Below are positions 1 to 64,000 of a stretch of 64,000 nt of DNA, in pieces. This DNA is from Lysobacter terrestris. Lineage in GTDB: Bacteria; Pseudomonadota; Gammaproteobacteria; Xanthomonadales; Xanthomonadaceae. Made by a program: the position numbers and the translations under genes. Under the pieces are notes generated by a model. The model had not been told where the DNA came from. It searched no databases and was given only the letters and a program-made list of their open reading frames with translations. The stretch covers positions 186,001-250,000 of the forward strand of contig NZ_CP060820.1 in the NCBI RefSeq assembly GCF_014489475.1. Direction: 5' to 3'. Position 1 is the first letter of the stretch, and each line of letters begins with the position of its first letter.

Positions 1-1280
1 TGGTCACCACCGAACTGGTCGCGGTCAAGCCGGACGAGTTCACCATCGACTGGTCGCCGTACCTGAAGGGCAAGCTCAGCGACAAGGTCGACACCACGTA
101 CGACGGCAAGAAGCTGAAGAAGCTCGCCGAGACCATCAACGAGGTCCCCGACACGCTGAAGCTGCACCCGCGCGTCGCCAAGATCTACGAAGACCGCCGC
201 AAGATGTCCGAAGGCGCGCAGCCGGGCGACTGGGGCTTCGCCGAGAACCTCGCCTACGCGACGCTGCTGACCGAAGGCTACAAGCTGCGCCTGGTCGGCC
301 AGGACTGCGGCCGCGGCACCTTCTTCCACCGCCACGCGATCCTGCACGAGCAGACTACGGACGAGTACGTGCTGCCGCTGCGCCGCCTGGTGCAGAACCC
401 GGTCGACGTCACCATCATCGACTCGCTGCTCAGCGAAGAAGCGGTGATGGCGTTCGAATACGGCTACTCCACCGCCGATCCCATGACTCTGGACATCTGG
501 GAAGCGCAGTTCGGCGACTTCGCCAACGGCGCGCAGGTGGTGATCGACCAGTTCCTGTCGTCGGGCGAGGCCAAGTGGGGCCGCCTGTGCGGCCTGGCGC
601 TGTTCCTGCCGCACGGCTACGAAGGCCAGGGTCCGGAGCACAGCTCCGCGCGCCTGGAGCGCTTCCTGCAGCTGTGCGCGCTCGACAACATGATCGTGTG
701 CACGCCGACCACGCCGGCCCAGGCGTACCACATGATCCGCCGCCAGATGCGCATGACCACGCGCAAGCCGCTGGTGGTGATGACGCCGAAGTCGCTGCTG
801 CGCCACAAGCTCGCCGTGTCGTCGCTGGACGAACTGTCGAAGGGCGGCTTCCAGACGCTGATCCCCGCCAGCAACGTCAGCGACGCGAAGAAGGTCAAGC
901 GCGTCGTCGTCTGCGGCGGCAAGGTCTACTACGACCTGCTGGAAGAAGCGACGAAGCAGAACCTTGCCGACGTCGCCATCGTCCGCGTCGAACAGCTGTA
1001 TCCGTTCCCGCGCGCCGAACTGGCCGCCGAGCTCAAGCGCTTTGCGGGTGCAACCGACGTGGTCTGGTGCCAGGAAGAACCGCAGAACCAGGGCGCGTGG
1101 TACCAGATCCGCCACCACCTGACCGCGTGCCTGACGCCGAAGCAGTCGCTGAGCTACGCCGGTCGCGCGCGTTCGCCCTCGCCGGCCGTCGGCCACCTGA
1201 GCGACCACGTCATCGAGCAGACGAAGCTCGTCGCCGATGCGCTGGTCAATCCGGTGCACGGCGACGCCAGCCCCGAATAA
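1..1280 (+). CDS. sucA: 2-oxoglutarate dehydrogenase E1 component, 3' part
   Basis: E1 decarboxylates 2-oxoglutarate with thiamine diphosphate and passes the succinyl group to the lipoyl domain of SucB. The frame is open from base 3 with no start in the window, so about 425 C-terminal residues of a roughly 940-residue protein are present. The thiamine-enzyme motifs GYEGQGPEHSSAR and CTPTTPAQAYHM are visible, followed by the C-terminal domain with VEQLYPFPRAEL and WCQEEPQNQGAW. It heads the sucA-sucB-lpd set; sucB starts 106 bp downstream. The family is clear from these motifs. Confidence 0.97.
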   Translation, partial: VTTELVAVKPDEFTIDWSPYLKGKLSDKVDTTYDGKKLKKLAETINEVPDTLKLHPRVAKIYEDRRKMSEGAQPGDWGFAENLAYATLLTEGYKLRLVGQDCGRGTFFHRHAILHEQTTDEYVLPLRRLVQNPVDVTIIDSLLSEEAVMAFEYGYSTADPMTLDIWEAQFGDFANGAQVVIDQFLSSGEAKWGRLCGLALFLPHGYEGQGPEHSSARLERFLQLCALDNMIVCTPTTPAQAYHMIRRQMRMTTRKPLVVMTPKSLLRHKLAVSSLDELSKGGFQTLIPASNVSDAKKVKRVVVCGGKVYYDLLEEATKQNLADVAIVRVEQLYPFPRAELAAELKRFAGATDVVWCQEEPQNQGAWYQIRHHLTACLTPKQSLSYAGRARSPSPAVGHLSDHVIEQTKLVADALVNPVHGDASPE

Positions 1281-1287
1281 CCCGTTT

Positions 1288-1320
1288 TTGCCGTCATCCC
1301 GAGCGTAGCGAGGGACCTGC
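1288..1320. repeat. REP-like element, GAGCGTAGCGAGGGA type
   Basis: The sucA-sucB spacer holds a short sequence of the form GTCATCCCGAGCGTAGCGAG followed by GGACCTGCT. It resembles the dispersed extragenic repeats found in many high-GC proteobacteria. It appears once in this window, so the repeat status is recalled from other genomes and not shown here. It differs from the GCAA-loop repeats at 5815, 6101, 21134 and 21197. Confidence 0.4.
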
Positions 1321-1386
1321 TGTTCCGCTGCACCGATCAACAGAACCCCGCTTCGTTCGAAACGCACTCTTTTTAAGGACGTCCCA

Positions 1387-2589
1387 ATGAGCACCGAAAT
1401 CAAAGTCCCGGTCCTGCCGGAATCCGTCTCCGACGCCACCATCGCCACCTGGCACAAGAAGGTCGGCGACGCGGTCAAGCGCGACGAGAACCTGGTCGAC
1501 CTGGAAACCGACAAGGTCGTGCTGGAAGTACCCTCGCCGGTCGACGGCGTGCTCAAGGAAATCAAGTTCGCCGAAGGCGCGACGGTCAACAGCCAGCAAG
1601 TGATCGGCGTGGTCGAAGCCGGCGCTGTCGCGGCTGCGCCCGCACCGGCCGCAGCCGCTCCCGCGGCGGCACCGGCTCCGGCCGCCGCGCCCGCCGCCGC
1701 GGCTCCGGCCAAGGCCGCTGCCGCACCGGCCGCCGCGTCGGGTGACCTGCCGCCGGGCGCGCGCTTCGCCGCCGCCACCGCCGGCGTCGATGCCGCGCAG
1801 GTCGAAGGCACCGGCCGTCGCGGCATGGTCACCAAGGAAGACATCGTCAACTACGCCAGCGGCAAGACCGCCGGCGTCGGTGGCGGCGCGCGCCCGGAAG
1901 AGCGCGTGCCGATGACCCGCATGCGCGCGCGCATCGCCGAGCGCCTGATGCAGTCGAAGAACTCGATCGCCATGCTCACCTCGTTCAACGAAGTGAACCT
2001 GGGCAAGGTCATGGCGATGCGCAAGGAACTGGGCGAACAGTTCGAGAAGACCAACGGCATCAAGCTCGGCTTCATGAGCTTCTTCGCCAAGGCCGCCGCC
2101 AACGCGCTGCAGAAGTACCCGGTGATCAACGCCTCGGTCGACGGCAGCGACATCATCTACCACGGCTACGCCGACATCTCGGTCGCGGTATCGACCGACA
2201 AGGGCCTGGTCACGCCGGTGCTGCGCAACGTCGAGCGCCAGTCGTTCGCCGACATCGAAAAGGGCATCGCCGAGTACGCCAAGAAGGCGCGCGACGGCAA
2301 GCTCGGCCTGGAAGACCTGCAGGGCGGCACCTTCACCATCACCAACGGCGGCACCTTCGGTTCGCTGATGTCGACGCCGATCGTCAACCCGCCGCAAAGC
2401 GCGATCCTGGGCATGCACGCCATCAAGGAACGCGCGATCGTCGAGAACGGCCAGGTCATCGCCGCGCCGATGATGTACATCGCGCTGTCCTACGACCACC
2501 GCATCATCGACGGCAAGGACGCGGTGCTGTTCCTGGTCGACATCAAGAACCAGCTCGAGAACCCGCACCGCATGCTGCTGGGCATGTAA
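1387..2589 (+). CDS. sucB: Dihydrolipoyllysine-residue succinyltransferase (E2)
   Basis: E2 core of 2-oxoglutarate dehydrogenase: it transfers succinyl from lipoyl-lysine to CoA. 400 aa. The lipoyl domain spans about 1-78 with the lipoylated Lys43 in [10 protein letters not shown]. An Ala/Pro linker covers about 79-118, then a peripheral-subunit-binding domain of about 121-158. The acyltransferase domain follows and contains SYDHRIIDG, with catalytic His371 and Asp375. The start has an AAGGACG ribosome site just upstream. It lies between sucA and lpd, and a strong hairpin follows the stop. Confidence 0.97.
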
Positions 2590-2598
2590 TGCCGATGG

Positions 2599-2624
2599 AA
2601 CGGGAACCGGCAGCGGTTCCCGTT
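2599..2624 (+). terminator. Hairpin between sucB and lpd
   Basis: A perfect 11-bp stem (AACGGGAACCG / CGGTTCCCGTT) closes a GCAG loop 10 bp after the sucB stop and is followed by CTGCGTTT. The stem is strong but the T-run is poor. It could be a partial terminator or an mRNA-stabilising hairpin that sets the lpd level relative to sucAB. Confidence 0.6.
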
Positions 2625-2710
2625 CTGCGTTTGGCCTGCAGGTTCAGATCCCTCCCCCGCTACCAGCTTCGTGCAGCGCTTGCGCGCTCCGGCTGAAACA
2701 AGAGACTTCC

Positions 2711-4138
2711 ATGAGCGAACAGCAGAACTTCGACGTAGTCGTCATCGGCGCCGGCCCCGCCGGCTACCACGCCGCCATCCGCGCGGCGCAGCTCGGCCTG
2801 AAGACCGCGTGCGTCGACGCCGCGCTGGGCAAGGACGGCAAGCCGGCACTGGGCGGCACCTGCCTGCGCGTGGGCTGCATCCCGTCCAAGGCGCTGCTCG
2901 ACAGCTCGCGCCAGTTCTGGAACATGGGCCACATCTTCGACCAGCACGGCATCAGCTTCGACAAGCCGGCGATCGACGTGAAAAAGATGGTCGCCCGCAA
3001 GGACGGCATCGTGAAGCAGTTCACCGGCGGCATCGGCATGCTGTTCAAGGCCAACAAGGTTGCGCCGTTCTACGGCTTCGCCCAGCTGCAGCCGGGCAAC
3101 GTGGTCAAGGTGAAGCAGCACGACGGCAGCGAAGTCGAGCTCAAGGGCACCAACGTCATCATCGCCGCCGGCTCGGATTCGATCGAACTGCCGTTCGCCA
3201 AGTTCGGCGAGCACATCGTCGACAACGTCGGCGCGCTGGATTTCGAAACCGTTCCCAAGCGCCTGGGCGTGATCGGCGCCGGTGTGATCGGCCTGGAACT
3301 GGGCAGCGTGTGGAACCGTCTGGGCTCCGAAGTCGTCGTGCTCGAAGGCCTGCCGAACTTCCTCGCCGCCGCCGACGCCGAAGTGGCCAAGGTCGCCGCG
3401 CGCGAGTTCAAGAAGCAGGGCCTCGACATCCGCCTGGGCTGCAAGGTCAGCAACACCGAAGTGAAGAAGGACGGCGTGCACGTCTTCTACACCGACGACA
3501 AGGGCGAGCAGGAAATCGTCGTCGACAAGCTGCTGGTGGCCGTGGGCCGCCGCGCCGCGACCAAGGGCCTGCTGGCCGACGGCACCGGCGTGAAGCTCGA
3601 TGCGCGCGGCATGATCGAAGTCGACGAACACAACCACACCGGCGTCGACGGCGTCTGGGCCGTGGGCGACTGCGTGCGCGGCCCGATGCTGGCGCACAAG
3701 GGCTTCGAGGAAGGCATCGCCGTGGCCGAACTGATCGCGGGCCTGCCGGGCCACGTCAACCTCGACACGATTCCGTGGGTGATCTACACCGAGCCGGAAA
3801 TCGCCTGGGTCGGCAAGACCGAGGAACAGCTGAAGGCCGAGGGCATCCCCTACAAGGCCGGCAGCTTCCCGTTCGCGGCCGTGGGTCGCGCGGTGGCGAT
3901 GGCCGAACCGGCCGGTTTCGTGAAGGTGCTCGCGCACGCCGAAACCGACACCGTGCTCGGCATGCACCTGGTCGGCGCCAACGTCTCCGAACTCGTGCAC
4001 GAAGGCGTGCTGACGATGGAGTTCAAGGGCTCGGCCGACGACCTCGCCCGCATCTGCCACGCGCATCCGTCGCTGTCGGAAGCGGTGCACGATGCGGCGA
4101 TGGCCGTGCACAAGCGCTCGATCCACAAGGCCAACTGA
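2711..4138 (+). CDS. lpd: Dihydrolipoyl dehydrogenase (E3)
   Basis: E3 reoxidises dihydrolipoamide of the 2-oxoacid dehydrogenase complexes with NAD+. 475 aa. The FAD-binding motif GAGPAGY lies at 13-19. The redox-active disulfide is Cys51/Cys56 in GGTCLRVGCIPSK. The NAD-binding motif is GAGVIGLELG, and the C-terminal active-site pair is His452 and Glu457 in HPSLSE. The position downstream of sucB assigns this copy to the 2-oxoglutarate complex, although it may serve pyruvate dehydrogenase too. The stop codon lies inside a hairpin. Confidence 0.97.
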   Translation: MSEQQNFDVVVIGAGPAGYHAAIRAAQLGLKTACVDAALGKDGKPALGGTCLRVGCIPSKALLDSSRQFWNMGHIFDQHGISFDKPAIDVKKMVARKDGIVKQFTGGIGMLFKANKVAPFYGFAQLQPGNVVKVKQHDGSEVELKGTNVIIAAGSDSIELPFAKFGEHIVDNVGALDFETVPKRLGVIGAGVIGLELGSVWNRLGSEVVVLEGLPNFLAAADAEVAKVAAREFKKQGLDIRLGCKVSNTEVKKDGVHVFYTDDKGEQEIVVDKLLVAVGRRAATKGLLADGTGVKLDARGMIEVDEHNHTGVDGVWAVGDCVRGPMLAHKGFEEGIAVAELIAGLPGHVNLDTIPWVIYTEPEIAWVGKTEEQLKAEGIPYKAGSFPFAAVGRAVAMAEPAGFVKVLAHAETDTVLGMHLVGANVSELVHEGVLTMEFKGSADDLARICHAHPSLSEAVHDAAMAVHKRSIHKAN

Positions 4139-4150
4139 CGTTGGCCTTGT
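4125..4150 (+). other. Hairpin spanning the lpd stop codon
   Basis: A perfect 11-bp inverted repeat, ACAAGGCCAAC / GTTGGCCTTGT, surrounds a TGAC loop that contains the lpd stop TGA. No T-run follows. It may protect the mRNA 3' end or act in termination together with the second hairpin at 4289. Confidence 0.55.
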
Positions 4151-4288
4151 GATGCCCAAGGTTTGCTACGCAAACTTCGGGCCCCGGGCTGCAAGCCATA
4201 CCCGCCCTTTCGCGCCTGGCGGCGCGAACCGCCCCTAACCTAGGGGCTAGGGCAAAGGCCCCACCCTGCACAGCTTCCAGTACATTGG

Positions 4289-4319
4289 AACGGCGCACCT
4301 CGGTGCGCCGTTCTGCTTT
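4289..4319 (+). terminator. Probable terminator of the suc-lpd operon
   Basis: A perfect 10-bp stem (AACGGCGCAC / GTGCGCCGTT) with a CTCG loop lies at 4289-4312 and is followed by CTGCTTT. It sits between lpd and the methyltransferase gene, where an operon end is expected. Confidence 0.65.
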
Positions 4320-4336
4320 GGGCAAGGAGCACGGCC

Positions 4337-5203
4337 ATGACTTCCGCAAACCCGATCCGCAACGTTTCCGATACCGCGCTGTGGGTCGCGATCTATCGCG
4401 CCATGGAGAGCGAACGCCCGGACGCGATCTTCCACGACCCGTATGCCCGTCGCCTCGGTGGCGAACGCGGCCAGGCCATCGTCGACGCCATGCCGCGCGG
4501 CCGGGCGATGAGCTGGCCGATGGTGGTGCGCACGGCGGTCATGGACGAGATCATCCTGCGCTGCGTGCGGCAGGGCGCGGCGACCGTGCTCAACCTCGCG
4601 GCTGGGCTGGATGCGCGGCCCTATCGCCTCGCCCTGCCCGCTTCGCTGCGTTGGCTGCATGTCGACCTGCCCGACATGGTCGACTACTACCGCTCGCACA
4701 TGGATGCGGAAACACCGCGCTGCGAACTGGAGTTCATCGCCGCCGACCTGCGCGACGCCGATGCGCGCCGCGCCGTGTTCGCCAAGGCCGCGCAGAACGG
4801 CCCGGTGCTGGCGATCACCGAGGGCCTGCTGGTCTACCTCGAAGCGGGCGATGTCGCCGCACTCGCGCGCGACCTGCACGACGTTGCCGATGCGAAATGG
4901 TGGCTCTCCGACCTCGCCTCGCCGATGCTGCTGAAGTACCTCGAACGCCAGTGGCAGCCCATGCTCCAGCAGGGCAACGCGCCCTTCCGCTTCGGCCCCG
5001 CGGAGAACACCGGCTTCTTTGCGCCGTTCGGCTGGCGCGAACTGGAATTCCGGCCGCATTGGGACGAGTCCCAGCGCCTGAAGCGCACCATGCCGCACGC
5101 GTGGCTGTGGAACCTGCTGCGCCTTTTCCAATCGAAGAAGCAGCGCGAAGCGATGAAGCGGTTTTCCGGCATCATGCTGCTCGAATCCACCCGGTCCACG
5201 TGA
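4337..5203 (+). CDS. Class I SAM-dependent methyltransferase, LCM-like
   Basis: 288 aa, resembling the leucine carboxyl methyltransferase family, whose bacterial members are often annotated as polyketide-type O-methyltransferases. The SAM-binding segment NLAAGLDARPYRL lies at about 86-98, and the TEGLLVYLE motif is typical of the family. AAGGAGC precedes the ATG at good spacing. The LOG-type gene begins 6 bp after the stop, so the two are probably co-transcribed. The substrate cannot be told from the sequence. Confidence 0.85.
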   Translation: MTSANPIRNVSDTALWVAIYRAMESERPDAIFHDPYARRLGGERGQAIVDAMPRGRAMSWPMVVRTAVMDEIILRCVRQGAATVLNLAAGLDARPYRLALPASLRWLHVDLPDMVDYYRSHMDAETPRCELEFIAADLRDADARRAVFAKAAQNGPVLAITEGLLVYLEAGDVAALARDLHDVADAKWWLSDLASPMLLKYLERQWQPMLQQGNAPFRFGPAENTGFFAPFGWRELEFRPHWDESQRLKRTMPHAWLWNLLRLFQSKKQREAMKRFSGIMLLESTRST

Positions 5204-5208
5204 GCGAT

Positions 5209-5802
5209 ATGCGTTCGATCTGTGTCTATTGCGGCTCCAACGCCGGCAACAAATCCCTCTACGCCGATCGCGCCATCGCGCTGGGCAACCGCCTGGCCCG
5301 GGAAGGGCTGGCGCTGGTGTACGGCGGCGGCAACGTCGGCCTGATGGGTATCGTCGCCGATGCCGTGCTGGAAGCCGGCGGTGAAGTCGTCGGCGTGATT
5401 CCGGAACAACTGGTCGGTTGGGAAGTCGCGCACCAGGGCCTGACCCGGCTGGAGGTCGTCGCCAACATGCACGAGCGCAAGGCGCGCATGTTCGACCTCG
5501 CCGATGGTTTCGTCGCCCTACCCGGCGGTTTCGGCACGCTCGACGAGATGTTCGAGATGCTGACCTGGCGCCAGCTCGGGATCGGCGACAAGCCCTGCGC
5601 CTTCCTCGACGTCGACGGCTTCTACGCGCCGTTGATGACGATGCTGGATCGCATGGTCGAAGAACGCTTCCTGCATCCCGACCAGCGCCGCGACCTGTGG
5701 CACGGCGACGACATCACCTCGATGATCGAGTGGATGCGCGCCTACCGCCCCGCCGATGCGAACAAGTGGATGGACGAGAAGCGACGCAAGCAGTTGCGTT
5801 GA
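5209..5802 (+). CDS. LOG-family nucleoside 5'-monophosphate phosphoribohydrolase
   Basis: 197 aa, TIGR00730 / Lonely-guy family. These enzymes hydrolyse the N-glycosidic bond of nucleotide monophosphates. In plants and some bacteria they activate cytokinins; in most bacteria they are nucleotide-scavenging or PpnN-like. The signature PGGFGTLDE lies at 105-113, with the preceding MHERKARM segment and an N-terminal VYGGGNVGLMG nucleotide-binding loop. The ATG at 5209 follows the methyltransferase stop closely. Confidence 0.88.
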   Translation: MRSICVYCGSNAGNKSLYADRAIALGNRLAREGLALVYGGGNVGLMGIVADAVLEAGGEVVGVIPEQLVGWEVAHQGLTRLEVVANMHERKARMFDLADGFVALPGGFGTLDEMFEMLTWRQLGIGDKPCAFLDVDGFYAPLMTMLDRMVEERFLHPDQRRDLWHGDDITSMIEWMRAYRPADANKWMDEKRRKQLR

Positions 5803-5814
5803 CGCTCTTGCGCT

Positions 5815-5850
5815 CGTCATCCCGGCGCAAGCCGGGATCCAGTGCTTTTG
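5815..5850 (+). repeat. REP-like inverted repeat, left copy (GCAA loop)
   Basis: The element starts CGTCATCCCGGC, has a GCAA tetraloop and continues GCCGGGATCCAG, forming an 8-bp stem at 5819-5838. Its 36 bases match the reverse complement of 6093-6128 at 34 positions. Together the two copies enclose the GIY-YIG remnant. A second pair of the same family lies at 21134 and 21197. Confidence 0.8.
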
Positions 5851-5874
5851 CCGTTGCCATTCAAGGACGAATCA

Positions 5875-6059
5875 ATGAAGGATCCGTGCGTCTACATTCT
5901 CGCAAGTCAAAGGAATGGGACGCTGTACAGCACCCGACAATGGCGTCCGCGATCGAACGTGAGAAAGCGCTCAAGGAATGGAAGCGTACTTGGAAGCTGA
6001 AACTGATTGAGACTTCAAATCCGGAATGGCGCGACCTGTATCCTGAAATACTCGGCTGA
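5875..6059 (+). pseudogene. GIY-YIG nuclease remnant, internally deleted
   Basis: From the ATG at 5875 the frame reads MKDPCVYILASQRNGTLY, the start of small (about 95 aa) GIY-YIG nucleases related to YhbQ. After that the same frame turns to nonsense and stops. A different frame then reads HPTMASAIEREKALKEWKR and ends DLYPEILG at 6059, which is the family's C-terminus. The join lies near 5928. Roughly 40 codons carrying the rest of the GIY-YIG core have been lost with a frame change. The remnant lies neatly between inverted repeats at 5815 and 6128, suggesting a decayed mobile or repeat-associated unit. Recognition rests on recalled family sequence. Confidence 0.75.
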
Positions 6060-6092
6060 AACACAGCACCTCTGTCCAAGTTGCGACAGAAT

Positions 6093-6128
6093 CAAAGGCA
6101 CTGGATCCCGGTTTGCGCCGGGATGACG
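6093..6128 (-). repeat. REP-like inverted repeat, right copy
   Basis: Reverse-oriented partner of the repeat at 5815 with two differences in 36 bases. It begins CTGGATCCCGG on the plus strand and ends GCCGGGATGACG. It lies in the leader of the YhdH-type gene; in the longest open frame of that gene it would be translated, which argues for the later start at 6140. Confidence 0.8.
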
Positions 6129-6139
6129 AGCAGAAACAA

Positions 6140-7132
6140 ATGCCCACACCCACTCGATTCACCGCCTTCCGCATCCACAACGACGCCAACGGCTACCGCA
6201 GCGGCCTCGAGCAGGTCTCGCTCGATGATCTCGCGCCGGGCGAAGTCGTCATCAGGACCGCGTACTCCTCGGTCAATTACAAGGACGCGCTCGCCGGCAC
6301 CGGCCAGGGCAAGATCCTGCGCAAGTTCCCGCTCATCGGTGGCATCGACGTGGCGGGCCACGTGGTCGCCTCCACCGATCCGAAGTTCCGCGAAGGCGAC
6401 GCCGTGCTGGTCACCGGTTGCGGGCTGAGCGAGACGCGCGACGGCGGCTACGGCGAATACGCCCGGCTCGAATCGCTGTGGGTCATCCCGCTGCCGACCG
6501 GGCTGAGCCTGCGCGAGAGCATGATCCTGGGCACGGCCGGCTTCACCGCGGCGCTGGCGTTGTACCGGATGACCGACAACCGGCAGACGCCGGACCTTGG
6601 TCCCCTGGCCGTGACCGGCGCCACCGGCGGCGTCGGCTCGCTGGCGGTGGACATCTTCAGCCGCGCCGGCTTCCAGGTACACGCGATCAGCGGTAAGCCG
6701 GAACACGCCGACTACCTCCGCTCGATCGGCGCCAGCGACGTGCTCGGGCGCGATGCGCTGGCGACGACCCGTCCGCTGGAATCCGCCCGCTTCGGCGGCG
6801 GCCTCGACAACGTCGGCGGCGGCATGCTCGCCAGCCTGCTCGCGCAGACCGCGCCCTACGGCAATGTCGCCAGCGCGGGACTCGCGGCCACCCCCGAACT
6901 GCCGACCACGGTCATGCCGTTCATCATCCGCGGCGTGTCGCTGGTCGGCGTGGCCTCGGCGGGAACGGCGCGCGACATCCGCGATGCGGTGTGGCAGCGC
7001 CTCGCGAACGAATGGAAGCCGCGCCACCTGGACCGCATCTGCACCCGCGAAGTCACCCTGCCGCAGCTGCCGGACGTGTTTGCGACGATGCTCACAGGCG
7101 GCTCGTTCGGCCGTACGCTGGTGGCCTTGTAG
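6140..7132 (+). CDS. YhdH/AcuI-type acrylyl-CoA reductase, zinc-free MDR oxidoreductase
   Basis: 330 aa, medium-chain dehydrogenase of the YhdH/YhfP family. Characterised members reduce acryloyl-CoA to propionyl-CoA with NADPH. SSVNYKDALA near the N-terminus, VTGATGGVGSLAVD as the nucleotide-binding motif, and LPTTVMPFIIRGV are typical. The ATG at 6140 gives the family's usual N-terminus. The frame also opens at 6113, but that extension is translated repeat sequence. No dinucleotide specificity can be proved here. Confidence 0.88.
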   Translation: MPTPTRFTAFRIHNDANGYRSGLEQVSLDDLAPGEVVIRTAYSSVNYKDALAGTGQGKILRKFPLIGGIDVAGHVVASTDPKFREGDAVLVTGCGLSETRDGGYGEYARLESLWVIPLPTGLSLRESMILGTAGFTAALALYRMTDNRQTPDLGPLAVTGATGGVGSLAVDIFSRAGFQVHAISGKPEHADYLRSIGASDVLGRDALATTRPLESARFGGGLDNVGGGMLASLLAQTAPYGNVASAGLAATPELPTTVMPFIIRGVSLVGVASAGTARDIRDAVWQRLANEWKPRHLDRICTREVTLPQLPDVFATMLTGGSFGRTLVAL

Positions 7133-7136
7133 CGGC

Positions 7137-7164
7137 TTGCGGCGTCACGCCGCGCCGTTACAAT
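7137..7164 (+). promoter_or_regulatory. Candidate promoter of pilH
   Basis: TTGCGG (7137-7142) and TACAAT (7159-7164) are separated by 16 bp and lie 26 bp before the pilH ATG. A GGGGA ribosome site sits between. The match is to the general sigma-70 pattern only. Confidence 0.45.
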
Positions 7165-7190
7165 CGGACCGACTTCCTGGGGAAAACCTG

Positions 7191-7553
7191 ATGGCCCGCA
7201 TCCTGATCGTCGACGACTCGCCTTCGCAGTTGATGGGCATCCGCCGCATCGTGGAAAAGCTCGGCCACGAAGCCATCACCGCCGAGGACGGCGCCGCGGG
7301 CGTGGAAGTGTGCACGCGCGAACTGCCCGACCTGGTCCTGATGGACGTGGTGATGCCGAACCTCAACGGCTTCCAGGCCACCCGCTCGATCAGCAAGAAC
7401 CCGAGCACCGCGCACATTCCGGTGATCCTGGTGACCACCAAGGACCAGGACACCGACCGCGTGTGGGGCATGCGTCAGGGCGCCAAGGCCTACATCACCA
7501 AGCCCTTCAGCGAGACCGACCTCGCGGACATCATCACCCAGGTGTTCAAGTAA
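7191..7553 (+). CDS. pilH: Single-domain response regulator, PilH-like
   Basis: 120 aa consisting only of a CheY-type receiver domain. The acidic pair Asp8/Asp9, phospho-acceptor Asp52 in MDVVMP, Thr82 and Lys104 in TKPF are all present. The length and sequence agree with PilH of xanthomonads and pseudomonads, which modulates the Pil-Chp pathway that drives type IV pilus twitching. No other pil genes are adjacent, so the name rests on similarity. A GGGGA ribosome site precedes the ATG. Confidence 0.75.
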   Translation: MARILIVDDSPSQLMGIRRIVEKLGHEAITAEDGAAGVEVCTRELPDLVLMDVVMPNLNGFQATRSISKNPSTAHIPVILVTTKDQDTDRVWGMRQGAKAYITKPFSETDLADIITQVFK

Positions 7554-7557
7554 GCAA

Positions 7558-7579
7558 AAAGGCGGCCCAGGCCGCCTTT
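7558..7579. terminator. Bidirectional terminator between pilH and cbpA
   Basis: AAAGGCGGCC / GGCCGCCTTT around CA, with A-tract and T-tract flanks on both sides. It lies between the convergent pilH and cbpA genes and can serve both. Confidence 0.85.
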
Positions 7580-7610
7580 CTGTTTGCGCGGATGATGCGC
7601 CGCCGCGCAC

Positions 7611-8501
7611 TCAGGCGCGGCGCCAATCGTCCCCGAATGCATCGCGCATCGCCTCATACGCAGCCTGCTGCGCAGGGGTCTCCGGCAGCGGCGCCAGGAT
7701 CTCCAGTTCGACGATCTGGTCGCCCGCCGGCGTCCCCGGCAGTCCGCGTCCACGCAGCCGCAGCTTGCGCCCGCTTTCCGAACGTGGCGGCACCTTCAGT
7801 TCCACCGGCCCGCCCAGCGTCGGCACGCTGACGGTCGCACCGAGCGCGGCCTCCCACGGTGCCACCGCCAGTACGTGGATGATGTTGCGGCCGTCGACTT
7901 CGAACTGCGGATTCGCGGCGTATTCGATTTCCAGCAGCAGGTCGCGGCCGGCATTGCCCTGTCCGGCCAGGCGGATCACCTGGCCCGGGCGGATGCCCTT
8001 GGGAATGCGCACGTCCAGCGTGCGGTTGCCGATGCCGATCCGCGCGGGGCTGCCGTTGTAGACCGACTCCAGCGACACGGCGAGCTTGGCCCGGGTGTCG
8101 CCGCGGGGCTGCGGCGCGGCGCCACCGAAGCCGCCACCGGCGCGTCCGCGCCCGAACAGGTTCTCGAAGAAGTCGCTGAAGCCACCGCCCGCGCCACCGC
8201 CGGCAAAGATCTCGTCGAAGTCGACACCGCCGTAGCCCTCGGCGAACCCGCCCGGCGGCGGTTGCACGTCATCACCGGGGCGGTAGCCGCGCGCGCGCAG
8301 CTGGTCGTAGGCGGCGCGCTTCTGCGGATCGCGCAGCGCTTCGTACGCCTCGTTGACCGCCTTGAACTGCTCCTCCGCGCCGGGCTCCTTGCTGACGTCC
8401 GGGTGGTACTTGCGCGCGAGACGGCGGTAGGCGCCCTTGATCTCGGCTTCACCCGCACCCGGCTCCACGCCCAGCGTTTCGTAGTAGTCCTTGAATTGCA
8501 T
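7611..8501 (-). CDS. cbpA: Curved-DNA-binding protein CbpA, class II DnaJ homologue
   Basis: 296 aa co-chaperone that stimulates DnaK ATPase and in E. coli also binds curved DNA. The J domain covers about 1-70 with HPD at 33-35. A Gly/Phe-rich linker (about 85-130) has no zinc-finger cysteines, and the C-terminal DnaJ substrate-binding fold follows. The ATG at 8501 opens directly on the J domain (MQFKDYYETLGV); the longer upstream frame has no homology. It is divergent from the peroxiredoxin gene. Confidence 0.9.
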   Translation of the reverse strand: MQFKDYYETLGVEPGAGEAEIKGAYRRLARKYHPDVSKEPGAEEQFKAVNEAYEALRDPQKRAAYDQLRARGYRPGDDVQPPPGGFAEGYGGVDFDEIFAGGGAGGGFSDFFENLFGRGRAGGGFGGAAPQPRGDTRAKLAVSLESVYNGSPARIGIGNRTLDVRIPKGIRPGQVIRLAGQGNAGRDLLLEIEYAANPQFEVDGRNIIHVLAVAPWEAALGATVSVPTLGGPVELKVPPRSESGRKLRLRGRGLPGTPAGDQIVELEILAPLPETPAQQAAYEAMRDAFGDDWRRA

Positions 8502-8708
8502 ACGCGTCGTTCCGGAACCGGGGCGGCAAGCGCCGCCATGCAGGCATGAGGTTAGCGCATTCGGGGCGTCCCGGAGCCAGCGTCGCACGCACGAGCCACG
8601 GCTCGCCAAGCCTCGCGCGGCTGGTCCGGGATGCGTCGTTGCAACGGCATTGACGCCTTCGTCCGCGCGGGGAACTACACTTCACCACGACTCCCACGAG
8701 ATCCCACG

Positions 8709-9194
8709 ATGACCATCCAGGTAGGCGACCGCATTCCCGAAGTACCCCTGCAACGCATCCGCGAGGGCGTCGAGATCATCGATACCCCGACCCTGTTCGA
8801 CGGCAAGAAGGTGGTGCTGTTCGCCGTGCCGGGCGCATTCACGCCCACCTGCTCGGAACGCCACCTGCCCGGCTTCGTGCAGCATTTCGAAGAGTTCCAG
8901 GCACGCGGCATCGAGGTGCTGTGCATGTCGGTCAACGATCCCTTCGTGATGCAGGCCTGGGGCCAGAGCCAGCACGTGCCCGATGCGCTGCTGATGCTGG
9001 CCGACGGCAACGCCGACTTCACCCGCGCGCTGGGGCTGGAACTCGACGCCAGCGCCTACGGCATGGGCAAGCGCTCGCGCCGTTTCGCGCTGTACGCCGA
9101 GAACGGCACGGTCAAGAAGCTGTTCGTCGAAGCACCAGGCGAATTCAAGGTGTCGTCGGCCGAGCACATGCTGGAAGAACTCGCCGGCACGTGA
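8709..9194 (+). CDS. Peroxiredoxin, Prx5 type
   Basis: 161 aa thiol peroxidase that reduces H2O2 and organic peroxides. The peroxidatic Cys48 lies in VPGAFTPTCSERHLPGF, the Prx5 signature. No separate glutaredoxin domain is fused. The ATG at 8709 gives the family N-terminus; the longer open frame upstream overlaps the promoter region. It stands alone, with a strong terminator just downstream. Confidence 0.92.
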   Translation: MTIQVGDRIPEVPLQRIREGVEIIDTPTLFDGKKVVLFAVPGAFTPTCSERHLPGFVQHFEEFQARGIEVLCMSVNDPFVMQAWGQSQHVPDALLMLADGNADFTRALGLELDASAYGMGKRSRRFALYAENGTVKKLFVEAPGEFKVSSAEHMLEELAGT

Positions 9195-9214
9195 TCGACG
9201 GAAGACATGCGAAG

Positions 9215-9247
9215 ACAAGCGCCCGCTCACGCGGGCGTTTGTTTTTT
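9215..9247. terminator. Terminator of the peroxiredoxin gene
   Basis: A 12-bp stem with one G-T pair (ACAAGCGCCCGC / GCGGGCGTTTGT) around TCAC is followed by a run of T to 9247. It also lies downstream of the convergent pbpC and could work for both. Confidence 0.85.
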
Positions 9248-9280
9248 GCAGCGTCGGCTTCACCCGACTGCGCGGCACCG

Positions 9281-11701
9281 TCACCGCAGGACCTGGAACT
9301 CCACCCGCGACCACGCGCCACTGTCGGCCAGTGCGGTCAAGGTGTGCGCACCGGGTTCCCCGAAGTCATGCAGGAAGCTGCCGGCACCCGCGGATTCGCC
9401 GATCAGCCGACCATCCAGCAGCCAGCGGATCCGCGCCTCGCTGCCGATCGCGCGCACCGACAGTCGCAATGGCGCCGTGCTGTTGGATGCGCGGGCCAAG
9501 GTGGCACGGTCGTTGATGCCCTCGATGCGCAATTCCTCGCTGGCATCGCGGCCGTCGCCGACGCAGTCCGGTGAGAGCGCGGGCAGGCGCGCGGCCATGC
9601 GCGCTTCCTGCGACAACCAGGGCGACGCGAGTGCGGGCCAGCGCGCGATTTCGTTGCTGCGGCGCGCGTGCGGTTGCGCGCAATCGGCGGAGAGGCGCAG
9701 TCCGGTACGTGCGTCCGTCTCGAAGCGTTCGCGTCCCGCACTCCACAGGCGCGCGTCCCGTTCGGCGAACGTCGGCGGAACGACATCGTCGAGCACCCAC
9801 GCCTTGAGCTTGCGCCGGCACAGTTGCGGCGCCTGCGGATCCGGCGGCACGCCCAACGGCCAGCAGATGTCGATCTGTTCCACGTTGCCCGGTGGCGGCC
9901 GCGGCGCGCCATCGCCGCGCTGCGCCGGCAGGCTGTCGACGACTTCGAACAACAACGGCAACGCGGTGACCACGCCGTACTGCCCCGGCAATGGGGTGCC
10001 GTCGGGGCGGCCCACCCACACCCCCACCGTGTAACGGCGCGTACTGCCCAGCGCCCACGCATCGCGGAAGCCGTAGCTGGTGCCGGTCTTCCACGCCACG
10101 CGCGGGCGACCGCTGGCGTCGAAAGTATCGGCAATGCTGCCCGGACGCGGGTTCGCTTCCAGCGTGTCGCGGATGATCCAGGCCGCGCCCGGTGACAACA
10201 GGCGCCGTTCCACGCGTGCATCGCCGGGGCGATAGCGCACGCGACCGGCAACGCCGTCGCGATTCAAGGCCGCGTAGGCACCGACGAGATCCTCCAGGCG
10301 CGCGCCGGTGCCGCCGAGGATCATGGCGAGGTTGGGCTTGCCGCCATCGGGCCACTTCAGGTCGATGCCGGCGTTGGCGAGCCGCGCCGCGAAGCGCGAC
10401 GGCCCGACGCGATCGAGCAGGTCGACGGCGGGCACGTTCAAGGACAGCCGCAGCGCCTCGGCCGCGCCGATCGGGCCGTTGAACGCCATGTCGAAGTTGC
10501 CGGGCCGGTAGTCGCCGAACGCCTGCGGCGCATCCACAAGCAGGCTCTCGGAATGGATCAGGCCGTCGTCGAGCGCGAGCCCGTAGAGAAACGGCTTCAA
10601 GGTCGAACCCGGCGAACGCCAGGCCTTGACCATGTCGACGTGGCCGAGCCGCGCCTTGTCCGCGAACTCGACCGAACCGACGTAGGCGCGCGCTTCCAGC
10701 GTGGCGTTGTCGACGACGAGCAAGGCGGCGGAGGTGCGCTCGGGCAGGTCGGAGAAGTACGCGGCGACGCGGTCTTCCAGCGTGCGTTGCAGGTCGATGT
10801 CGAGGGTCGACGCGATGCGCGGCGATTTCGGATCGGCGAAGCGCAACCGTTGCGCCAGCAGCGAGGCATGCCGCGGCGGCTGCAGCGAACGCGCCACCAC
10901 CGGTTCCATCCGCGCATCGCGCACGTCCTGCACCGACCACACGCCGAGTGTCTGCATGCGCGCGAGCACCTTGTCACGCGCGTTGCGTGCGCGTTCGGCT
11001 TCGCGGTCCGGCCGCAACCGGCTTGGCGACTGCGGCAGCACGGCCAGCAGTGCGGCTTCGGCGTGGGACAGGCGCGCGGCCGGCTTACCCAGGTAGGCCC
11101 AGCTCGCCGCTTCGATGCCTTCGATGGTGCCGCCGAAGGGCGCGCGGTTGAGGTAGAGGGCGAGGATCTCGTGCTTGTCCAGGTGCACTTCCAGCTGGAT
11201 CGCGCGCGCCAGTTGCCGCGCCTTGGCCCAGGGCGTGCGCGTGTGCCGGCGTTGCGCCGGCATGTCGAGAATGCGCGCGACCTGCATCGTCAGCGTCGAA
11301 CCACCCGATACCACGCGCCCGTGGCGCAGCCATTGCCCGCCCGCGCGGGCCAGGGCGAAGGGATTGATCCCACCGTGGCGCCAGAACCAGCGGTCCTCGT
11401 AGTTCAGCAACGCCTCGAGGTAAAGCGGCGACACCTGCCCGACCGTCACCGGATAACGCCAGACGCCGCCGCGATCGGCGAAGGCACGCAGCGGCGTGCC
11501 GTCGCGCGAGAGCACCACCGCGCCGGCGTCGCGCTGCGTCGGCAAGGGCAAGGGAAACGCCAGGTCGAGGAGCATCGCCGCCGTCACCAGCAGCAGCGCA
11601 ACCAGCAGCACCTGCAACGGGAAGCGGCGATGGATGCGCAGCCGGCCGAACGAGGTGAATGCGTTGTTGTTGCGTTCGGCGTTCAAGAAAAACCAGGGCA
11701 A
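9281..11701 (-). CDS. pbpC: Penicillin-binding protein 1C
   Basis: 806 aa bifunctional peptidoglycan synthase. A membrane anchor lies at about 29-49. The GT51 glycosyltransferase domain has catalytic Glu102 in NYEDRWFWRHGG and the GGSTLTMQ motif. The transpeptidase domain carries PGSTLKPF (SxxK) and WKTGTSYGF (KTG). A C-terminal BiPBP_C domain follows. The reported start codon at 11701 is TTG; no ATG or GTG precedes the membrane segment, and TTG at 11686 is an alternative. It lies 97 bp after the alpha-2-macroglobulin gene, the same pairing as E. coli yfhM-pbpC. Confidence 0.93.
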   Translation of the reverse strand: MPWFFLNAERNNNAFTSFGRLRIHRRFPLQVLLVALLLVTAAMLLDLAFPLPLPTQRDAGAVVLSRDGTPLRAFADRGGVWRYPVTVGQVSPLYLEALLNYEDRWFWRHGGINPFALARAGGQWLRHGRVVSGGSTLTMQVARILDMPAQRRHTRTPWAKARQLARAIQLEVHLDKHEILALYLNRAPFGGTIEGIEAASWAYLGKPAARLSHAEAALLAVLPQSPSRLRPDREAERARNARDKVLARMQTLGVWSVQDVRDARMEPVVARSLQPPRHASLLAQRLRFADPKSPRIASTLDIDLQRTLEDRVAAYFSDLPERTSAALLVVDNATLEARAYVGSVEFADKARLGHVDMVKAWRSPGSTLKPFLYGLALDDGLIHSESLLVDAPQAFGDYRPGNFDMAFNGPIGAAEALRLSLNVPAVDLLDRVGPSRFAARLANAGIDLKWPDGGKPNLAMILGGTGARLEDLVGAYAALNRDGVAGRVRYRPGDARVERRLLSPGAAWIIRDTLEANPRPGSIADTFDASGRPRVAWKTGTSYGFRDAWALGSTRRYTVGVWVGRPDGTPLPGQYGVVTALPLLFEVVDSLPAQRGDGAPRPPPGNVEQIDICWPLGVPPDPQAPQLCRRKLKAWVLDDVVPPTFAERDARLWSAGRERFETDARTGLRLSADCAQPHARRSNEIARWPALASPWLSQEARMAARLPALSPDCVGDGRDASEELRIEGINDRATLARASNSTAPLRLSVRAIGSEARIRWLLDGRLIGESAGAGSFLHDFGEPGAHTLTALADSGAWSRVEFQVLR

Positions 11702-11748
11702 AGTCGAAAGTGGATTCCGGGCCTGACAGCTTCGACTGTCGACGAACC

Positions 11749-11792
11749 GGTCCTGCTGTCGTTCCGTCGGAAACGGAACGCAGCAGGACCGT
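11749..11792 (-). terminator. Long hairpin between the alpha-2-macroglobulin gene and pbpC
   Basis: A 19-bp stem (11 bp CGGTCCTGCTG / CAGCAGGACCG, a one-base bulge, then 8 bp CGTTCCGT / ACGGAACG) closes a five-base loop. There is no clear T-run on the minus strand. It may attenuate read-through or block mRNA decay, lowering pbpC relative to the upstream gene. Confidence 0.6.
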
Positions 11793-11798
11793 GCAGGC

Positions 11799-14700
11799 TT
11801 ACCGCCCCGGCTGCTTCACCGTCAGCGTCGCCGGGCTGGCCTTGCCCACGCCGCGCATGTCGGGACGGTACATGTCCTCGACCAGCGACGGTGGCACGGT
11901 GTAGGTGCCCGGCGTCACCGCGCGCACCAGGTAGAACAGCTTGGCCGTGTCGTAGGTCGTGAGCTTCAGCGCCGCCACGTAGCGGTCGTCGCGGTATTCC
12001 TCGTGCCGGGTTTCGGCGGCCTCGTCGCGATCGGCGATCTCGATGCCATCGACGACGACGCCGGCCCACTGCTTGGCATCGCCGAGGTTGAAGTTCTCGA
12101 TCTCCAGTCCCGCCGGCAACAGGTCGGTGACCAGCGCATCGGGCATGTCCACGCTGCTCTTGATGGTGAGCTGCACGATCAGGCTGTCGCCCTCCTCCAG
12201 CGTGCCGCCGCTCCACTCCTTGCCTTCGGTGGTGTAGTACTTGCGCGTCACCGAGACGGTGCTGGCATCCGGTTCCGGCGCCGTGCGCGGCACGCCCGCC
12301 ACTTCCAGGCTCGCGTACAGCGGCGGTTCGCCCTGCGGCACGAACGACACGCCACGCGACAGTGCCTCGAAATCGACGGTACGGCCGGTCACGCGCGTTG
12401 CCGCCACGTCGAAAGCTTCGCCGCCGACCTTCCACTGGCCCGACACCATCTTCTTCTGGTCGGCCATCAAGGCCTTGCCGAGGCGCGCGAGCGCCACCTG
12501 CTCCTGCGTGCTCAGCCAGAACCAGCGCATGTTGCGACGCGCGTCGAGTTCGCGCCCCAGGGCCACCACGCGGGCATCGAACTCCGGCTTCGCATAGCCG
12601 CGTTCGTGCAGCAGCGCGACCATCAACGCGTCGTCGCGCAGGCGGGTGCCGTAATCGGCGAGGTAGACCGGGCGCTGCTTCGGATCCATCGCGAAACCGG
12701 CGGCCATCGCCTTCGCACCGCGCGCCTTGTCACCCTGCAGCGACAGAGCCAGACCCAGGTGCACCAGCGGCAGGCCGGTCATGCTCTGCTTGCGGCTGTT
12801 GTCGTACAGCGCACGCAGCGTGCCCAGCGGCGCGCGGTTGACGCGCGCGAGCACGTAGCCGGCGTGGGCCTGGTAGGCGAACTTGAGGTGGTCGCGATTG
12901 TCGTAGCCGTAGAACGGCGCGCCGCCCGCGAGCAGGTCCTCGTTGAGGGCCTTCAGCGCCTTCTGCAGCATGTTCTCCGGCACGGCGAAGCCGGCTTCGC
13001 GCGCATCCAGCAGGAACTCGACGATGTACGGCGTCAGCGCCTGGTTGATGTAATCGCCGTCGCCCCACATCGAGAAGTGGCCGGAGCTGACCTGCATGGA
13101 AGCAAGCCGGCCGAACGCACCTTCCATGCGCTCGCGGCGCTGCTTCGCGCTGAGGCCGGCGACGCCGAGCATCTTTGCCGTGTCCTCATCCAGCTCGAGC
13201 GCGGCGTAACCCTTGCTCGTCGTCTGCTCCGCGCAGCCGTAGGGATACTTCAGCGCATCCTCGAGCGCCGCCGCGAACGGGATCGGCGGCAACGCGCTGA
13301 CCACCATCCGCGCCTGCACCGAACCGGGCATCAATCCATCGGCGAGATCGGTACCGAGCGGCACCGCTTCCAGTCCGTCCAGCACCCGCGTGCGCGAACG
13401 CATCACCGCCGACCAGGCCGGGCGCACGGGCACGTCGTACTTGCGATCGACGTTGTAGCCGTTGCCGCTCACGCGCACGCGCACCTGCGCCGTGGTGTAG
13501 CCCTCGCTCGCGATCAGCGGGAAGGTGTAGGTCGTCTTGCCGTCGACACCGAGCTTGGCCGTGCGCGCGCCGTCGGCCAACGCCAGCGGGCCGATGCCGT
13601 CGAGCTGCACCTTGAACTCGCCCGGCTTGCCGGTGAAGTTCTGCACGTCCAGGGTCACGCTGCTGCGGTCGCCTGGCGCGAGCACGCGCGGCAGGCTCGC
13701 TTCGGCCAGCACCGGCGCGCGCACCACGGTTTCGTTGTCCTTGCTGCCGTAGCTCTTGCCGGCGTACACCAGCGCGGACACGCGCAACGTGCCGTTGAAG
13801 TCGGGAACCGCCAGCTTCACCCGCGCCAGGCCCTTCGCGTCCAGCTTCACCGGGCCGCTGAACAGATCCACGGTCTGCACGTGCGCGGTCGGGCGGCGCG
13901 CCTGCGGCAGCGCCAGCGCTGCCATGTCGCCGCCGAAACGGATCCGCGCCGTGCCGCCTTCAAAGCTTTCGATCACCCGGCCGTAGACGTCGTAGGCATC
14001 GACGCCGAGGCGGCGCTGGGCGAAGAAGTGCTTGCTCGCATCCGGCACCGGGAAGCGGGTGATGTTGAGGATGCCGACGTCCACCGCCGACACCGTCACG
14101 AACGCGTCCTGCCCCGCCAACTGCGGCACGCTGACGGTGACCGGAAGGTCGCGCTCCGGACGCATCAGCTTGGGCACGGCCAGACCAACCGCCACCGTGC
14201 GATCGCGGCGGTCCATCGGCACGTGCGCAATGCCGACGGCGCGCGCGGGCGTGATCTTGTCGGCCGCGGTGCCGCCGCGGAACACCAGCGCGGTGACGTA
14301 GACGTCGTGGCGTTCCCAATCCTTGGTCACCGGGATCTCGAACGTGCTGCCGGCCTTCGCCTCGATGTCCTGCACGTAGATCATGTGGTCGCTTTCGACC
14401 ATCAGCAGGCCCTTGCCGGCGTGCGGCGGGGTCAGCGTCACCTTGAGCACGTCGCCGGACTTGTAGGCGATCTTGTCCAGCGCGAGCTTGACCTTGTCCG
14501 GCCGCGCATCGAGGCCGCGGTTCTCGTCACTCCAGCTCCAGCCCGCCTTGAACGGATAACGGGTGGTGAGCTTCGTCGCCGGATCGAACACGTCCAGGCG
14601 GTACTCGCCCCACTCCACCGGGAAATCGATCCGGACCGGCGCGGCGCCGGCATCGATGGTGCGCGTGCTGATGTCTTCGTAGCGGCGGGTGAAGTCGTAA

Positions 14701-16826
14701 TCCCAGCCGTCGTTGTCCCAGTTCCAGTGGTAGTCGCGGTGCTCGCGCACCAGCGTCACGCGCAGCCCGTTGCCGGGACGCGGCTTGCCGTCGCTGCCGA
14801 AGCGGCTCAGCTGGAAGCCGGCGTTGGCGTTCGCATCGGTGCCGTCCTTGTCGTCGAACAACGGTCGCACGGCGACCAGCGCATCGGCCGGCCACAGCAC
14901 GCGCTTGAGGCTGCGATTGACGCTGCGGCCACCGGTTTCGAACACGCTGCCGGTCACCATCGCCGCGATCGTGCTGACCGGCTTGGCTTCGGCCGGGAGC
15001 GCGATGTCCTGTTCCAGCTTGCCGTTGGCGTCGAGCGCGGTGTCGATGACGTCCTTGGCTTCCTTGGGCAGCTTGAGCATGGGGTCGCCGAAGAACCAGC
15101 CCGGCAGCTGCTCGAGCGGATGCTGCTCCACCGCGACCGTGAGCTTGGCAGTGAAGCGATTGGCGGCCGCAGGCGCGCCGTAGAGGTAGGCGCCGGTCGC
15201 CTGCAGGCGCAGCGGCTCGCCCGGCTTGATCACGTCCTGCGCGGCGAGATCGAGCTTCATGCGTTCGGGCAGGAATTCCTCGACGCGCAGGGTCATGCCC
15301 TGCACCGCTTCCTTGCTCGCCGGATCGGTGCGGAATTCGACGCGCCAGCGCCCGGTTGCCGCATCGACCGGAATCACCTGGGTGTGGCGCACGTAACCCT
15401 GCGCGTCCGGCTGCAGGCTGGTTTCCAGGAAGGTCTTGCCGTCGGGTTGCACGTAGCGGACGAAGACCGGTTGCAGCCCCTTGCCCTTCGCCTTGGCGGT
15501 GATCGGCTGGCCGTCCTGGTCGCGCAGCAGCGCCGACAGACGCACGGTTTCACCCGGACGGTAGAGGTCGCGCCCCGACCAGGCGAAGACGTCGAACCAG
15601 GCCTGTTCGCGACCGGCCACGGCGAACTCCGACAGGTCCAACGCCGGTTGGTTGAACGGCAGCATCGACACGTCGCTGCCGCTCTGCGCGATCAGCACGT
15701 GCGCGGCGTCGAGCTTGTAGTCGAGCATGGCGTTGCCGTTGCGGTCGGTGACCGACTTCATCACCGGCTCGCCGTCGCCGTTGAGGATCTTCAGCTCCAC
15801 GCCATTGATGGCGCCGCCGGTTTCCAGCGACGCTGCGTGCACGAACAGGCGGTCCTTGTAGGCGCGCGTGTGCAGGCCCAGGTCGCTGACGGTGAAGAAG
15901 GCGGTGTCGAATTCCTCCTTGAAACTGCCCGCGCGCTTCATCACCGCGAAGTACAGGCCGGGCTCCTGCAGTTCCTCGATGTCCTGCAGCGGCAGGTAGG
16001 TCAGGACGCGTTCGTTCTTCTTGCCACCGAGGACGAAGCGGTTGACGTAGACCGGCTCGGCCAGCTTCGACAGCGGCGTGCGGCCGTGGCTGATGCCGTC
16101 CTCGTCGTCCCAGGAGTATTCGCGCTCGAGGTCCCAGGCGCTGCGGCGGCCGCCGCGCTGGAATTCGGCGAAGAACCGGGGCAGCTCCTTTTCCTTGATG
16201 CGCAGGAATTCGACGTCGACTTCGGGCACGTTGACCGACACCACCGGCAGGCCGCGGCTCTCGCGCGCCGGCAGCACGCTGCCCTGCGAGGCGAAGCCGA
16301 CCACGGGTTCGAGCGGGCCGGTGTAGACGGTGCGCTTTTCCTCCTTGCCCAGGCGGTTGCCGTCGGCGGCGGTCAGGCCCGCGCGCAGGGTGACGACGTA
16401 CTCCTTGCTCGCCTCCACGTGCGGGAAGCGCAGCACCTTGGCTTCGTCCGCGCCCTCGTCGTCGAGCACCCAGCTGCCCTTCACCGGAGCACCGTCCTTG
16501 TCGGTCACGGCGATCAGCGCATCGAATTCCTGGGTGCCGACCAGCGGGCGGCTGAATTCCAGGGCGATGGCGAGCTCGTCGTCGCCGGCCTGGTCGGGAT
16601 ACGCCGCCACCAGGCCGAAGCCCTTCACTGCGTCGCGCTTCGCGGCGATCTTCTCGCCGCCCACCGCCGGCAGCTGGCCGTCGGCATCGCGCTTGCAACC
16701 GCCGAGGGCCAACAGCACCGCCAGGGCGAACACCACCGCGCCCTGCCACGGCCTGCGGTGGACCGGCAAACGAGCAGATGGCAAACGGGACTGCACGGAT
16801 CCATCCGAACACGAAACGCGCTTCAT
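11799..16826 (-). CDS. yfhM: Bacterial alpha-2-macroglobulin lipoprotein with thioester motif
   Basis: 1675 aa periplasmic protease trap. The N-terminus has a signal peptide and a lipobox LGGC about 42 residues in, so it is anchored by lipid. MG-type beta domains follow. The thioester motif CAEQ starts at Cys1198 within YPYGCAEQTT, next to the alpha-helical thioester domain. The ATG at 16826 is chosen because a GGGGAG ribosome site and the signal peptide follow from it; the frame stays open 70 codons further upstream without homology. The protein is thought to protect the cell when the wall is breached, with PBP1C making repairs. Confidence 0.93.
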   Translation of the reverse strand: MKRVSCSDGSVQSRLPSARLPVHRRPWQGAVVFALAVLLALGGCKRDADGQLPAVGGEKIAAKRDAVKGFGLVAAYPDQAGDDELAIALEFSRPLVGTQEFDALIAVTDKDGAPVKGSWVLDDEGADEAKVLRFPHVEASKEYVVTLRAGLTAADGNRLGKEEKRTVYTGPLEPVVGFASQGSVLPARESRGLPVVSVNVPEVDVEFLRIKEKELPRFFAEFQRGGRRSAWDLEREYSWDDEDGISHGRTPLSKLAEPVYVNRFVLGGKKNERVLTYLPLQDIEELQEPGLYFAVMKRAGSFKEEFDTAFFTVSDLGLHTRAYKDRLFVHAASLETGGAINGVELKILNGDGEPVMKSVTDRNGNAMLDYKLDAAHVLIAQSGSDVSMLPFNQPALDLSEFAVAGREQAWFDVFAWSGRDLYRPGETVRLSALLRDQDGQPITAKAKGKGLQPVFVRYVQPDGKTFLETSLQPDAQGYVRHTQVIPVDAATGRWRVEFRTDPASKEAVQGMTLRVEEFLPERMKLDLAAQDVIKPGEPLRLQATGAYLYGAPAAANRFTAKLTVAVEQHPLEQLPGWFFGDPMLKLPKEAKDVIDTALDANGKLEQDIALPAEAKPVSTIAAMVTGSVFETGGRSVNRSLKRVLWPADALVAVRPLFDDKDGTDANANAGFQLSRFGSDGKPRPGNGLRVTLVREHRDYHWNWDNDGWDYDFTRRYEDISTRTIDAGAAPVRIDFPVEWGEYRLDVFDPATKLTTRYPFKAGWSWSDENRGLDARPDKVKLALDKIAYKSGDVLKVTLTPPHAGKGLLMVESDHMIYVQDIEAKAGSTFEIPVTKDWERHDVYVTALVFRGGTAADKITPARAVGIAHVPMDRRDRTVAVGLAVPKLMRPERDLPVTVSVPQLAGQDAFVTVSAVDVGILNITRFPVPDASKHFFAQRRLGVDAYDVYGRVIESFEGGTARIRFGGDMAALALPQARRPTAHVQTVDLFSGPVKLDAKGLARVKLAVPDFNGTLRVSALVYAGKSYGSKDNETVVRAPVLAEASLPRVLAPGDRSSVTLDVQNFTGKPGEFKVQLDGIGPLALADGARTAKLGVDGKTTYTFPLIASEGYTTAQVRVRVSGNGYNVDRKYDVPVRPAWSAVMRSRTRVLDGLEAVPLGTDLADGLMPGSVQARMVVSALPPIPFAAALEDALKYPYGCAEQTTSKGYAALELDEDTAKMLGVAGLSAKQRRERMEGAFGRLASMQVSSGHFSMWGDGDYINQALTPYIVEFLLDAREAGFAVPENMLQKALKALNEDLLAGGAPFYGYDNRDHLKFAYQAHAGYVLARVNRAPLGTLRALYDNSRKQSMTGLPLVHLGLALSLQGDKARGAKAMAAGFAMDPKQRPVYLADYGTRLRDDALMVALLHERGYAKPEFDARVVALGRELDARRNMRWFWLSTQEQVALARLGKALMADQKKMVSGQWKVGGEAFDVAATRVTGRTVDFEALSRGVSFVPQGEPPLYASLEVAGVPRTAPEPDASTVSVTRKYYTTEGKEWSGGTLEEGDSLIVQLTIKSSVDMPDALVTDLLPAGLEIENFNLGDAKQWAGVVVDGIEIADRDEAAETRHEEYRDDRYVAALKLTTYDTAKLFYLVRAVTPGTYTVPPSLVEDMYRPDMRGVGKASPATLTVKQPGR

Positions 16827-17032
16827 GCGACTCTCCCCAAGTTTGCGTGCAAGCGTATAGAACCGAAGCCACGTCACACAATGGCGGCGAACGATTGCAG
16901 GAAGCGCGCCAGTGAACTGGCGTTTAGCATTGCCACGGCGGCCGCCATGGTCGCCTGAAGATGCAGCCTGACGCGATTTCGCGGCGACAGCGGTCAAGGC
17001 TGATCCGCCGACCGCTCCGCGGACTCCCGGAA

Positions 17033-17064
17033 ACAAAAACGCCGCCCGGAGGCGGCGCTTTTGT
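17033..17064 (-). terminator. gyrA terminator
   Basis: A 15-base inverted repeat with one mismatch (left arm CAAAAACGCCGCC, right arm GGCGGCGCTTTTG) lies 17 bp beyond the gyrA stop and has T-rich flanks on the minus strand. Confidence 0.85.
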
Positions 17065-17081
17065 TCAAACCTAGTCGGAAC

Positions 17082-19748
<2,667 letters not shown>

Positions 19749-19854
19749 TCGGGTTCCGTCTGCTTGCGGTGAGCGGACCGTCGGACGCAAGACACAACCT
19801 GCCCCGAGCGGGCGTGTTCTGTGGCTCGCTCACGGCGGCTTCAAAGGACGTTAA

Positions 19855-19883
19855 ATCCTACCATGAAACGGGGTTTCACGGCG
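19855..19883 (-). promoter_or_regulatory. Candidate gyrA promoter with a small palindrome
   Basis: On the minus strand TAGGAT (19860-19855) looks like a -10 box about 107 bp before the gyrA start. The palindrome TGAAAC-GGG-GTTTCA (19864-19878) overlaps the spacer towards the -35 region. This placement would suit an operator, but no regulator can be named. Confidence 0.35.
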
Positions 19884-19984
19884 CCGGGATTCCCACACAG
19901 AAACAGCCACTTACAGGCGATTTTGGCCGTGATTTGGAAGCCGCTGCGGCGGGCCGGTCAAACCCCCTTCGCGGCCGGGCTCGA

Positions 19985-21043
19985 TCAGCCCCCGAATGCG
20001 GCCTTCATGGCGGCCGCGTCCGGGCGCTCGATCACCCCCTGCTCGGTCACGATGGCGTCGATCAGCTCGTGCGGGGTGACGTCGAAAACCGGGTTCCAGG
20101 CGCCGATGTCGTGGGCCGCCGTGCGCACGCCACCGATGGCGAACATCTCGCCCGGGTCGCGCTCCTCGATGTGGATGGCGTCGCCGTTGGGCGTGGCCAT
20201 GTCGACCGTCGAGGACGGCGCGGCGACCATGAACCTGACGCCGTGGTGGCGCGCGGCGATCGCCAGCTGGTAGGTGCCGATCTTGTTGGCGGTGTCGCCG
20301 TTGGCGCAGATGCGGTCCGCGCCGACGACCACCCATTGCACGGCGCCGGTCTTCATCAGGTGCGCGGCTGCGGAATCGGCGATCAGGGTCGGCTCGATGC
20401 CGTCCTGCTGCAGCTCCCACACGGTCAGGCGCGCGCCCTGCAGCCACGGGCGGGTCTCGCCCGCGTAGACCTTGTCGATGCGGCCCTGGGCGACGCCGGC
20501 GCGGATCACGCCCAGCGCCGTGCCGAAGCCGGCCGTGGCGAGCGAGCCGGTGTTGCAGTGGGTCAGGACCCCGCTGTCCGGCGCGATCAGGGCCGCGCCG
20601 AGCGCGCCCATGCGGCGGTTGGCCGCCAGGTCCTCGTCGTTGATGGCCTGCGCCTCGCGCGCGATCACGTCGCGCCAGTCGGGCCCGGCCGCGCCCAGCA
20701 CGCGGCGCATGCGCGCCAGCGCCCAGGCCAGGTTCACCGCGGTCGGGCGCGCGTCGTTGAGTCGTTGCATCGGCGCTTCGAGCTTGCGCGCAGCTTCGGC
20801 GCCGTCGGCCGCTTCGATCTTCATGCCGGCCAGGACCACGCCCCAGGCGGCGGCGATACCGATGGCGGGGGCGCCGCGGACAGTCAGTGAATGGATTGCG
20901 GCCGCGACTTCGTCGCTGGTTCCGCAGCGGACGTATTCGACCTGGAACGGCAACTTGCGCTGGTCGAGGAGTTCGAGGGCATCGCCGGTCCAGCGGATCG
21001 GGCGGATGCGGTCGTAGCGGTCGAAGTCGAAGGTGGCGTTCAT
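19985..21043 (-). CDS. mtnA: S-methyl-5-thioribose-1-phosphate isomerase
   Basis: 352 aa. It converts 5-methylthioribose-1-phosphate to methylthioribulose-1-phosphate in the methionine salvage pathway. The catalytic pair is Cys163 in [10 protein letters not shown] and Asp243 in GADRI, matching the positions known for Bacillus MtnA. RGAPAIG near residue 56 is a further signature. It is on the same strand as gyrA, 236 bp upstream of it. No other mtn genes are adjacent. Confidence 0.95.
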
Positions 21044-21133
21044 GGGCCAATTCTAACCGCTGGGTTCTGGTAGCCGCGGGCTTGGCAACGACGCCGTGAA
21101 CCAGTCGCGTCGCCTGGAGATACCTCCCTTGAT

Positions 21134-21162
21134 CGTCATCCCGGCGCAAGCCGGGGATCCAG
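21134..21162 (+). repeat. REP-like repeat, second pair, left copy
   Basis: Same family as 5815, with one extra G in the right arm (CGTCATCCCGGCGCAAGCCG then GGGATCCAG). It is paired with an inverted copy 34 bp away in the mtnA-epmA spacer. Confidence 0.8.
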
Positions 21163-21196
21163 CTGTTGCTTGTCGTTGACCCGGCGAGGTCAAAGG

Positions 21197-21224
21197 CTGG
21201 ATCCCGGCTTGCGCCGGGATGACG
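21197..21224 (-). repeat. REP-like repeat, second pair, right copy
   Basis: Inverted copy, CTGGATCCCGGC on the left and GCCGGGATGACG on the right. This pair encloses only 34 bp and no open frame. It lies between the mtnA start and the epmA stop. Confidence 0.8.
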
Positions 21225-21251
21225 GGATACCCTTGTTCGCGCTTGCCTTCC

Positions 21252-24436
<3,185 letters not shown>

Positions 24437-25183
24437 TTACCAGCGACCCGGACGGGTCAGCGGCGGCGCTTCGCGCTGGCGGTCGTAGGCGCGCAGCTCG
24501 TCGCGGATGTGGGCGATGCGCTGGCGGCCGAGCGCGTTGCGCGACTCGTCCAGCACCACGCCATCGAGCAGTTCGGCCATGCGCTGCGCGGTCGGCAGCA
24601 TGGTTTCCCACGCATCCAGCGCCGGCACCGACGCCGGTAGGGTCAGGAAGAACGCGATCGCCGGCGTCTCCATCGACTGGATGCTGGCCATGTCGAAGCT
24701 GCCCGGCTTCATGATGTTGGCGACGCTGAAGACCGGGCCGCGCTCGGGATGGTTGTCGATCAGGCGGTGGAACACGCCCATGTGGCCGTAGGTGAGACCG
24801 GCCTTCTCCGCGGCGACGACGATGTCTGGGCCGAGCAGCTTGGAACCGGCGCGGGCGGCGAGGTACAGCGTCACGATCTTCTCGTAGGTCTCGTCGCCGC
24901 GCTTGCCCAGGTCGCTGTTGGCTGACGACACGGCGGCCGGCTCGGCCGCCAGTTCGAGTTCGGGCTGCGTGGCGCGCTCGTCGTAGTTGTCGACGGGATC
25001 GGTGACGATTGCCTGCGCCCCCAGCGTCGGCTCGGTCCGCGGCGCGAAGGCATCGGCGATGCTTTCGCGCGGCACCCGCTTGCCCTGCTCCTGCTTGCGC
25101 GGCCTGCCGAAGAAGACGATCGCGCCGATCAGGATCAGGCCGGCAACGGCGATGGCAATGCGCAGCAGGGTGATGTCGGACAT
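24437..25183 (-). CDS. zipA: Cell division protein ZipA
   Basis: 248 aa. A single N-terminal membrane anchor (about 6-25) is followed by a short charged and acidic linker. The C-terminal FtsZ-binding domain covers about 110-240, with VFHRLIDNHPERGPVFSVAN and MKPGSFD characteristic. It tethers the Z-ring to the inner membrane. The linker is shorter than in E. coli ZipA (328 aa). The gene starts 30 bp after the smc stop, and the order smc-zipA-ligA is one found in related genomes. Confidence 0.92.
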   Translation of the reverse strand: MSDITLLRIAIAVAGLILIGAIVFFGRPRKQEQGKRVPRESIADAFAPRTEPTLGAQAIVTDPVDNYDERATQPELELAAEPAAVSSANSDLGKRGDETYEKIVTLYLAARAGSKLLGPDIVVAAEKAGLTYGHMGVFHRLIDNHPERGPVFSVANIMKPGSFDMASIQSMETPAIAFFLTLPASVPALDAWETMLPTAQRMAELLDGVVLDESRNALGRQRIAHIRDELRAYDRQREAPPLTRPGRW

Positions 25184-25213
25184 CGTGTCAGGGCTCCCTT
25201 CGTGGTCGCGATG

Positions 25214-28200
25214 TTAGGCGGCGCCGGCGAGGCGCGTGGCTTCGGCGAGGTCGACGGACACCAGGCGGCTGACGCCCGGTTCGCGCATGGTCACGCCGGA
25301 CAGCTGTTGCGCGGCTTCCATCGTCGCCTTGTTGTGGGTGACGAACAGGAACTGCACCTGTTCGCTCATCTCGCTGACCATGTTGGCCAGGCGGCCGACG
25401 TTGGCTTCGTCCAGCGGCGCGTCGACTTCGTCCAGCAGGCAGAACGGCGCGGGGTTGAGACGGAAGATCGCGAACACCAGCGCCACCGCGGTCATCGCCT
25501 TCTCGCCGCCCGAGAGCAGCGAGATGTTCGACACGCGCTTGCCCGGCGGGCGCGCCATGATCGTGACGCCGGTGTCGAGCAGGTCTTCGCCGGTCAGTTC
25601 CAGGTAGGCGTGGCCGCCGCCGAACAGGCGCGGATACAGCTCCTGCACGCTGGAATTGACGCGGTCGAAGGTGTCCTTGAAGCGGCCGCGGGTCTCGCGG
25701 TCGATCTTGCGGATCGCTTCTTCCAGGGTTTCCAGCGCGGTGGTGAGGTCGGCGTCCTGGGCGTCGAGGTAGTCCTTGCGCTCGGCGGCTTCGGCGTGTT
25801 CCTGGATCGCGGCCAGGTTGACCGGCTCCAGGCGGCGCAGCTTGCCGTCGAGGTCGGTGACGACCTTTTCCCAGACCGACGGCTCGGCGTCGTCGGGGAG
25901 CGTGTTGACCACGTCCTCGATGACGAAGCCGGCCTCGACGATCGCGGCGCTGAGGGTTTCGGCCTTCAGCACCAGCGCCTGCTGTTCGAGGCGGCGCTGG
26001 CCGATGGCTTCGCGCTGCGAGATCGCCTGCTCGTCACGGGCGTGACGGGTCTGTTCGAACTGGCGCAGTTCGTTGTCGATGCCGTCGACGGTGGTGCGGG
26101 CGGCGGTGAGGTTCTGCTCGACCAGCACGCGCTGTTCCAGCGCGACCTGGCGTTGTTCTTCCAGCTGGTGCACGGGCTCGTCGCCTTCGGCGAGCTGCTC
26201 GACCAGTTCGCCCAGGCGTGAATCGAGCTGGCCACGCTGGCCGCCCATGCGGTCCAAGGCCTGCATCAGGCCAGCGATCTGGGCGCGCTGGGTTTCGACC
26301 GAGAGCAGCAGCGCCTGCGCGGCATCGCGCGATTCGCGCGCCATGGTGCGGGACTGCTCGCGGGCGTCGAACAGCGCGCGGCGTTCGGCGTCGAGTTGCT
26401 GGCGGGTGTCTTCGTGCTCGGCCATGCGCATGACCGCCTCTTCCTGGCGGGCACGGGCTTCGCTGGACTGCTCGCGCGCGCCGTCGAGGGACGCGGTGAG
26501 CTGGGCCAGTTCCGCGTCGATCTTCTCGATGCGGTTGCGCGCGTTGTCGAGGCGCCCCTGCTGGCTCTGCAGCTGGCCGGCCAGTTCGGACACGCCGCGA
26601 TGGGCCATGTACAGCGCGCGCTGGGCGTCTTCGCGGTGCTGCTCGGCGGCAAGCAGGCGATCGCGCCAGGCGGTGATGCCGCGCTCGAGTTCATGCTCGC
26701 GGTGCTGCAGTTCTTCGATCTGCGCGCGCAGCGTCTGGATCTCGCGTTCGCGCAGCAGCGCGCCCTGCTTGGCCGCGCCGGAGCGCAGCACGCGCACCCA
26801 GCCGGCGCCGAGGCGTTCGCCGGTGCGGGTGATGATGGATTCGCCCTCGCCCAGCTGCGGCAGCAGTGCGCGCGCGTCGGCCAGGGTTTCGGCGGTGTGC
26901 AGCTTGGCGAGGATGCGGCGGATCGCGATCGGGCCGGTGACCTTCGAGGCCAGCGAGGTCGGCGCGAAGGCAACGGCGTCGTTGTGCGGATCGACCAGCG
27001 CAAGACGGCCCTCGCCGAGATCGCCGATGGCATCGACCAGCGCCTCGGGCGCTTCGACCAGCACGCCTTCGATCAGCTGGCCGAGCGCGCTTTCGACGGC
27101 GTTTTCCCAGCCCTGCTCGACCACGAGCTTCTCGCCGACGCGGGCCGCGTTGTCGAGGCCGCGCTGGCGCAGCCATTCGCTGGCGGCACCCTGCTCCTGG
27201 CCCAACGCGGCGTGCTGCAGGGTTTCCAGCGAGGACAGGCGGCCGCGCGAGGTCTGCGCCTGCTTGCGGACTTCGGCCAGCTCGGTCTGCGCGGCGCGCT
27301 GCTGGTCCTGCAGCTCGGTCAGCGCGTGCTTGCGGGTTTCCAGCTCGGTGCCGAGGGTGTCGAGCGACTCCTTCTGCGTGTCGTGCTGTTCCTGCAGGCC
27401 GGCGAAGGCATCGGCCAGCGCGGTCAGGTCGAGCGCGGCACGCTCGGTGGTCAGCGATTCGCGGCGGCGATCGGCGTCGAGCGCCTGGCGATCGAGGCCT
27501 TCGATGCGGGTGCGTTCGACGTCGGCCGCACGGGCGGCTTCGCTCTGAGCACGCGTGTGCGCATCCCAGCGTTGCTGCCAGTCGTTGAGCCTGGTTTCCG
27601 CCTCGCGCAGGGCGTCCTGGCGGGCGATGTCGTCCTCGCGCAGCTGCTCCAGGCGCGGTTCGGCGTCTTCGATGGCGTTGCGCAGCACGTCGAGCTTCGA
27701 CTGGTCGCTGCCGATGTGCGAGGCGATCTCGGCCAACTGCGTCATCGCCTCGTCGCGGGCGCGCTGCAGGCGCGTGGACATCTCGCGCTGGTGCTGGATC
27801 TGCTGTTCGATGCGGGCCAGCGCACCGCCGACTTCGTAGCTGGCGGCCTGGGCCTTGTTGAGGGCCTCGGCGGCGTCCTCGCGGCGCACGCGGCCGGTTT
27901 CGATCTCGCGCTCGGCTTCACGCTGTTCGGCGATCAACTGCTGCAGGCGGGTTTCCTGCGAGCCCAGCTTCTCGCGCTGGCTCTGCAGCTTCTGGTCGAG
28001 GACGCGGTGTTCGAGCGCCTTCCACTCGGCGTCCTTGACCTTGCGTTCGGCCTGGATCGCCTGGTACTGCTCGGCCTGGCGCGCCTGGCGCTTGAGGTGT
28101 TCGAGCTGCTTGCCGACTTCCTCGCGCAGGTCGTTGAGGCGGTCGAGGTTCTCGCGGGTGTGGCGGATGCGGGTCTCGGTTTCCTTGCGGCGCTCCTTGT

Positions 28201-28717
28201 ACTTGGAGATGCCGGCGGCTTCTTCGAGGTAGACGCGCAGTTCCTCGGGCTTGGCCTCGATGACCTGCGAAATCATGCCCTGCTCGATGATCGAGTAGCT
28301 GCGCGGGCCCAGGCCGGTGCCGAGGAACAGGTCGGTGATGTCGCGGCGGCGGCACTTGGCGCCGTTGAGGTAGTACTGGTTCTGGCCGTCGCGGCTGACG
28401 GTGCGCTTGACCGAGATTTCGTTGAACGCGGCGAATTCGCCGCTGATGGTGTGGTCGGAGTTGTCGAAGATCAGTTCGACCATCGCCTGCGACACCGGCT
28501 TGCGCGCCGAGGAACCCGCGAAGATCACGTCCGTCAGCGAATCGCCGCGCAGGCGGCTGGCCGAACTTTCGCCCATCACCCAGCGCACGGCGTCGATGAT
28601 GTTGGACTTGCCGCAGCCGTTCGGACCGACCACGCCGGTCATGTTGGTCGGCAGGTGCAGCGTGGTCGGATCGACGAAGGACTTGAAGCCGGACAACTTG
28701 ATGGTGGAAAGACGCAT
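25214..28717 (-). CDS. smc: Chromosome segregation protein SMC
   Basis: 1167 aa ATPase of the Smc-ScpAB condensin. Walker A GPNGCGKS lies at 31-38. Long coiled coils flank a central hinge (about 500-640, with GQLIEGVLVEAPEAL). The C-terminal head has the signature LLSGGEKAMTA and Walker B CLLDEVDAPLDEAN. Its partners ScpA and ScpB are encoded at 29947 and 31014 on the other strand, with bolA and a YciI gene between. Confidence 0.97.
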   Translation of the reverse strand: MRLSTIKLSGFKSFVDPTTLHLPTNMTGVVGPNGCGKSNIIDAVRWVMGESSASRLRGDSLTDVIFAGSSARKPVSQAMVELIFDNSDHTISGEFAAFNEISVKRTVSRDGQNQYYLNGAKCRRRDITDLFLGTGLGPRSYSIIEQGMISQVIEAKPEELRVYLEEAAGISKYKERRKETETRIRHTRENLDRLNDLREEVGKQLEHLKRQARQAEQYQAIQAERKVKDAEWKALEHRVLDQKLQSQREKLGSQETRLQQLIAEQREAEREIETGRVRREDAAEALNKAQAASYEVGGALARIEQQIQHQREMSTRLQRARDEAMTQLAEIASHIGSDQSKLDVLRNAIEDAEPRLEQLREDDIARQDALREAETRLNDWQQRWDAHTRAQSEAARAADVERTRIEGLDRQALDADRRRESLTTERAALDLTALADAFAGLQEQHDTQKESLDTLGTELETRKHALTELQDQQRAAQTELAEVRKQAQTSRGRLSSLETLQHAALGQEQGAASEWLRQRGLDNAARVGEKLVVEQGWENAVESALGQLIEGVLVEAPEALVDAIGDLGEGRLALVDPHNDAVAFAPTSLASKVTGPIAIRRILAKLHTAETLADARALLPQLGEGESIITRTGERLGAGWVRVLRSGAAKQGALLREREIQTLRAQIEELQHREHELERGITAWRDRLLAAEQHREDAQRALYMAHRGVSELAGQLQSQQGRLDNARNRIEKIDAELAQLTASLDGAREQSSEARARQEEAVMRMAEHEDTRQQLDAERRALFDAREQSRTMARESRDAAQALLLSVETQRAQIAGLMQALDRMGGQRGQLDSRLGELVEQLAEGDEPVHQLEEQRQVALEQRVLVEQNLTAARTTVDGIDNELRQFEQTRHARDEQAISQREAIGQRRLEQQALVLKAETLSAAIVEAGFVIEDVVNTLPDDAEPSVWEKVVTDLDGKLRRLEPVNLAAIQEHAEAAERKDYLDAQDADLTTALETLEEAIRKIDRETRGRFKDTFDRVNSSVQELYPRLFGGGHAYLELTGEDLLDTGVTIMARPPGKRVSNISLLSGGEKAMTAVALVFAIFRLNPAPFCLLDEVDAPLDEANVGRLANMVSEMSEQVQFLFVTHNKATMEAAQQLSGVTMREPGVSRLVSVDLAEATRLAGAA

Positions 28718-28951
28718 GCGACGCGGGTGCCTCTGGCGGGGGCGTTGCCGCCTCGCCTCTGGGTACTGAAACAGATTAGATAATTCGCCTAAGCCATTGA
28801 TTCAGCTAGACGATCGCCGGGCGAAAACCCGGACCCACGGGCGAGTATAGCGGGCGGACTACGGCGTGACAGGGGGCGGTGCAGCAGAACATGCGACCCC
28901 TTCCGGGCGCCAGGTGCGCTGGGGATCCCGGGCGCGCTGCGCGCACCCGGG

Positions 28952-29242
28952 CTACGGCGTGCCGGCTTCCTGCGGCGTGCGCGCCCGGATCGCCAGGGCG
29001 TGGATGTCGGTGGTCATCAACTCACCCACCGCGGCATAGACGGCACGGTGGCGGGCGATCGGGCTCAGGCCGGCGAAGGCGCCGCTGACCACGTCCACGC
29101 GGAAATGCCCCCGGCCGTCGCGGGCGCCGGCGTGGCCGGCGTGCTTGTGGCTCTCGTCCTCGATCTCCAGTGCCATCGGGGCCAGCGTGGCCTCGATCGC
29201 GGCGCGGATCGCGCCGACCCGCTCTTCCCGCGGCAGGCTCAC
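28952..29242 (-). CDS. bolA: BolA family protein
   Basis: 96 aa. BolA-type proteins pair with monothiol glutaredoxins around a [2Fe-2S] cluster and, in E. coli, also act as a stress and morphology regulator. The family signature is visible as the HKHAGHAG segment followed by [20 protein letters not shown]. The start codon is GTG at 29242, overlapping the upstream YciI-family stop by 4 bp, so the pair is probably translated together. Confidence 0.87.
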
Positions 29243-29538
29243 GGCAGGACCCGCTTGAACGGGCGCACGTCGACCCGCGCATAGATGCCAGCGGCGACAT
29301 ACGGATCGGCATCGGCCCAGGCACGGGCCTCGTCCAGCGAGCCGAACTCGGCCACCACCAGGCTGCCGCTGAATCCGGCCGGGCCCGGGTCTTCGGCATC
29401 GATCGCCGGGCACGGACCGGCCAGCATCAGGCGTCCCGCGTCGCGCAGCGCGGTCAGCCGGGCCAGGTGCGCCGGGCGCGCGGCGAGCCGCTTGGCGAGG
29501 ACATCCGGGCCGTCATGGCCCTCGATCACGTACCACAT
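29239..29538 (-). CDS. YciI family protein
   Basis: 99 aa from [10 protein letters not shown]. YciI-like proteins are small ferredoxin-like folds; some are dehalogenase-like or muconolactone-isomerase-like, but most have no known function. The pattern of an N-terminal [11 protein letters not shown], a central AGRLMLAGP and a C-terminal [15 protein letters not shown] fits the family. An ATG at 29550 would add four residues and cannot be excluded. The gene precedes bolA with a 4-bp overlap. Confidence 0.85.
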
Positions 29539-29550
29539 GCCTTCATTCAT

Positions 29551-29946
29551 CCTGTGCGCAGAGTCGAAGAATTGTAGCCGCGTGCGGAATCGATCCTGAC
29601 CGGAGCAGTCGTCGCGCTGGACACACCCCCGCCCCGCCCCGTACCCTTGGCGACAACTACCTGAGGCCGGAAGCAGCGGCCGTCGCGGCAGGACTCCCAC
29701 ACCGCCGCCACAACGCACCTCGAAGTGCGTCGCTGCACCCACCCGGCCCTCGCCCGCAATCCACTTCGTCGACACCGCCCCGCCCTGCGGGTGCGCCGGT
29801 TGAAGTCCATTCGGGCAATGGGATCAAGCTTTCGACGTAGCTGTCCGTAGCACCTTGCGGTCGCGTCTCGCAGGCCGGGCCATGCCCGCGCCGCCGGCGC
29901 CGCCGATGTCGTAGCCAATGCCAGGGCCCGGAGGGGCCGGCTTCGA
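29551..29946. other. Intergenic region between the divergent YciI and scpA genes
   Basis: About 396 bp with no convincing gene. Open frames that cross it are extensions or shadows of the neighbours. It should hold the promoters of both divergent units. The only structure noticed is a 6-bp hairpin, ACGCAC / GTGCGT, at 29713-29730. Confidence 0.6.
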
Positions 29947-30891
29947 ATGACCGATGAAGTAAACAGCGGCGATGTAGACGGCGGCGGCAGTGCGCCTGCT
30001 GCGCCGGAAAACAACCACAACAACACCCGTCCGCAGCAGCAGGAAATGCCGCTGGCGATGGTGCTCGGCCAGCCGGTGCTGCAGATCCCGCAGGACCTGT
30101 ACATCCCGCCGGACGCGCTGGAAGTCATCCTCGAGGCCTTCGAGGGCCCGCTCGACCTGCTGCTGTACCTGATCCGCCGGCAGAACCTGGACATCCTCGA
30201 CATCCCGGTGGCGGAGATCACCCGCCAGTACGTCGAGTACATCCAGACGATGCACGAGATGCTGCGCTTCGAGCTGGCCGCCGAGTACCTGGTGATGGCC
30301 GCGATGCTGGCCGAGATCAAGTCGCGCATGCTGCTGCCGCGCGCGCCGACCGAGGAAGGCCTGGAGGAAGACCCCCGCGCCGAACTGGTCCGCCGCCTGC
30401 AGGAATACGAGCGCTTCAAGAAGGCCGCCGAGGACATCGATACCCTGCCCCGGCAGGACCGCGACACCACGCCGGCTTCGGCCTTCGTGCCCGACCGCGC
30501 CAGCGTCAAGCTGCCGCCGCCGGTGGATCTCAAGGAAATGCTGCTGGCCCTGCACGACGTGCTCAAGCGCGCCGAGCTGTTCACCCAGCACGCAATCAAG
30601 CGCGATGCGCTCAGCGTGCGCCAGCGCATGGGCGACCTGCTGGAAGCGCTCAAGGACGGCGTGTTCCACCGCTTCGAATCGCTGTTCACCGCCGAGGAAG
30701 GCAAGCTCGGCGTGGTGGTGACCTTCCTCGGCCTGCTCACCCTGGCCAAGGAACAGCTGGTGGAAATCGTGCAGGAAGGCCCGCTGCAGCCGATCTACGT
30801 CAAGTCGCTGGCGCTGAACAAGGACGGCGCCGAGATCGAACTGAGCAGCGAGTTCGACGAACCCGCCGCGAACGACGACGCGCGGGCGTGA
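29947..30891 (+). CDS. scpA: Segregation and condensation protein A
   Basis: 314 aa kleisin that bridges the SMC heads. The conserved N-terminal FEGPLDLLLYLIRRQNLDI is present at about residues 65-83. A middle helical region (VEYIQTMHEMLRFELAAEYL) and a C-terminal winged helix that binds the SMC head follow. The first 35 residues are a poorly conserved Asn/Gln-rich lead. scpB follows closely. Confidence 0.94.
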   Translation: MTDEVNSGDVDGGGSAPAAPENNHNNTRPQQQEMPLAMVLGQPVLQIPQDLYIPPDALEVILEAFEGPLDLLLYLIRRQNLDILDIPVAEITRQYVEYIQTMHEMLRFELAAEYLVMAAMLAEIKSRMLLPRAPTEEGLEEDPRAELVRRLQEYERFKKAAEDIDTLPRQDRDTTPASAFVPDRASVKLPPPVDLKEMLLALHDVLKRAELFTQHAIKRDALSVRQRMGDLLEALKDGVFHRFESLFTAEEGKLGVVVTFLGLLTLAKEQLVEIVQEGPLQPIYVKSLALNKDGAEIELSSEFDEPAANDDARA

Positions 30892-31013
30892 TCGCCTTGC
30901 CGCCCGCGCTCCCTGAAACCCAGAGCAACGGCAACGACGGCACGCCCATGGACCTCCCGGCTCCCGATTTCGAACTTGAAGCCCCCAACCGTCCACATCG
31001 CACATCAATCCTG

Positions 31014-31937
31014 ATGGACCAAGACCTCATCAATCGCATCATCGAAGGCGCCCTGCTCGCGGCCAACCAGCCGCTGACGCTGGCACAGCTGCATTCGCTG
31101 TTCCCCGAGGACCAGCCCGCGCCGAACGACAGCGTCGAACAGGCGCTGGAATTCCTGCGCGAGGACTGCGCCAACCGTGGCGTCGAACTGGTCGAACTGG
31201 CCTCGGGCTTCCGCTACCAGGTCAAGGCCGACGTGCACGCCTGGGTGTCGCGCCTGTGGACCGAGCGCAAGACCAAGTACACCCGCGCCACCCTGGAAAC
31301 CCTGGCCCTGATCGCCTACCGCCAGCCGATCACGCGCGGCGAGATCGAACAGGTCCGCGGCGTGGCGGTCAGCAGCAACATCATCCAGGCACTGGAAGAA
31401 CGCGAGTGGATCCGCGTCGTCGGCCACCGCGACGTGCCCGGCAAGCCGGCCCTGTTCGGCACCACCAAGGGCTTCCTCGACTACTTCGGGCTGAAGCGCC
31501 TGGACGAGCTGCCGCCGCTGTCGGAACTGAAGGACATCGGCGAGCTCGAACCGCAGCTGCAGTTCGACAACGTGATCGATCCGACCCCGATCGAAGCCGG
31601 TGGCCTGGGCGCCGCCCCCGGCGTGGAAGGCGATGCGGCCAACGGCGACGAACTCGCCGACAACACCGGCAGCGACGAGCTGTCGACCGGCGAATCCGAA
31701 GACAACCAGAGCGAAGGCATCGCTGCCGACGACGAAACCACCCATCCCGCCAGCGATGGCGAACCCGAAGCCGCGACGGGCGAATCCGCGGCAGACGAGA
31801 ACGACCCTGTACACGATGACAGCCCGGGCGACGCGGATGACGCGGACGACCGGGACAACGCCGTCGAGACGACGACCGTTCCCATGACCGATGACGACGC
31901 AGACCTTGCATCGTCGGAGCAAGAGAAAAATGACTGA
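31014..31937 (+). CDS. scpB: Segregation and condensation protein B with acidic tail
   Basis: 307 aa from MDQDLINRII. Two winged-helix domains make up the first 190 residues or so, with ETLALIAYRQPITRGEIE and KPALFGTTKGFLDYFGL conserved. It binds ScpA and regulates SMC. From about residue 195 to the end the protein is a long, probably disordered, Asp/Glu-rich tail. An in-frame GTG at 30888 overlaps the scpA stop (GTGA) and an ATG lies at 30948; I chose 31014 because conserved sequence begins there. The stop overlaps the rluB start. Confidence 0.88.
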   Translation: MDQDLINRIIEGALLAANQPLTLAQLHSLFPEDQPAPNDSVEQALEFLREDCANRGVELVELASGFRYQVKADVHAWVSRLWTERKTKYTRATLETLALIAYRQPITRGEIEQVRGVAVSSNIIQALEEREWIRVVGHRDVPGKPALFGTTKGFLDYFGLKRLDELPPLSELKDIGELEPQLQFDNVIDPTPIEAGGLGAAPGVEGDAANGDELADNTGSDELSTGESEDNQSEGIAADDETTHPASDGEPEAATGESAADENDPVHDDSPGDADDADDRDNAVETTTVPMTDDDADLASSEQEKND

Positions 31938-33684
31938 AGAAAAGAGCCGCAAGCTCACCCTCAAGCGTCCCGGCAGCGAAGCCGCCGACGCCCCGCGCCT
32001 CGAAGAGCGCCTGCACAAGGTGCTGGCGCAGGCCGGCCTCGGTTCGCGCCGTGCGCTGGAGCAGCGCATCGCCGATGGCCTGGTCAAGATCAATGGCGAG
32101 ACCGCCACGGTCGGCCAGAGCGTCACCGGCGGCGACAAGATCGAGATCGACGGCAAGACCTTCGTCGCGACCGCGCTGACGGAACCGGCGCGCGTGCTGA
32201 TGTACAACAAGCCCGAAGGCGAAGTGACCACGCGCGAGGACCCCGAAGGCCGTCCGACCGTGTTCGAAGCGCTGCCGATGCTCAAGGGCGCGCGCTGGAT
32301 CGCGATCGGCCGCCTCGACATCAACACCACCGGCCTGCTGCTGCTCACCACCGACGGTGAGCTCGCCAACGCGCTGATGCATCCGTCGTTCGAAGTCGAG
32401 CGCGAATACGTCTGCCGCGTGCGTGCACCGGAAGGCCAGGACGTCGTGCCGGACAACATCGTCGAGCGCCTCGCGCGCGGCGTCGCACTGGAAGACGGCT
32501 CGGCCAAGTTCGACGAGATCGAACGCATCGGCGGCAGCGATTCGCACGACTGGTTCCGCGTCGTGGTGAAGGAAGGCCGCAACCGCGAAGTGCGCCGCCT
32601 GTGGGAATCGCAGGGTTGCCAGGTTTCGCGCCTCAAGCGCGTGCGCTACGGCAAGGTCGCGCTGCCGCGCGAACTGCTGCGCAGCCAGTCGCAGGAACTC
32701 GCCGCGGACAAGGTCGAGGCGCTGCGCAGCGAGCTGGGCCTGGAGAGCGACACGCCTTCCGCGCTGACGCTGCAGCCGGTGATCGGCCAGCGCAAGGCGA
32801 CGAAGTCGACCATCGACCTGACCGGCAGGGGCCGTTCGCAGGGCTACGTCGGCGGCCACAACACGGCCGATGAAGGCCGCGAACTGCGCCGCTTCGACCA
32901 CGTGCGCGAGGATCGTCGCGGTGGCCGCGGCGGCAAGAAGCCGCACGGCGGCCTGACGGTGAGCGGCGAAATGGCCGCGAAGCAATCGCAGAAACCCTTC
33001 AAGCAGCGCAAGGACAAGGGTCCCAAGCCGCTGCCGGAAGGCAACCCCGCCGCGTTCCGCACCTGGTACGTGCCCGAGGGCGTCGACACCGGCCCGACCG
33101 GTCATCGCAACCCGGAAAATCGCGGACCTGGGCGCCCCAACAAGGGCGGCCCTTACGGCAACAAGCCGCCGCGCCGCGGTCCGGGCGGCGGCCAGGGTGA
33201 AGGCAATCGTGGTGGTGCTGGCGCTGGAGCTGGTGGTGGCTACCAGGGCCGTGGTCGCGGTGAGCGCTCCGGCGGCGGCGGGTTCGGCGGCGAACAGCGC
33301 GGCGGCGGTTACGGCGGTGACCGTTCCGGCGGCGGCTTCGGTGGCGAACAGCGTGGCGGTGGCGGTTACGGTGGCGAACGCAGCGAGCGCGGACCGCGTG
33401 GCGGCGGCGGTGGCCAAGGCCGCGCGCCCAAGCCCTATGGGCATCCGGGCAACGCCCCCAGCTTCCCGTCCGACCATGCCTATGGCGGCGGCTTCAATCC
33501 CTACGGCGACAAGCCGCGCGCGCCGCGTCCGGGCGGCAACCGCCCCGGCGGCAATGGACCCGGTGGCAATCGTCCCGGCGCCGGCAAGGGCCCGCGTCCT
33601 GGCGGCCCGCGACCCGGTGGCCCCCGTCCGGGCGGTCCGCGCGGCGGTGGTCGCCCCGGTGGTGGCCGTCATTCGGGCGGCTGA
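31930..33684 (+). CDS. rluB: 23S rRNA pseudouridine(2605) synthase RluB with long RGG-like tail
   Basis: 584 aa, about twice the usual 290. An S4 RNA-binding domain lies at about 24-70. The pseudouridine synthase domain has catalytic Asp130 in IGRLDINTTGLLL and ends near 270. Residues about 290-584 are a Gly/Arg/Pro-rich low-complexity tail with two GFGGEQRGGG units (around 451 and 470) and RPGG repeats at the end. Such tails bind RNA or ribosomes non-specifically. The ATG overlaps the scpB stop. The RluB/RluE/RluF choice is by similarity. Confidence 0.9.
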   Translation: MTEEKSRKLTLKRPGSEAADAPRLEERLHKVLAQAGLGSRRALEQRIADGLVKINGETATVGQSVTGGDKIEIDGKTFVATALTEPARVLMYNKPEGEVTTREDPEGRPTVFEALPMLKGARWIAIGRLDINTTGLLLLTTDGELANALMHPSFEVEREYVCRVRAPEGQDVVPDNIVERLARGVALEDGSAKFDEIERIGGSDSHDWFRVVVKEGRNREVRRLWESQGCQVSRLKRVRYGKVALPRELLRSQSQELAADKVEALRSELGLESDTPSALTLQPVIGQRKATKSTIDLTGRGRSQGYVGGHNTADEGRELRRFDHVREDRRGGRGGKKPHGGLTVSGEMAAKQSQKPFKQRKDKGPKPLPEGNPAAFRTWYVPEGVDTGPTGHRNPENRGPGRPNKGGPYGNKPPRRGPGGGQGEGNRGGAGAGAGGGYQGRGRGERSGGGGFGGEQRGGGYGGDRSGGGFGGEQRGGGGYGGERSERGPRGGGGGQGRAPKPYGHPGNAPSFPSDHAYGGGFNPYGDKPRAPRPGGNRPGGNGPGGNRPGAGKGPRPGGPRPGGPRPGGPRGGGRPGGGRHSGG

Positions 33685-33711
33685 TACCGGGCTGCAGACA
33701 GCGTGATCCGA

Positions 33712-33741
33712 CGAAGGGCGCCTTGGGGCGCCCTTCGTTTT
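33712..33741 (+). terminator. Terminator after rluB
   Basis: Perfect 11-bp stem CGAAGGGCGCC / GGCGCCCTTCG around TTGG, followed by TTTT. It closes the scpA-scpB-rluB unit. Confidence 0.9.
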
Positions 33742-33905
33742 GGTGGGCATGGCAGGTCGAACACCATGCGTACGGCGGCAGGCGCTCGCCGTCGCTGCGT
33801 TCACCCGCGTGAAGATCGAAGATCCAAGCCCGCGATAACAAGGAATTCGCGCCACGTTCCCCCGCCCTGCGCTATGCGGAGTGCACCCATCGCGGAGGCA
33901 TCGCC

Positions 33906-34673
33906 ATGCGAACCCAGGCGAGATTGGCGGCCGTCATTGCAGGCATCCTCGGGCTCCTGGCGGCACGCGTGGCGTACAGCGGCGGTCGGGTCGAATACGC
34001 GTTCGACCTTGCCAACTTCACCACCCCACTGCTGATCGACAACGCCTACCTGCCGTTGTTGCCGGGGCTGCGCGTGGTCGTTGCCGAGGTATCGGTCGAC
34101 GAATGCATCGTCGACGAGACCCAGGTGACCGGCGACAGCAAGGACGATTTCACCGGCGCCTATGCCGGGCTCAGTGCCCGCGTGGTGAGCGACCGCGCAT
34201 GGCTGGATGCCGACTGCGACGGCGGCCGTGACCGGCTGCTGGAAGACACCTTCGACTGGTACGCGCAGGACGACGACGGCAACGTCTGGTACGTCGGCGA
34301 GGCGACCACCGCCTTCGAATACGACGACGCCGGCAACCCTACCGGCACGAGCACCGAAGGTTCGTGGGAAGCCGGCCGCGACGGCGCCATCGCCGGACTG
34401 ATCATGCTCGCCGAACCCGCTGCAGGCGATTTCTACCAGCAGGAATTCAGCGCGGGTGTCGCCGAAGATGCCGCGAAGGTCGTCGGCGTCGGCCGTAACG
34501 TGACGACCGGGCTGGGCACGTTCGCCGACTGCCTGGTGACCAAGGAATGGTCGTCGCTGAGCCCGGGGGCGATCGAACACAAGTACTACTGCCCCGACCT
34601 CGGCCTGGTGCTGGTGCGCGAGTTCCACGGCAAGACCACCATCGCCGAAACCGTCGACATCGACATGCCGTAA
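33906..34673 (+). CDS. Secreted protein of unknown function
   Basis: 255 aa. Residues 1-24 look like a signal peptide (MRTQARLAAVIAGILGLLAA). The mature part is acidic and has segments such as DNAYLPLLPG, DWYAQDDDGNVWYVGE and YYCPDLGLVLVREF. I have seen similar segments in uncharacterised bacterial exported proteins, but no function is known. Four cysteines could form disulfides. A GGAGG ribosome site lies 7 bp before the ATG. The protein probably sits in the periplasm or outside the cell. No operon partner is evident. Confidence 0.7.
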   Translation: MRTQARLAAVIAGILGLLAARVAYSGGRVEYAFDLANFTTPLLIDNAYLPLLPGLRVVVAEVSVDECIVDETQVTGDSKDDFTGAYAGLSARVVSDRAWLDADCDGGRDRLLEDTFDWYAQDDDGNVWYVGEATTAFEYDDAGNPTGTSTEGSWEAGRDGAIAGLIMLAEPAAGDFYQQEFSAGVAEDAAKVVGVGRNVTTGLGTFADCLVTKEWSSLSPGAIEHKYYCPDLGLVLVREFHGKTTIAETVDIDMP

Positions 34674-34781
34674 CCGCACATGCGGCACTCGGCGCCCGAC
34701 TTCGCGCCCGCTTCACACACGCGCCGCGATCGCTTCGCAGCGCGCCGTCATCCTCGCATCGCCCCACCGCGACGATGCACG

Positions 34782-35876
34782 ATGACCACCACGGAACCCT
34801 TCGACTTCGACCTCGTCGTTGTTGGCGCCAGCTTCGCCGGCGCCGCCACCGCGCTCGCGGCCGCGCAACGCGGGCTGCGCGTATGCGTGCTCGAACGCAA
34901 GCGCGATCCCGGCGACAAGCTGCGCACCACCGGCATCATCGTGAAGGAAGCCGCCGAGCAGACCCTGCTCAACCAGCTCCCCGCGCACCTCACCCGCCGC
35001 GTCGAACAGGTGCGCCTGTACGCACCGAGCCTGCGCCAGATCGCCCTGGCGGCACCGGGCTACTACTTCCTCACCACCGACACTCCCGGCGTGATGCGCT
35101 GGCTGGCGGAGCAACTGCGCGCGAACGGCGTGGATCTGCGCCTGGGCACGGCATTCACCCGCTGCGAGCGTGCGAACGGCGGCTGGACGGTCGAAGGCGC
35201 CGGCCGCACGCGTTACCTGGTCGGCGCGGATGGCGCGCGCTCACGGGTAGCGCAGCGTTGCGGGCTCGGCGAGGTGAAGCAGTTCCTCTACGGCATCGAA
35301 TACGAGTTCCCCGGCGCCCGCCTGGCCGACGACAACGCCCTGCACTGCTTCATCAGCAAGCGCTACGCGCCCGGCTACATCGGCTGGATCGCGCAGAGCC
35401 CGACCGGCGTGCAGGCCGGCCTCGCCCTGCGCCACGATCCCGAACGCGCACGCGTGCCCGACATCGACGGCTTCCTGCTGCGCGCCGGCGTTGCCGGCGG
35501 ACTGCCACGCCATCTGAAACCGGGCCATACGCGCGCCGGCCTGATTCCCTGCAGCGGACCGGTCAACGCCATGGTGGACGACCGGGTGATGCTAACCGGC
35601 GACGCCGCCGGCATCGTTTCGCCGGTCACCGCCGGCGGCATCCATTCCGCGTGGGAACACGGCTGGGCCACCGGCCGCGCCATCGCCGCGCACCTGCGCG
35701 ACAGCGGCCCGCCGCCCGAACGCATCGCGCTCGACGCCGCGCCCCGCTTCCGCACCAAGCGGGCGCTGCGCTGGGCCTACGACCGGCTGCAGTTCGACTG
35801 GCCGTTCGACCTGCTGCTGTACTCGCCGCCGCTGCGCTGGGCGGCGGAGCAGGTGTATTTCCACAAGCGGCGCTGA
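34782..35876 (+). CDS. Geranylgeranyl-reductase-family FAD oxidoreductase
   Basis: 364 aa flavoprotein. The N-terminal Rossmann motif VVGASFAGAATA lies at about 13-24. GDKLRTTGIIVK follows the first fold, and the second FAD motif GDAAGIVSPVTAGGIHSAW is near residue 265. The family includes geranylgeranyl reductases and other isoprenoid or lipid double-bond reductases, so the substrate is uncertain. The ATG at 34782 is preferred because the FAD motif follows at the usual distance; the frame stays open to 34680. Confidence 0.8.
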   Translation: MTTTEPFDFDLVVVGASFAGAATALAAAQRGLRVCVLERKRDPGDKLRTTGIIVKEAAEQTLLNQLPAHLTRRVEQVRLYAPSLRQIALAAPGYYFLTTDTPGVMRWLAEQLRANGVDLRLGTAFTRCERANGGWTVEGAGRTRYLVGADGARSRVAQRCGLGEVKQFLYGIEYEFPGARLADDNALHCFISKRYAPGYIGWIAQSPTGVQAGLALRHDPERARVPDIDGFLLRAGVAGGLPRHLKPGHTRAGLIPCSGPVNAMVDDRVMLTGDAAGIVSPVTAGGIHSAWEHGWATGRAIAAHLRDSGPPPERIALDAAPRFRTKRALRWAYDRLQFDWPFDLLLYSPPLRWAAEQVYFHKRR

Positions 35877-35932
35877 CAGCAGTCACGACACCGCAAAACG
35901 GCCAACTCCGCCGGCACCGCGAATGCCATACC

Positions 35933-36730
35933 TCAGCGTAGCTCGAAGGCGTCCCCATCCAGCATCGCCGGGAACTTCTCGCGATGTTCAAGCAAAGGCG
36001 CGACCTGCAACAGCATCGTGGACACCACTTCCTCGTCGGCCGCCTCCGTCAGCGGATGCCCGAGGAAATCGACGATCGCGCTGTCGCCGGAATAATGCAG
36101 GCCATTGCCGTCCGTGCCGACGCGATTCACGCCGGCGACGTAGCAAAGGTTTTCGATCGCGCGCGCCCGCAGCAGCGTCTTCCACGGATAGCTGCGCGCC
36201 GCCGGCCAGTTGGCGACGTAGATGAGCAGGTCGTAATCGAGCAGCCCCTCGCGCTCGACGTTGAAGCGGTTGCGCGAATACACCGGGAAGCGCAGGTCGT
36301 AGCAGACCAGCGGACAGATGCGCCAGCCCTTCCATTCCACCGTCAGGCGCTCACGGCCGGCGGCGTAGCGCTCGTGTTCCTTCGCGTAACGGAAGAGGTG
36401 GCGCTTGTCGTAGGTGTGCACCTCGCCGTCCGGCTTCACGAACAGCATGCGGTTGAACACCCCCTGCTCCGTGCGGATCTGCACGCTGCCGCAGATGGCC
36501 GCATCGATGCTGTCGGCCTGGCGGCGCATCCATTCGACCGTCGGCCCGTCCATGGTTTCCGCGTTGCTGATGGCGTCGTTGCTGAAACCGCTGGTGAACG
36601 TCTCCGGCAGGATCACCAGGTCGGTGGTGTTGTGCAGCGGATCGAGCAGCCCGGCGTAGTAGTCGCGGTTGCCGGCCGGATCGTGCCAGCGGGTTTCGCC
36701 CTGGACCAGGGATACGCGGAGGTTTTTCAT
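35933..36730 (-). CDS. Nitrilase-family amidohydrolase, probable omega-amidase (YafV-like)
   Basis: 265 aa. The nitrilase catalytic triad is present: Glu43 in LPETF, Lys109 in YDKRH and Cys143 in LVCYDLRFP. YafV-type omega-amidases hydrolyse 2-oxoglutaramate and 2-oxosuccinamate, the products of glutamine transaminases that use 4-methylthio-2-oxobutyrate. A candidate partner aminotransferase is encoded on the same strand at 50627-51775, on the far side of the T4SS cluster. The ATG at 36730 gives the normal N-terminus. Confidence 0.88.
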   Translation of the reverse strand: MKNLRVSLVQGETRWHDPAGNRDYYAGLLDPLHNTTDLVILPETFTSGFSNDAISNAETMDGPTVEWMRRQADSIDAAICGSVQIRTEQGVFNRMLFVKPDGEVHTYDKRHLFRYAKEHERYAAGRERLTVEWKGWRICPLVCYDLRFPVYSRNRFNVEREGLLDYDLLIYVANWPAARSYPWKTLLRARAIENLCYVAGVNRVGTDGNGLHYSGDSAIVDFLGHPLTEAADEEVVSTMLLQVAPLLEHREKFPAMLDGDAFELR

Positions 36731-36795
36731 GGGGGTACTTTACCGCCAATCGCGGCACACGGATGCCAGCCCGGCGGCCGCGCTTCCGCCCGGGA

Positions 36796-38478
36796 CTACA
36801 TCCGCAGCTCCAGCATCGGGATCGACACCTTGGGCAGGAGGCGCGAGGTGAAATACCGATCCTCGTAGTACTTGATCTTCTCGCAGAGGACCGGATGCGG
36901 GAGGCCTTCGTACAGCACGACCTCCTTGTCGAACCCCATCGCCTTGAGTTCCTGCGGCAGCATCAGCGCACGCCTTTCCTCGACCTCGCTACGCGACACT
37001 TCCTTGCCGCGGGTGACGTTCTGCCGGCGCACGGTCGTGTAGCCGAGCATCTCGGAGTAGTCGTTCGCATCCTGCTGCTCCCGCGGCGCGTAGATGATCT
37101 GCACGGCATGGTTGGTGATGATCGTGCGCGCGACTTCCTTTCCGTAGGTCGCATCCAGCTGGGCCATGCTCTGGATGATGGGCAGCAGGCGCAGGTTGTA
37201 GCCGGCCATGTAGGCGACCGCGGACGCGATGATGTCGACCTTGCCGATGGAGGTGAATTCGTCCATGAGCAGCAGGCACTGGTGCTTGAGCGCCGGATTG
37301 TTCTGCGGCAGCTCGCGCGTATTGAGGTTGATGATCTGGCTGAAGAACAGATTCACGATCAGCCGGCTTTCGGCCAGCTTGTTCGGCTGGATCCCGACGT
37401 AGATCGTCATGCGCTTCTTGCGCAGGTCGGTCAGGAGGAAATCATCGCCGCTGGTCGCTGCATCCAGCACGGGGTTCAGCCAGGGATTCAACGGCTCCTT
37501 GAAGGTTCCCAGGATCGACGCGAATGTCTCATCGGCCTGCGACAACAGGTTGGCGAATGCCGAGCGCGCGTTTCCGCTAAGGAATGGCCGTTGGGAAAGC
37601 TCCTGCAGATAGGGCTTGAGCTCGGACTTGCCATCGCCGGAAGAGATCCGGTAGATCGCCCCCAGCGTCGGCGGCTTCGAGAAGGGGAATCCGGCTCGCC
37701 TTTCCTCCTCCCAGGCCTCGAACAGGTACAGGGCGAACGCCATGAATGCATTGCGCGCTTGACCCACCCAGAACTTCTGCTCGTCCGCACCATCCGGATA
37801 GAGCATCGCGGCAATGCTCATCAGGTCGGATACGCGAAACGCGGGATCTGCAGACACATAGGTCAGCGGGTTCCAACGATGGGTCCGTCGGTCCTCGGCA
37901 AACGGGTTGAAGAGATAGATCTCCTGGCCCTGGCGGGCGCGCCAGCCACTGGTCAGGCCGAAGTTCTCCTGCTTGATATCGAGGACGACGACGGATTCCT
38001 GGTACTCGAGCAGGTTGGGGATTACTACCCCGACACCCTTTCCCGAGCGGGTGGGAGCGGCAAGGATCGCGAACTGCTGTCCGCCCAGTCGCAGCAACCT
38101 GCCTCCGAACTTGCCCACGACAATGCCGTTGGCCGTCGCCTGGAACATGCCCTTCTTCTGCAGGTCGAGCACGCCCGCGAACCTCGCATCACCATGCGTG
38201 GAACGCTTGGCTGGCCTGAGGACAACCGCCAGGCCCGCGACATAAGTCAACAAGGGAATGCCGTATCCAATCAGCCCGCCGGCCTTGATCTTGCCCGCAT
38301 AGGGTTGGTAGCGCGGCAAGCCAAGTACTCCCAAATACTTGATGTAGGTATCCCATTGCAGGGCGCTGGTATCGAGCTTGAGGAGCAGGAACGTCAAATA
38401 GCCGGACAGGTATGTTCCAGCCAAAAGAACGACGATACCGGCGACTCCGGCCAAAATAATCTTCGAGTTCACTCGCAC
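36796..38478 (-). CDS. virD4: Type IV secretion coupling protein VirD4
   Basis: 560 aa inner-membrane ATPase that recruits substrates to the secretion channel. Two N-terminal transmembrane segments (about 7-33 and 68-88) precede the motor domain. Walker A APTRSGKG ends at Lys147-Gly148, and Walker B is LLLMDEFTSIGK. An all-alpha domain that recognises effectors is expected within the motor. In Xanthomonas this subunit binds the XVIPCD tails of antibacterial effectors. It is the last gene of the cluster in the direction of transcription. Confidence 0.94.
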   Translation of the reverse strand: MRVNSKIILAGVAGIVVLLAGTYLSGYLTFLLLKLDTSALQWDTYIKYLGVLGLPRYQPYAGKIKAGGLIGYGIPLLTYVAGLAVVLRPAKRSTHGDARFAGVLDLQKKGMFQATANGIVVGKFGGRLLRLGGQQFAILAAPTRSGKGVGVVIPNLLEYQESVVVLDIKQENFGLTSGWRARQGQEIYLFNPFAEDRRTHRWNPLTYVSADPAFRVSDLMSIAAMLYPDGADEQKFWVGQARNAFMAFALYLFEAWEEERRAGFPFSKPPTLGAIYRISSGDGKSELKPYLQELSQRPFLSGNARSAFANLLSQADETFASILGTFKEPLNPWLNPVLDAATSGDDFLLTDLRKKRMTIYVGIQPNKLAESRLIVNLFFSQIINLNTRELPQNNPALKHQCLLLMDEFTSIGKVDIIASAVAYMAGYNLRLLPIIQSMAQLDATYGKEVARTIITNHAVQIIYAPREQQDANDYSEMLGYTTVRRQNVTRGKEVSRSEVEERRALMLPQELKAMGFDKEVVLYEGLPHPVLCEKIKYYEDRYFTSRLLPKVSIPMLELRM

Positions 38479-38522
38479 TCCATTGCGCCCGTAATCTGTA
38501 ACGACCTATTGCTATTGCAACC

Positions 38523-39009
38523 TCATCGAATCCGCTCAGACATGCTGCATGCAGAGTAAATTACCTGGCACACGCCCGTAGAGCGCAACGAGCACTCTTC
38601 CACTGCAAGAACTGACGCTCGATCTACAAGATGGCGCCCGTCCATAGCTTGAATCACCTGACCCAGTTGCAAGCGCGACACATTGATTGACATAGGCAAC
38701 GATGACTTTGCAATCCATCCCGCCGCCCGCCTTGCAGTCGTCTAAGGCCGTTCGCTTTGCCTTCCCACGACTGGGCAGACCTTCCGATACGCCGGCGACT
38801 CCGTTGCCAATAGCGATTGCGCCCCACCTGTTTGCCCAAACGCTGCTGCCTTCCGCGCCCGTGTTGTTAGTTGTCCCGTAGCCGGGAATCGGCACACATA
38901 TTTGTCCGCCGGGTTGCGCTCCACCCGGATAGAAACCAGAGGCACATCCCTGCTCCGCTAAAGCGGCGCCGGCAAACGCAAGAAGCATCAACAGCACCAG
39001 CCCCCTCAT
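38523..39009 (-). pseudogene. DUF4189-like secreted protein, second paralogue, frameshifted
   Basis: The ATG at 39009 follows GGAGG and encodes a signal peptide ending ALA before EQGCASGFYPGG. The sequence matches the neighbour at 39108-39614 up to the ATGSGDSS segment. The original frame then diverges and stops at 38536. The +1 frame continues the homology (ASVLAVEECSLRSTGVCQVI, then YSACSMSERIR) and stops at 38523. If one T near 38650 is dropped, the spacing between conserved residues equals that of the paralogue exactly. It is therefore a frameshifted copy, or a read error. The literal open frame would give 158 aa. Confidence 0.75.
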
Positions 39010-39107
39010 GGCGCCTCCGCGCATCTGATCGTCAACACTTGCCTGAACTTGAGCTTTCAAAAACTAGTTCGTCAATAATCAGGGGAGGCTTGCGCGCGAA
39101 GCGAAGT

Positions 39108-39614
39108 TCATCGAACTTTCTCTGGCAAGCTGCATGCTTGGTACAACACGCGACATGTCCCGGATGAGTTTGCAGAACACCTGCTGAGTGCAACGCTGTC
39201 GGCCTCTTGAACTGATGCGGCCGTGCCACCGCTGGTGTACCCCCCCCCTGTCGCCAGGGTAATGCACTGGTTCGTGTAGCTAACAAATATCTCGCACTTG
39301 TGGCCACCACCCGACTCGCAGTCAGTGATGGCCGCGCGCTTGGCTTTCCCGCGACTGGGCAAGCCCTCAGCTACGCCGGCTACAGAAACACCGTCATCTC
39401 CCTCGCCTAGCGCGACTGCGCCCCAACGATTCGCCCAAACCGTACCACCACCGGCGTCCGCAGTATTGTTCGTGGTTCCATAGCCGGGACTGGGGACACA
39501 TATAGGTCCGCCAGGCTGCATACCTCCGGGGTAGAACCCTGGAGCACAGCCCTGCTCCGCTTTCGCGACGCCACAAATCAAGAGAAACAACCACGCCAAC
39601 GCTCTAGTTTTCAT
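39108..39614 (-). CDS. DUF4189-like secreted protein with G9 tract
   Basis: 168 aa. A signal peptide (1-19, ending VAKA) precedes EQGCAPGFYPGG and ICVPSPGYG, then VWANRWGAVALG, SRGKAKRAAITDC and YTNQCITLATG. This pattern of paired cysteines around a GAIA-like core fits DUF4189 proteins, which have no assigned function. It is the upstream member of a tandem pair between virB6 and virD4. The codons after ACA are GGG GGG GGG: a run of nine G on the coding strand (39240-39248), a possible slippage site. A role in secretion or in immunity to effectors is only a guess. Confidence 0.75.
   Translation of the reverse strand: MKTRALAWLFLLICGVAKAEQGCAPGFYPGGMQPGGPICVPSPGYGTTNNTADAGGGTVWANRWGAVALGEGDDGVSVAGVAEGLPSRGKAKRAAITDCESGGGHKCEIFVSYTNQCITLATGGGYTSGGTAASVQEADSVALSRCSANSSGTCRVLYQACSLPEKVR
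39240..39248 (-). repeat. G9 homopolymer inside the DUF4189-like gene
   Basis: Nine consecutive C on the plus strand (nine G in the coding sense) fall inside the open frame. It is the most obvious long homopolymer I noticed in the window. Confidence 0.85.
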
Positions 39615-39624
39615 AGAAACATCC

Positions 39625-40749
39625 CTATTGCCTCGGACCGACTCGCACCTGATCTTTCTGTTCTTGCGTCAAGTTTGCCGAATGACTCAAGCGAGCATCG
39701 CCTCTAGAACCGACATCCGTAACGTCCGTTCTAGCTGGAGGACTTTGCGTCTGCGACACAGGCGGAATGCTGGTTCCAGGAGGCGATGCTTGTCCCTGGA
39801 ATGCGTTATAGCCGCTGAACTGTCCAAGCATGCCCTGGAAGAACATGGCCGCCATGGGCGGCGCCGAAATGATCAGCATGCTGAGAACGATCCCGAGGCC
39901 GCCTTGCTGCATGGCCATGCTTGTCAAGCTCTCGCTGCTGCCGCCGGACAACCAGCTTGCGGCCCAGAACGCCATCCCGATCGCTATCACCATATCCATC
40001 GCCAAGGTCACCATTACAGTCAGGAACGCCATAGAGAACAGGGTTCCTATCCCGTAATAGAGCCATCTCGAGAACAACTGCTTGGTCTGGTCAAAAAGCA
40101 GACACAGGATGAAGATCGGGCCCAAGCCTATTACCAGGGCCATCGCGATCTTGTTCAGCAGCAAAGTCGTGGCAGCCATGATCGCCGGCCCGCCCAAGCC
40201 GACGCCCGCGAGCCACAGGGCGCGATTCTTCTTGTCATCGGTCAGGACGTCGTCACCGGAGTCCACGGAGTCGATGACCTGCAACGCCACCTGCATGATC
40301 GCCAGCGTCTTGTCGATGTCGGCGTAACTGCCCTCGCCCTCGTCGCCGGTCACCACCTTGCGGACGACGGTGTTCAGACCATCCGTCGTGGAGCGATAAA
40401 CGGAGCCCGCACCCGCGGCCGCACCGACCGCGATGCCCACGATGAGAACGGCGCGAAGCGAGTTCGCTACGAGCGCCATCATCGGCTCACGGGACTGCCC
40501 CGTCACGATGCGGTAGCCCTGGTAGATGATCCACCAGGTAACCACCGTGAGCGCGATGCCGCCGACGAACCGGGCCACCCGCTGGAGCAGGTTCCCTGCG
40601 AACTCCGCGATCTCGTCGTCGAGGAAGTCGTTGACCTCCGAGAAGAACACGAGATTCGGTAGATCTGCGACCTGAAAATGAAACAGGTCCGCCACGGCGC
40701 CCGCTACTGCTTGCACGCTTCCATCCATAGAGCATCCATACTGTTGCAT
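39625..40749 (-). CDS. virB6: Type IV secretion protein VirB6
   Basis: 374 aa polytopic inner-membrane channel component. Hydrophobic segments include VGGIALTVVTWWIIYQGYRI and a run of several helices at about 175-310. A Pro/Gln-rich cytoplasmic or periplasmic tail follows. It lies 52 bp after virB5. GGAA stands 6 bp before the ATG at 40749; an ATG at 40728 is possible. Confidence 0.88.
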   Translation of the reverse strand: MQQYGCSMDGSVQAVAGAVADLFHFQVADLPNLVFFSEVNDFLDDEIAEFAGNLLQRVARFVGGIALTVVTWWIIYQGYRIVTGQSREPMMALVANSLRAVLIVGIAVGAAAGAGSVYRSTTDGLNTVVRKVVTGDEGEGSYADIDKTLAIMQVALQVIDSVDSGDDVLTDDKKNRALWLAGVGLGGPAIMAATTLLLNKIAMALVIGLGPIFILCLLFDQTKQLFSRWLYYGIGTLFSMAFLTVMVTLAMDMVIAIGMAFWAASWLSGGSSESLTSMAMQQGGLGIVLSMLIISAPPMAAMFFQGMLGQFSGYNAFQGQASPPGTSIPPVSQTQSPPARTDVTDVGSRGDARLSHSANLTQEQKDQVRVGPRQ

Positions 40750-40801
40750 CGAAGTTCCGCGAGCCCAGCTGGTGGACTCGCGGCGATTGAATCAACCAGC
40801 C

Positions 40802-41572
40802 TTAACGGTCGCGCGATCGTGCGGCCTTGAGCGCCAGCTTCAGGGCAGCACCCTGCACGACGGTGCCCAACAACTCGTTCTCATTGTTGAGCGCGCCGCG
40901 CGCAAGCCGGGCCGTCTCTTCATTCAGCGCCACCAGCATGGAGTTGTAGGCGTCGATGGTGTACTTGCCGTTCTGCACGTCGTTCTGCATTTTCGACTGG
41001 ATCGACATCATCTTGTTCGAGTTTGCCTGGAGGGCGCCTTGGGCTTCTGGATCGATCCCGGCCCTCTCGAGACGTGCCTCTTCCAGTGCCTTGTCGTTCG
41101 CTTCGACTTCCTTCAGCAGCTCTCGCATGGCGTTGTAGCGTCGATTCTCGGTCTGGATCTTGGCAACGCAGTTGGCGTATTGCCCAACACCAACCGGATT
41201 ATTCTTCGGTGCCGAGCCACAAAATTCAGCCACCTTGTCGTTGATTCCCCGCTCAGGGAAGCGCTCGTCGATGTTCACCCGGTACGAGGGCGTGGGTTTG
41301 TAAGGGGTCCCAGTAATGAACATCTGTTTGTACTGCTCCAACTGGGTCCGGTACTGGTCGATCTGCTTCTGGAACTGCTGGATCTGCTGGGCGTACTGGC
41401 TGGCGAGCTGGATATTGTTCATCAGCTGTGTGTACTCGGAGGCACACAGCGGCGGCGTGCACGGAACCACCGCCAGAGCCTGTCGCGGCACCAGCAACCC
41501 GCCACCCAGCAGCGCAAGAACAGCCAGCGTCTGAAGCAGCGCTTCAGGGCGACGCATGATTGATTGACTCAC
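40802..41572 (-). CDS. virB5: Type IV secretion protein VirB5
   Basis: 256 aa pilus-tip component. A signal peptide ends near QALA, followed by a Cys pair (CTPPLC) and a long helical Gln-rich coiled coil (IQLASQYAQQIQQFQKQIDQ). The AAGGAGG ribosome site lies 7 bp before the GTG at 41572, whereas the ATG at 41578 would be only about 2 bp from it, so GTG is preferred. Upstream codons to 41605 look untranslated. Confidence 0.87.
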   Translation of the reverse strand: MSQSIMRRPEALLQTLAVLALLGGGLLVPRQALAVVPCTPPLCASEYTQLMNNIQLASQYAQQIQQFQKQIDQYRTQLEQYKQMFITGTPYKPTPSYRVNIDERFPERGINDKVAEFCGSAPKNNPVGVGQYANCVAKIQTENRRYNAMRELLKEVEANDKALEEARLERAGIDPEAQGALQANSNKMMSIQSKMQNDVQNGKYTIDAYNSMLVALNEETARLARGALNNENELLGTVVQGAALKLALKAARSRDR

Positions 41573-41629
41573 AGTCATTCCTCCTTGATTGATGAACGAG
41601 CGCAACCCGCGGATTCACCGCGTGCCCAA

Positions 41630-44092
41630 CTAGGCCCGCACCCGGGCCTCGACAAGAGCCGGGGAAGGTAACTTCCCCTTCCCCGAACCTTTCCGCTCCG
41701 CATAGAACCGTTCCAGCCATTGCTCGGGCCGCAGCCCCTGCACCGGGACCCCGGATCGACGGGCCTCCTCCTCCAGCACCCGATGCATGACGTCGATGTT
41801 GTCGGTGGACGACGAGATCACCGCCAGGGCATCGTCCATCCCGCGCAGGTTCAACTGGCACACTGTGGCCGCATGGCCCTGCTTCACCAGGAAGCAACGC
41901 GAGCGCTCATCCAGGCTTTTCACGACCTGGTATTCGGCATCGGTCAGCTTGAGCCCGTCGATATAGTCCTCACGGCTGGCATTCGGATTTGGCAGAAGGA
42001 CCAACGTCGCGGTCTGTTCGATCAGCGCGGCGGAGATGTCGCTGGCAAGCGCGTCCTCCGGACTCTGCGTCGCGAAGATGCCGAGCCCGTTCTGCTTGCG
42101 GATGGTCTTCTGCTTGTTTTTCGCAAACTCCTTGAGGGCGCCACCGCCGTCCAGGATCTTCCAGAACTCGTCCATCACATAGATCAACGGGCGTCCATCG
42201 ATCAGCGACTCCAGGCGGTGCAGCAGGTAGTTGATGACCGGCACCCGCACCTCCGGGTTGTCGATGACATCGGTGTAGTCGAAGCCGATGATGTTGGCCT
42301 TCTGCAGGTCGATCGTATCGACCGGGTTATCGAAGACCCAACCCAACGAGTTGCCGGCCGTCCATTTACGCAAGCGCGAGTAAAGGCCGTCATCGCCCAT
42401 GTTGGGCAGGCTCTTCTGGAAGTTGGTCATCGTGCGCAGATGGACCGGCGTATCCAGGATGCTCTCGACGGCGCGGAAGATGTCCTCCTCTTCCCGGGCC
42501 GAGTAGATCCCCTTCGCCGCCAGCACCTTGACCAGGTCGGCGAGGAACTGGACGTTTGACTCGTTGCGCTCGCAATGGAACGGATTGAAGCCGGTAGGCT
42601 GCCCGTTCTCCAGCGCGAGGTAGTTGCCGCCGCAGGCCCGGACGAAGATCTCGGCGCCGCGGTCCTTGTCGAAGAAGAAGATGGTCGGGGACGGCTTCAG
42701 CTTCTGGACCTGGCTGAGCAGGAAGTTGATGAGCGCCGTCTTGCCGGTACCGGACTTGCCGATCACCATCGTGTTGGCGATGGCCTTCTCTCCCAGCGAA
42801 TTCTCCGCCGGGTGGGTCGCATGAAAATTGAAGTAATAGGGCTGACCGTTGGTGGTCTGGAGCGTGGTGACGCACTCGCCCCACGGGTTGTTTTCCTTCT
42901 TGCCCATCGCGAAGTTGTGCAAGGGCGACAGGCCGAGGAAGTTGAGCGAACTGACATTGGCCAGCCGCGTGCGGTATTTCCAGTTGCCCGGCAGCTGCGA
43001 ATAGAAGGACGATGTGACCGCCAGGTCTTCCTTCGTGGAGACGAAGCCCGCGTTCGACAACTCGGCACGGGCCGCCGCAACGTTCTGCGCCAGCCGCTCC
43101 TGCGAATCCGCGTAGAGGGCGAAGGTGAAGTGGTATTCGCCCAGGACGAAGTTGCCGGAAGCGAGCTGGTCCATGGCCTGGTCCAGTTCTGCGATCTGGC
43201 TGACCGCTTTGTCGCCGGAAGAGATCATCATGCCCTTGGTGCGATCCAGGACCTTGAGCGCGTCCTGCCGCCCCATCGGGCTGAAGGAATGGGTGATGAC
43301 GTACTCGAAGTCCAGGTACTTCAACCCGTTGAGGATCCCGGGATAGGTCGCGTCGGTGTATTCCTTGATATTGAGGATCGCGCCGAAATGGTTGGCGCCC
43401 GTCGGCGTGTTGATGACGAAGTCGCCCGATTTGGCCGAGAACATGTTTCGGCTGACGGGCAGGTACCCGTAGACCGGCGCCTGCAGCACAGGCACCGGCT
43501 CGTCGATGCGGTTGACCAGATAGCCGAAGAACTCCAGGGCTTCAGAGAACACGACGCCGTTGCGCGCCTCGTACATCCCCAACCGATAGGGGGCATAGTC
43601 CTTGAGCACGGCCTCCACGTTGCCGGCAAGCTCCAGCACCTTGGCGATCGCCTGTTCCTGTTCCGAGCGTAGCTGCTCGACGTTGGACGACTTCTCGACG
43701 AAACGCTTACCGGACACGACGGGACGGTAGATCATGGTGAGGTAGAGCTCGTTCAACATGATCTTCTGGCTGGACAGCGCCGAGAAGTAGTCGTCGGATA
43801 GGGACTGGTTGAATAGCTGGTCGAACCGGCTCTGGTCCCGCACCCTGCCCCGCCTACGGATATCGTGGGTCCAGAACGCGACATTGACGAAATCCGGTGC
43901 GCGCAGGGTCTGCAACATCCTGTTGAAGGTGTTGTGGCGATGCTCGATCTCCCATTCCTCGCGACCGACGAACGGCAGCCCACCGAGATGCCACACCAGC
44001 AGATAGTCGCCCCCGGTGGTCTTCAACACCGTCGGCGAAACGTGCGTGGAGAGTGGAATGAATTCGCTGATGGGGGTGTCTGGATTGAGCAT
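41630..44092 (-). CDS. virB4: Type IV secretion ATPase VirB4
   Basis: 820 aa, the largest ATPase of the system; it energises pilus assembly and substrate transfer at the inner membrane. Walker A IGKSGTGKTALINF has Lys451, and Walker B is LIYVMDEFWKIL. The N-terminal half matches the CagE/TrbE/VirB family. Its length is typical. It lies between virB3 and virB5. Confidence 0.95.
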   Translation of the reverse strand: MLNPDTPISEFIPLSTHVSPTVLKTTGGDYLLVWHLGGLPFVGREEWEIEHRHNTFNRMLQTLRAPDFVNVAFWTHDIRRRGRVRDQSRFDQLFNQSLSDDYFSALSSQKIMLNELYLTMIYRPVVSGKRFVEKSSNVEQLRSEQEQAIAKVLELAGNVEAVLKDYAPYRLGMYEARNGVVFSEALEFFGYLVNRIDEPVPVLQAPVYGYLPVSRNMFSAKSGDFVINTPTGANHFGAILNIKEYTDATYPGILNGLKYLDFEYVITHSFSPMGRQDALKVLDRTKGMMISSGDKAVSQIAELDQAMDQLASGNFVLGEYHFTFALYADSQERLAQNVAAARAELSNAGFVSTKEDLAVTSSFYSQLPGNWKYRTRLANVSSLNFLGLSPLHNFAMGKKENNPWGECVTTLQTTNGQPYYFNFHATHPAENSLGEKAIANTMVIGKSGTGKTALINFLLSQVQKLKPSPTIFFFDKDRGAEIFVRACGGNYLALENGQPTGFNPFHCERNESNVQFLADLVKVLAAKGIYSAREEEDIFRAVESILDTPVHLRTMTNFQKSLPNMGDDGLYSRLRKWTAGNSLGWVFDNPVDTIDLQKANIIGFDYTDVIDNPEVRVPVINYLLHRLESLIDGRPLIYVMDEFWKILDGGGALKEFAKNKQKTIRKQNGLGIFATQSPEDALASDISAALIEQTATLVLLPNPNASREDYIDGLKLTDAEYQVVKSLDERSRCFLVKQGHAATVCQLNLRGMDDALAVISSSTDNIDVMHRVLEEEARRSGVPVQGLRPEQWLERFYAERKGSGKGKLPSPALVEARVRA

Positions 44093-44155
44093 GGCAGAGC
44101 CTGGTAGACATTGCGGACCCGATGGTCGCCAGCAGGCTGGCGACCATCGGAACCT

Positions 44156-44467
44156 TCAGTTTCTGGAGCCGCTCGTGCGGTCGCGGTAGAGATTGGGCGA
44201 GAACACCCACATGCCCGAATGGTGCGGGAGGTTCCGTACTTTCGTGCGGAACTGCCAGCGCAACCCGAGCAGGCGGAAGATCATCTCGTCCCGCCGCGCC
44301 ATCTGCCGCATGATGAAAATCACGATGGGCAGGAGCAGTAGGCAGAACATGTTGATATAGAACGTGAGCAGCAGACACGCGCCAGCACCGACGGCAAAGG
44401 GAATGTAGGGAACTCCCAGGAACATCGGCGGGCGCGTGCAGCCACGGAACAGCACGTTCTTATGCAT
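44156..44467 (-). CDS. virB3: Type IV secretion protein VirB3
   Basis: 103 aa inner-membrane protein. RGCTRPPMFLGVPY at the N-terminus is typical of VirB3, and two adjacent hydrophobic helices occupy about 20-55. It starts 8 bp inside the end of virB2, indicating coupled translation, and lies just upstream of virB4. Confidence 0.9.
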   Translation of the reverse strand: MHKNVLFRGCTRPPMFLGVPYIPFAVGAGACLLLTFYINMFCLLLLPIVIFIMRQMARRDEMIFRLLGLRWQFRTKVRNLPHHSGMWVFSPNLYRDRTSGSRN

Positions 44468-44819
44468 ACGTCGTCAGCGCATTCATGACCATCGTGGTTG
44501 TCGTCGCCGAGTCTTCCGGAATGACCATCTTCGCCAGCTGAGCAGCGGCACCGATCAGGAAGCCACCGATCAGGATGGGGGCCACGTCGGAAATACGCTT
44601 GTGCGCGAAGGCGATCTGGTAGCCGGCGAAGATCACCGCGATGGTCACGATCGAGACCGACGCGATGTTGAGCAGGCCCTGGACCTTGCTCAGGAAGCCT
44701 TCGACGCGGGTTTCGGCGGTCTGCGCCAATGCGACTTCAGGCAGGGCCAGCATCGCCACGAACGTGGCCGCCAAGAGGAAGGCCGAAACAGTGTTCTTGA
44801 GTTGCAGGTTGGAGCTCAT
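44460..44819 (-). CDS. virB2: Type IV secretion pilin VirB2
   Basis: 119 aa major pilin precursor. A long signal peptide is predicted to end at ALA about residue 32. The mature pilin has two hydrophobic helices (VSIVTIAVIFAGYQIAFAHK and IGGFLIGAAAQLAKMVI) joined by a short basic loop. AGGGA precedes the ATG. Confidence 0.9.
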   Translation of the reverse strand: MSSNLQLKNTVSAFLLAATFVAMLALPEVALAQTAETRVEGFLSKVQGLLNIASVSIVTIAVIFAGYQIAFAHKRISDVAPILIGGFLIGAAAQLAKMVIPEDSATTTTMVMNALTTYA

Positions 44820-44893
44820 GAATAGATCCCTCTTTCATTTGATTGCAGGAGTGGCACAACAACTGGCGAATCGCCGGAATGGAAGCGATGTCG

Positions 44894-45610
44894 CTAGAAC
44901 ACGAATGCACGATCAGGAGACGCCATGGAGGCGATGCTGCTGCCGACAGGTGCGCCCTGCTGTCCGTCGGGCACGGTCGTGGCTACCGAAGCGGTTTGCG
45001 GCTGCGCGACTACGGCGGTTGATGCCGCGACTGCGACTGTCCTGGGTGGCTCGGGCGTAGCCATGCGCTGCGCGACCACGGCACTAGACGAGGATGGCTG
45101 TTTGGTGGCGGTTACCGGTCGACGTCCGGGCCTTGCGATAACCGCGATGGCGGGGGTCGCTGTATCGGATGCAGCCGCGTTACCCATCGACGCGTAGATC
45201 TTCTGCACGTAGCCGTGGCGGAAGCCGGTAACGAAGTTGCCTGAGTAATAGCAACTGAAGGACTTGCCCCAGTCCCGGCCGGAGCGGCTGTAGCATTCAG
45301 CGAGGATGCGCGACCCGGCCTCCAGGTTGGGGCAGGCCTGGAATGCCTTCTCGTAACTGTCGAGTCCGTACTTGCCGAGGTTGTAACGATTGACCTGCGC
45401 CAATCCGATGGAAAAGTTGTACCCCTTTCCCTCGAGCATGCGCACCGTGGCGAGCGCTTCGGCGAGATTCTGCGGCTGTCGGACAAGCCGCCCGCCCACT
45501 ACGCCGATCGCGTAGGGGTTGTTGGATGACTCCACGCGCACGACGTGGTGCATCACCTCATCGGGAACTGCCAGATTCGGGCAGTTCATGAGCTCCATGC
45601 CAGGCAACAT
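44894..45610 (-). CDS. virB1: Lytic transglycosylase VirB1
   Basis: 238 aa. The SLT domain opens a gap in peptidoglycan for the secretion channel; the catalytic Glu27 is in VRVESSNNPYAIG. SIGLAQVNRYNL and the AECYSRSG segment match VirB1/IalA-type transglycosylases. The C-terminal 80 residues are Ala/Pro/Ser/Thr-rich. The ATG at 45610 has AGGGG at a spacing of 8; a GTG at 45619 is the alternative. No typical signal peptide is visible. Confidence 0.88.
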   Translation of the reverse strand: MLPGMELMNCPNLAVPDEVMHHVVRVESSNNPYAIGVVGGRLVRQPQNLAEALATVRMLEGKGYNFSIGLAQVNRYNLGKYGLDSYEKAFQACPNLEAGSRILAECYSRSGRDWGKSFSCYYSGNFVTGFRHGYVQKIYASMGNAAASDTATPAIAVIARPGRRPVTATKQPSSSSAVVAQRMATPEPPRTVAVAASTAVVAQPQTASVATTVPDGQQGAPVGSSIASMASPDRAFVF

Positions 45611-45697
45611 CCCGTTCACCCCTGTGTGCCATTCCTGGCACTCCGTATCGCTTGATCTTCCCTAGTGCGAAGCGACCAGACATCGATCGCCATCACA

Positions 45698-45726
45698 ATA
45701 ATTCACGGCTGTTTTGATGCTGTCAA
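45698..45726 (-). promoter_or_regulatory. Candidate promoter upstream of virB1
   Basis: On the minus strand TTGACA (45726-45721) is 17 bp from AATTAT (45703-45698), about 88 bp before virB1. It lies in an AT-rich 172-bp gap between virB11 and virB1, the largest gap within the virB genes. A second transcription start for virB1-virB6 is plausible. Confidence 0.5.
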
Positions 45727-45782
45727 TCAGACAAATCCGATAAATCCATACGCTTTCGAGGCAATCTGAACGCCACGCGACT

Positions 45783-46829
45783 TCACGCTTCTTCCGCGGC
45801 GCTCAGCGCACGCGATGGATCGAAATCGATTCCCGTGATGTAACGCTGCCCGGCATGCGCCTTGATGTGCACCACGATGTCGATTGTCATCATCAAAAGA
45901 CGCTTGATCACCGAGAACTCGAGGCCGGAGCCCTCGGCGGAGGCCTTCACCATCAATGCGAGCTGGTCCCATGTCTGCGCCGTACTGCCGGCATGGCAAC
46001 TGGTGATCGAACCTGGATGGCCCGACGCACAGTTGCGGATGAAATAGAACGATTCGTCGCCGCGCAGCTCGGCCAGGATGATCCGGTCCGGCTTCATGCG
46101 CAGGCAGGCTTCCATGCAACTCTTTGCGCTCACGTTGCTCGTGCTCTGCCCGCCCTTGGAATACAGCAGGTGCACAACATTTGGCTGGCTGATGAACAGT
46201 TCGCGCGCGTCCTCGATGGTGACGAGGCGTTCGTTGTCCGGAATGTGGTTGACCAGCGACTTCATGAACGTGGTCTTGCCGCTACCCGTTGCGCCGGCCA
46301 CCACGATGTTCTTCTTGTAGTGGACGGCCCGCTTGAAGAATTCCGCATAGTTGCGGGCACGACGGAGCTCGAGCAATTCCCGGTCGTGGTCGCCCAGCTC
46401 CCCAGCCTGCTCCAGCACCTGGTCGAAGAAGCCGTCGTCCTGGTACTGCTGGAGCGTCTTGCTGTGCTTGGAGGGCAACCGGATGGTGATCGAGACCTTG
46501 CCGGCGTCGCAGGCCGGCGGAATCACGAACTGGGCGCGCTGCCCCGTCGGGAACGTCAGCGAGACCACGGGGTCGGCATCGGTGATGCGCTGTCCGGTGT
46601 TGCTCTCGTTGACAACGGCAGTACAGAACTGGCGCGCACGCTCGAAGTTCAGGCTGGGCACGTCGATGCGCTGCCACCCACTTCGGGTCTCCACATAGAG
46701 TTCGCCCGGCCGGTTGATGCAGATCTCGGTGACTTCCGGAGAATTCATGTATGCGTGGATGCCCAGCACCTGGTACTGGTAATCCAGGAAGTCGTTGGAG
46801 ATCCGTGCGAGCGGTGCTTCGGTGATCAT
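45783..46829 (-). CDS. virB11: Type IV secretion ATPase VirB11
   Basis: 348 aa traffic ATPase of the PulE/VirB11 family, forming a hexamer at the cytoplasmic base. Walker A GATGSGKTT has Lys185. The Asp box LVTIEDARELF, the His box and a Walker B-like ILAELRGDESFYF follow. It starts 10 bp after the virB10 stop. Confidence 0.95.
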   Translation of the reverse strand: MITEAPLARISNDFLDYQYQVLGIHAYMNSPEVTEICINRPGELYVETRSGWQRIDVPSLNFERARQFCTAVVNESNTGQRITDADPVVSLTFPTGQRAQFVIPPACDAGKVSITIRLPSKHSKTLQQYQDDGFFDQVLEQAGELGDHDRELLELRRARNYAEFFKRAVHYKKNIVVAGATGSGKTTFMKSLVNHIPDNERLVTIEDARELFISQPNVVHLLYSKGGQSTSNVSAKSCMEACLRMKPDRIILAELRGDESFYFIRNCASGHPGSITSCHAGSTAQTWDQLALMVKASAEGSGLEFSVIKRLLMMTIDIVVHIKAHAGQRYITGIDFDPSRALSAAEEA

Positions 46830-46839
46830 GTTCAGGGCG

Positions 46840-48054
46840 TCAGCGCAGGACCGACGAGAAATCCACGTCCTTGGCCACGTAGACGTTGACCACCGTGCCC
46901 TGGTTGATGGTCACCGTCGGCGGGCGACTGGCGCCGCGCTCGAGCGCCTGCCCGGCCAGTCGCTCCATCGCCCGCGCGGTGTTGCTCTCGTATGGCTGGA
47001 TGATTTCGTTGCCCGAGTTGGTCACGGTGCTTCCACTCGGCCCGTGCTTGGCTCCCGCGTACTTGAAGGCATCGCTGATCATGCTGATCAGCAGGGCCGA
47101 GGCGATACGGCTGCCCCAATGCGCGTCGTAGTCACCTGGATGACCGGCCGCACCCAGGTTATCCACGCCGGGGCTGGCCATGTTGATGTCGATGCCATTG
47201 GGCGTGGTGATGCGGTCCCAGACCACGGCGACGCGCGGGCCGGTGACGTTGTCGCTCTTGTACGTTCCCGAGATCTTCGAACCCTTGGGCAGCAGCAGCC
47301 GGCGACCGTTGATCGAGTACACGGGTTCGGTCACCACGCAAGAGGTGAATCCGGGCACGTCGGTGATGATCCGTGTTTCCATCACGCAACGCAGATAGGT
47401 GCCACGGACCAGCAAGGTGTCCGGATTGAGGATCGGTTGCGCGCTGGCAACCCCCGGGCGCGCCGGCTGTGCCTGCCCCTGACCCTGCATGCCAAGCATC
47501 GCCTGGGCGTAGGAGTCGGGAGTGATCATTCCGGGCATCACCGCCGTGCCGGAACGCTGTTCGTCCTGCTCGGATGCGCCCATGCGGCGGGAAAGGAGGC
47601 TAGGCTCCTGCGCACTCAAGGGCTGACCACCCGCGTCCGGTAGCGGCATCGGCTGCATGGGTGGCGCCATCGGCAGCGGCGGCATTTCCGCCGCATCGGC
47701 AACGGGAAGCGGCGGTAGCGGTTCGGCAGCCGCGGCCTTGGGCGCCTCGGGAATGAGGATCTCTTCCTCCGCGACCTTCGGCTTCGTCTCTTCCTCGGCG
47801 CCGGCGCTGTTGAACATCCAGATCGCCGCCACCACCAGCAGCGCGACGATGCCGGCCAGGAACACCAGCGCCTTGCGGTTCAGCTTCTGCACGTCGCTGG
47901 ACTTGAGCAGCGGCGTGTTCGCGTCGAGATCCGGCACCGACGCCGCCGAATGCTGCGCGTAGTACGGATTGGCCCCGGAATACGCCGGACCGGAGTCCTG
48001 CGACGCGCCGACCTGATCTTCCTGATGCCCGGGCGGGTGCATGTTCTGGCTCAT
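46840..48054 (-). CDS. virB10: Type IV secretion core protein VirB10
   Basis: 404 aa, spanning inner and outer membranes. A cytoplasmic N-terminus (1-61), one transmembrane helix (about 62-81), a Pro/Met-rich periplasmic linker (about 90-160) and the C-terminal TrbI-like beta-barrel domain (about 200-404) are seen. RRLLLPKGSKISGTY and the WDRITTPNGIDINMASPG segment are family marks. It overlaps virB9 by 4 bp (ATGA). Confidence 0.94.
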   Translation of the reverse strand: MSQNMHPPGHQEDQVGASQDSGPAYSGANPYYAQHSAASVPDLDANTPLLKSSDVQKLNRKALVFLAGIVALLVVAAIWMFNSAGAEEETKPKVAEEEILIPEAPKAAAAEPLPPLPVADAAEMPPLPMAPPMQPMPLPDAGGQPLSAQEPSLLSRRMGASEQDEQRSGTAVMPGMITPDSYAQAMLGMQGQGQAQPARPGVASAQPILNPDTLLVRGTYLRCVMETRIITDVPGFTSCVVTEPVYSINGRRLLLPKGSKISGTYKSDNVTGPRVAVVWDRITTPNGIDINMASPGVDNLGAAGHPGDYDAHWGSRIASALLISMISDAFKYAGAKHGPSGSTVTNSGNEIIQPYESNTARAMERLAGQALERGASRPPTVTINQGTVVNVYVAKDVDFSSVLR

Positions 48055-48815
48055 TTCTGCTTGTTCCTGCGCAGGCCGACCACGTTCTTGCCGTGGCGGA
48101 CGATCAGATAGGGATAGGTGCCATGGACGATGATCGTGTTGTCCTCGACCGTCGTGTTCACCACGAAGTCCTCGCTGCCTTCACGCTCGCGCGCGAACAC
48201 CGCCGGGAAGTTCCCGGTCGGGAAGTTCTTCATGTCGCTCATGCGCACGTAGGTGAACTGACCGTCGTCATACACGGCGGTCGGGATCAACCAGGGCTTC
48301 CTGGATCGCGTCGCGTAGTGGTAATCGAAGTTGTAGGCGCGGCCCCGGTCGAGCTGCGTGCTCAGCTGCGGTTGCAACTCTTCCTTGGTGCCTGCGCTGG
48401 CGAACTCCGCATCGCTGGGATACACGAACTTGATCTTGTACTGGACGCCGGCGTGCTTGGCCTGCTCGAGCGCTCGCCAATCGGTGGCGACCACCTTCAA
48501 TTCGAAGATGTAGGAGTGCGTCTCGGTGCGCACCATCATGTTGGTATCGACGTCGACGTTCTTCGGCTTTAGGTAGAAGACGTTGTCGCGACGGCTCAGG
48601 TCCCAGCCGCTGCTGAAACCGGTGCTGTAGTCCAGGATCTTCTCGTTCGGGCTCAACTCGATCTGCGTGGTGATGCCCAGGCCCGTGCGCACCTGGTAGA
48701 TGCGGTTGGACTCGTACTCGTATTCCTGGATGACCTGTGCGACGACCGGTGTGGCGATGACCGACATCGCCAGGAACAGGACGCCGGACAGGCAGCGCTT
48801 ACGCATGCAGATCAT
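48051..48815 (-). CDS. virB9: Type IV secretion core protein VirB9
   Basis: 254 aa outer-membrane-complex protein. The signal peptide is predicted to end near VVAQ. The N-terminal domain holds the family patterns YQVRTGLGITTQIELSPNE and VRTETHSYIFEL; the C-terminal domain (KPWLIPTAVYDDGQFTYV and IIVHGTYPYLIVRHG) pairs with VirB7. It overlaps virB8 and virB10 by 4 bp each. Confidence 0.94.
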   Translation of the reverse strand: MICMRKRCLSGVLFLAMSVIATPVVAQVIQEYEYESNRIYQVRTGLGITTQIELSPNEKILDYSTGFSSGWDLSRRDNVFYLKPKNVDVDTNMMVRTETHSYIFELKVVATDWRALEQAKHAGVQYKIKFVYPSDAEFASAGTKEELQPQLSTQLDRGRAYNFDYHYATRSRKPWLIPTAVYDDGQFTYVRMSDMKNFPTGNFPAVFAREREGSEDFVVNTTVEDNTIIVHGTYPYLIVRHGKNVVGLRRNKQK

Positions 48816-49735
48816 TGGTTGCTGACTCCATTCGCATTACTGCTGGCAGCCGTTCCCGCCGACTGTGCGGCCGGAAGCTGTTGTGTTTGGGTGCCATCCG
48901 CAGCCGAGGCGGCGGGACTGACCGGAGCATTCGCGCCTAGTGCCGACGGATCGACGGGTGCAGGCGGGGCGCTCACGGGCGCCGGGATGTCGTCCTCGAT
49001 GGGCGGCGACGCGGCGTAATCGTTGTCGACGCGATAGCTCGTCACCTGGAAACCGAGCGGATTGAGCGTGCGATTACGCTCGTCCATCTTCAGGTTCGAC
49101 TTGTAGACGTACTCGATGGACGCGATCTTGCTGTCCAGCGGCTCGGCCGTGCCGGCCCCCTTGTCGAACAGGCTGCGCTGGAACCGCACCGTCGCGGCCT
49201 TCGGCCGGGAACCGGTATCGATTGCGTCGTGCAGCTGCACGCTGAGGATCTTCACGCGGACGGAGCGGTTCTTGCCGAATAGCGTCTGCGGGTTGCCCGG
49301 GTTGGTCTTGGCGTACAGCCGGGTGTAGCCGACCGTCACGCCCGGGGCGCCCATGGCATGCACGGTGTTCCAGTCGCGCTGGCCGAACTGCGAATAGTCG
49401 TAGGACTCACGCGCGAGCACGAAGTGCGAGATGTTGCTCTTGTTGAGCGCCTCGCTGGCGCTGATGCCCTGATCACCGAAGTCGCCGGTCAGGCGCGCCA
49501 CGCTGCTGGTACCCGTGTACGCGTCCGCCATGACGAGATACGGCACCTTCTCCTTCAAGGGGAGGAAGTAGAAGTACCCCCCGGCGAGGATCAGGGCCAT
49601 CGCGATCGCCGACCACGCCACCATCCACGCGCGCCGCTCGCTGCGGCGCGCCATGTCGGCGATGGTGATTTCGAAGTTCGCCGCCTTGGTGACGGCAGTG
49701 TCGATCTGTTGGGTTGCCGCTTTCTTTCCGAACAT
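48812..49735 (-). CDS. virB8: Type IV secretion protein VirB8
   Basis: 307 aa inner-membrane assembly factor. One transmembrane helix lies at about 37-57; the NTF2-like periplasmic domain includes VPYLVMADAYTG and SLFDKGAG. A Pro/Ala/Gln-rich tail of about 70 residues extends the usual 230-residue protein. ATG at 49735 follows GAGAG; ATG at 49750 is possible. The open frame continues far upstream but over virB7, out of frame. Confidence 0.92.
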   Translation of the reverse strand: MFGKKAATQQIDTAVTKAANFEITIADMARRSERRAWMVAWSAIAMALILAGGYFYFLPLKEKVPYLVMADAYTGTSSVARLTGDFGDQGISASEALNKSNISHFVLARESYDYSQFGQRDWNTVHAMGAPGVTVGYTRLYAKTNPGNPQTLFGKNRSVRVKILSVQLHDAIDTGSRPKAATVRFQRSLFDKGAGTAEPLDSKIASIEYVYKSNLKMDERNRTLNPLGFQVTSYRVDNDYAASPPIEDDIPAPVSAPPAPVDPSALGANAPVSPAASAADGTQTQQLPAAQSAGTAASSNANGVSNQ

Positions 49736-49782
49736 CTCTCTCGCATCCATACAAGACAGGAAAAGTGCGTCGCCGCAGGCGG

Positions 49783-50229
49783 CTACGGACTCGCTGGAAT
49801 TCCGTCGGTGGAAGGTGCCGCAGTCGCCGTGGCAGCGTTGCGGACGACGATCTGGTTGCCCTCGACGGCGACCGCGACGCCCTGCGCGGCGTATGCCGTG
49901 CTCAGCTGGGCCGCCGCCTGTTGCAGGTCGCTCGTGCGTATGTCCGCGACGCCGGCATGCAGCGTGAAGTCGGATGGATGCAGGTAGGACAACGCCATCT
50001 TCGAGTCGCGGGCCCAGCGCGTGAGCATGCTCTTCAGCGTTCCATCCATCGGCGATGGATAGAAGGCGTAGGCCTGTTGCAGGGGGATTTCCTGCGGCTC
50101 TTCCGCATAGTGGTTGACCGGCTTCCAGCGTCCGCCGAATTCCGGCGCAGGCCGCGTGGCACACGCCGCCAGGAAAGCCATGGATACGATTACGACCCAC
50201 CCACGGGCGTCGATTGCAGTTGTTTTCAC
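49783..50229 (-). CDS. virB7: VirB7 lipoprotein with C-terminal N0-like domain
   Basis: 148 aa, much longer than the roughly 50 aa of classical VirB7. A GTG start at 50229 follows GGGGGA. The lipobox LAAC puts the lipidated Cys at 23. Residues about 28-45 (EFGGRWKPVNHY) are the VirB9-binding peptide. Residues about 65-140, from LKSMLTRWARDS to EGNQIVVR, match the N0-like fold described for Xanthomonas VirB7. That domain is a hallmark of the bacteria-killing Xanthomonadales system. It is the first gene of the cluster. Confidence 0.85.
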   Translation of the reverse strand: MKTTAIDARGWVVIVSMAFLAACATRPAPEFGGRWKPVNHYAEEPQEIPLQQAYAFYPSPMDGTLKSMLTRWARDSKMALSYLHPSDFTLHAGVADIRTSDLQQAAAQLSTAYAAQGVAVAVEGNQIVVRNAATATAAPSTDGIPASP

Positions 50230-50626
50230 GTTCCCCCGCTCGCACTGGATTGATACGCGCAAGCGCCATCGGGGGCCCCGGACGCGGCAAAGCCGCGGCG
50301 CCAAGGCCACCTCGCGTGGTCGTGGAAACAGTGACAGACGAAATGCAGGGACTTACCCCAGCGGCCATCGTATTGACGGCTCGCAGCTTCAACATCCCTG
50401 TGTTGCACCGTGTCGCAACCGCGTTCTTGCGGCCCCCTAAGCGACAACGGTGTTCGTTCTATCCCTGAACTCCCCCTCCTACGTCGGCATCCTGCTCGAT
50501 GGGCGTCTAGGACGCCCGTCACGAAGAGTAGAACGAACTTCGCAGAAACGGCAAGAGGGGATCCAGCCGGCCAGCCGTCAGAAAAATCCGGCGCCCGCGC
50601 CGGCCGCCGCCAATGCGGCGGTTCGA
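50230..50626. other. Intergenic region upstream of virB7 with nested inverted repeats
   Basis: About 397 bp with no gene supported on either strand. It should contain the virB promoter and the end of the aminotransferase unit. Perfect 10-base inverted arms GTTCGTTCTA (50452-50461) and TAGAACGAAC (50529-50538) enclose a 7-bp hairpin GGGCGTC-TAG-GACGCCC (50501-50517). A smaller repeat, GTTGC / GCAAC, lies at 50402-50419. Confidence 0.55.
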
Positions 50627-51775
50627 TTACAGCTTCTGCAGTCGTTCGATCGCCGCATCCAACGTCGCCTCGTTCTTGGCGAAACACAGCCGCGCCAGCC
50701 GCTGTCCCTGCGGCGCGGTCTCGTAGAACGGCGACAGCGGAATCGCGGTGACGCACTTCTCGATGGTGAGCCAGCGGCAGAAGGCGACATCGTCGAGATC
50801 GCTCACCGCGGAGTAGTCGACCAGCTGGAAGTAGCCGCCCGGCACCGGCAGCGGCTTGAGCTTGGTGGTGAGCAGTTGTTCGCGGAAGCGGTCGCGCTTG
50901 GCCTGGTAGAAGGCGCCGAGCTGTTCGTAGTGTTCCGGCTCGGCCTCGATCATTTCGGCGAAGGCCCACTGCGCCGGGGCGAAGGAGCAGAAGGTGTTGT
51001 ACTGGTGCACCTTGCGGAATTCCGCCGAGAGCGCGGGCGGCGCGATGCAGTAACCGATCTTCCAGCCGGTGCAGTGGTAGGTCTTGCCGAAGCTGGAGAT
51101 CACGAAGGCGCGTTCGCGCAGCTGCGGGTAGCGCAGCACGGATTCGTGGACGGCGCCGTCGAAGATGATGTGCTCGTAGACCTCGTCCGAGAGCAGATAG
51201 ATATGCGTGCCGCTGATCAGCGCGGTGAGCTGGGCGATGTCGTCGGCGGTGAACATGGCGCCGGACGGGTTGTGCGGCGAATTGATCATCAGCATCCGCG
51301 TCTTCGGGCTGATGGCCGCGCGCACCTGGTCCCACGGCACCGAGAAGTCGACCGGGTCCAGCGGCACGTGCACGGCGCGGCCGCCGGCGAGGTCGATGGC
51401 GGGTTCGTAGCAGTCGTAACACGGGTCGAGGACGATGACCTCGTCGCCCGGGCGGACCACGGCCAGGACGGCGTCGAAGATGGCTTCGGAGGCGCCCGAG
51501 GCAACGGTAATCTCGGCGTCGGCGTCCGGCCGGTAGCCGTAGCAGCGTTCGGTCTTGGCGGCGATGGCCTGGCGCAGGGCCGGGATGCCGGTCATCGGGG
51601 CGTACTGGTTCTTGCCTTCGCGCATGGCGCGGTCGAGCGCTTCGATCAGCCGTTCGGGTACGCTGAAGTCCGGAAACCCCTGGCCCAGGTTGACGGCACC
51701 GTGCTCCATGGCGAGCGAGGACATCACGGTGAAGATGGTGGTGCCGACCTTGGGCAGCTTGGTTTCCGGGGTCAT
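50627..51775 (-). CDS. PLP-dependent aminotransferase, methionine/glutamine transaminase type (YbdL-like)
   Basis: 382 aa class I/II aminotransferase. The PLP Lys231 is in SSFGKTYHCTGWKIGY; SPHNPSG (166-172) and DEVYEH bind the cofactor. YbdL-like and glutamine-transaminase-K-like enzymes make methionine from 4-methylthio-2-oxobutyrate, the last step of methionine salvage. The ATG at 51775 gives the family start MTPETKLPKVGTTIF; the open frame runs 22 codons further without homology. The matching omega-amidase gene is on the same strand at 35933, beyond the T4SS. Confidence 0.88.
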   Translation of the reverse strand: MTPETKLPKVGTTIFTVMSSLAMEHGAVNLGQGFPDFSVPERLIEALDRAMREGKNQYAPMTGIPALRQAIAAKTERCYGYRPDADAEITVASGASEAIFDAVLAVVRPGDEVIVLDPCYDCYEPAIDLAGGRAVHVPLDPVDFSVPWDQVRAAISPKTRMLMINSPHNPSGAMFTADDIAQLTALISGTHIYLLSDEVYEHIIFDGAVHESVLRYPQLRERAFVISSFGKTYHCTGWKIGYCIAPPALSAEFRKVHQYNTFCSFAPAQWAFAEMIEAEPEHYEQLGAFYQAKRDRFREQLLTTKLKPLPVPGGYFQLVDYSAVSDLDDVAFCRWLTIEKCVTAIPLSPFYETAPQGQRLARLCFAKNEATLDAAIERLQKL

Positions 51776-51867
51776 TGCAGTGTGCGGTGTGGGGGAAAAC
51801 CCGGAGTGTAAGGAATGCCTCTCCGGCGTACTAATGACCAACGGCCAGTACTTTGAGGAGGACGCTC

Positions 51868-52392
51868 ATGGGTACCCGTACGATGGATGCGCCTGTAACG
51901 CAAAGCAGGAAGACTGGCGGCATGCGCGAGCTGCATCTCGTCAATGCCAGCGAACTGGCCGCTGCCTATGCCGCCGCGCAGTACGCGGTGGTGCTGGACG
52001 GCGACGCGCTGGCGCTGCACGTGGGGCAGCGGGCGGTGGATCTCGAAGCCTATTGGCCGCAGCGCCGCTACGCCTTCATTACCGCCTGGAACCCGGCATC
52101 GGTGCCGCATTCGGATGCGGCGAACGAAACCGCCAACGCCGTGCTGGTCGCGCGGCTCACCGCCATGGGCCTGGCCCGGCACCCCGCCCACGCCTACGCC
52201 AAGTACGGCGATTGGCGCGAAGCCGGCTGGCTGGTGGGCGATATCGACGAGGCACTGGTCGACCTGCTGGGCCGGGAGTTCAGCCAGGCCGGGATCCTGG
52301 CCTGGACGTTCGGCGAGCCGGTGCGCCTGCGCATGCTGATGCCGCGGCCGCCGCAGGCCACCGGCCTGGACTGCATCGACTGGGTCGGCTGA
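51868..52392 (+). CDS. DUF3293 domain-containing protein
   Basis: 174 aa soluble protein of unknown function. The DUF3293 core is visible: YAFITAWNPASVPHSDAANETAN, then WREAGWLVGDID and the FSQAGILAWTFGEPVRLR segment. A GAGGAG ribosome site is 6 bp before the ATG at 51868. A weak CCCGGA / TCCGGG hairpin follows the stop, so it is probably transcribed apart from the ccm operon. Confidence 0.82.
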   Translation: MGTRTMDAPVTQSRKTGGMRELHLVNASELAAAYAAAQYAVVLDGDALALHVGQRAVDLEAYWPQRRYAFITAWNPASVPHSDAANETANAVLVARLTAMGLARHPAHAYAKYGDWREAGWLVGDIDEALVDLLGREFSQAGILAWTFGEPVRLRMLMPRPPQATGLDCIDWVG

Positions 52393-52471
52393 CCCGGACA
52401 TCCCATCCGGGCAAATGATCGGGACAGGGGGTTTGCACAGGATGGCCGGGCCGCGGCGGCGGCCGATCGCA

Positions 52472-52477
52472 TAAAAT
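52472..52477 (+). promoter_or_regulatory. Candidate -10 box of the ccm operon
   Basis: TAAAAT in the context CGCATAAAATCGCG stands out in the GC-rich spacer, about 47 bp before the first possible ccmA codon. No good -35 box is evident. Confidence 0.35.
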
Positions 52478-52518
52478 CGCGACTTCGCGGCCGAGGCCGC
52501 CTCCCTGCGGCCCCGGTT

Positions 52519-53169
52519 CTGGAAAGCACGCCCCCCAAGACGGCCCTGCCCCCGCTGCTGGAGGCCCGCGGCCTGCGCTTCTCGCGCAACGACGAGCCTG
52601 TGTTCGGCCCGCTGGATTTCGCCGTCGAGGCCAACGAGGCGCTGCTGGTGCAGGGCGACAACGGTGCCGGCAAGACCACCCTGCTGCGGGTGCTGGCCGG
52701 GCTGCTGAAGCTGGACGAGGGCGAGGTCCTGATCGAGGGCCGCGTCGCCGATGCCTACCAGCGCTCGCACGCGATCGCGTACCTGGGGCACCTGGCGGCG
52801 CTGAAGGCGGACCTGAGCGCCCTGGAGAACCTCGATTTCCTGTGCGGCCTGCACGGGCGGCGCGCGAACCTGGTGCCGGAACAGGCGATGGCGATGGTCG
52901 GCTTGGCCGGCTACGAGGACGCGCTGGCGCGGCAGCTGTCGGCCGGGCAGAAGAAGCGGCTCTCGCTCGCCCGCCTGTGGCTGTCGCCGGCGCCGCTGTG
53001 GCTGCTGGACGAGCCTTACGCCAACCTCGACCTCGACGGCATCGAACTGGTCAACCGCATGGTCCAGGCGCACCTGCAGGACGGCGGCGCCACGCTGGTG
53101 ACGACGCACGGTGCGTACGCGGCGCCGCCGGTGCGCACGCGGATGCTGGTGATGAGGAAGCCGGCATGA
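52519..53169 (+). CDS. ccmA: Heme ABC exporter ATP-binding protein CcmA, start codon unusual
   Basis: ATPase of the CcmAB transporter that releases holo-CcmE during cytochrome c maturation. Walker [10 protein letters not shown], signature [14 protein letters not shown] and Walker [13 protein letters not shown] are intact. The conserved first strand [20 protein letters not shown] is encoded from about 52552. No ATG, GTG or TTG occurs between the likely promoter and the GTG at 52600, which is already inside the domain. Translation therefore seems to start at a rare codon such as CTG 52519 or ACG 52528, or the sequence has an error. From GTG 52600 the protein would be 189 aa. It overlaps ccmB by 4 bp. 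Confidence 0.85.
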
Positions 53170-53897
53170 CCGGGGCAACGAATAGCAACGAAGTCATGCA
53201 GCGGACTGCAAATCCGCATGCGGCGGGTCTGATCGCAGCTGCCCGCGCCCTGTTCCTGCGCGACCTGCGCCTGCTGTGGCGGCGCCGCGGCGATGCGCTG
53301 CAACCGGCCCTGTTCGCGCTGCTGGTGGTGACCCTGTTCGCGCTGGCGCTGGGCAACGACCGCGTGACGCTGGCGAAGTCGGCCGGTGCGGTGCTGTGGC
53401 TGGCGTCGCTGCTGGCGGGGCTGCTGGCGCTGGATTCGCTGTTCCGCGGCGATGCCGACGACGGCTCGCTGGAGCAATGGATGCTGGCGCCGGTGCCGCT
53501 GGCGTGGCTGGTGCTGGTCCGCACGTTCATGCATTGGGCGACCACGGCGTTGCCGCTGCTGGTCGCCGCGCCGCTGCTGGCCGAACTCCTGCACCTGCCG
53601 CACGCGCAGTTGGGCGTGCTGCTGGCCTCGCTCGCGCTGGGCACGCCTTTGCTGAGTCTGCTCGGTGCGGTGGTGGCCGCGCTGACGGTCGGAATGCGGC
53701 GCTCCGGTATACTCGTGGCCCTGCTGGCGCTGCCGCTTTACGTGCCGGTGCTGGTGTTCGGAGCGGGGAGCGTCGTCCAGGCGGCACAGGGACTGGATGT
53801 CACCGGCGCGCTGCTGATGCTGGGGGCCGGACTCGTCCTCGCACTGGTATTGGCACCGCTGGCCGCCGCCGCCGCCATCCGGATCGCCCTGAACTGA
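53166..53897 (+). CDS. ccmB: Heme exporter protein CcmB
   Basis: 243 aa membrane subunit of the CcmAB ABC transporter. After a cytoplasmic lead with [19 protein letters not shown], about six hydrophobic helices follow. The start overlaps the ccmA stop (ATGA). Confidence 0.92.
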
Positions 53898-54024
53898 ACA
53901 CCGCCTACTTGAAGCAACCGGTCGGCCGGTTCCGAGCATCCGGTTGAGCCCGATCAAGCCACAGGGCGCAACGCTCAACGACAATATCGCCGTCCGCCAC
54001 CAACCGCGGACGCTCCGAGAAACG

Positions 54025-54774
54025 ATGAATCCGATCCTGCGCTGGTTCCACCAACTTGGTTCGCCGCCGTACTTCGACCGCTTCGCCACGCGCTGGGCGC
54101 CGTGGGGGTACGGGCTGGGCCTGCTGGTGATGGCGGTGGGCGTCTATTGGGGCCTGTTCCATACCCCCGCCGACTACCAGCAGGGCGACAGCTTCCGCAT
54201 CCTCTACATCCACGTGCCCAGCGCATGGATGAGCATGGCGATCTACGCGTTGATGGCCGTGTACGCGGTGATCGCGCAGGTGTGGCGGATCAAGCTGTGC
54301 GAGATCCTGGCCATGGCCTGCGCGCCGATCGGCGCCGCCTTCACCCTCATCACCCTGCTCACCGGTTCGATCTGGGGCAAGCCGATGTGGGGCACGTGGT
54401 GGGACTGGGACCCGCGCCTGACCACCGAGCTGATCCTGCTCTTCATGTACCTGGGCGTGATCGGCCTCTACAACGCCATCGACGACCGCCGCGCCGCCGC
54501 GCGCGCCGCCGGCTTCCTCGCCATCGTCGGCGTGGCACTGCTGCCGGTGATCCGCTACTCGGTGGTGTGGTGGAACTCGCTGCACCAGGGCCAGACCATC
54601 CGCCTGATGGGCGAATCGACCATGGACGCAAGCATGATCGCGCCGCTGGTGCTGATGATCGTCGGCACCAAGCTGTGGTTCATCGGCGCCCTGCTCGCCC
54701 GCGCGCGCGCCGACAACCTGCGCCGCGAAGCCGGCAAGGCCTGGGTCGCGCAGATCGCGGAGCCGCGCGCATGA
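54025..54774 (+). CDS. ccmC: Heme lyase/transporter CcmC
   Basis: 249 aa. Six membrane helices and the Trp-rich WWD motif WGTWWDWDPRLTTELILL, which presents heme to CcmE. Flanking periplasmic His ligands are in YIHVPSAW and WNSLHQGQ. The ATG at 54025 (MNPILRWFHQLG) is preferred over an in-frame TTG at 53944. It overlaps ccmD by 4 bp. Confidence 0.93.
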   Translation: MNPILRWFHQLGSPPYFDRFATRWAPWGYGLGLLVMAVGVYWGLFHTPADYQQGDSFRILYIHVPSAWMSMAIYALMAVYAVIAQVWRIKLCEILAMACAPIGAAFTLITLLTGSIWGKPMWGTWWDWDPRLTTELILLFMYLGVIGLYNAIDDRRAAARAAGFLAIVGVALLPVIRYSVVWWNSLHQGQTIRLMGESTMDASMIAPLVLMIVGTKLWFIGALLARARADNLRREAGKAWVAQIAEPRA

Positions 54775-54935
54775 GCTACCTCAACTACCTGATCGCCGCG
54801 TACGCGGTGTTCGTGATCGTGCTGGGCTGGGACTACGTCGCCACGCACCTGCAGATCCGCCGCCAGCTGCGCAATGCGCGCCTGCGCTCCGCCCGTGAAG
54901 CGGCGCGCGCCACCAAGAACGAACTGAGCCGATGA
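54771..54935 (+). CDS. ccmD: Heme exporter protein CcmD
   Basis: 54 aa single-pass membrane protein that helps release holo-CcmE from CcmABC. The helix lies at about 5-22 and a basic cytoplasmic tail with [18 protein letters not shown] follows. Start and stop overlap ccmC and ccmE by 4 bp each, which identifies it despite its small size. Confidence 0.9.
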
Positions 54936-55399
54936 ACCCGACCCGCCGCAACCGCCTGCTCTGGATCGCTGCGCTCGTCGCCGCCGCCGGCATCGCCGCC
55001 GCGATGATCACCTACGCGATCCAGCGCAACATCACCTATCTCTACACACCGAGCGAAGTGCTGCGCGGCGAGGCTGGCGCGAACGCGCGCTTCCGCCTCG
55101 GCGGCATGGTTGCAGCGGACTCGTTCAAGCGCGCGCCCGGCTCGCTCGAAGCGCACTTCCGCGTGACCGACGGCGATGCGCAGATGCCCGTGGTCTACAC
55201 CGGCATCCTCCCCGACCTGTTCCGCGAGAAGCAGGCGGTGATCGCCACCGGCCGCATGCAGGGCGACCACTTCGTCGCCGAGCAGGTGCTCGCCAAGCAC
55301 GACGAGACCTACATGCCGAAGGAAGTGGCGGACAAGATGGGCATGGCGCACAAGAAGCACGACGTGCAGTCGCCCGCGCCTGCCGCGGAAGCGAAGTAA
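54932..55399 (+). CDS. ccmE: Cytochrome c-type biogenesis heme chaperone CcmE
   Basis: 155 aa periplasmic heme chaperone anchored by one N-terminal helix (about 9-28). Heme is bound covalently at His123 in the motif AKHDETYMP, with Tyr127 conserved. The C-terminal tail is Lys/Pro/Ala-rich. It is followed by the GTG of ccmF. Confidence 0.95.
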
Positions 55400-55401
55400 C
55401 C

Positions 55402-57339
55402 GTGCTGCCCGAGCTTGGCCAATTCGCCCTCGTCCTCGCGCTGCTGATCGCGGCGGTGCAGGCGATCCTGCCGCTGGTCGGCGCCCAGCGCGGCATCGGC
55501 GCGTGGATGGCGATCGCCCGGCCCGCCGCGTACGCGCAGTTCGCGCTGGTGGCGCTGGCGTTCGGCGTGCTCACCTACGGCTTCGTCAGCCAGGACTTCT
55601 CGATCAAGTACGTCGCCACCAACAGCAACTCGCTGTTGCCGATGGTGTACCGCTACACCGCGGTGTGGGGCTCGCACGAGGGCTCGCTGCTGCTGTGGGC
55701 ACTGATCCTGGCGGTGTGGACCGCGGCGGTGGCGCGTTTCTCGCAGCGCCTGCCGATGGAAGTGATCGCGCGCGTGCTCGGCGTGATGGGCTTCGTGGCG
55801 TTCGGCTTCCTCGCCTTCCTGATCTTCACCAGCAACCCGTTCGAGCGCCTGCTGCCCGCCGTCGCCGAAGGCCGCGACCTCAACCCGCTGCTGCAGGACC
55901 CGGGGATGATCATCCATCCGCCGATGCTGTACCTGGGCTACGTCGGGTTCTCGGTGCCGTTCGCGTTCGCCATCGCTGCCCTGCTCGACGGCCGCATCGA
56001 TGCGCGCTGGCTGCGCTGGACGCGGCCGTGGACCAACATCGCCTGGGCGTTCCTCACCCTCGGCATCGCGCTGGGTTCGTGGTGGGCGTACTACGAACTG
56101 GGCTGGGGCGGCTGGTGGTTCTGGGACCCGGTCGAGAACGCGTCCTTCATGCCGTGGCTGGCCGGCGCGGCGCTGCTGCATTCGCAGGCGGTGACCGAGA
56201 AGCGCGGCAGCTTCCGCGGCTGGACCCTGCTGCTGGCGATCGCGACGTTCTCGCTGTCGCTGCTGGGCACCTTCCTGGTGCGCTCGGGCGTGCTGACTTC
56301 GGTGCATGCCTTCGCCGCCGATCCCTCGCGCGGCGTCTTCATCCTCGTGTTCCTCGGCATCGTGATCGGCGGCTCGCTGCTGCTGTACGCCCTGCGCGCA
56401 CCGTCGGACGAAGGCGGCGCGTCGTTCGGCACCGCCTCGCGCGAGACGCTGCTGCTGGCGAACAACCTGCTGCTGTCGACCGCCTGCGCGATGGTGCTGC
56501 TGGGCACGCTGTATCCGCTGCTCGCCGATGCACTCGACCTCGGCAAGATCTCGGTCGGTCCGCCCTACTTCGCGTTGATGTTCATGGTGCTGATGGCGCC
56601 GCTGATCCTGTTGCTGCCGTTCGGCCCGGTGACGCGCTGGCAGCGCGAACAGGCCTCGAAGCCGCTGGCTATGCTGCTGCCGTGGGGCATTCTGGCTGTC
56701 CTCGCCGGCATCGCCGCGTACTTCCTCGCACCGCAATCGTCGTGGAAGGTGCTGGCCGGCGGGCTGGCGTCCGCATGGATCGCGGTGGGCACGCTGCGCT
56801 TCGTGTGGTCGCGCTTCGAACAATCCGGCCGGCAATTCACCGCCGAGATGCTGGGCATGACGCTCGCGCACTTCGGCATCGCGGTGTTCCTGGTTGGCGC
56901 GTTGCTGACCGAAGGCCTGAGCCAGCAGCGGGAAGTCGCCGTGGAGCTGGGCAAGAGCGTGGAACTGGGCCGCTATGCGTTCCGTTTCGACGGCGCGGAG
57001 CGCTACCAGGGGCCGAACTACATCGGCGACCGCGGCACCGTCACGGTCTTCCACAACGATGCGCCGCTGACCGTGCTGCATCCGGAAAAGCGCGCCTACG
57101 CCAGCGGCGGCCAGGTGATGACCGAAGCGGCGATCGATCCGGGCGTCACCCGCGACCTGTATGTCGCGATGGGCGAATCGCTCGGCGGCGACACCTGGGC
57201 GCTGCGCGTGCACGTGAAGCCGTTCGTGCGCTGGATCTGGGCCGGCGCGATTCTGATGATGCTGGGCGGACTGGTGACGGCGACCGATCGCCGCTTCGCC
57301 CGCGCCGACAGCCGCAAGCCCTCGGAGAACGCCGCGTGA
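55402..57339 (+). CDS. ccmF: Heme lyase CcmF
   Basis: 645 aa membrane protein with many helices that attaches heme to apocytochrome c. The WWD motif is GWGGWWFWDPVENASFMPWL, preceded by GSHEGSLLLW. GTG start 2 bp after the ccmE stop. The end overlaps the start of ccmG. Confidence 0.95.
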   Translation: MLPELGQFALVLALLIAAVQAILPLVGAQRGIGAWMAIARPAAYAQFALVALAFGVLTYGFVSQDFSIKYVATNSNSLLPMVYRYTAVWGSHEGSLLLWALILAVWTAAVARFSQRLPMEVIARVLGVMGFVAFGFLAFLIFTSNPFERLLPAVAEGRDLNPLLQDPGMIIHPPMLYLGYVGFSVPFAFAIAALLDGRIDARWLRWTRPWTNIAWAFLTLGIALGSWWAYYELGWGGWWFWDPVENASFMPWLAGAALLHSQAVTEKRGSFRGWTLLLAIATFSLSLLGTFLVRSGVLTSVHAFAADPSRGVFILVFLGIVIGGSLLLYALRAPSDEGGASFGTASRETLLLANNLLLSTACAMVLLGTLYPLLADALDLGKISVGPPYFALMFMVLMAPLILLLPFGPVTRWQREQASKPLAMLLPWGILAVLAGIAAYFLAPQSSWKVLAGGLASAWIAVGTLRFVWSRFEQSGRQFTAEMLGMTLAHFGIAVFLVGALLTEGLSQQREVAVELGKSVELGRYAFRFDGAERYQGPNYIGDRGTVTVFHNDAPLTVLHPEKRAYASGGQVMTEAAIDPGVTRDLYVAMGESLGGDTWALRVHVKPFVRWIWAGAILMMLGGLVTATDRRFARADSRKPSENAA

Positions 57340-57908
57340 GCGAACGCAAGCCCGTGATGCGTCTTTCATGGATGCGGTTGATGCCACTGCTCGTCGTCGC
57401 CGCGCTCGGCGTGCTGCTCGCCGCCGGCGTGTGGATGAGCCGCAATCCGAACCGTGAAGCCCTGCCCTCGCCGTTGATCGGCAAGGCGGCGCCGACCTTC
57501 GAACTGCCGGTGCTGCACGAAGCCGGCCGCCTGTTCGGCACCAGGGACCTGCAGGGCGCGCCTTACCTGCTCAACGTCTGGGGCAGCTGGTGCCCGGCGT
57601 GCCGCGACGAACATCCGGTGCTGACCCGCTTCGCCGAAAGCAAGCGCGTGCGCGTGGTCGGCTTCAACTGGAACGACGAGCACGCCGATGCGATGGCGTG
57701 GCTGGAACAGTTCGGCAACCCGTACTGGATCGTCGTCACCGATCGCGAAGGCAAGGTCGCGATCGACTGGGGCATCTACGGTGCGCCGGAAAGCTTCCTG
57801 GTCGACGGCAAGGGCGTGGTGCGCTGGAAGTTCGTGGGTCCGCTCACCGACGAGGTGATCGCGCAGCAACTGCTGCCGAAGCTGGCCGAGATCGAGCGCG
57901 CGCCATGA
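57336..57908 (+). CDS. ccmG: Thiol:disulfide interchange protein CcmG/DsbE
   Basis: 190 aa membrane-anchored thioredoxin (anchor about 15-33). The active site Cys86-Pro-Ala-Cys89 lies in WGSWCPACRDEHPV, and the cis-Pro region is GAPESFLVDG. It reduces apocytochrome c heme-binding cysteines. The GTG overlaps the ccmF stop (GTGA); ATG at 57357 is an alternative. Confidence 0.93.
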   Translation: MSERKPVMRLSWMRLMPLLVVAALGVLLAAGVWMSRNPNREALPSPLIGKAAPTFELPVLHEAGRLFGTRDLQGAPYLLNVWGSWCPACRDEHPVLTRFAESKRVRVVGFNWNDEHADAMAWLEQFGNPYWIVVTDREGKVAIDWGIYGAPESFLVDGKGVVRWKFVGPLTDEVIAQQLLPKLAEIERAP

Positions 57909-58372
57909 GCGGCTGCTTCCTCCACCGCATCCGCCTCGCGGCGCTCGTAGCGGCAGCGAGCCTGCTGCTGATGTCGTCGCTGGCGCTGGCGCAACCGGGC
58001 ACGCCGGTGGCGCCGCCCGAATTCACCAGCAGCGCGGAGGAAACGCGCTTCCACGCGCTGGTGTCCGAGCTGCGCTGCGTGATGTGCCAGAACCAGTCGC
58101 TGGCCGATTCCAACGCGCAGATCGCCACCGACCTGCGCCGCGAAGTGCTGGAGCTGATGCGCCAGGGCAAGTCGGATCGCGAGATCAAGGAATTCCTGGT
58201 GGCCCGTTACGGCGAATTCGTGCTGTACCGCCCCCAGGTCGAATCGAAGACGTGGCTGCTGTGGTTCGGCCCACTGCTGATCCTGCTCGCCGGCGGCGCC
58301 GTGGTGGTGGCCGTCGTACGCAAGCGTGCCGGCGCGACCAATCCGGCCACCGACGAAGACCAGGAGTGGTGA
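57905..58372 (+). CDS. ccmH: Cytochrome c-type biogenesis protein CcmH (CcmL)
   Basis: 155 aa. A signal peptide, then the redox motif LRCVMCQNQS with Cys58 and Cys61, and a C-terminal transmembrane helix (about 112-133). It forms the apocytochrome-handling module with CcmI and CcmG. The start overlaps ccmG by 4 bp. Confidence 0.94.
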   Translation: MSGCFLHRIRLAALVAAASLLLMSSLALAQPGTPVAPPEFTSSAEETRFHALVSELRCVMCQNQSLADSNAQIATDLRREVLELMRQGKSDREIKEFLVARYGEFVLYRPQVESKTWLLWFGPLLILLAGGAVVVAVVRKRAGATNPATDEDQEW

Positions 58373-58373
58373 C

Positions 58374-59369
58374 TTGACCGCCTTCGTGATCGCCGCGGCC
58401 GTGCTCGCCGTGTTCGTGCTCGGCCTGGTGCTGCGCCCCTTGTGGCGCGACAACCGCGCCGTGGCGGGGACGATGATCGCGTCGATCGCGATCGTCGCCG
58501 GCCTGCTGTACCTGCTCGTCGGCACGCCGCGCGCGCTCGATCCCGCGCAGCGTCGTGCGCCCGACACGCTGGCCGACGCGGTGGGCCAGCTCGAAGCCGA
58601 ATTGCGGCGCAACCCCAACCAGCCCGAAGGCTGGCGCCTGCTGGCGCGCTCGCAGGCCGCACAGGGCCGCGTCGTGGAAGCGCGCGATGCCTACGCGCGG
58701 GCCGTGCAGCTCGCGCCGGAAGAACCCGACCTGCTCGCCGAAGCCGCCGAAGCACGCGCGCTTGCCAGCCCGGACCGCCGTTTCGACGACGAAGCCGTCG
58801 CCCTGCTCCGGCGCGCGCTGGCGAAGCAGCCGATGCACCAACGCGCGCGCTGGTTCCTCGGCATCGCGCAGCGCCAGGCGCAACAGCCGGCGGAAGCGGC
58901 GAAGACCTGGGAGCCGTTGCTGGGCCTGGTCGATGCCGCCACGGCCGACAGCCTGCGGGCGCAGATCAATGCCGCACGTGCCGAAGCCGGACTGACGGCG
59001 CTGCCGGTCCCGGCCACGGCGAAACCGCTGCTACGCGTCACCGTCGACCTCGCGCCGGAGATGCAGGCACGCCTGGGCGCGAACGACACCCTGTTCGTGA
59101 TCGCGCGCCAGCCGAACGGGCCGCCGATGCCTGTCGCGGTCAAGCGCGTCGCCGCCACCGGCTTCCCGATCACCGTCGAACTCGGCGACGGCGACAGCCC
59201 GATGCCGACGATGAAGCTGTCGCAGCTCGCGGCGGTGGAAATCCTCGCCCGCGTGTCGCGCCAGGGCGTGGCCAATCGCGCCGCCGGCGACCTGGAATCG
59301 GCGCCCCTGCCGGCGCAGCCCAAGGCCGGCGCCGCCTACACCCTGAGCATCGACCGCATCGCCGAGTAA
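58374..59369 (+). CDS. ccmI: Cytochrome c biogenesis protein CcmI (CycH)
   Basis: 331 aa. Two N-terminal helices (about 2-20 and 32-50) are followed by TPR repeats (about 75-200) that bind the C-terminus of apocytochrome c, and a C-terminal beta domain. TTG start at 58374 with AGGAG 8 bp upstream, one base after the ccmH stop. It is the last ccm gene. Confidence 0.9.
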
Positions 59370-59426
59370 GCCACGGCCGCAGCCGCGGCCCGCAGCGTTG
59401 CAGCCGTGGCGCCATTGATCGCTTGC

Positions 59427-59450
59427 AATTACATAGCGCGCTATGTAATT
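59427..59450. promoter_or_regulatory. OhrR operator 1, 24-bp perfect palindrome
   Basis: AATTACATAGCG followed by its exact reverse complement CGCTATGTAATT, ending 8 bp before the ohrR start codon. The position predicts autorepression. It shares the core ATAGCGCGCTAT with the palindrome before ohr. Confidence 0.85.
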
Positions 59451-59458
59451 TGGCAGCC

Positions 59459-59929
59459 ATGGCCACCAAGCCCGCCACCGACGCCAAAGCCGCCCGCGCC
59501 CTCAAGCTTGGCAACCAGCTGTGCTTCACGCTGTATTCGACCTCGCTGGCGATGACCAAGCTCTACCGCAAGCTGCTCGCCGAACTCGAGCTCACCTACC
59601 CGCAGTACCTGGTGATGCTGGTGCTGTGGGAAGGCGACGAACTCACCGTCTCCCAGATCGGCGAACGCCTGTTCCTGGATTCGGCGACGCTGACGCCGCT
59701 GCTCAAGCGCCTCGAGGCTGCCGGCCTGCTGACGCGCGAGCGTTCCACGCAGGACGAACGCCAGGTCGTGATCCGCCTCACCCGCGCCGGCAAGGCCCTG
59801 CAGGCCAAGGCCGCACAGGTGCCCGAATCCATCTTCTGCGCCGCCGACCTCCCGAAAGAACAGCTGGCGCCGCTGAAGGCGCAGCTCGAGGCCCTGCGCG
59901 CCAACCTCCACGCCAACGCTACGGACTGA
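59459..59929 (+). CDS. ohrR: Organic hydroperoxide-sensing repressor OhrR
   Basis: 156 aa MarR-family repressor. Cys22 in [11 protein letters not shown] is the sensing residue and Cys127 the resolving one, with Tyr36 and Tyr47 in the places known from Xanthomonas OhrR, so it is of the two-Cys type. The winged-helix DNA reader is at about 55-100 ([19 protein letters not shown]). Oxidation by organic peroxides releases it from DNA. Two near-identical palindromes flank the gene. Confidence 0.94.
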
Positions 59930-59962
59930 ACAGTCCGATGCACCCGCCTTCATCCGCACCAT

Positions 59963-59982
59963 TTAAATAGCGCGCTATTTAA
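59963..59982. promoter_or_regulatory. OhrR operator 2, 20-bp palindrome before ohr
   Basis: TTAAATAGCGCGCTATTTAA is its own reverse complement and lies 65 bp before the ohr ATG. It contains the same ATAGCGCGCTAT core as operator 1, so ohr probably has its own OhrR-controlled promoter. Confidence 0.85.
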
Positions 59983-60046
59983 TAGGCAACACCAAATCGG
60001 AACGCGGCGCCGATCCCCCTTCGCCGCACACCCAAGGAACACAACC

Positions 60047-60472
60047 ATGGCTCTCGACAAAGTCCTCTACACCGCCACTTCCACCGCCACCGGCGGCCGC
60101 GAAGGCCGCGCCGTCTCCTCCGACAAGGCGCTCGACATCCAGCTGTCCACGCCGCGCGAACTCGGCGGCGCCGGCGGCCCCGGCACCAACCCGGAGCAAC
60201 TGTTCGCCGCCGGCTATTCGGCCTGCTTCATCGGCGCGCTGAAGGTCGTCGCCGCGCGCGAGAAGATCGCCCTGCCCGCCGACACCTCGATCACCGGCCA
60301 TGTCGGCATCGGCCCGCTCGGCAACGGCTTCGGCATCCAGGCCGAGCTGCAGATCTCGATCCCGGGCGTGTCGCGCGAAACCGCCGAAGATCTCGTCGCC
60401 AAGGCGCACCAGGTCTGCCCGTACTCCAATGCCACCCGCGGCAACATCGACGTCACCCTCACCGTGGTCTGA
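60047..60472 (+). CDS. ohr: Organic hydroperoxide resistance protein Ohr
   Basis: 141 aa lipoyl-dependent thiol peroxidase of the OsmC/Ohr family. Catalytic Cys60 and Cys124, with Arg18 and Glu50, correspond to the four active-site residues known from Xylella Ohr, offset by one. AAGGA lies 8 bp before the ATG. It is regulated by OhrR and ends before a strong hairpin. Confidence 0.96.
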
Positions 60473-60484
60473 CGGCTTGCGGAT

Positions 60485-60518
60485 GCACCGCATGGAGCGC
60501 ACGCGTTCCATGCGGTGC
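60485..60518 (+). terminator. Hairpin after ohr
   Basis: Perfect 12-bp stem GCACCGCATGGA / TCCATGCGGTGC with a 10-base loop, 12 bp after the ohr stop. No T-run. It probably ends or protects the ohr mRNA and separates it from metX. Confidence 0.6.
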
Positions 60519-60563
60519 CCGCCAGCATTGCACCGGCGGCGCGGCGATGGCGGCAGCGATTGC

Positions 60564-60569
60564 TAAACT
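60564..60569 (+). promoter_or_regulatory. Candidate -10 box directly upstream of metX
   Basis: TAAACT ends 8 bp before the metX ATG. If used, transcription would start at or within a base or two of the start codon, giving a nearly leaderless mRNA. No ribosome site is visible between them. Confidence 0.45.
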
Positions 60570-60577
60570 CCGCCCCC

Positions 60578-61690
60578 ATGACCGAATTCATTCCCGTCGG
60601 CACCCGTTACGTCGACCTGCCCTCGCCGTTCGCGATGAAGCGCGGCGGCGAACTGCGCAATGCCCACGTCGCCTATGAAACCTGGGGCGAACTCAACGCG
60701 GCCCGCGACAACGCCATCCTGATCGTCACCGGCCTGTCCCCGGACGCGCACGCGGCGGCCAATGCGGCCAACCCGGAAGCGGGCTGGTGGGAGCCGATGC
60801 TGGGCCCGGGCAAGCCGATCGACAGCAACCGCTGGTACGTGATCTGCGTGAACTCGCTCGGCAGCTGCAAGGGTTCGACCGGGCCGGCGACGATCGACCC
60901 CGCCACCGGCGACACCTATCGCCTGGCGTTCCCCGAACTCGCGGTCGAAGACGGCGCCCATGCCGCCGCCCACGTCGTGCGCGCGCTCGGCGTCGAACGG
61001 CTGGCCTGCGTGATCGGCAACTCCATGGGCGGCATGACCGCGCTGGCGCTGCTGCACCTGCATCCCGGCATCGCCCGCGCGCACATCAACATCTCCGGGG
61101 CGACGCGCGCACTGCCGTTCTCGATCGCCATCCGCTCGTTGCAGCGCGAAGCGATCCGCCTGGATCCCGAGTGGAACCACGGCAACTACACCGACGCGCA
61201 CTACCCGGAATCGGGCATGCGCATGGCGCGCAAGCTCGGCGTGGTCACCTACCGCTCCGCGCTGGAATGGGACGGCCGCTTCGGCCGCGTGCGGCTGGAG
61301 TCCGACCGCCCCGAGGAAGAACCCTTCGGCCTGGAATTCCAGGTCGAGAGCTACCTTGAAGGCCACGCCCGCCGCTTCGTGCGCCGCTACGACCCCAATT
61401 GCTACCTCTACCTCAGCCGCTCGATGGACTGGTTCGACCTCGGCGAATACGCCGGCGGCGACGTGATGGCCGCCCTCGCCCGGATCCGCGTCGAGAAGGC
61501 GCTGGCGATCGGCGTGCACACCGACATCCTCTTCCCGCTGCAGCAGCAGGAGGAGATCGCCACCGGCCTGCGCGCGGGCGGCGCGGATGCGGAGTTCCTG
61601 CCGCTGGAATCGCCCCAGGGCCACGATGCCTTCCTGGTCGACATCGACCGCTTCGGCCCGGCCGTGCGCGGTTTCCTCGACCGGCTCTAG
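60578..61690 (+). CDS. metX: MetX-family acyltransferase: homoserine or serine O-succinyltransferase
   Basis: 370 aa alpha/beta-hydrolase. The nucleophile Ser149 is in GNSMGGM; Asp316 (VHTDILFP) and His349 (QGHDAF) complete the triad. In Xanthomonadaceae some MetX-like enzymes have been shown to be serine O-succinyltransferases that feed cysteine synthesis, and others use homoserine. I cannot separate these by eye. The cysteine dioxygenase gene next door fits either amino acid. The ATG at 60578 matches the usual [12 protein letters not shown] start. Confidence 0.88.
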
Positions 61691-61754
61691 CACCGCACGC
61701 CAGCGCACGTGAAAACCTGAACCGGCGCCCATGCCCGCAACGGCGCGAGCCCGC

Positions 61755-61760
61755 TAGAAT
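61755..61760 (+). promoter_or_regulatory. Candidate -10 box of the cysteine dioxygenase gene
   Basis: TAGAAT ends 7 bp before the ATG at 61768. This spacing would place the transcription start on or next to the start codon, a second case of a possible leaderless mRNA. Confidence 0.45.
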
Positions 61761-61767
61761 GGGTTAT

Positions 61768-62385
61768 ATGGACATAGCGCAAAATCATCAGCCCGAAGCC
61801 GCCGCGCTGCCGCACTTCGACTTCCCCGGTCACGACAAGCTGGTCGCCGCCATCGACGCCGCCGTAGCCGCGGGCGACGAGCACGCCGTGACCGCCGCGC
61901 TGCGCAACGTGCTGTGCCGGATGATCCGCGACCGCGACGTCGAACTGCCCGCCTGCGTGCACGACCCGATCCAGGACCACTACGCGCGCCGCGAGCTCTA
62001 CCGCAGCCCGCAGCACGGCTACAGCGTCGTGGCGATGACCTGGGGCCCGGGCCAGGGCACGCCGGTGCACGACCATTCCGGCCTGTGGTGCGTGGAAGGC
62101 GTCTGGGACGGCGAGCTGGAAATCGTCCAGTACGAACTGCTCGAACGCGACGGCGACCGCTTCCACTTCCGCGCCGCGGGCGGCATGCACGCCGGCCCCG
62201 GCAGCGCCGGCAGCCTGATTCCGCCGCACGAGTACCACACCATCCGCAACGCCAGCGACCGCAACGTCGCGATCTCGCTGCACATCTACAAGGCGCCGAT
62301 GGAGTGCTGCTCGATGTTCACGCCGCGCGAGGGCGAATGGTTCGTGCGCCAGGACAAGACACTCTGTACCGACGCGACCGAATGA
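61768..62385 (+). CDS. Cysteine dioxygenase
   Basis: 205 aa cupin that oxidises cysteine to cysteine sulfinate with Fe(II) and O2. Metal ligands are His101 and His103 in PVHDHSGLWCVEG and probably His157 in HEYHTIRN. ISLHIYKAPM is the last family motif. The ATG at 61768 suits the promoter; ATG at 61759 would add three residues but overlaps the -10 box. A terminator follows. Confidence 0.9.
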   Translation: MDIAQNHQPEAAALPHFDFPGHDKLVAAIDAAVAAGDEHAVTAALRNVLCRMIRDRDVELPACVHDPIQDHYARRELYRSPQHGYSVVAMTWGPGQGTPVHDHSGLWCVEGVWDGELEIVQYELLERDGDRFHFRAAGGMHAGPGSAGSLIPPHEYHTIRNASDRNVAISLHIYKAPMECCSMFTPREGEWFVRQDKTLCTDATE

Positions 62386-62394
62386 TCCACGACG

Positions 62395-62422
62395 ATGCCG
62401 GGCTTGCCCGGCATTTTCTTTT
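62395..62422 (+). terminator. Terminator after the cysteine dioxygenase gene
   Basis: 8-bp stem ATGCCGGG / CCCGGCAT with a CTTG loop, followed by TTTCTTTT. This is a classic intrinsic terminator. Confidence 0.9.
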
Positions 62423-62476
62423 GCGCGCACTCGCATCTGATCGAGCCACGCCACTGCCACGGACCGGAGCGTTTCC

Positions 62477-62929
62477 ATGCTGAAAGACCTGCTGCTCGCC
62501 TCGTTCCACCACCTGCTGTTCTTCGCCCTGATCGCCATGCTGGTGACCGAATCGGTCCTGCTGCGCGGCCGCGTCGACGGCGTCGTCGTGCAACACCTTG
62601 CCCGCCTGGACTCCGGCTACGGCATGAGCGCGGGCCTGCTGCTGGTGGTCGGCCTGCTGCGCGTCTTCCAGGGCGTGAAGGGCTACGACTTCTACCTGCA
62701 CAACCCCTGGTTCCACGCCAAGCTCGGCTGCTTCGTGCTGGCCGGGCTGCTGTCGATCCTGCCGACCATCCGCTTCCTGCGCTGGCGCAAGGCGCTGGCC
62801 GCCGACCCCGCGTTCGTGCCGGCCGCCGGCGAAGTCGCGGCGCTGGCGCGTATCGTCCGCTTCGAACTGCTGCTGGTCGCCGCGATCCTGGTATTCGCCG
62901 CGATGATGGCCCGCTACGGCGGCTTCTGA
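62477..62929 (+). CDS. DUF2214 family membrane protein
   Basis: 150 aa with four predicted membrane helices (about 7-25, 50-65, 82-98 and 128-146). The pattern LTESVLL-like TESVLLRGR, YGMSAGLLLVVGLLRV and NPWFHAKLGCFV matches DUF2214, whose function is unknown. Some relatives resemble heme-biosynthesis membrane proteins of the HemJ type in layout, but I see no proof of that here. Confidence 0.85.
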   Translation: MLKDLLLASFHHLLFFALIAMLVTESVLLRGRVDGVVVQHLARLDSGYGMSAGLLLVVGLLRVFQGVKGYDFYLHNPWFHAKLGCFVLAGLLSILPTIRFLRWRKALAADPAFVPAAGEVAALARIVRFELLLVAAILVFAAMMARYGGF

Positions 62930-62968
62930 AGCCAATCCCCGGCCCGCTCGGCTATACTGCGCGGCCGC

Positions 62969-63055
62969 GCCGGAATGGCGGAATCGGTAGACGCAGCGGA
63001 CTCAAAATCCGCCGCCCTTAAAAGCGTGTGGGTTCGAGTCCCACTTCCGGCACCA
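62969..63055 (+). tRNA. tRNA-Leu (anticodon CAA)
   Basis: 87 nt with encoded CCA. The acceptor arms GCCGGAA (62969) and TTCCGGC (63045-63051) pair, the D-loop has AATCGGTAGAC, the anticodon stem GCGGA / TCCGC encloses CTCAAAA, giving anticodon CAA. A long variable arm and the T-loop GGTTCGAGTCC complete a class II tRNA. TATACT at 62953-62958 is a good -10 box 10 bp upstream. Confidence 0.97.
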
Positions 63056-63063
63056 GAAAAAAC

Positions 63064-63097
63064 AAAGGGTTAGGCTTCGCGGCCTAACCCTTTTGTT
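63064..63097 (+). terminator. Terminator of tRNA-Leu
   Basis: Perfect 12-bp stem AAAGGGTTAGGC / GCCTAACCCTTT around TTCGCG, followed by TGTTTTG. It lies 8 bp after the tRNA. Confidence 0.9.
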
Positions 63098-63125
63098 TTG
63101 GCCCAACTAGAGCAATGGAGGAACC

Positions 63126-64000
63126 ATGCCGTTGATGCTTGGGGAGCGGGTGGCAGTCGCAGCACTCGCAAAGCTGCTCTATGACTTCTTGCCGGCAAGT
63201 GGAAACAACAGCACGTCTTTTCCCATTGCAGCAGCGCGGGCGGGTGTTGCGGAAGGATGGCCTCACGGTAAACCGAGCAAGGAACCCGGCATCGTCGCGC
63301 TCTTGACTTGGACGTTGGAGTACCGGCGCAGCAACTTTTGCGCATTGATCCAAGAGGTAGTGATTCAATCAATTACTTGGCGTGGACGAGGCGGAAATCC
63401 GCTCACTCGCGACGAAGTCACCGAGCTTAATCGCCTTTTGCTTGGGGTTAACTTCAAAATCCCCGAACTGAATGCATCGTCGTTTCTGGATAGCTTGCCT
63501 GGCGGTGTCGTAAGCACACCTCAGGCAACACAGGTCCCGAGCGAAGCCGCGTATGCGCAACTAATGAGCGAACTGATGGCTCTGGCTACCCTCGATCCGC
63601 AAGGTCGCGGATACGCGTTTGAGAAGTTCCTCAGCAATGTGTTTGATGTGTTTAGTCTGGCCCCACGAGGCGCATTCCGTAATATCGGAGAACAGATAGA
63701 CGGCAGCTTCGTCCTTCATCACGAAACTTACCTAGTCGAAGCAAAGTGGCAGAACGCGAGAACCGACGCCAGCGATCTTCGCTCCTTTGCCGGCAAGGTG
63801 CGCGACAAGACCACTTGGGGACGTGGCGTGTTCATCAGCAACTCTGGCTTCACTGATGTTGGCCTTGAAGCGTTCGGCCGAGGCCAGCCAGTGATTTGCG
63901 TTGAGGGGCTAGATCTCTACGAAGCACTGGAACGACGACTTGATTTGGCCGACGTGTTTGCCCGCAAAGTGCGTCGCGCCGTTGAAACAGGCCGCCCCCT
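63126..64000 (+). CDS. Mrr-like restriction endonuclease-fold protein, 5' part
   Basis: The frame opens at ATG 63126, with GGAGGA 3 bp upstream, and runs to the window end with no stop (291 codons). The second half has the PD-(D/E)xK pattern of Mrr-type nucleases: RGYAFEKFL with Glu166, then Asp192 in EQIDGSF and Glu205/Lys207 in YLVEAKWQN, followed by GVFISNSGFTDVGLEAF. The N-terminal 150 residues are helical and not recognised. Base composition is clearly less GC-rich than the genes to the left. The location next to a tRNA suggests an acquired defence gene, but its substrate is unknown. Confidence 0.82.
   Translation, partial: MPLMLGERVAVAALAKLLYDFLPASGNNSTSFPIAAARAGVAEGWPHGKPSKEPGIVALLTWTLEYRRSNFCALIQEVVIQSITWRGRGGNPLTRDEVTELNRLLLGVNFKIPELNASSFLDSLPGGVVSTPQATQVPSEAAYAQLMSELMALATLDPQGRGYAFEKFLSNVFDVFSLAPRGAFRNIGEQIDGSFVLHHETYLVEAKWQNARTDASDLRSFAGKVRDKTTWGRGVFISNSGFTDVGLEAFGRGQPVICVEGLDLYEALERRLDLADVFARKVRRAVETGRP

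Follow-up and report, generated by a model that had tools for sequence, protein, structure and literature searches.

A broken gene between two inverted repeats in Lysobacter terrestris, lying in a stretch of 64,000 nucleotides that we analysed as a whole (the window), raises the question of what kind of element it once was, and whether the repeats belong to the enzyme that the gene encoded or to another system. We regard the feature as very probably the remains of a gene for a GIY-YIG nuclease, similar to Ssn, between two inverted CGTC REPs that this nuclease recognises. The parts of the element and its two neighbours are as follows:

5812..5850, plus strand: left arm, a slightly extended CGTC-1 REP whose stem has 8 bp, its loop 4 nt and its tail the sequence CCA, from the sequence; class features as given in the available part of PMC3733652
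5875..5928, plus strand: head of the GIY-YIG gene, 18 codons, from ORF reading
5929..5930, plus strand: 2-nt junction replacing about 36 codons of the relatives, with loss of frame, from alignment A1
5931..6059, plus strand: tail of the gene with E71, K79 and E82 (A1 numbering), including the stop codon, from comparison with relatives
6093..6131, minus strand: right arm, a second CGTC-1 REP, inverted, from the sequence and repeat search
5209-5802: LOG-family gene beside the cassette, named from our own ORF reading
6140-7132: acuI-like gene beside the cassette, named from our own ORF reading

The arms (5812-5850 and 6093-6131) comprise 39 nt each, are inverted and 95% complementary. They contain the two 36-base repeats in opposite orientation described in the original prediction, which indeed match at 34 of 36 positions (5815-5850 against 6093-6128). 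The gene lies between the arms as proposed there; the distances, given as 25 and 34 bp, are each one shorter, as 24 bp separate the left repeat from the ATG and 33 bp lie between the stop codon and the right repeat. Likewise, an internal loss is present, at about 36 instead of about 40 codons: head and tail of the remnant are out of frame with each other and separated by 2 nt, and A1 positions 20-55 are absent, including the conserved G21, R29 and H33. With these residues and roughly 36 codons gone, the window copy lacks a complete catalytic domain and should therefore not yield a working enzyme.

The tail of the gene shares 71% identity with its nearest relative over 42 residues. When searched alone against the Pfam GIY-YIG model it reached 13.2 bits, below the cut-off of 22.6, and the head (5875-5928) gave no match to Pfam. 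The GIY-YIG name is therefore derived from the relatives, one intact sequence of which matched PF01541 with an E-value of 4.8e-16, and in this way the earlier naming as a small GIY-YIG remnant stands. By sequence the window gene belongs to a family of small GIY-YIG proteins that includes a homologue from Neisseria gonorrhoeae (L094, 72% identity), which was found with the same profile and which we take to be the published Ssn. No other member of this family was detected in the window genome at an E-value of 1e-12, hence the intact copies that were to be sought there did not turn up. The genome contains two other GIY-YIG-domain genes; its only relative that is not of UvrC size (L031) has an inverted-repeat score of 9.

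LOG-family and acuI-like genes are adjacent in 9 genomes, which we compared by eye. Five carry the gene or a remnant of it between the two (the window genome, G010, G018, G023, and G012, where the final codons and a right repeat are all that is left), and in four the site is empty (G004, G005, G007, G014). No clear target duplication was seen at this site in the 9 genomes. The insertion is either old or has happened more than once, and it is decaying at its site.

According to the available part of the paper by Di Nocera et al. (2013, PMC3733652), CGTC-1 REPs are characterized by a CGTC tag, an 8-bp stem, a 4-nt loop and a CCA tail, and occur as pairs in opposite orientation. The window repeat has the same tag, stem, loop and tail, and it is present in multiple copies. 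We found 3 copies in the window and none in shuffled sequences when up to 3 mismatches were allowed, and a 26-base pattern with up to 2 mismatches detected 45 copies in the 3.15-Mb genome, compared to 0 when the pattern was reversed as a control. By type, 27 repeats of the genome are G-type and 11 C-type. Among the 45 copies are 14 neighbouring pairs in facing orientation, their CGTC tags pointing outward. Starts are spaced by 47-92 bp in 13 of these; the remaining pair, the sole long one with 286 bp, is that of the nuclease cassette. The spacer ends of 11 short pairs resemble, by eye, sub-terminal stretches of the cassette. A single CGTC-1 REP of the same type is located elsewhere in the window on the minus strand (21195..21223, two mismatches to the 29-mer of the left arm). 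The repeats of this genome are orphans after gene loss, and the window copy is most likely a dead member of a group of cassettes that combine a nuclease with its recognition hairpin.

We analysed the bracketing of homologues by scoring the best ungapped inverted repeat between the two flanks of each gene, using shifted positions at the same loci as control. In named genomes there were at least 584 matches, of which the top 80 were used, 8 of them lying too close to an end; 45 of 72 testable loci were bracketed with a score of 18 or more compared to 1 of 1600 controls. The second set comprised all 243 loci including the named ones, 20 of them included because their own genomes had no repeat pattern; 12 duplicates left 231 unique loci, of which 17 were untestable. 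Here 153 of the 214 testable loci were bracketed (score of 16 or more) versus 2 of 1127 shifted placements. For a later sample across the phylum, the best-scoring 109 loci of a longer list, the numbers were 69 of 105 testable loci and 0 of 185 controls. About three in ten loci had no bracket by this score (61 of 214 and 36 of 105). The median left arm ends 25 bp upstream of the start codon and the median right arm starts 19 bp past the domain (153 loci). The expectation that these repeats flank small GIY-YIG genes of this family more often than by chance is thereby borne out, and homologues free of any repeat association, which had been named as evidence to the contrary, are not what we observed.

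Arms vary among the loci and changes in the stem are matched on both sides, hence they are not one copied sequence. Cognate repeats are found around or near the gene both for the window copy and at the homologue loci. The tie between family and repeats spans many Pseudomonadota as well as a few loci titled Nitrospira, Planctomycetota and Desulfobacterales, mostly MAGs. We rejected an association with small GIY-YIG genes in general, since only 1 of 20 others had a flanking inverted repeat, and this was not a CGTC REP; these 20 were weak, mostly C-terminally short matches to the A1 profile and of the general UPF0213 type. Separately, we noticed a different small GIY-YIG gene with a long flanking inverted repeat that starts with CCGTTCG and is not a CGTC REP (L465 in genome G171, more weakly L458). 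At L036 and L237 the nuclease frame continues into repeat-derived sequence downstream, resulting in a repetitive C-terminal tail. In genome G221 clusters of truncated nuclease genes lie between 24-nt repeat cores that are identical and alternate in orientation (L439, L441, L442, L444); since many stretches of this genome stop at contig ends, we draw no mechanism from them.

Covariation of residues and bases among the relatives suggests which amino acids would read which bases of the repeat. Bases were numbered from the G of GTC, so that base 9 pairs with base 18. In a scan of 40 base positions against 97 alignment columns with 125 representatives, the highest values were obtained for bases 9 and 18 with column 71 (z 28.7 and 26.8), followed by base 15 with column 79 (z 23.5). 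Columns 92, 68 and 73 also covary with bases 9/18 and rank after the latter pair; for base 27 and column 82 the value was z 9.9. Residue 71 was tabulated for those 116 of the 153 bracketed loci whose arms match the CGTC-1 core; the arms of the other 37 did not fit. Base 9 is C with K (69/72), R (3/3) and H (1/1), G with E (19/19), N (8/10), Q (1/1) and G (1/1), and A or T with A (9/9).

A rule set beforehand (K/R/H with C, E/N/Q with G, A with A or T) was then scored on fresh loci. It predicted 15 of 17 correctly (K with T in both misses), compared to 11 of 17 for a constant guess of C; this test left out 51 of the 69 bracketed arms as lying outside the CGTC-1 core, and L71 had no prediction. 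Outside the core the rule held in 20 of 31 cases, with R71 facing G9 six times, and it is therefore not universal. Shared ancestry is controlled in part. As the tree gave just two supported independent pairs, we used 47 disjoint nearest pairs of differing repeat type, with identity computed without columns 66-80: the rule was right for both members in 39 pairs, for one in 8 and for none in 0. Column 71 differed in 42 of the 47, compared to 10 of 47 identity-matched pairs of the same type.

For residue 79 and base 15 the discovery loci gave R with G in 46/48, E with A or C in 22/23 and K with G in 10/13 cases; for residue 82 and base 27 they gave E with G in 83/99, D with T in 10/12 and Q with T in 6/6. 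In the later loci we counted R79 with G in 9/9, E79 with A or C in 3/3, and E82 with G in just 9/16. Both pairings had been found with discovery and fresh loci pooled, so these later counts are not independent. In an AlphaFold model (mean pLDDT 92.7) residue 71 ends the helix 59-71, and residues 79 and 82 are placed on the helix 74-84. Direct readout would give K or R with G and E with C on the 3' strand, and the observed chemistry agrees. The window copy itself fits with E71 and G9 as well as with E82 and G27, whereas K79 with A15 is a misfit to the K-G combination of the discovery loci. The residue-to-base code may be new. Beside it we observed by eye, at L363, L379 and L408, repeats of the GTCATTGCGAG type that bracket nucleases with a helix KxGSRxKK instead of KxWxRxWK; this helix together with the GTCATTGCGAG-type repeats is possibly a second code.

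Next, we compared repeat type and nuclease type across whole genomes. For 80 genomes taken from a longer list we counted the repeats of each type, C and G, with 0 in reversed controls. Of the 80, 59 had at least 8 repeats as well as a nuclease whose residue 71 was known, and 38 of these predict one type; where a genome has multiple gene copies the residue was taken from some of them. The majority type was as predicted in 33 of 38 genomes (C in 26/28, G in 7/10; p = 2.9e-4, kinship uncorrected), the exceptions being G328, G060, G092, G208 and G295. Genomes with both K/H and E/N nucleases held at least 8 repeats of each type in 10 of 10 cases versus 5 of 38 (p = 4.6e-7, kinship uncorrected). With A, V or D at position 71, alone or together with K, 6 of 11 genomes also held at least 8 of both types. 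Repeat type and nuclease type thus agree in most of the genomes tested, and spread of the repeats by nuclease cutting would be a simple reading of this agreement.

From these data a scheme can be proposed. In living relatives the C-terminal helices would read the hairpin, with residue 71 contacting the 9/18 base pair of the stem, residue 79 base 15, the last one in the loop, and residue 82 base 27 in the tail. The nuclease would then cut at the hairpin, probably in single-stranded DNA, as analogy with Ssn suggests; on the same analogy, binding and cutting of their own REP hairpin is the most likely activity of living relatives. Binding, cutting, a strand preference and the dispersal or maintenance of repeats through cutting would all be parts of this scheme. 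In Lysobacter terrestris an internal deletion in the gene would have left the repeats orphaned.

A more far-reaching proposal, which we put forward tentatively and which could well be correct, is that CGTC REPs derive from GIY-YIG nucleases, which would form a second and independent class of REP-spreading enzymes beside the RAYTs. The hairpin would be read by a short residue-to-base code (71 for the stem pair, 79 for the loop base, 82 for the tail base), genomes with two nucleases of different code would keep two separate repeat populations, and the short pairs would be internally deleted cassettes. The odds of this reading are lowered by the genomes with A, V or D at position 71 and by the poorer agreement of residue 82 in the later loci.

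Selection for the repeats as marks is a serious rival to spread by the nuclease. Here the nuclease would recognise the repeats without a role in their spread; they would serve as marks, e.g. for trimming of single-stranded DNA in transformation, and multiply otherwise. We consider this possible but rather doubtful. Ssn reportedly modulates transformation in Neisseria, which is in line with such a function. Furthermore, no clear target duplication and no self-mobility were found, either at the LOG-acuI site by eye or among the copies in G065, and 11 of 214 genomes without the nuclease at a strict cut-off hold at least 10 repeats. The match to the resident type and the presence of both types in all genomes with two nuclease types are easier to understand if the nuclease drives the repeats, although selection of marks could account for them as well.

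RAYT transposases as the movers of the repeats, with the GIY-YIG gene as a passenger, are very unlikely. RAYT-family matches are present in 185 of 274 class genomes and show a weak enrichment at thresholds of at least 1 and at least 2 repeats (p = 0.014 and 0.028). At 10 or more repeats, however, genomes with and without RAYT do not differ clearly (23/185 versus 6/88, OR 1.9, p = 0.21), whereas those with the nuclease are strongly enriched over those without (18/59 versus 11/214, OR 8.1, p = 5.6e-7), in a comparison of 273 class genomes that used one fixed repeat pattern and a strict nuclease cut-off and left kinship uncorrected; 27 of the 59 nuclease genomes held fewer than 2 copies of that fixed pattern. 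A passenger gene is not expected to show a residue-base code, and no gene for a tyrosine transposase with CGTC repeats on its flanks is described in the available part of PMC3733652. In the window genome no match to PF01797 (Y1_Tnp) was found at an E-value of 0.001, neither between the repeats nor elsewhere, and we therefore rejected RAYT as the driver here, in agreement with the original prediction of a system other than RAYT.

That the cassette is a MITE, mobilised through outer terminal repeats by an unrelated transposase, is equally improbable. It would explain genome G065, in which three truncated cassettes (L436-L438, about 878-1255) are 99.4-99.7% identical and have outer inverted ends running from TA-GGG to CCC-TA. 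Such ends were seen in G065 only, other loci being viewed without a systematic scan, and the window cassette ends with REP arms extended by a few bases. The G065 copies look like a MITE that has acquired a nuclease cassette, and with their MITE-like ends we rejected them as proof of self-mobility. They are the only near-identical multiplied copies that were compared. With no target duplication or self-mobility seen, the description of the window element as a mobile unit is not supported. Finally, a chance pairing of a decayed gene with abundant repeats, which the 45 copies and 14 facing pairs of this genome might suggest and which had been named as an outcome against the original prediction, is ruled out for practical purposes by bracketing far above the shifted controls in the named, complete and later samples.

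Since 2013 CGTC REPs have been known as a widespread class lacking a dedicated enzyme, as far as the available part of PMC3733652 goes, and our counts tie them to one small GIY-YIG family. The three named residues (71, 79 and 82) can be tested by a simple mutant assay. If true, the code would be of use in predicting which target a compact sequence-specific nuclease has, or in altering it, and would explain the two repeat populations of some genomes.

Among known systems, UPF0213 (YhbQ-like) GIY-YIG proteins share the fold; the nearest solved structure to the nuclease is 1zg2 (sequence E 8.8e-5; fold E 7.6e-3, with none at 0.001 or better). They differ in that the single flanking inverted repeat among the 20 weak A1 matches of this general type was of non-CGTC sequence. 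RAYT/GTAG REPtrons resemble the cassette in having a small enzyme gene flanked by REPs and paired short derivatives dispersed in the genome. They contain a tyrosine transposase in place of a GIY-YIG nuclease and require a GTAG tag where the repeats here carry CGTC, and the window genome has no RAYT match. Ssn proteins, said to have been described by Chenal et al. in Nat Commun in 2025, are reportedly site-specific single-strand GIY-YIG nucleases associated with NTS repeats in Neisseria. They have in common with our element a small GIY-YIG protein and cognate multicopy repeats, whereas the window copy is dead and its host belongs to Lysobacter. With a Neisseria GIY-YIG nuclease reportedly published in 2025 as acting on such repeats, and the repeat class itself described in 2013 (PMC3733652, available part), the system can hardly be called undescribed. 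A literature search, with many journals outside its range, found no paper joining GIY-YIG nucleases to REPs. The available part of PMC3733652 classes the Neisseria dRS3 as CGTC-1, names no dedicated enzyme for CGTC REPs, and does not contain the term "GIY". The window repeat shares tag, stem, loop, tail and opposite pairs with the CGTC-1 REPs described there; what differs is the enzyme, absent from that account as far as it is available and represented here by a GIY-YIG nuclease that is tied to the repeats.
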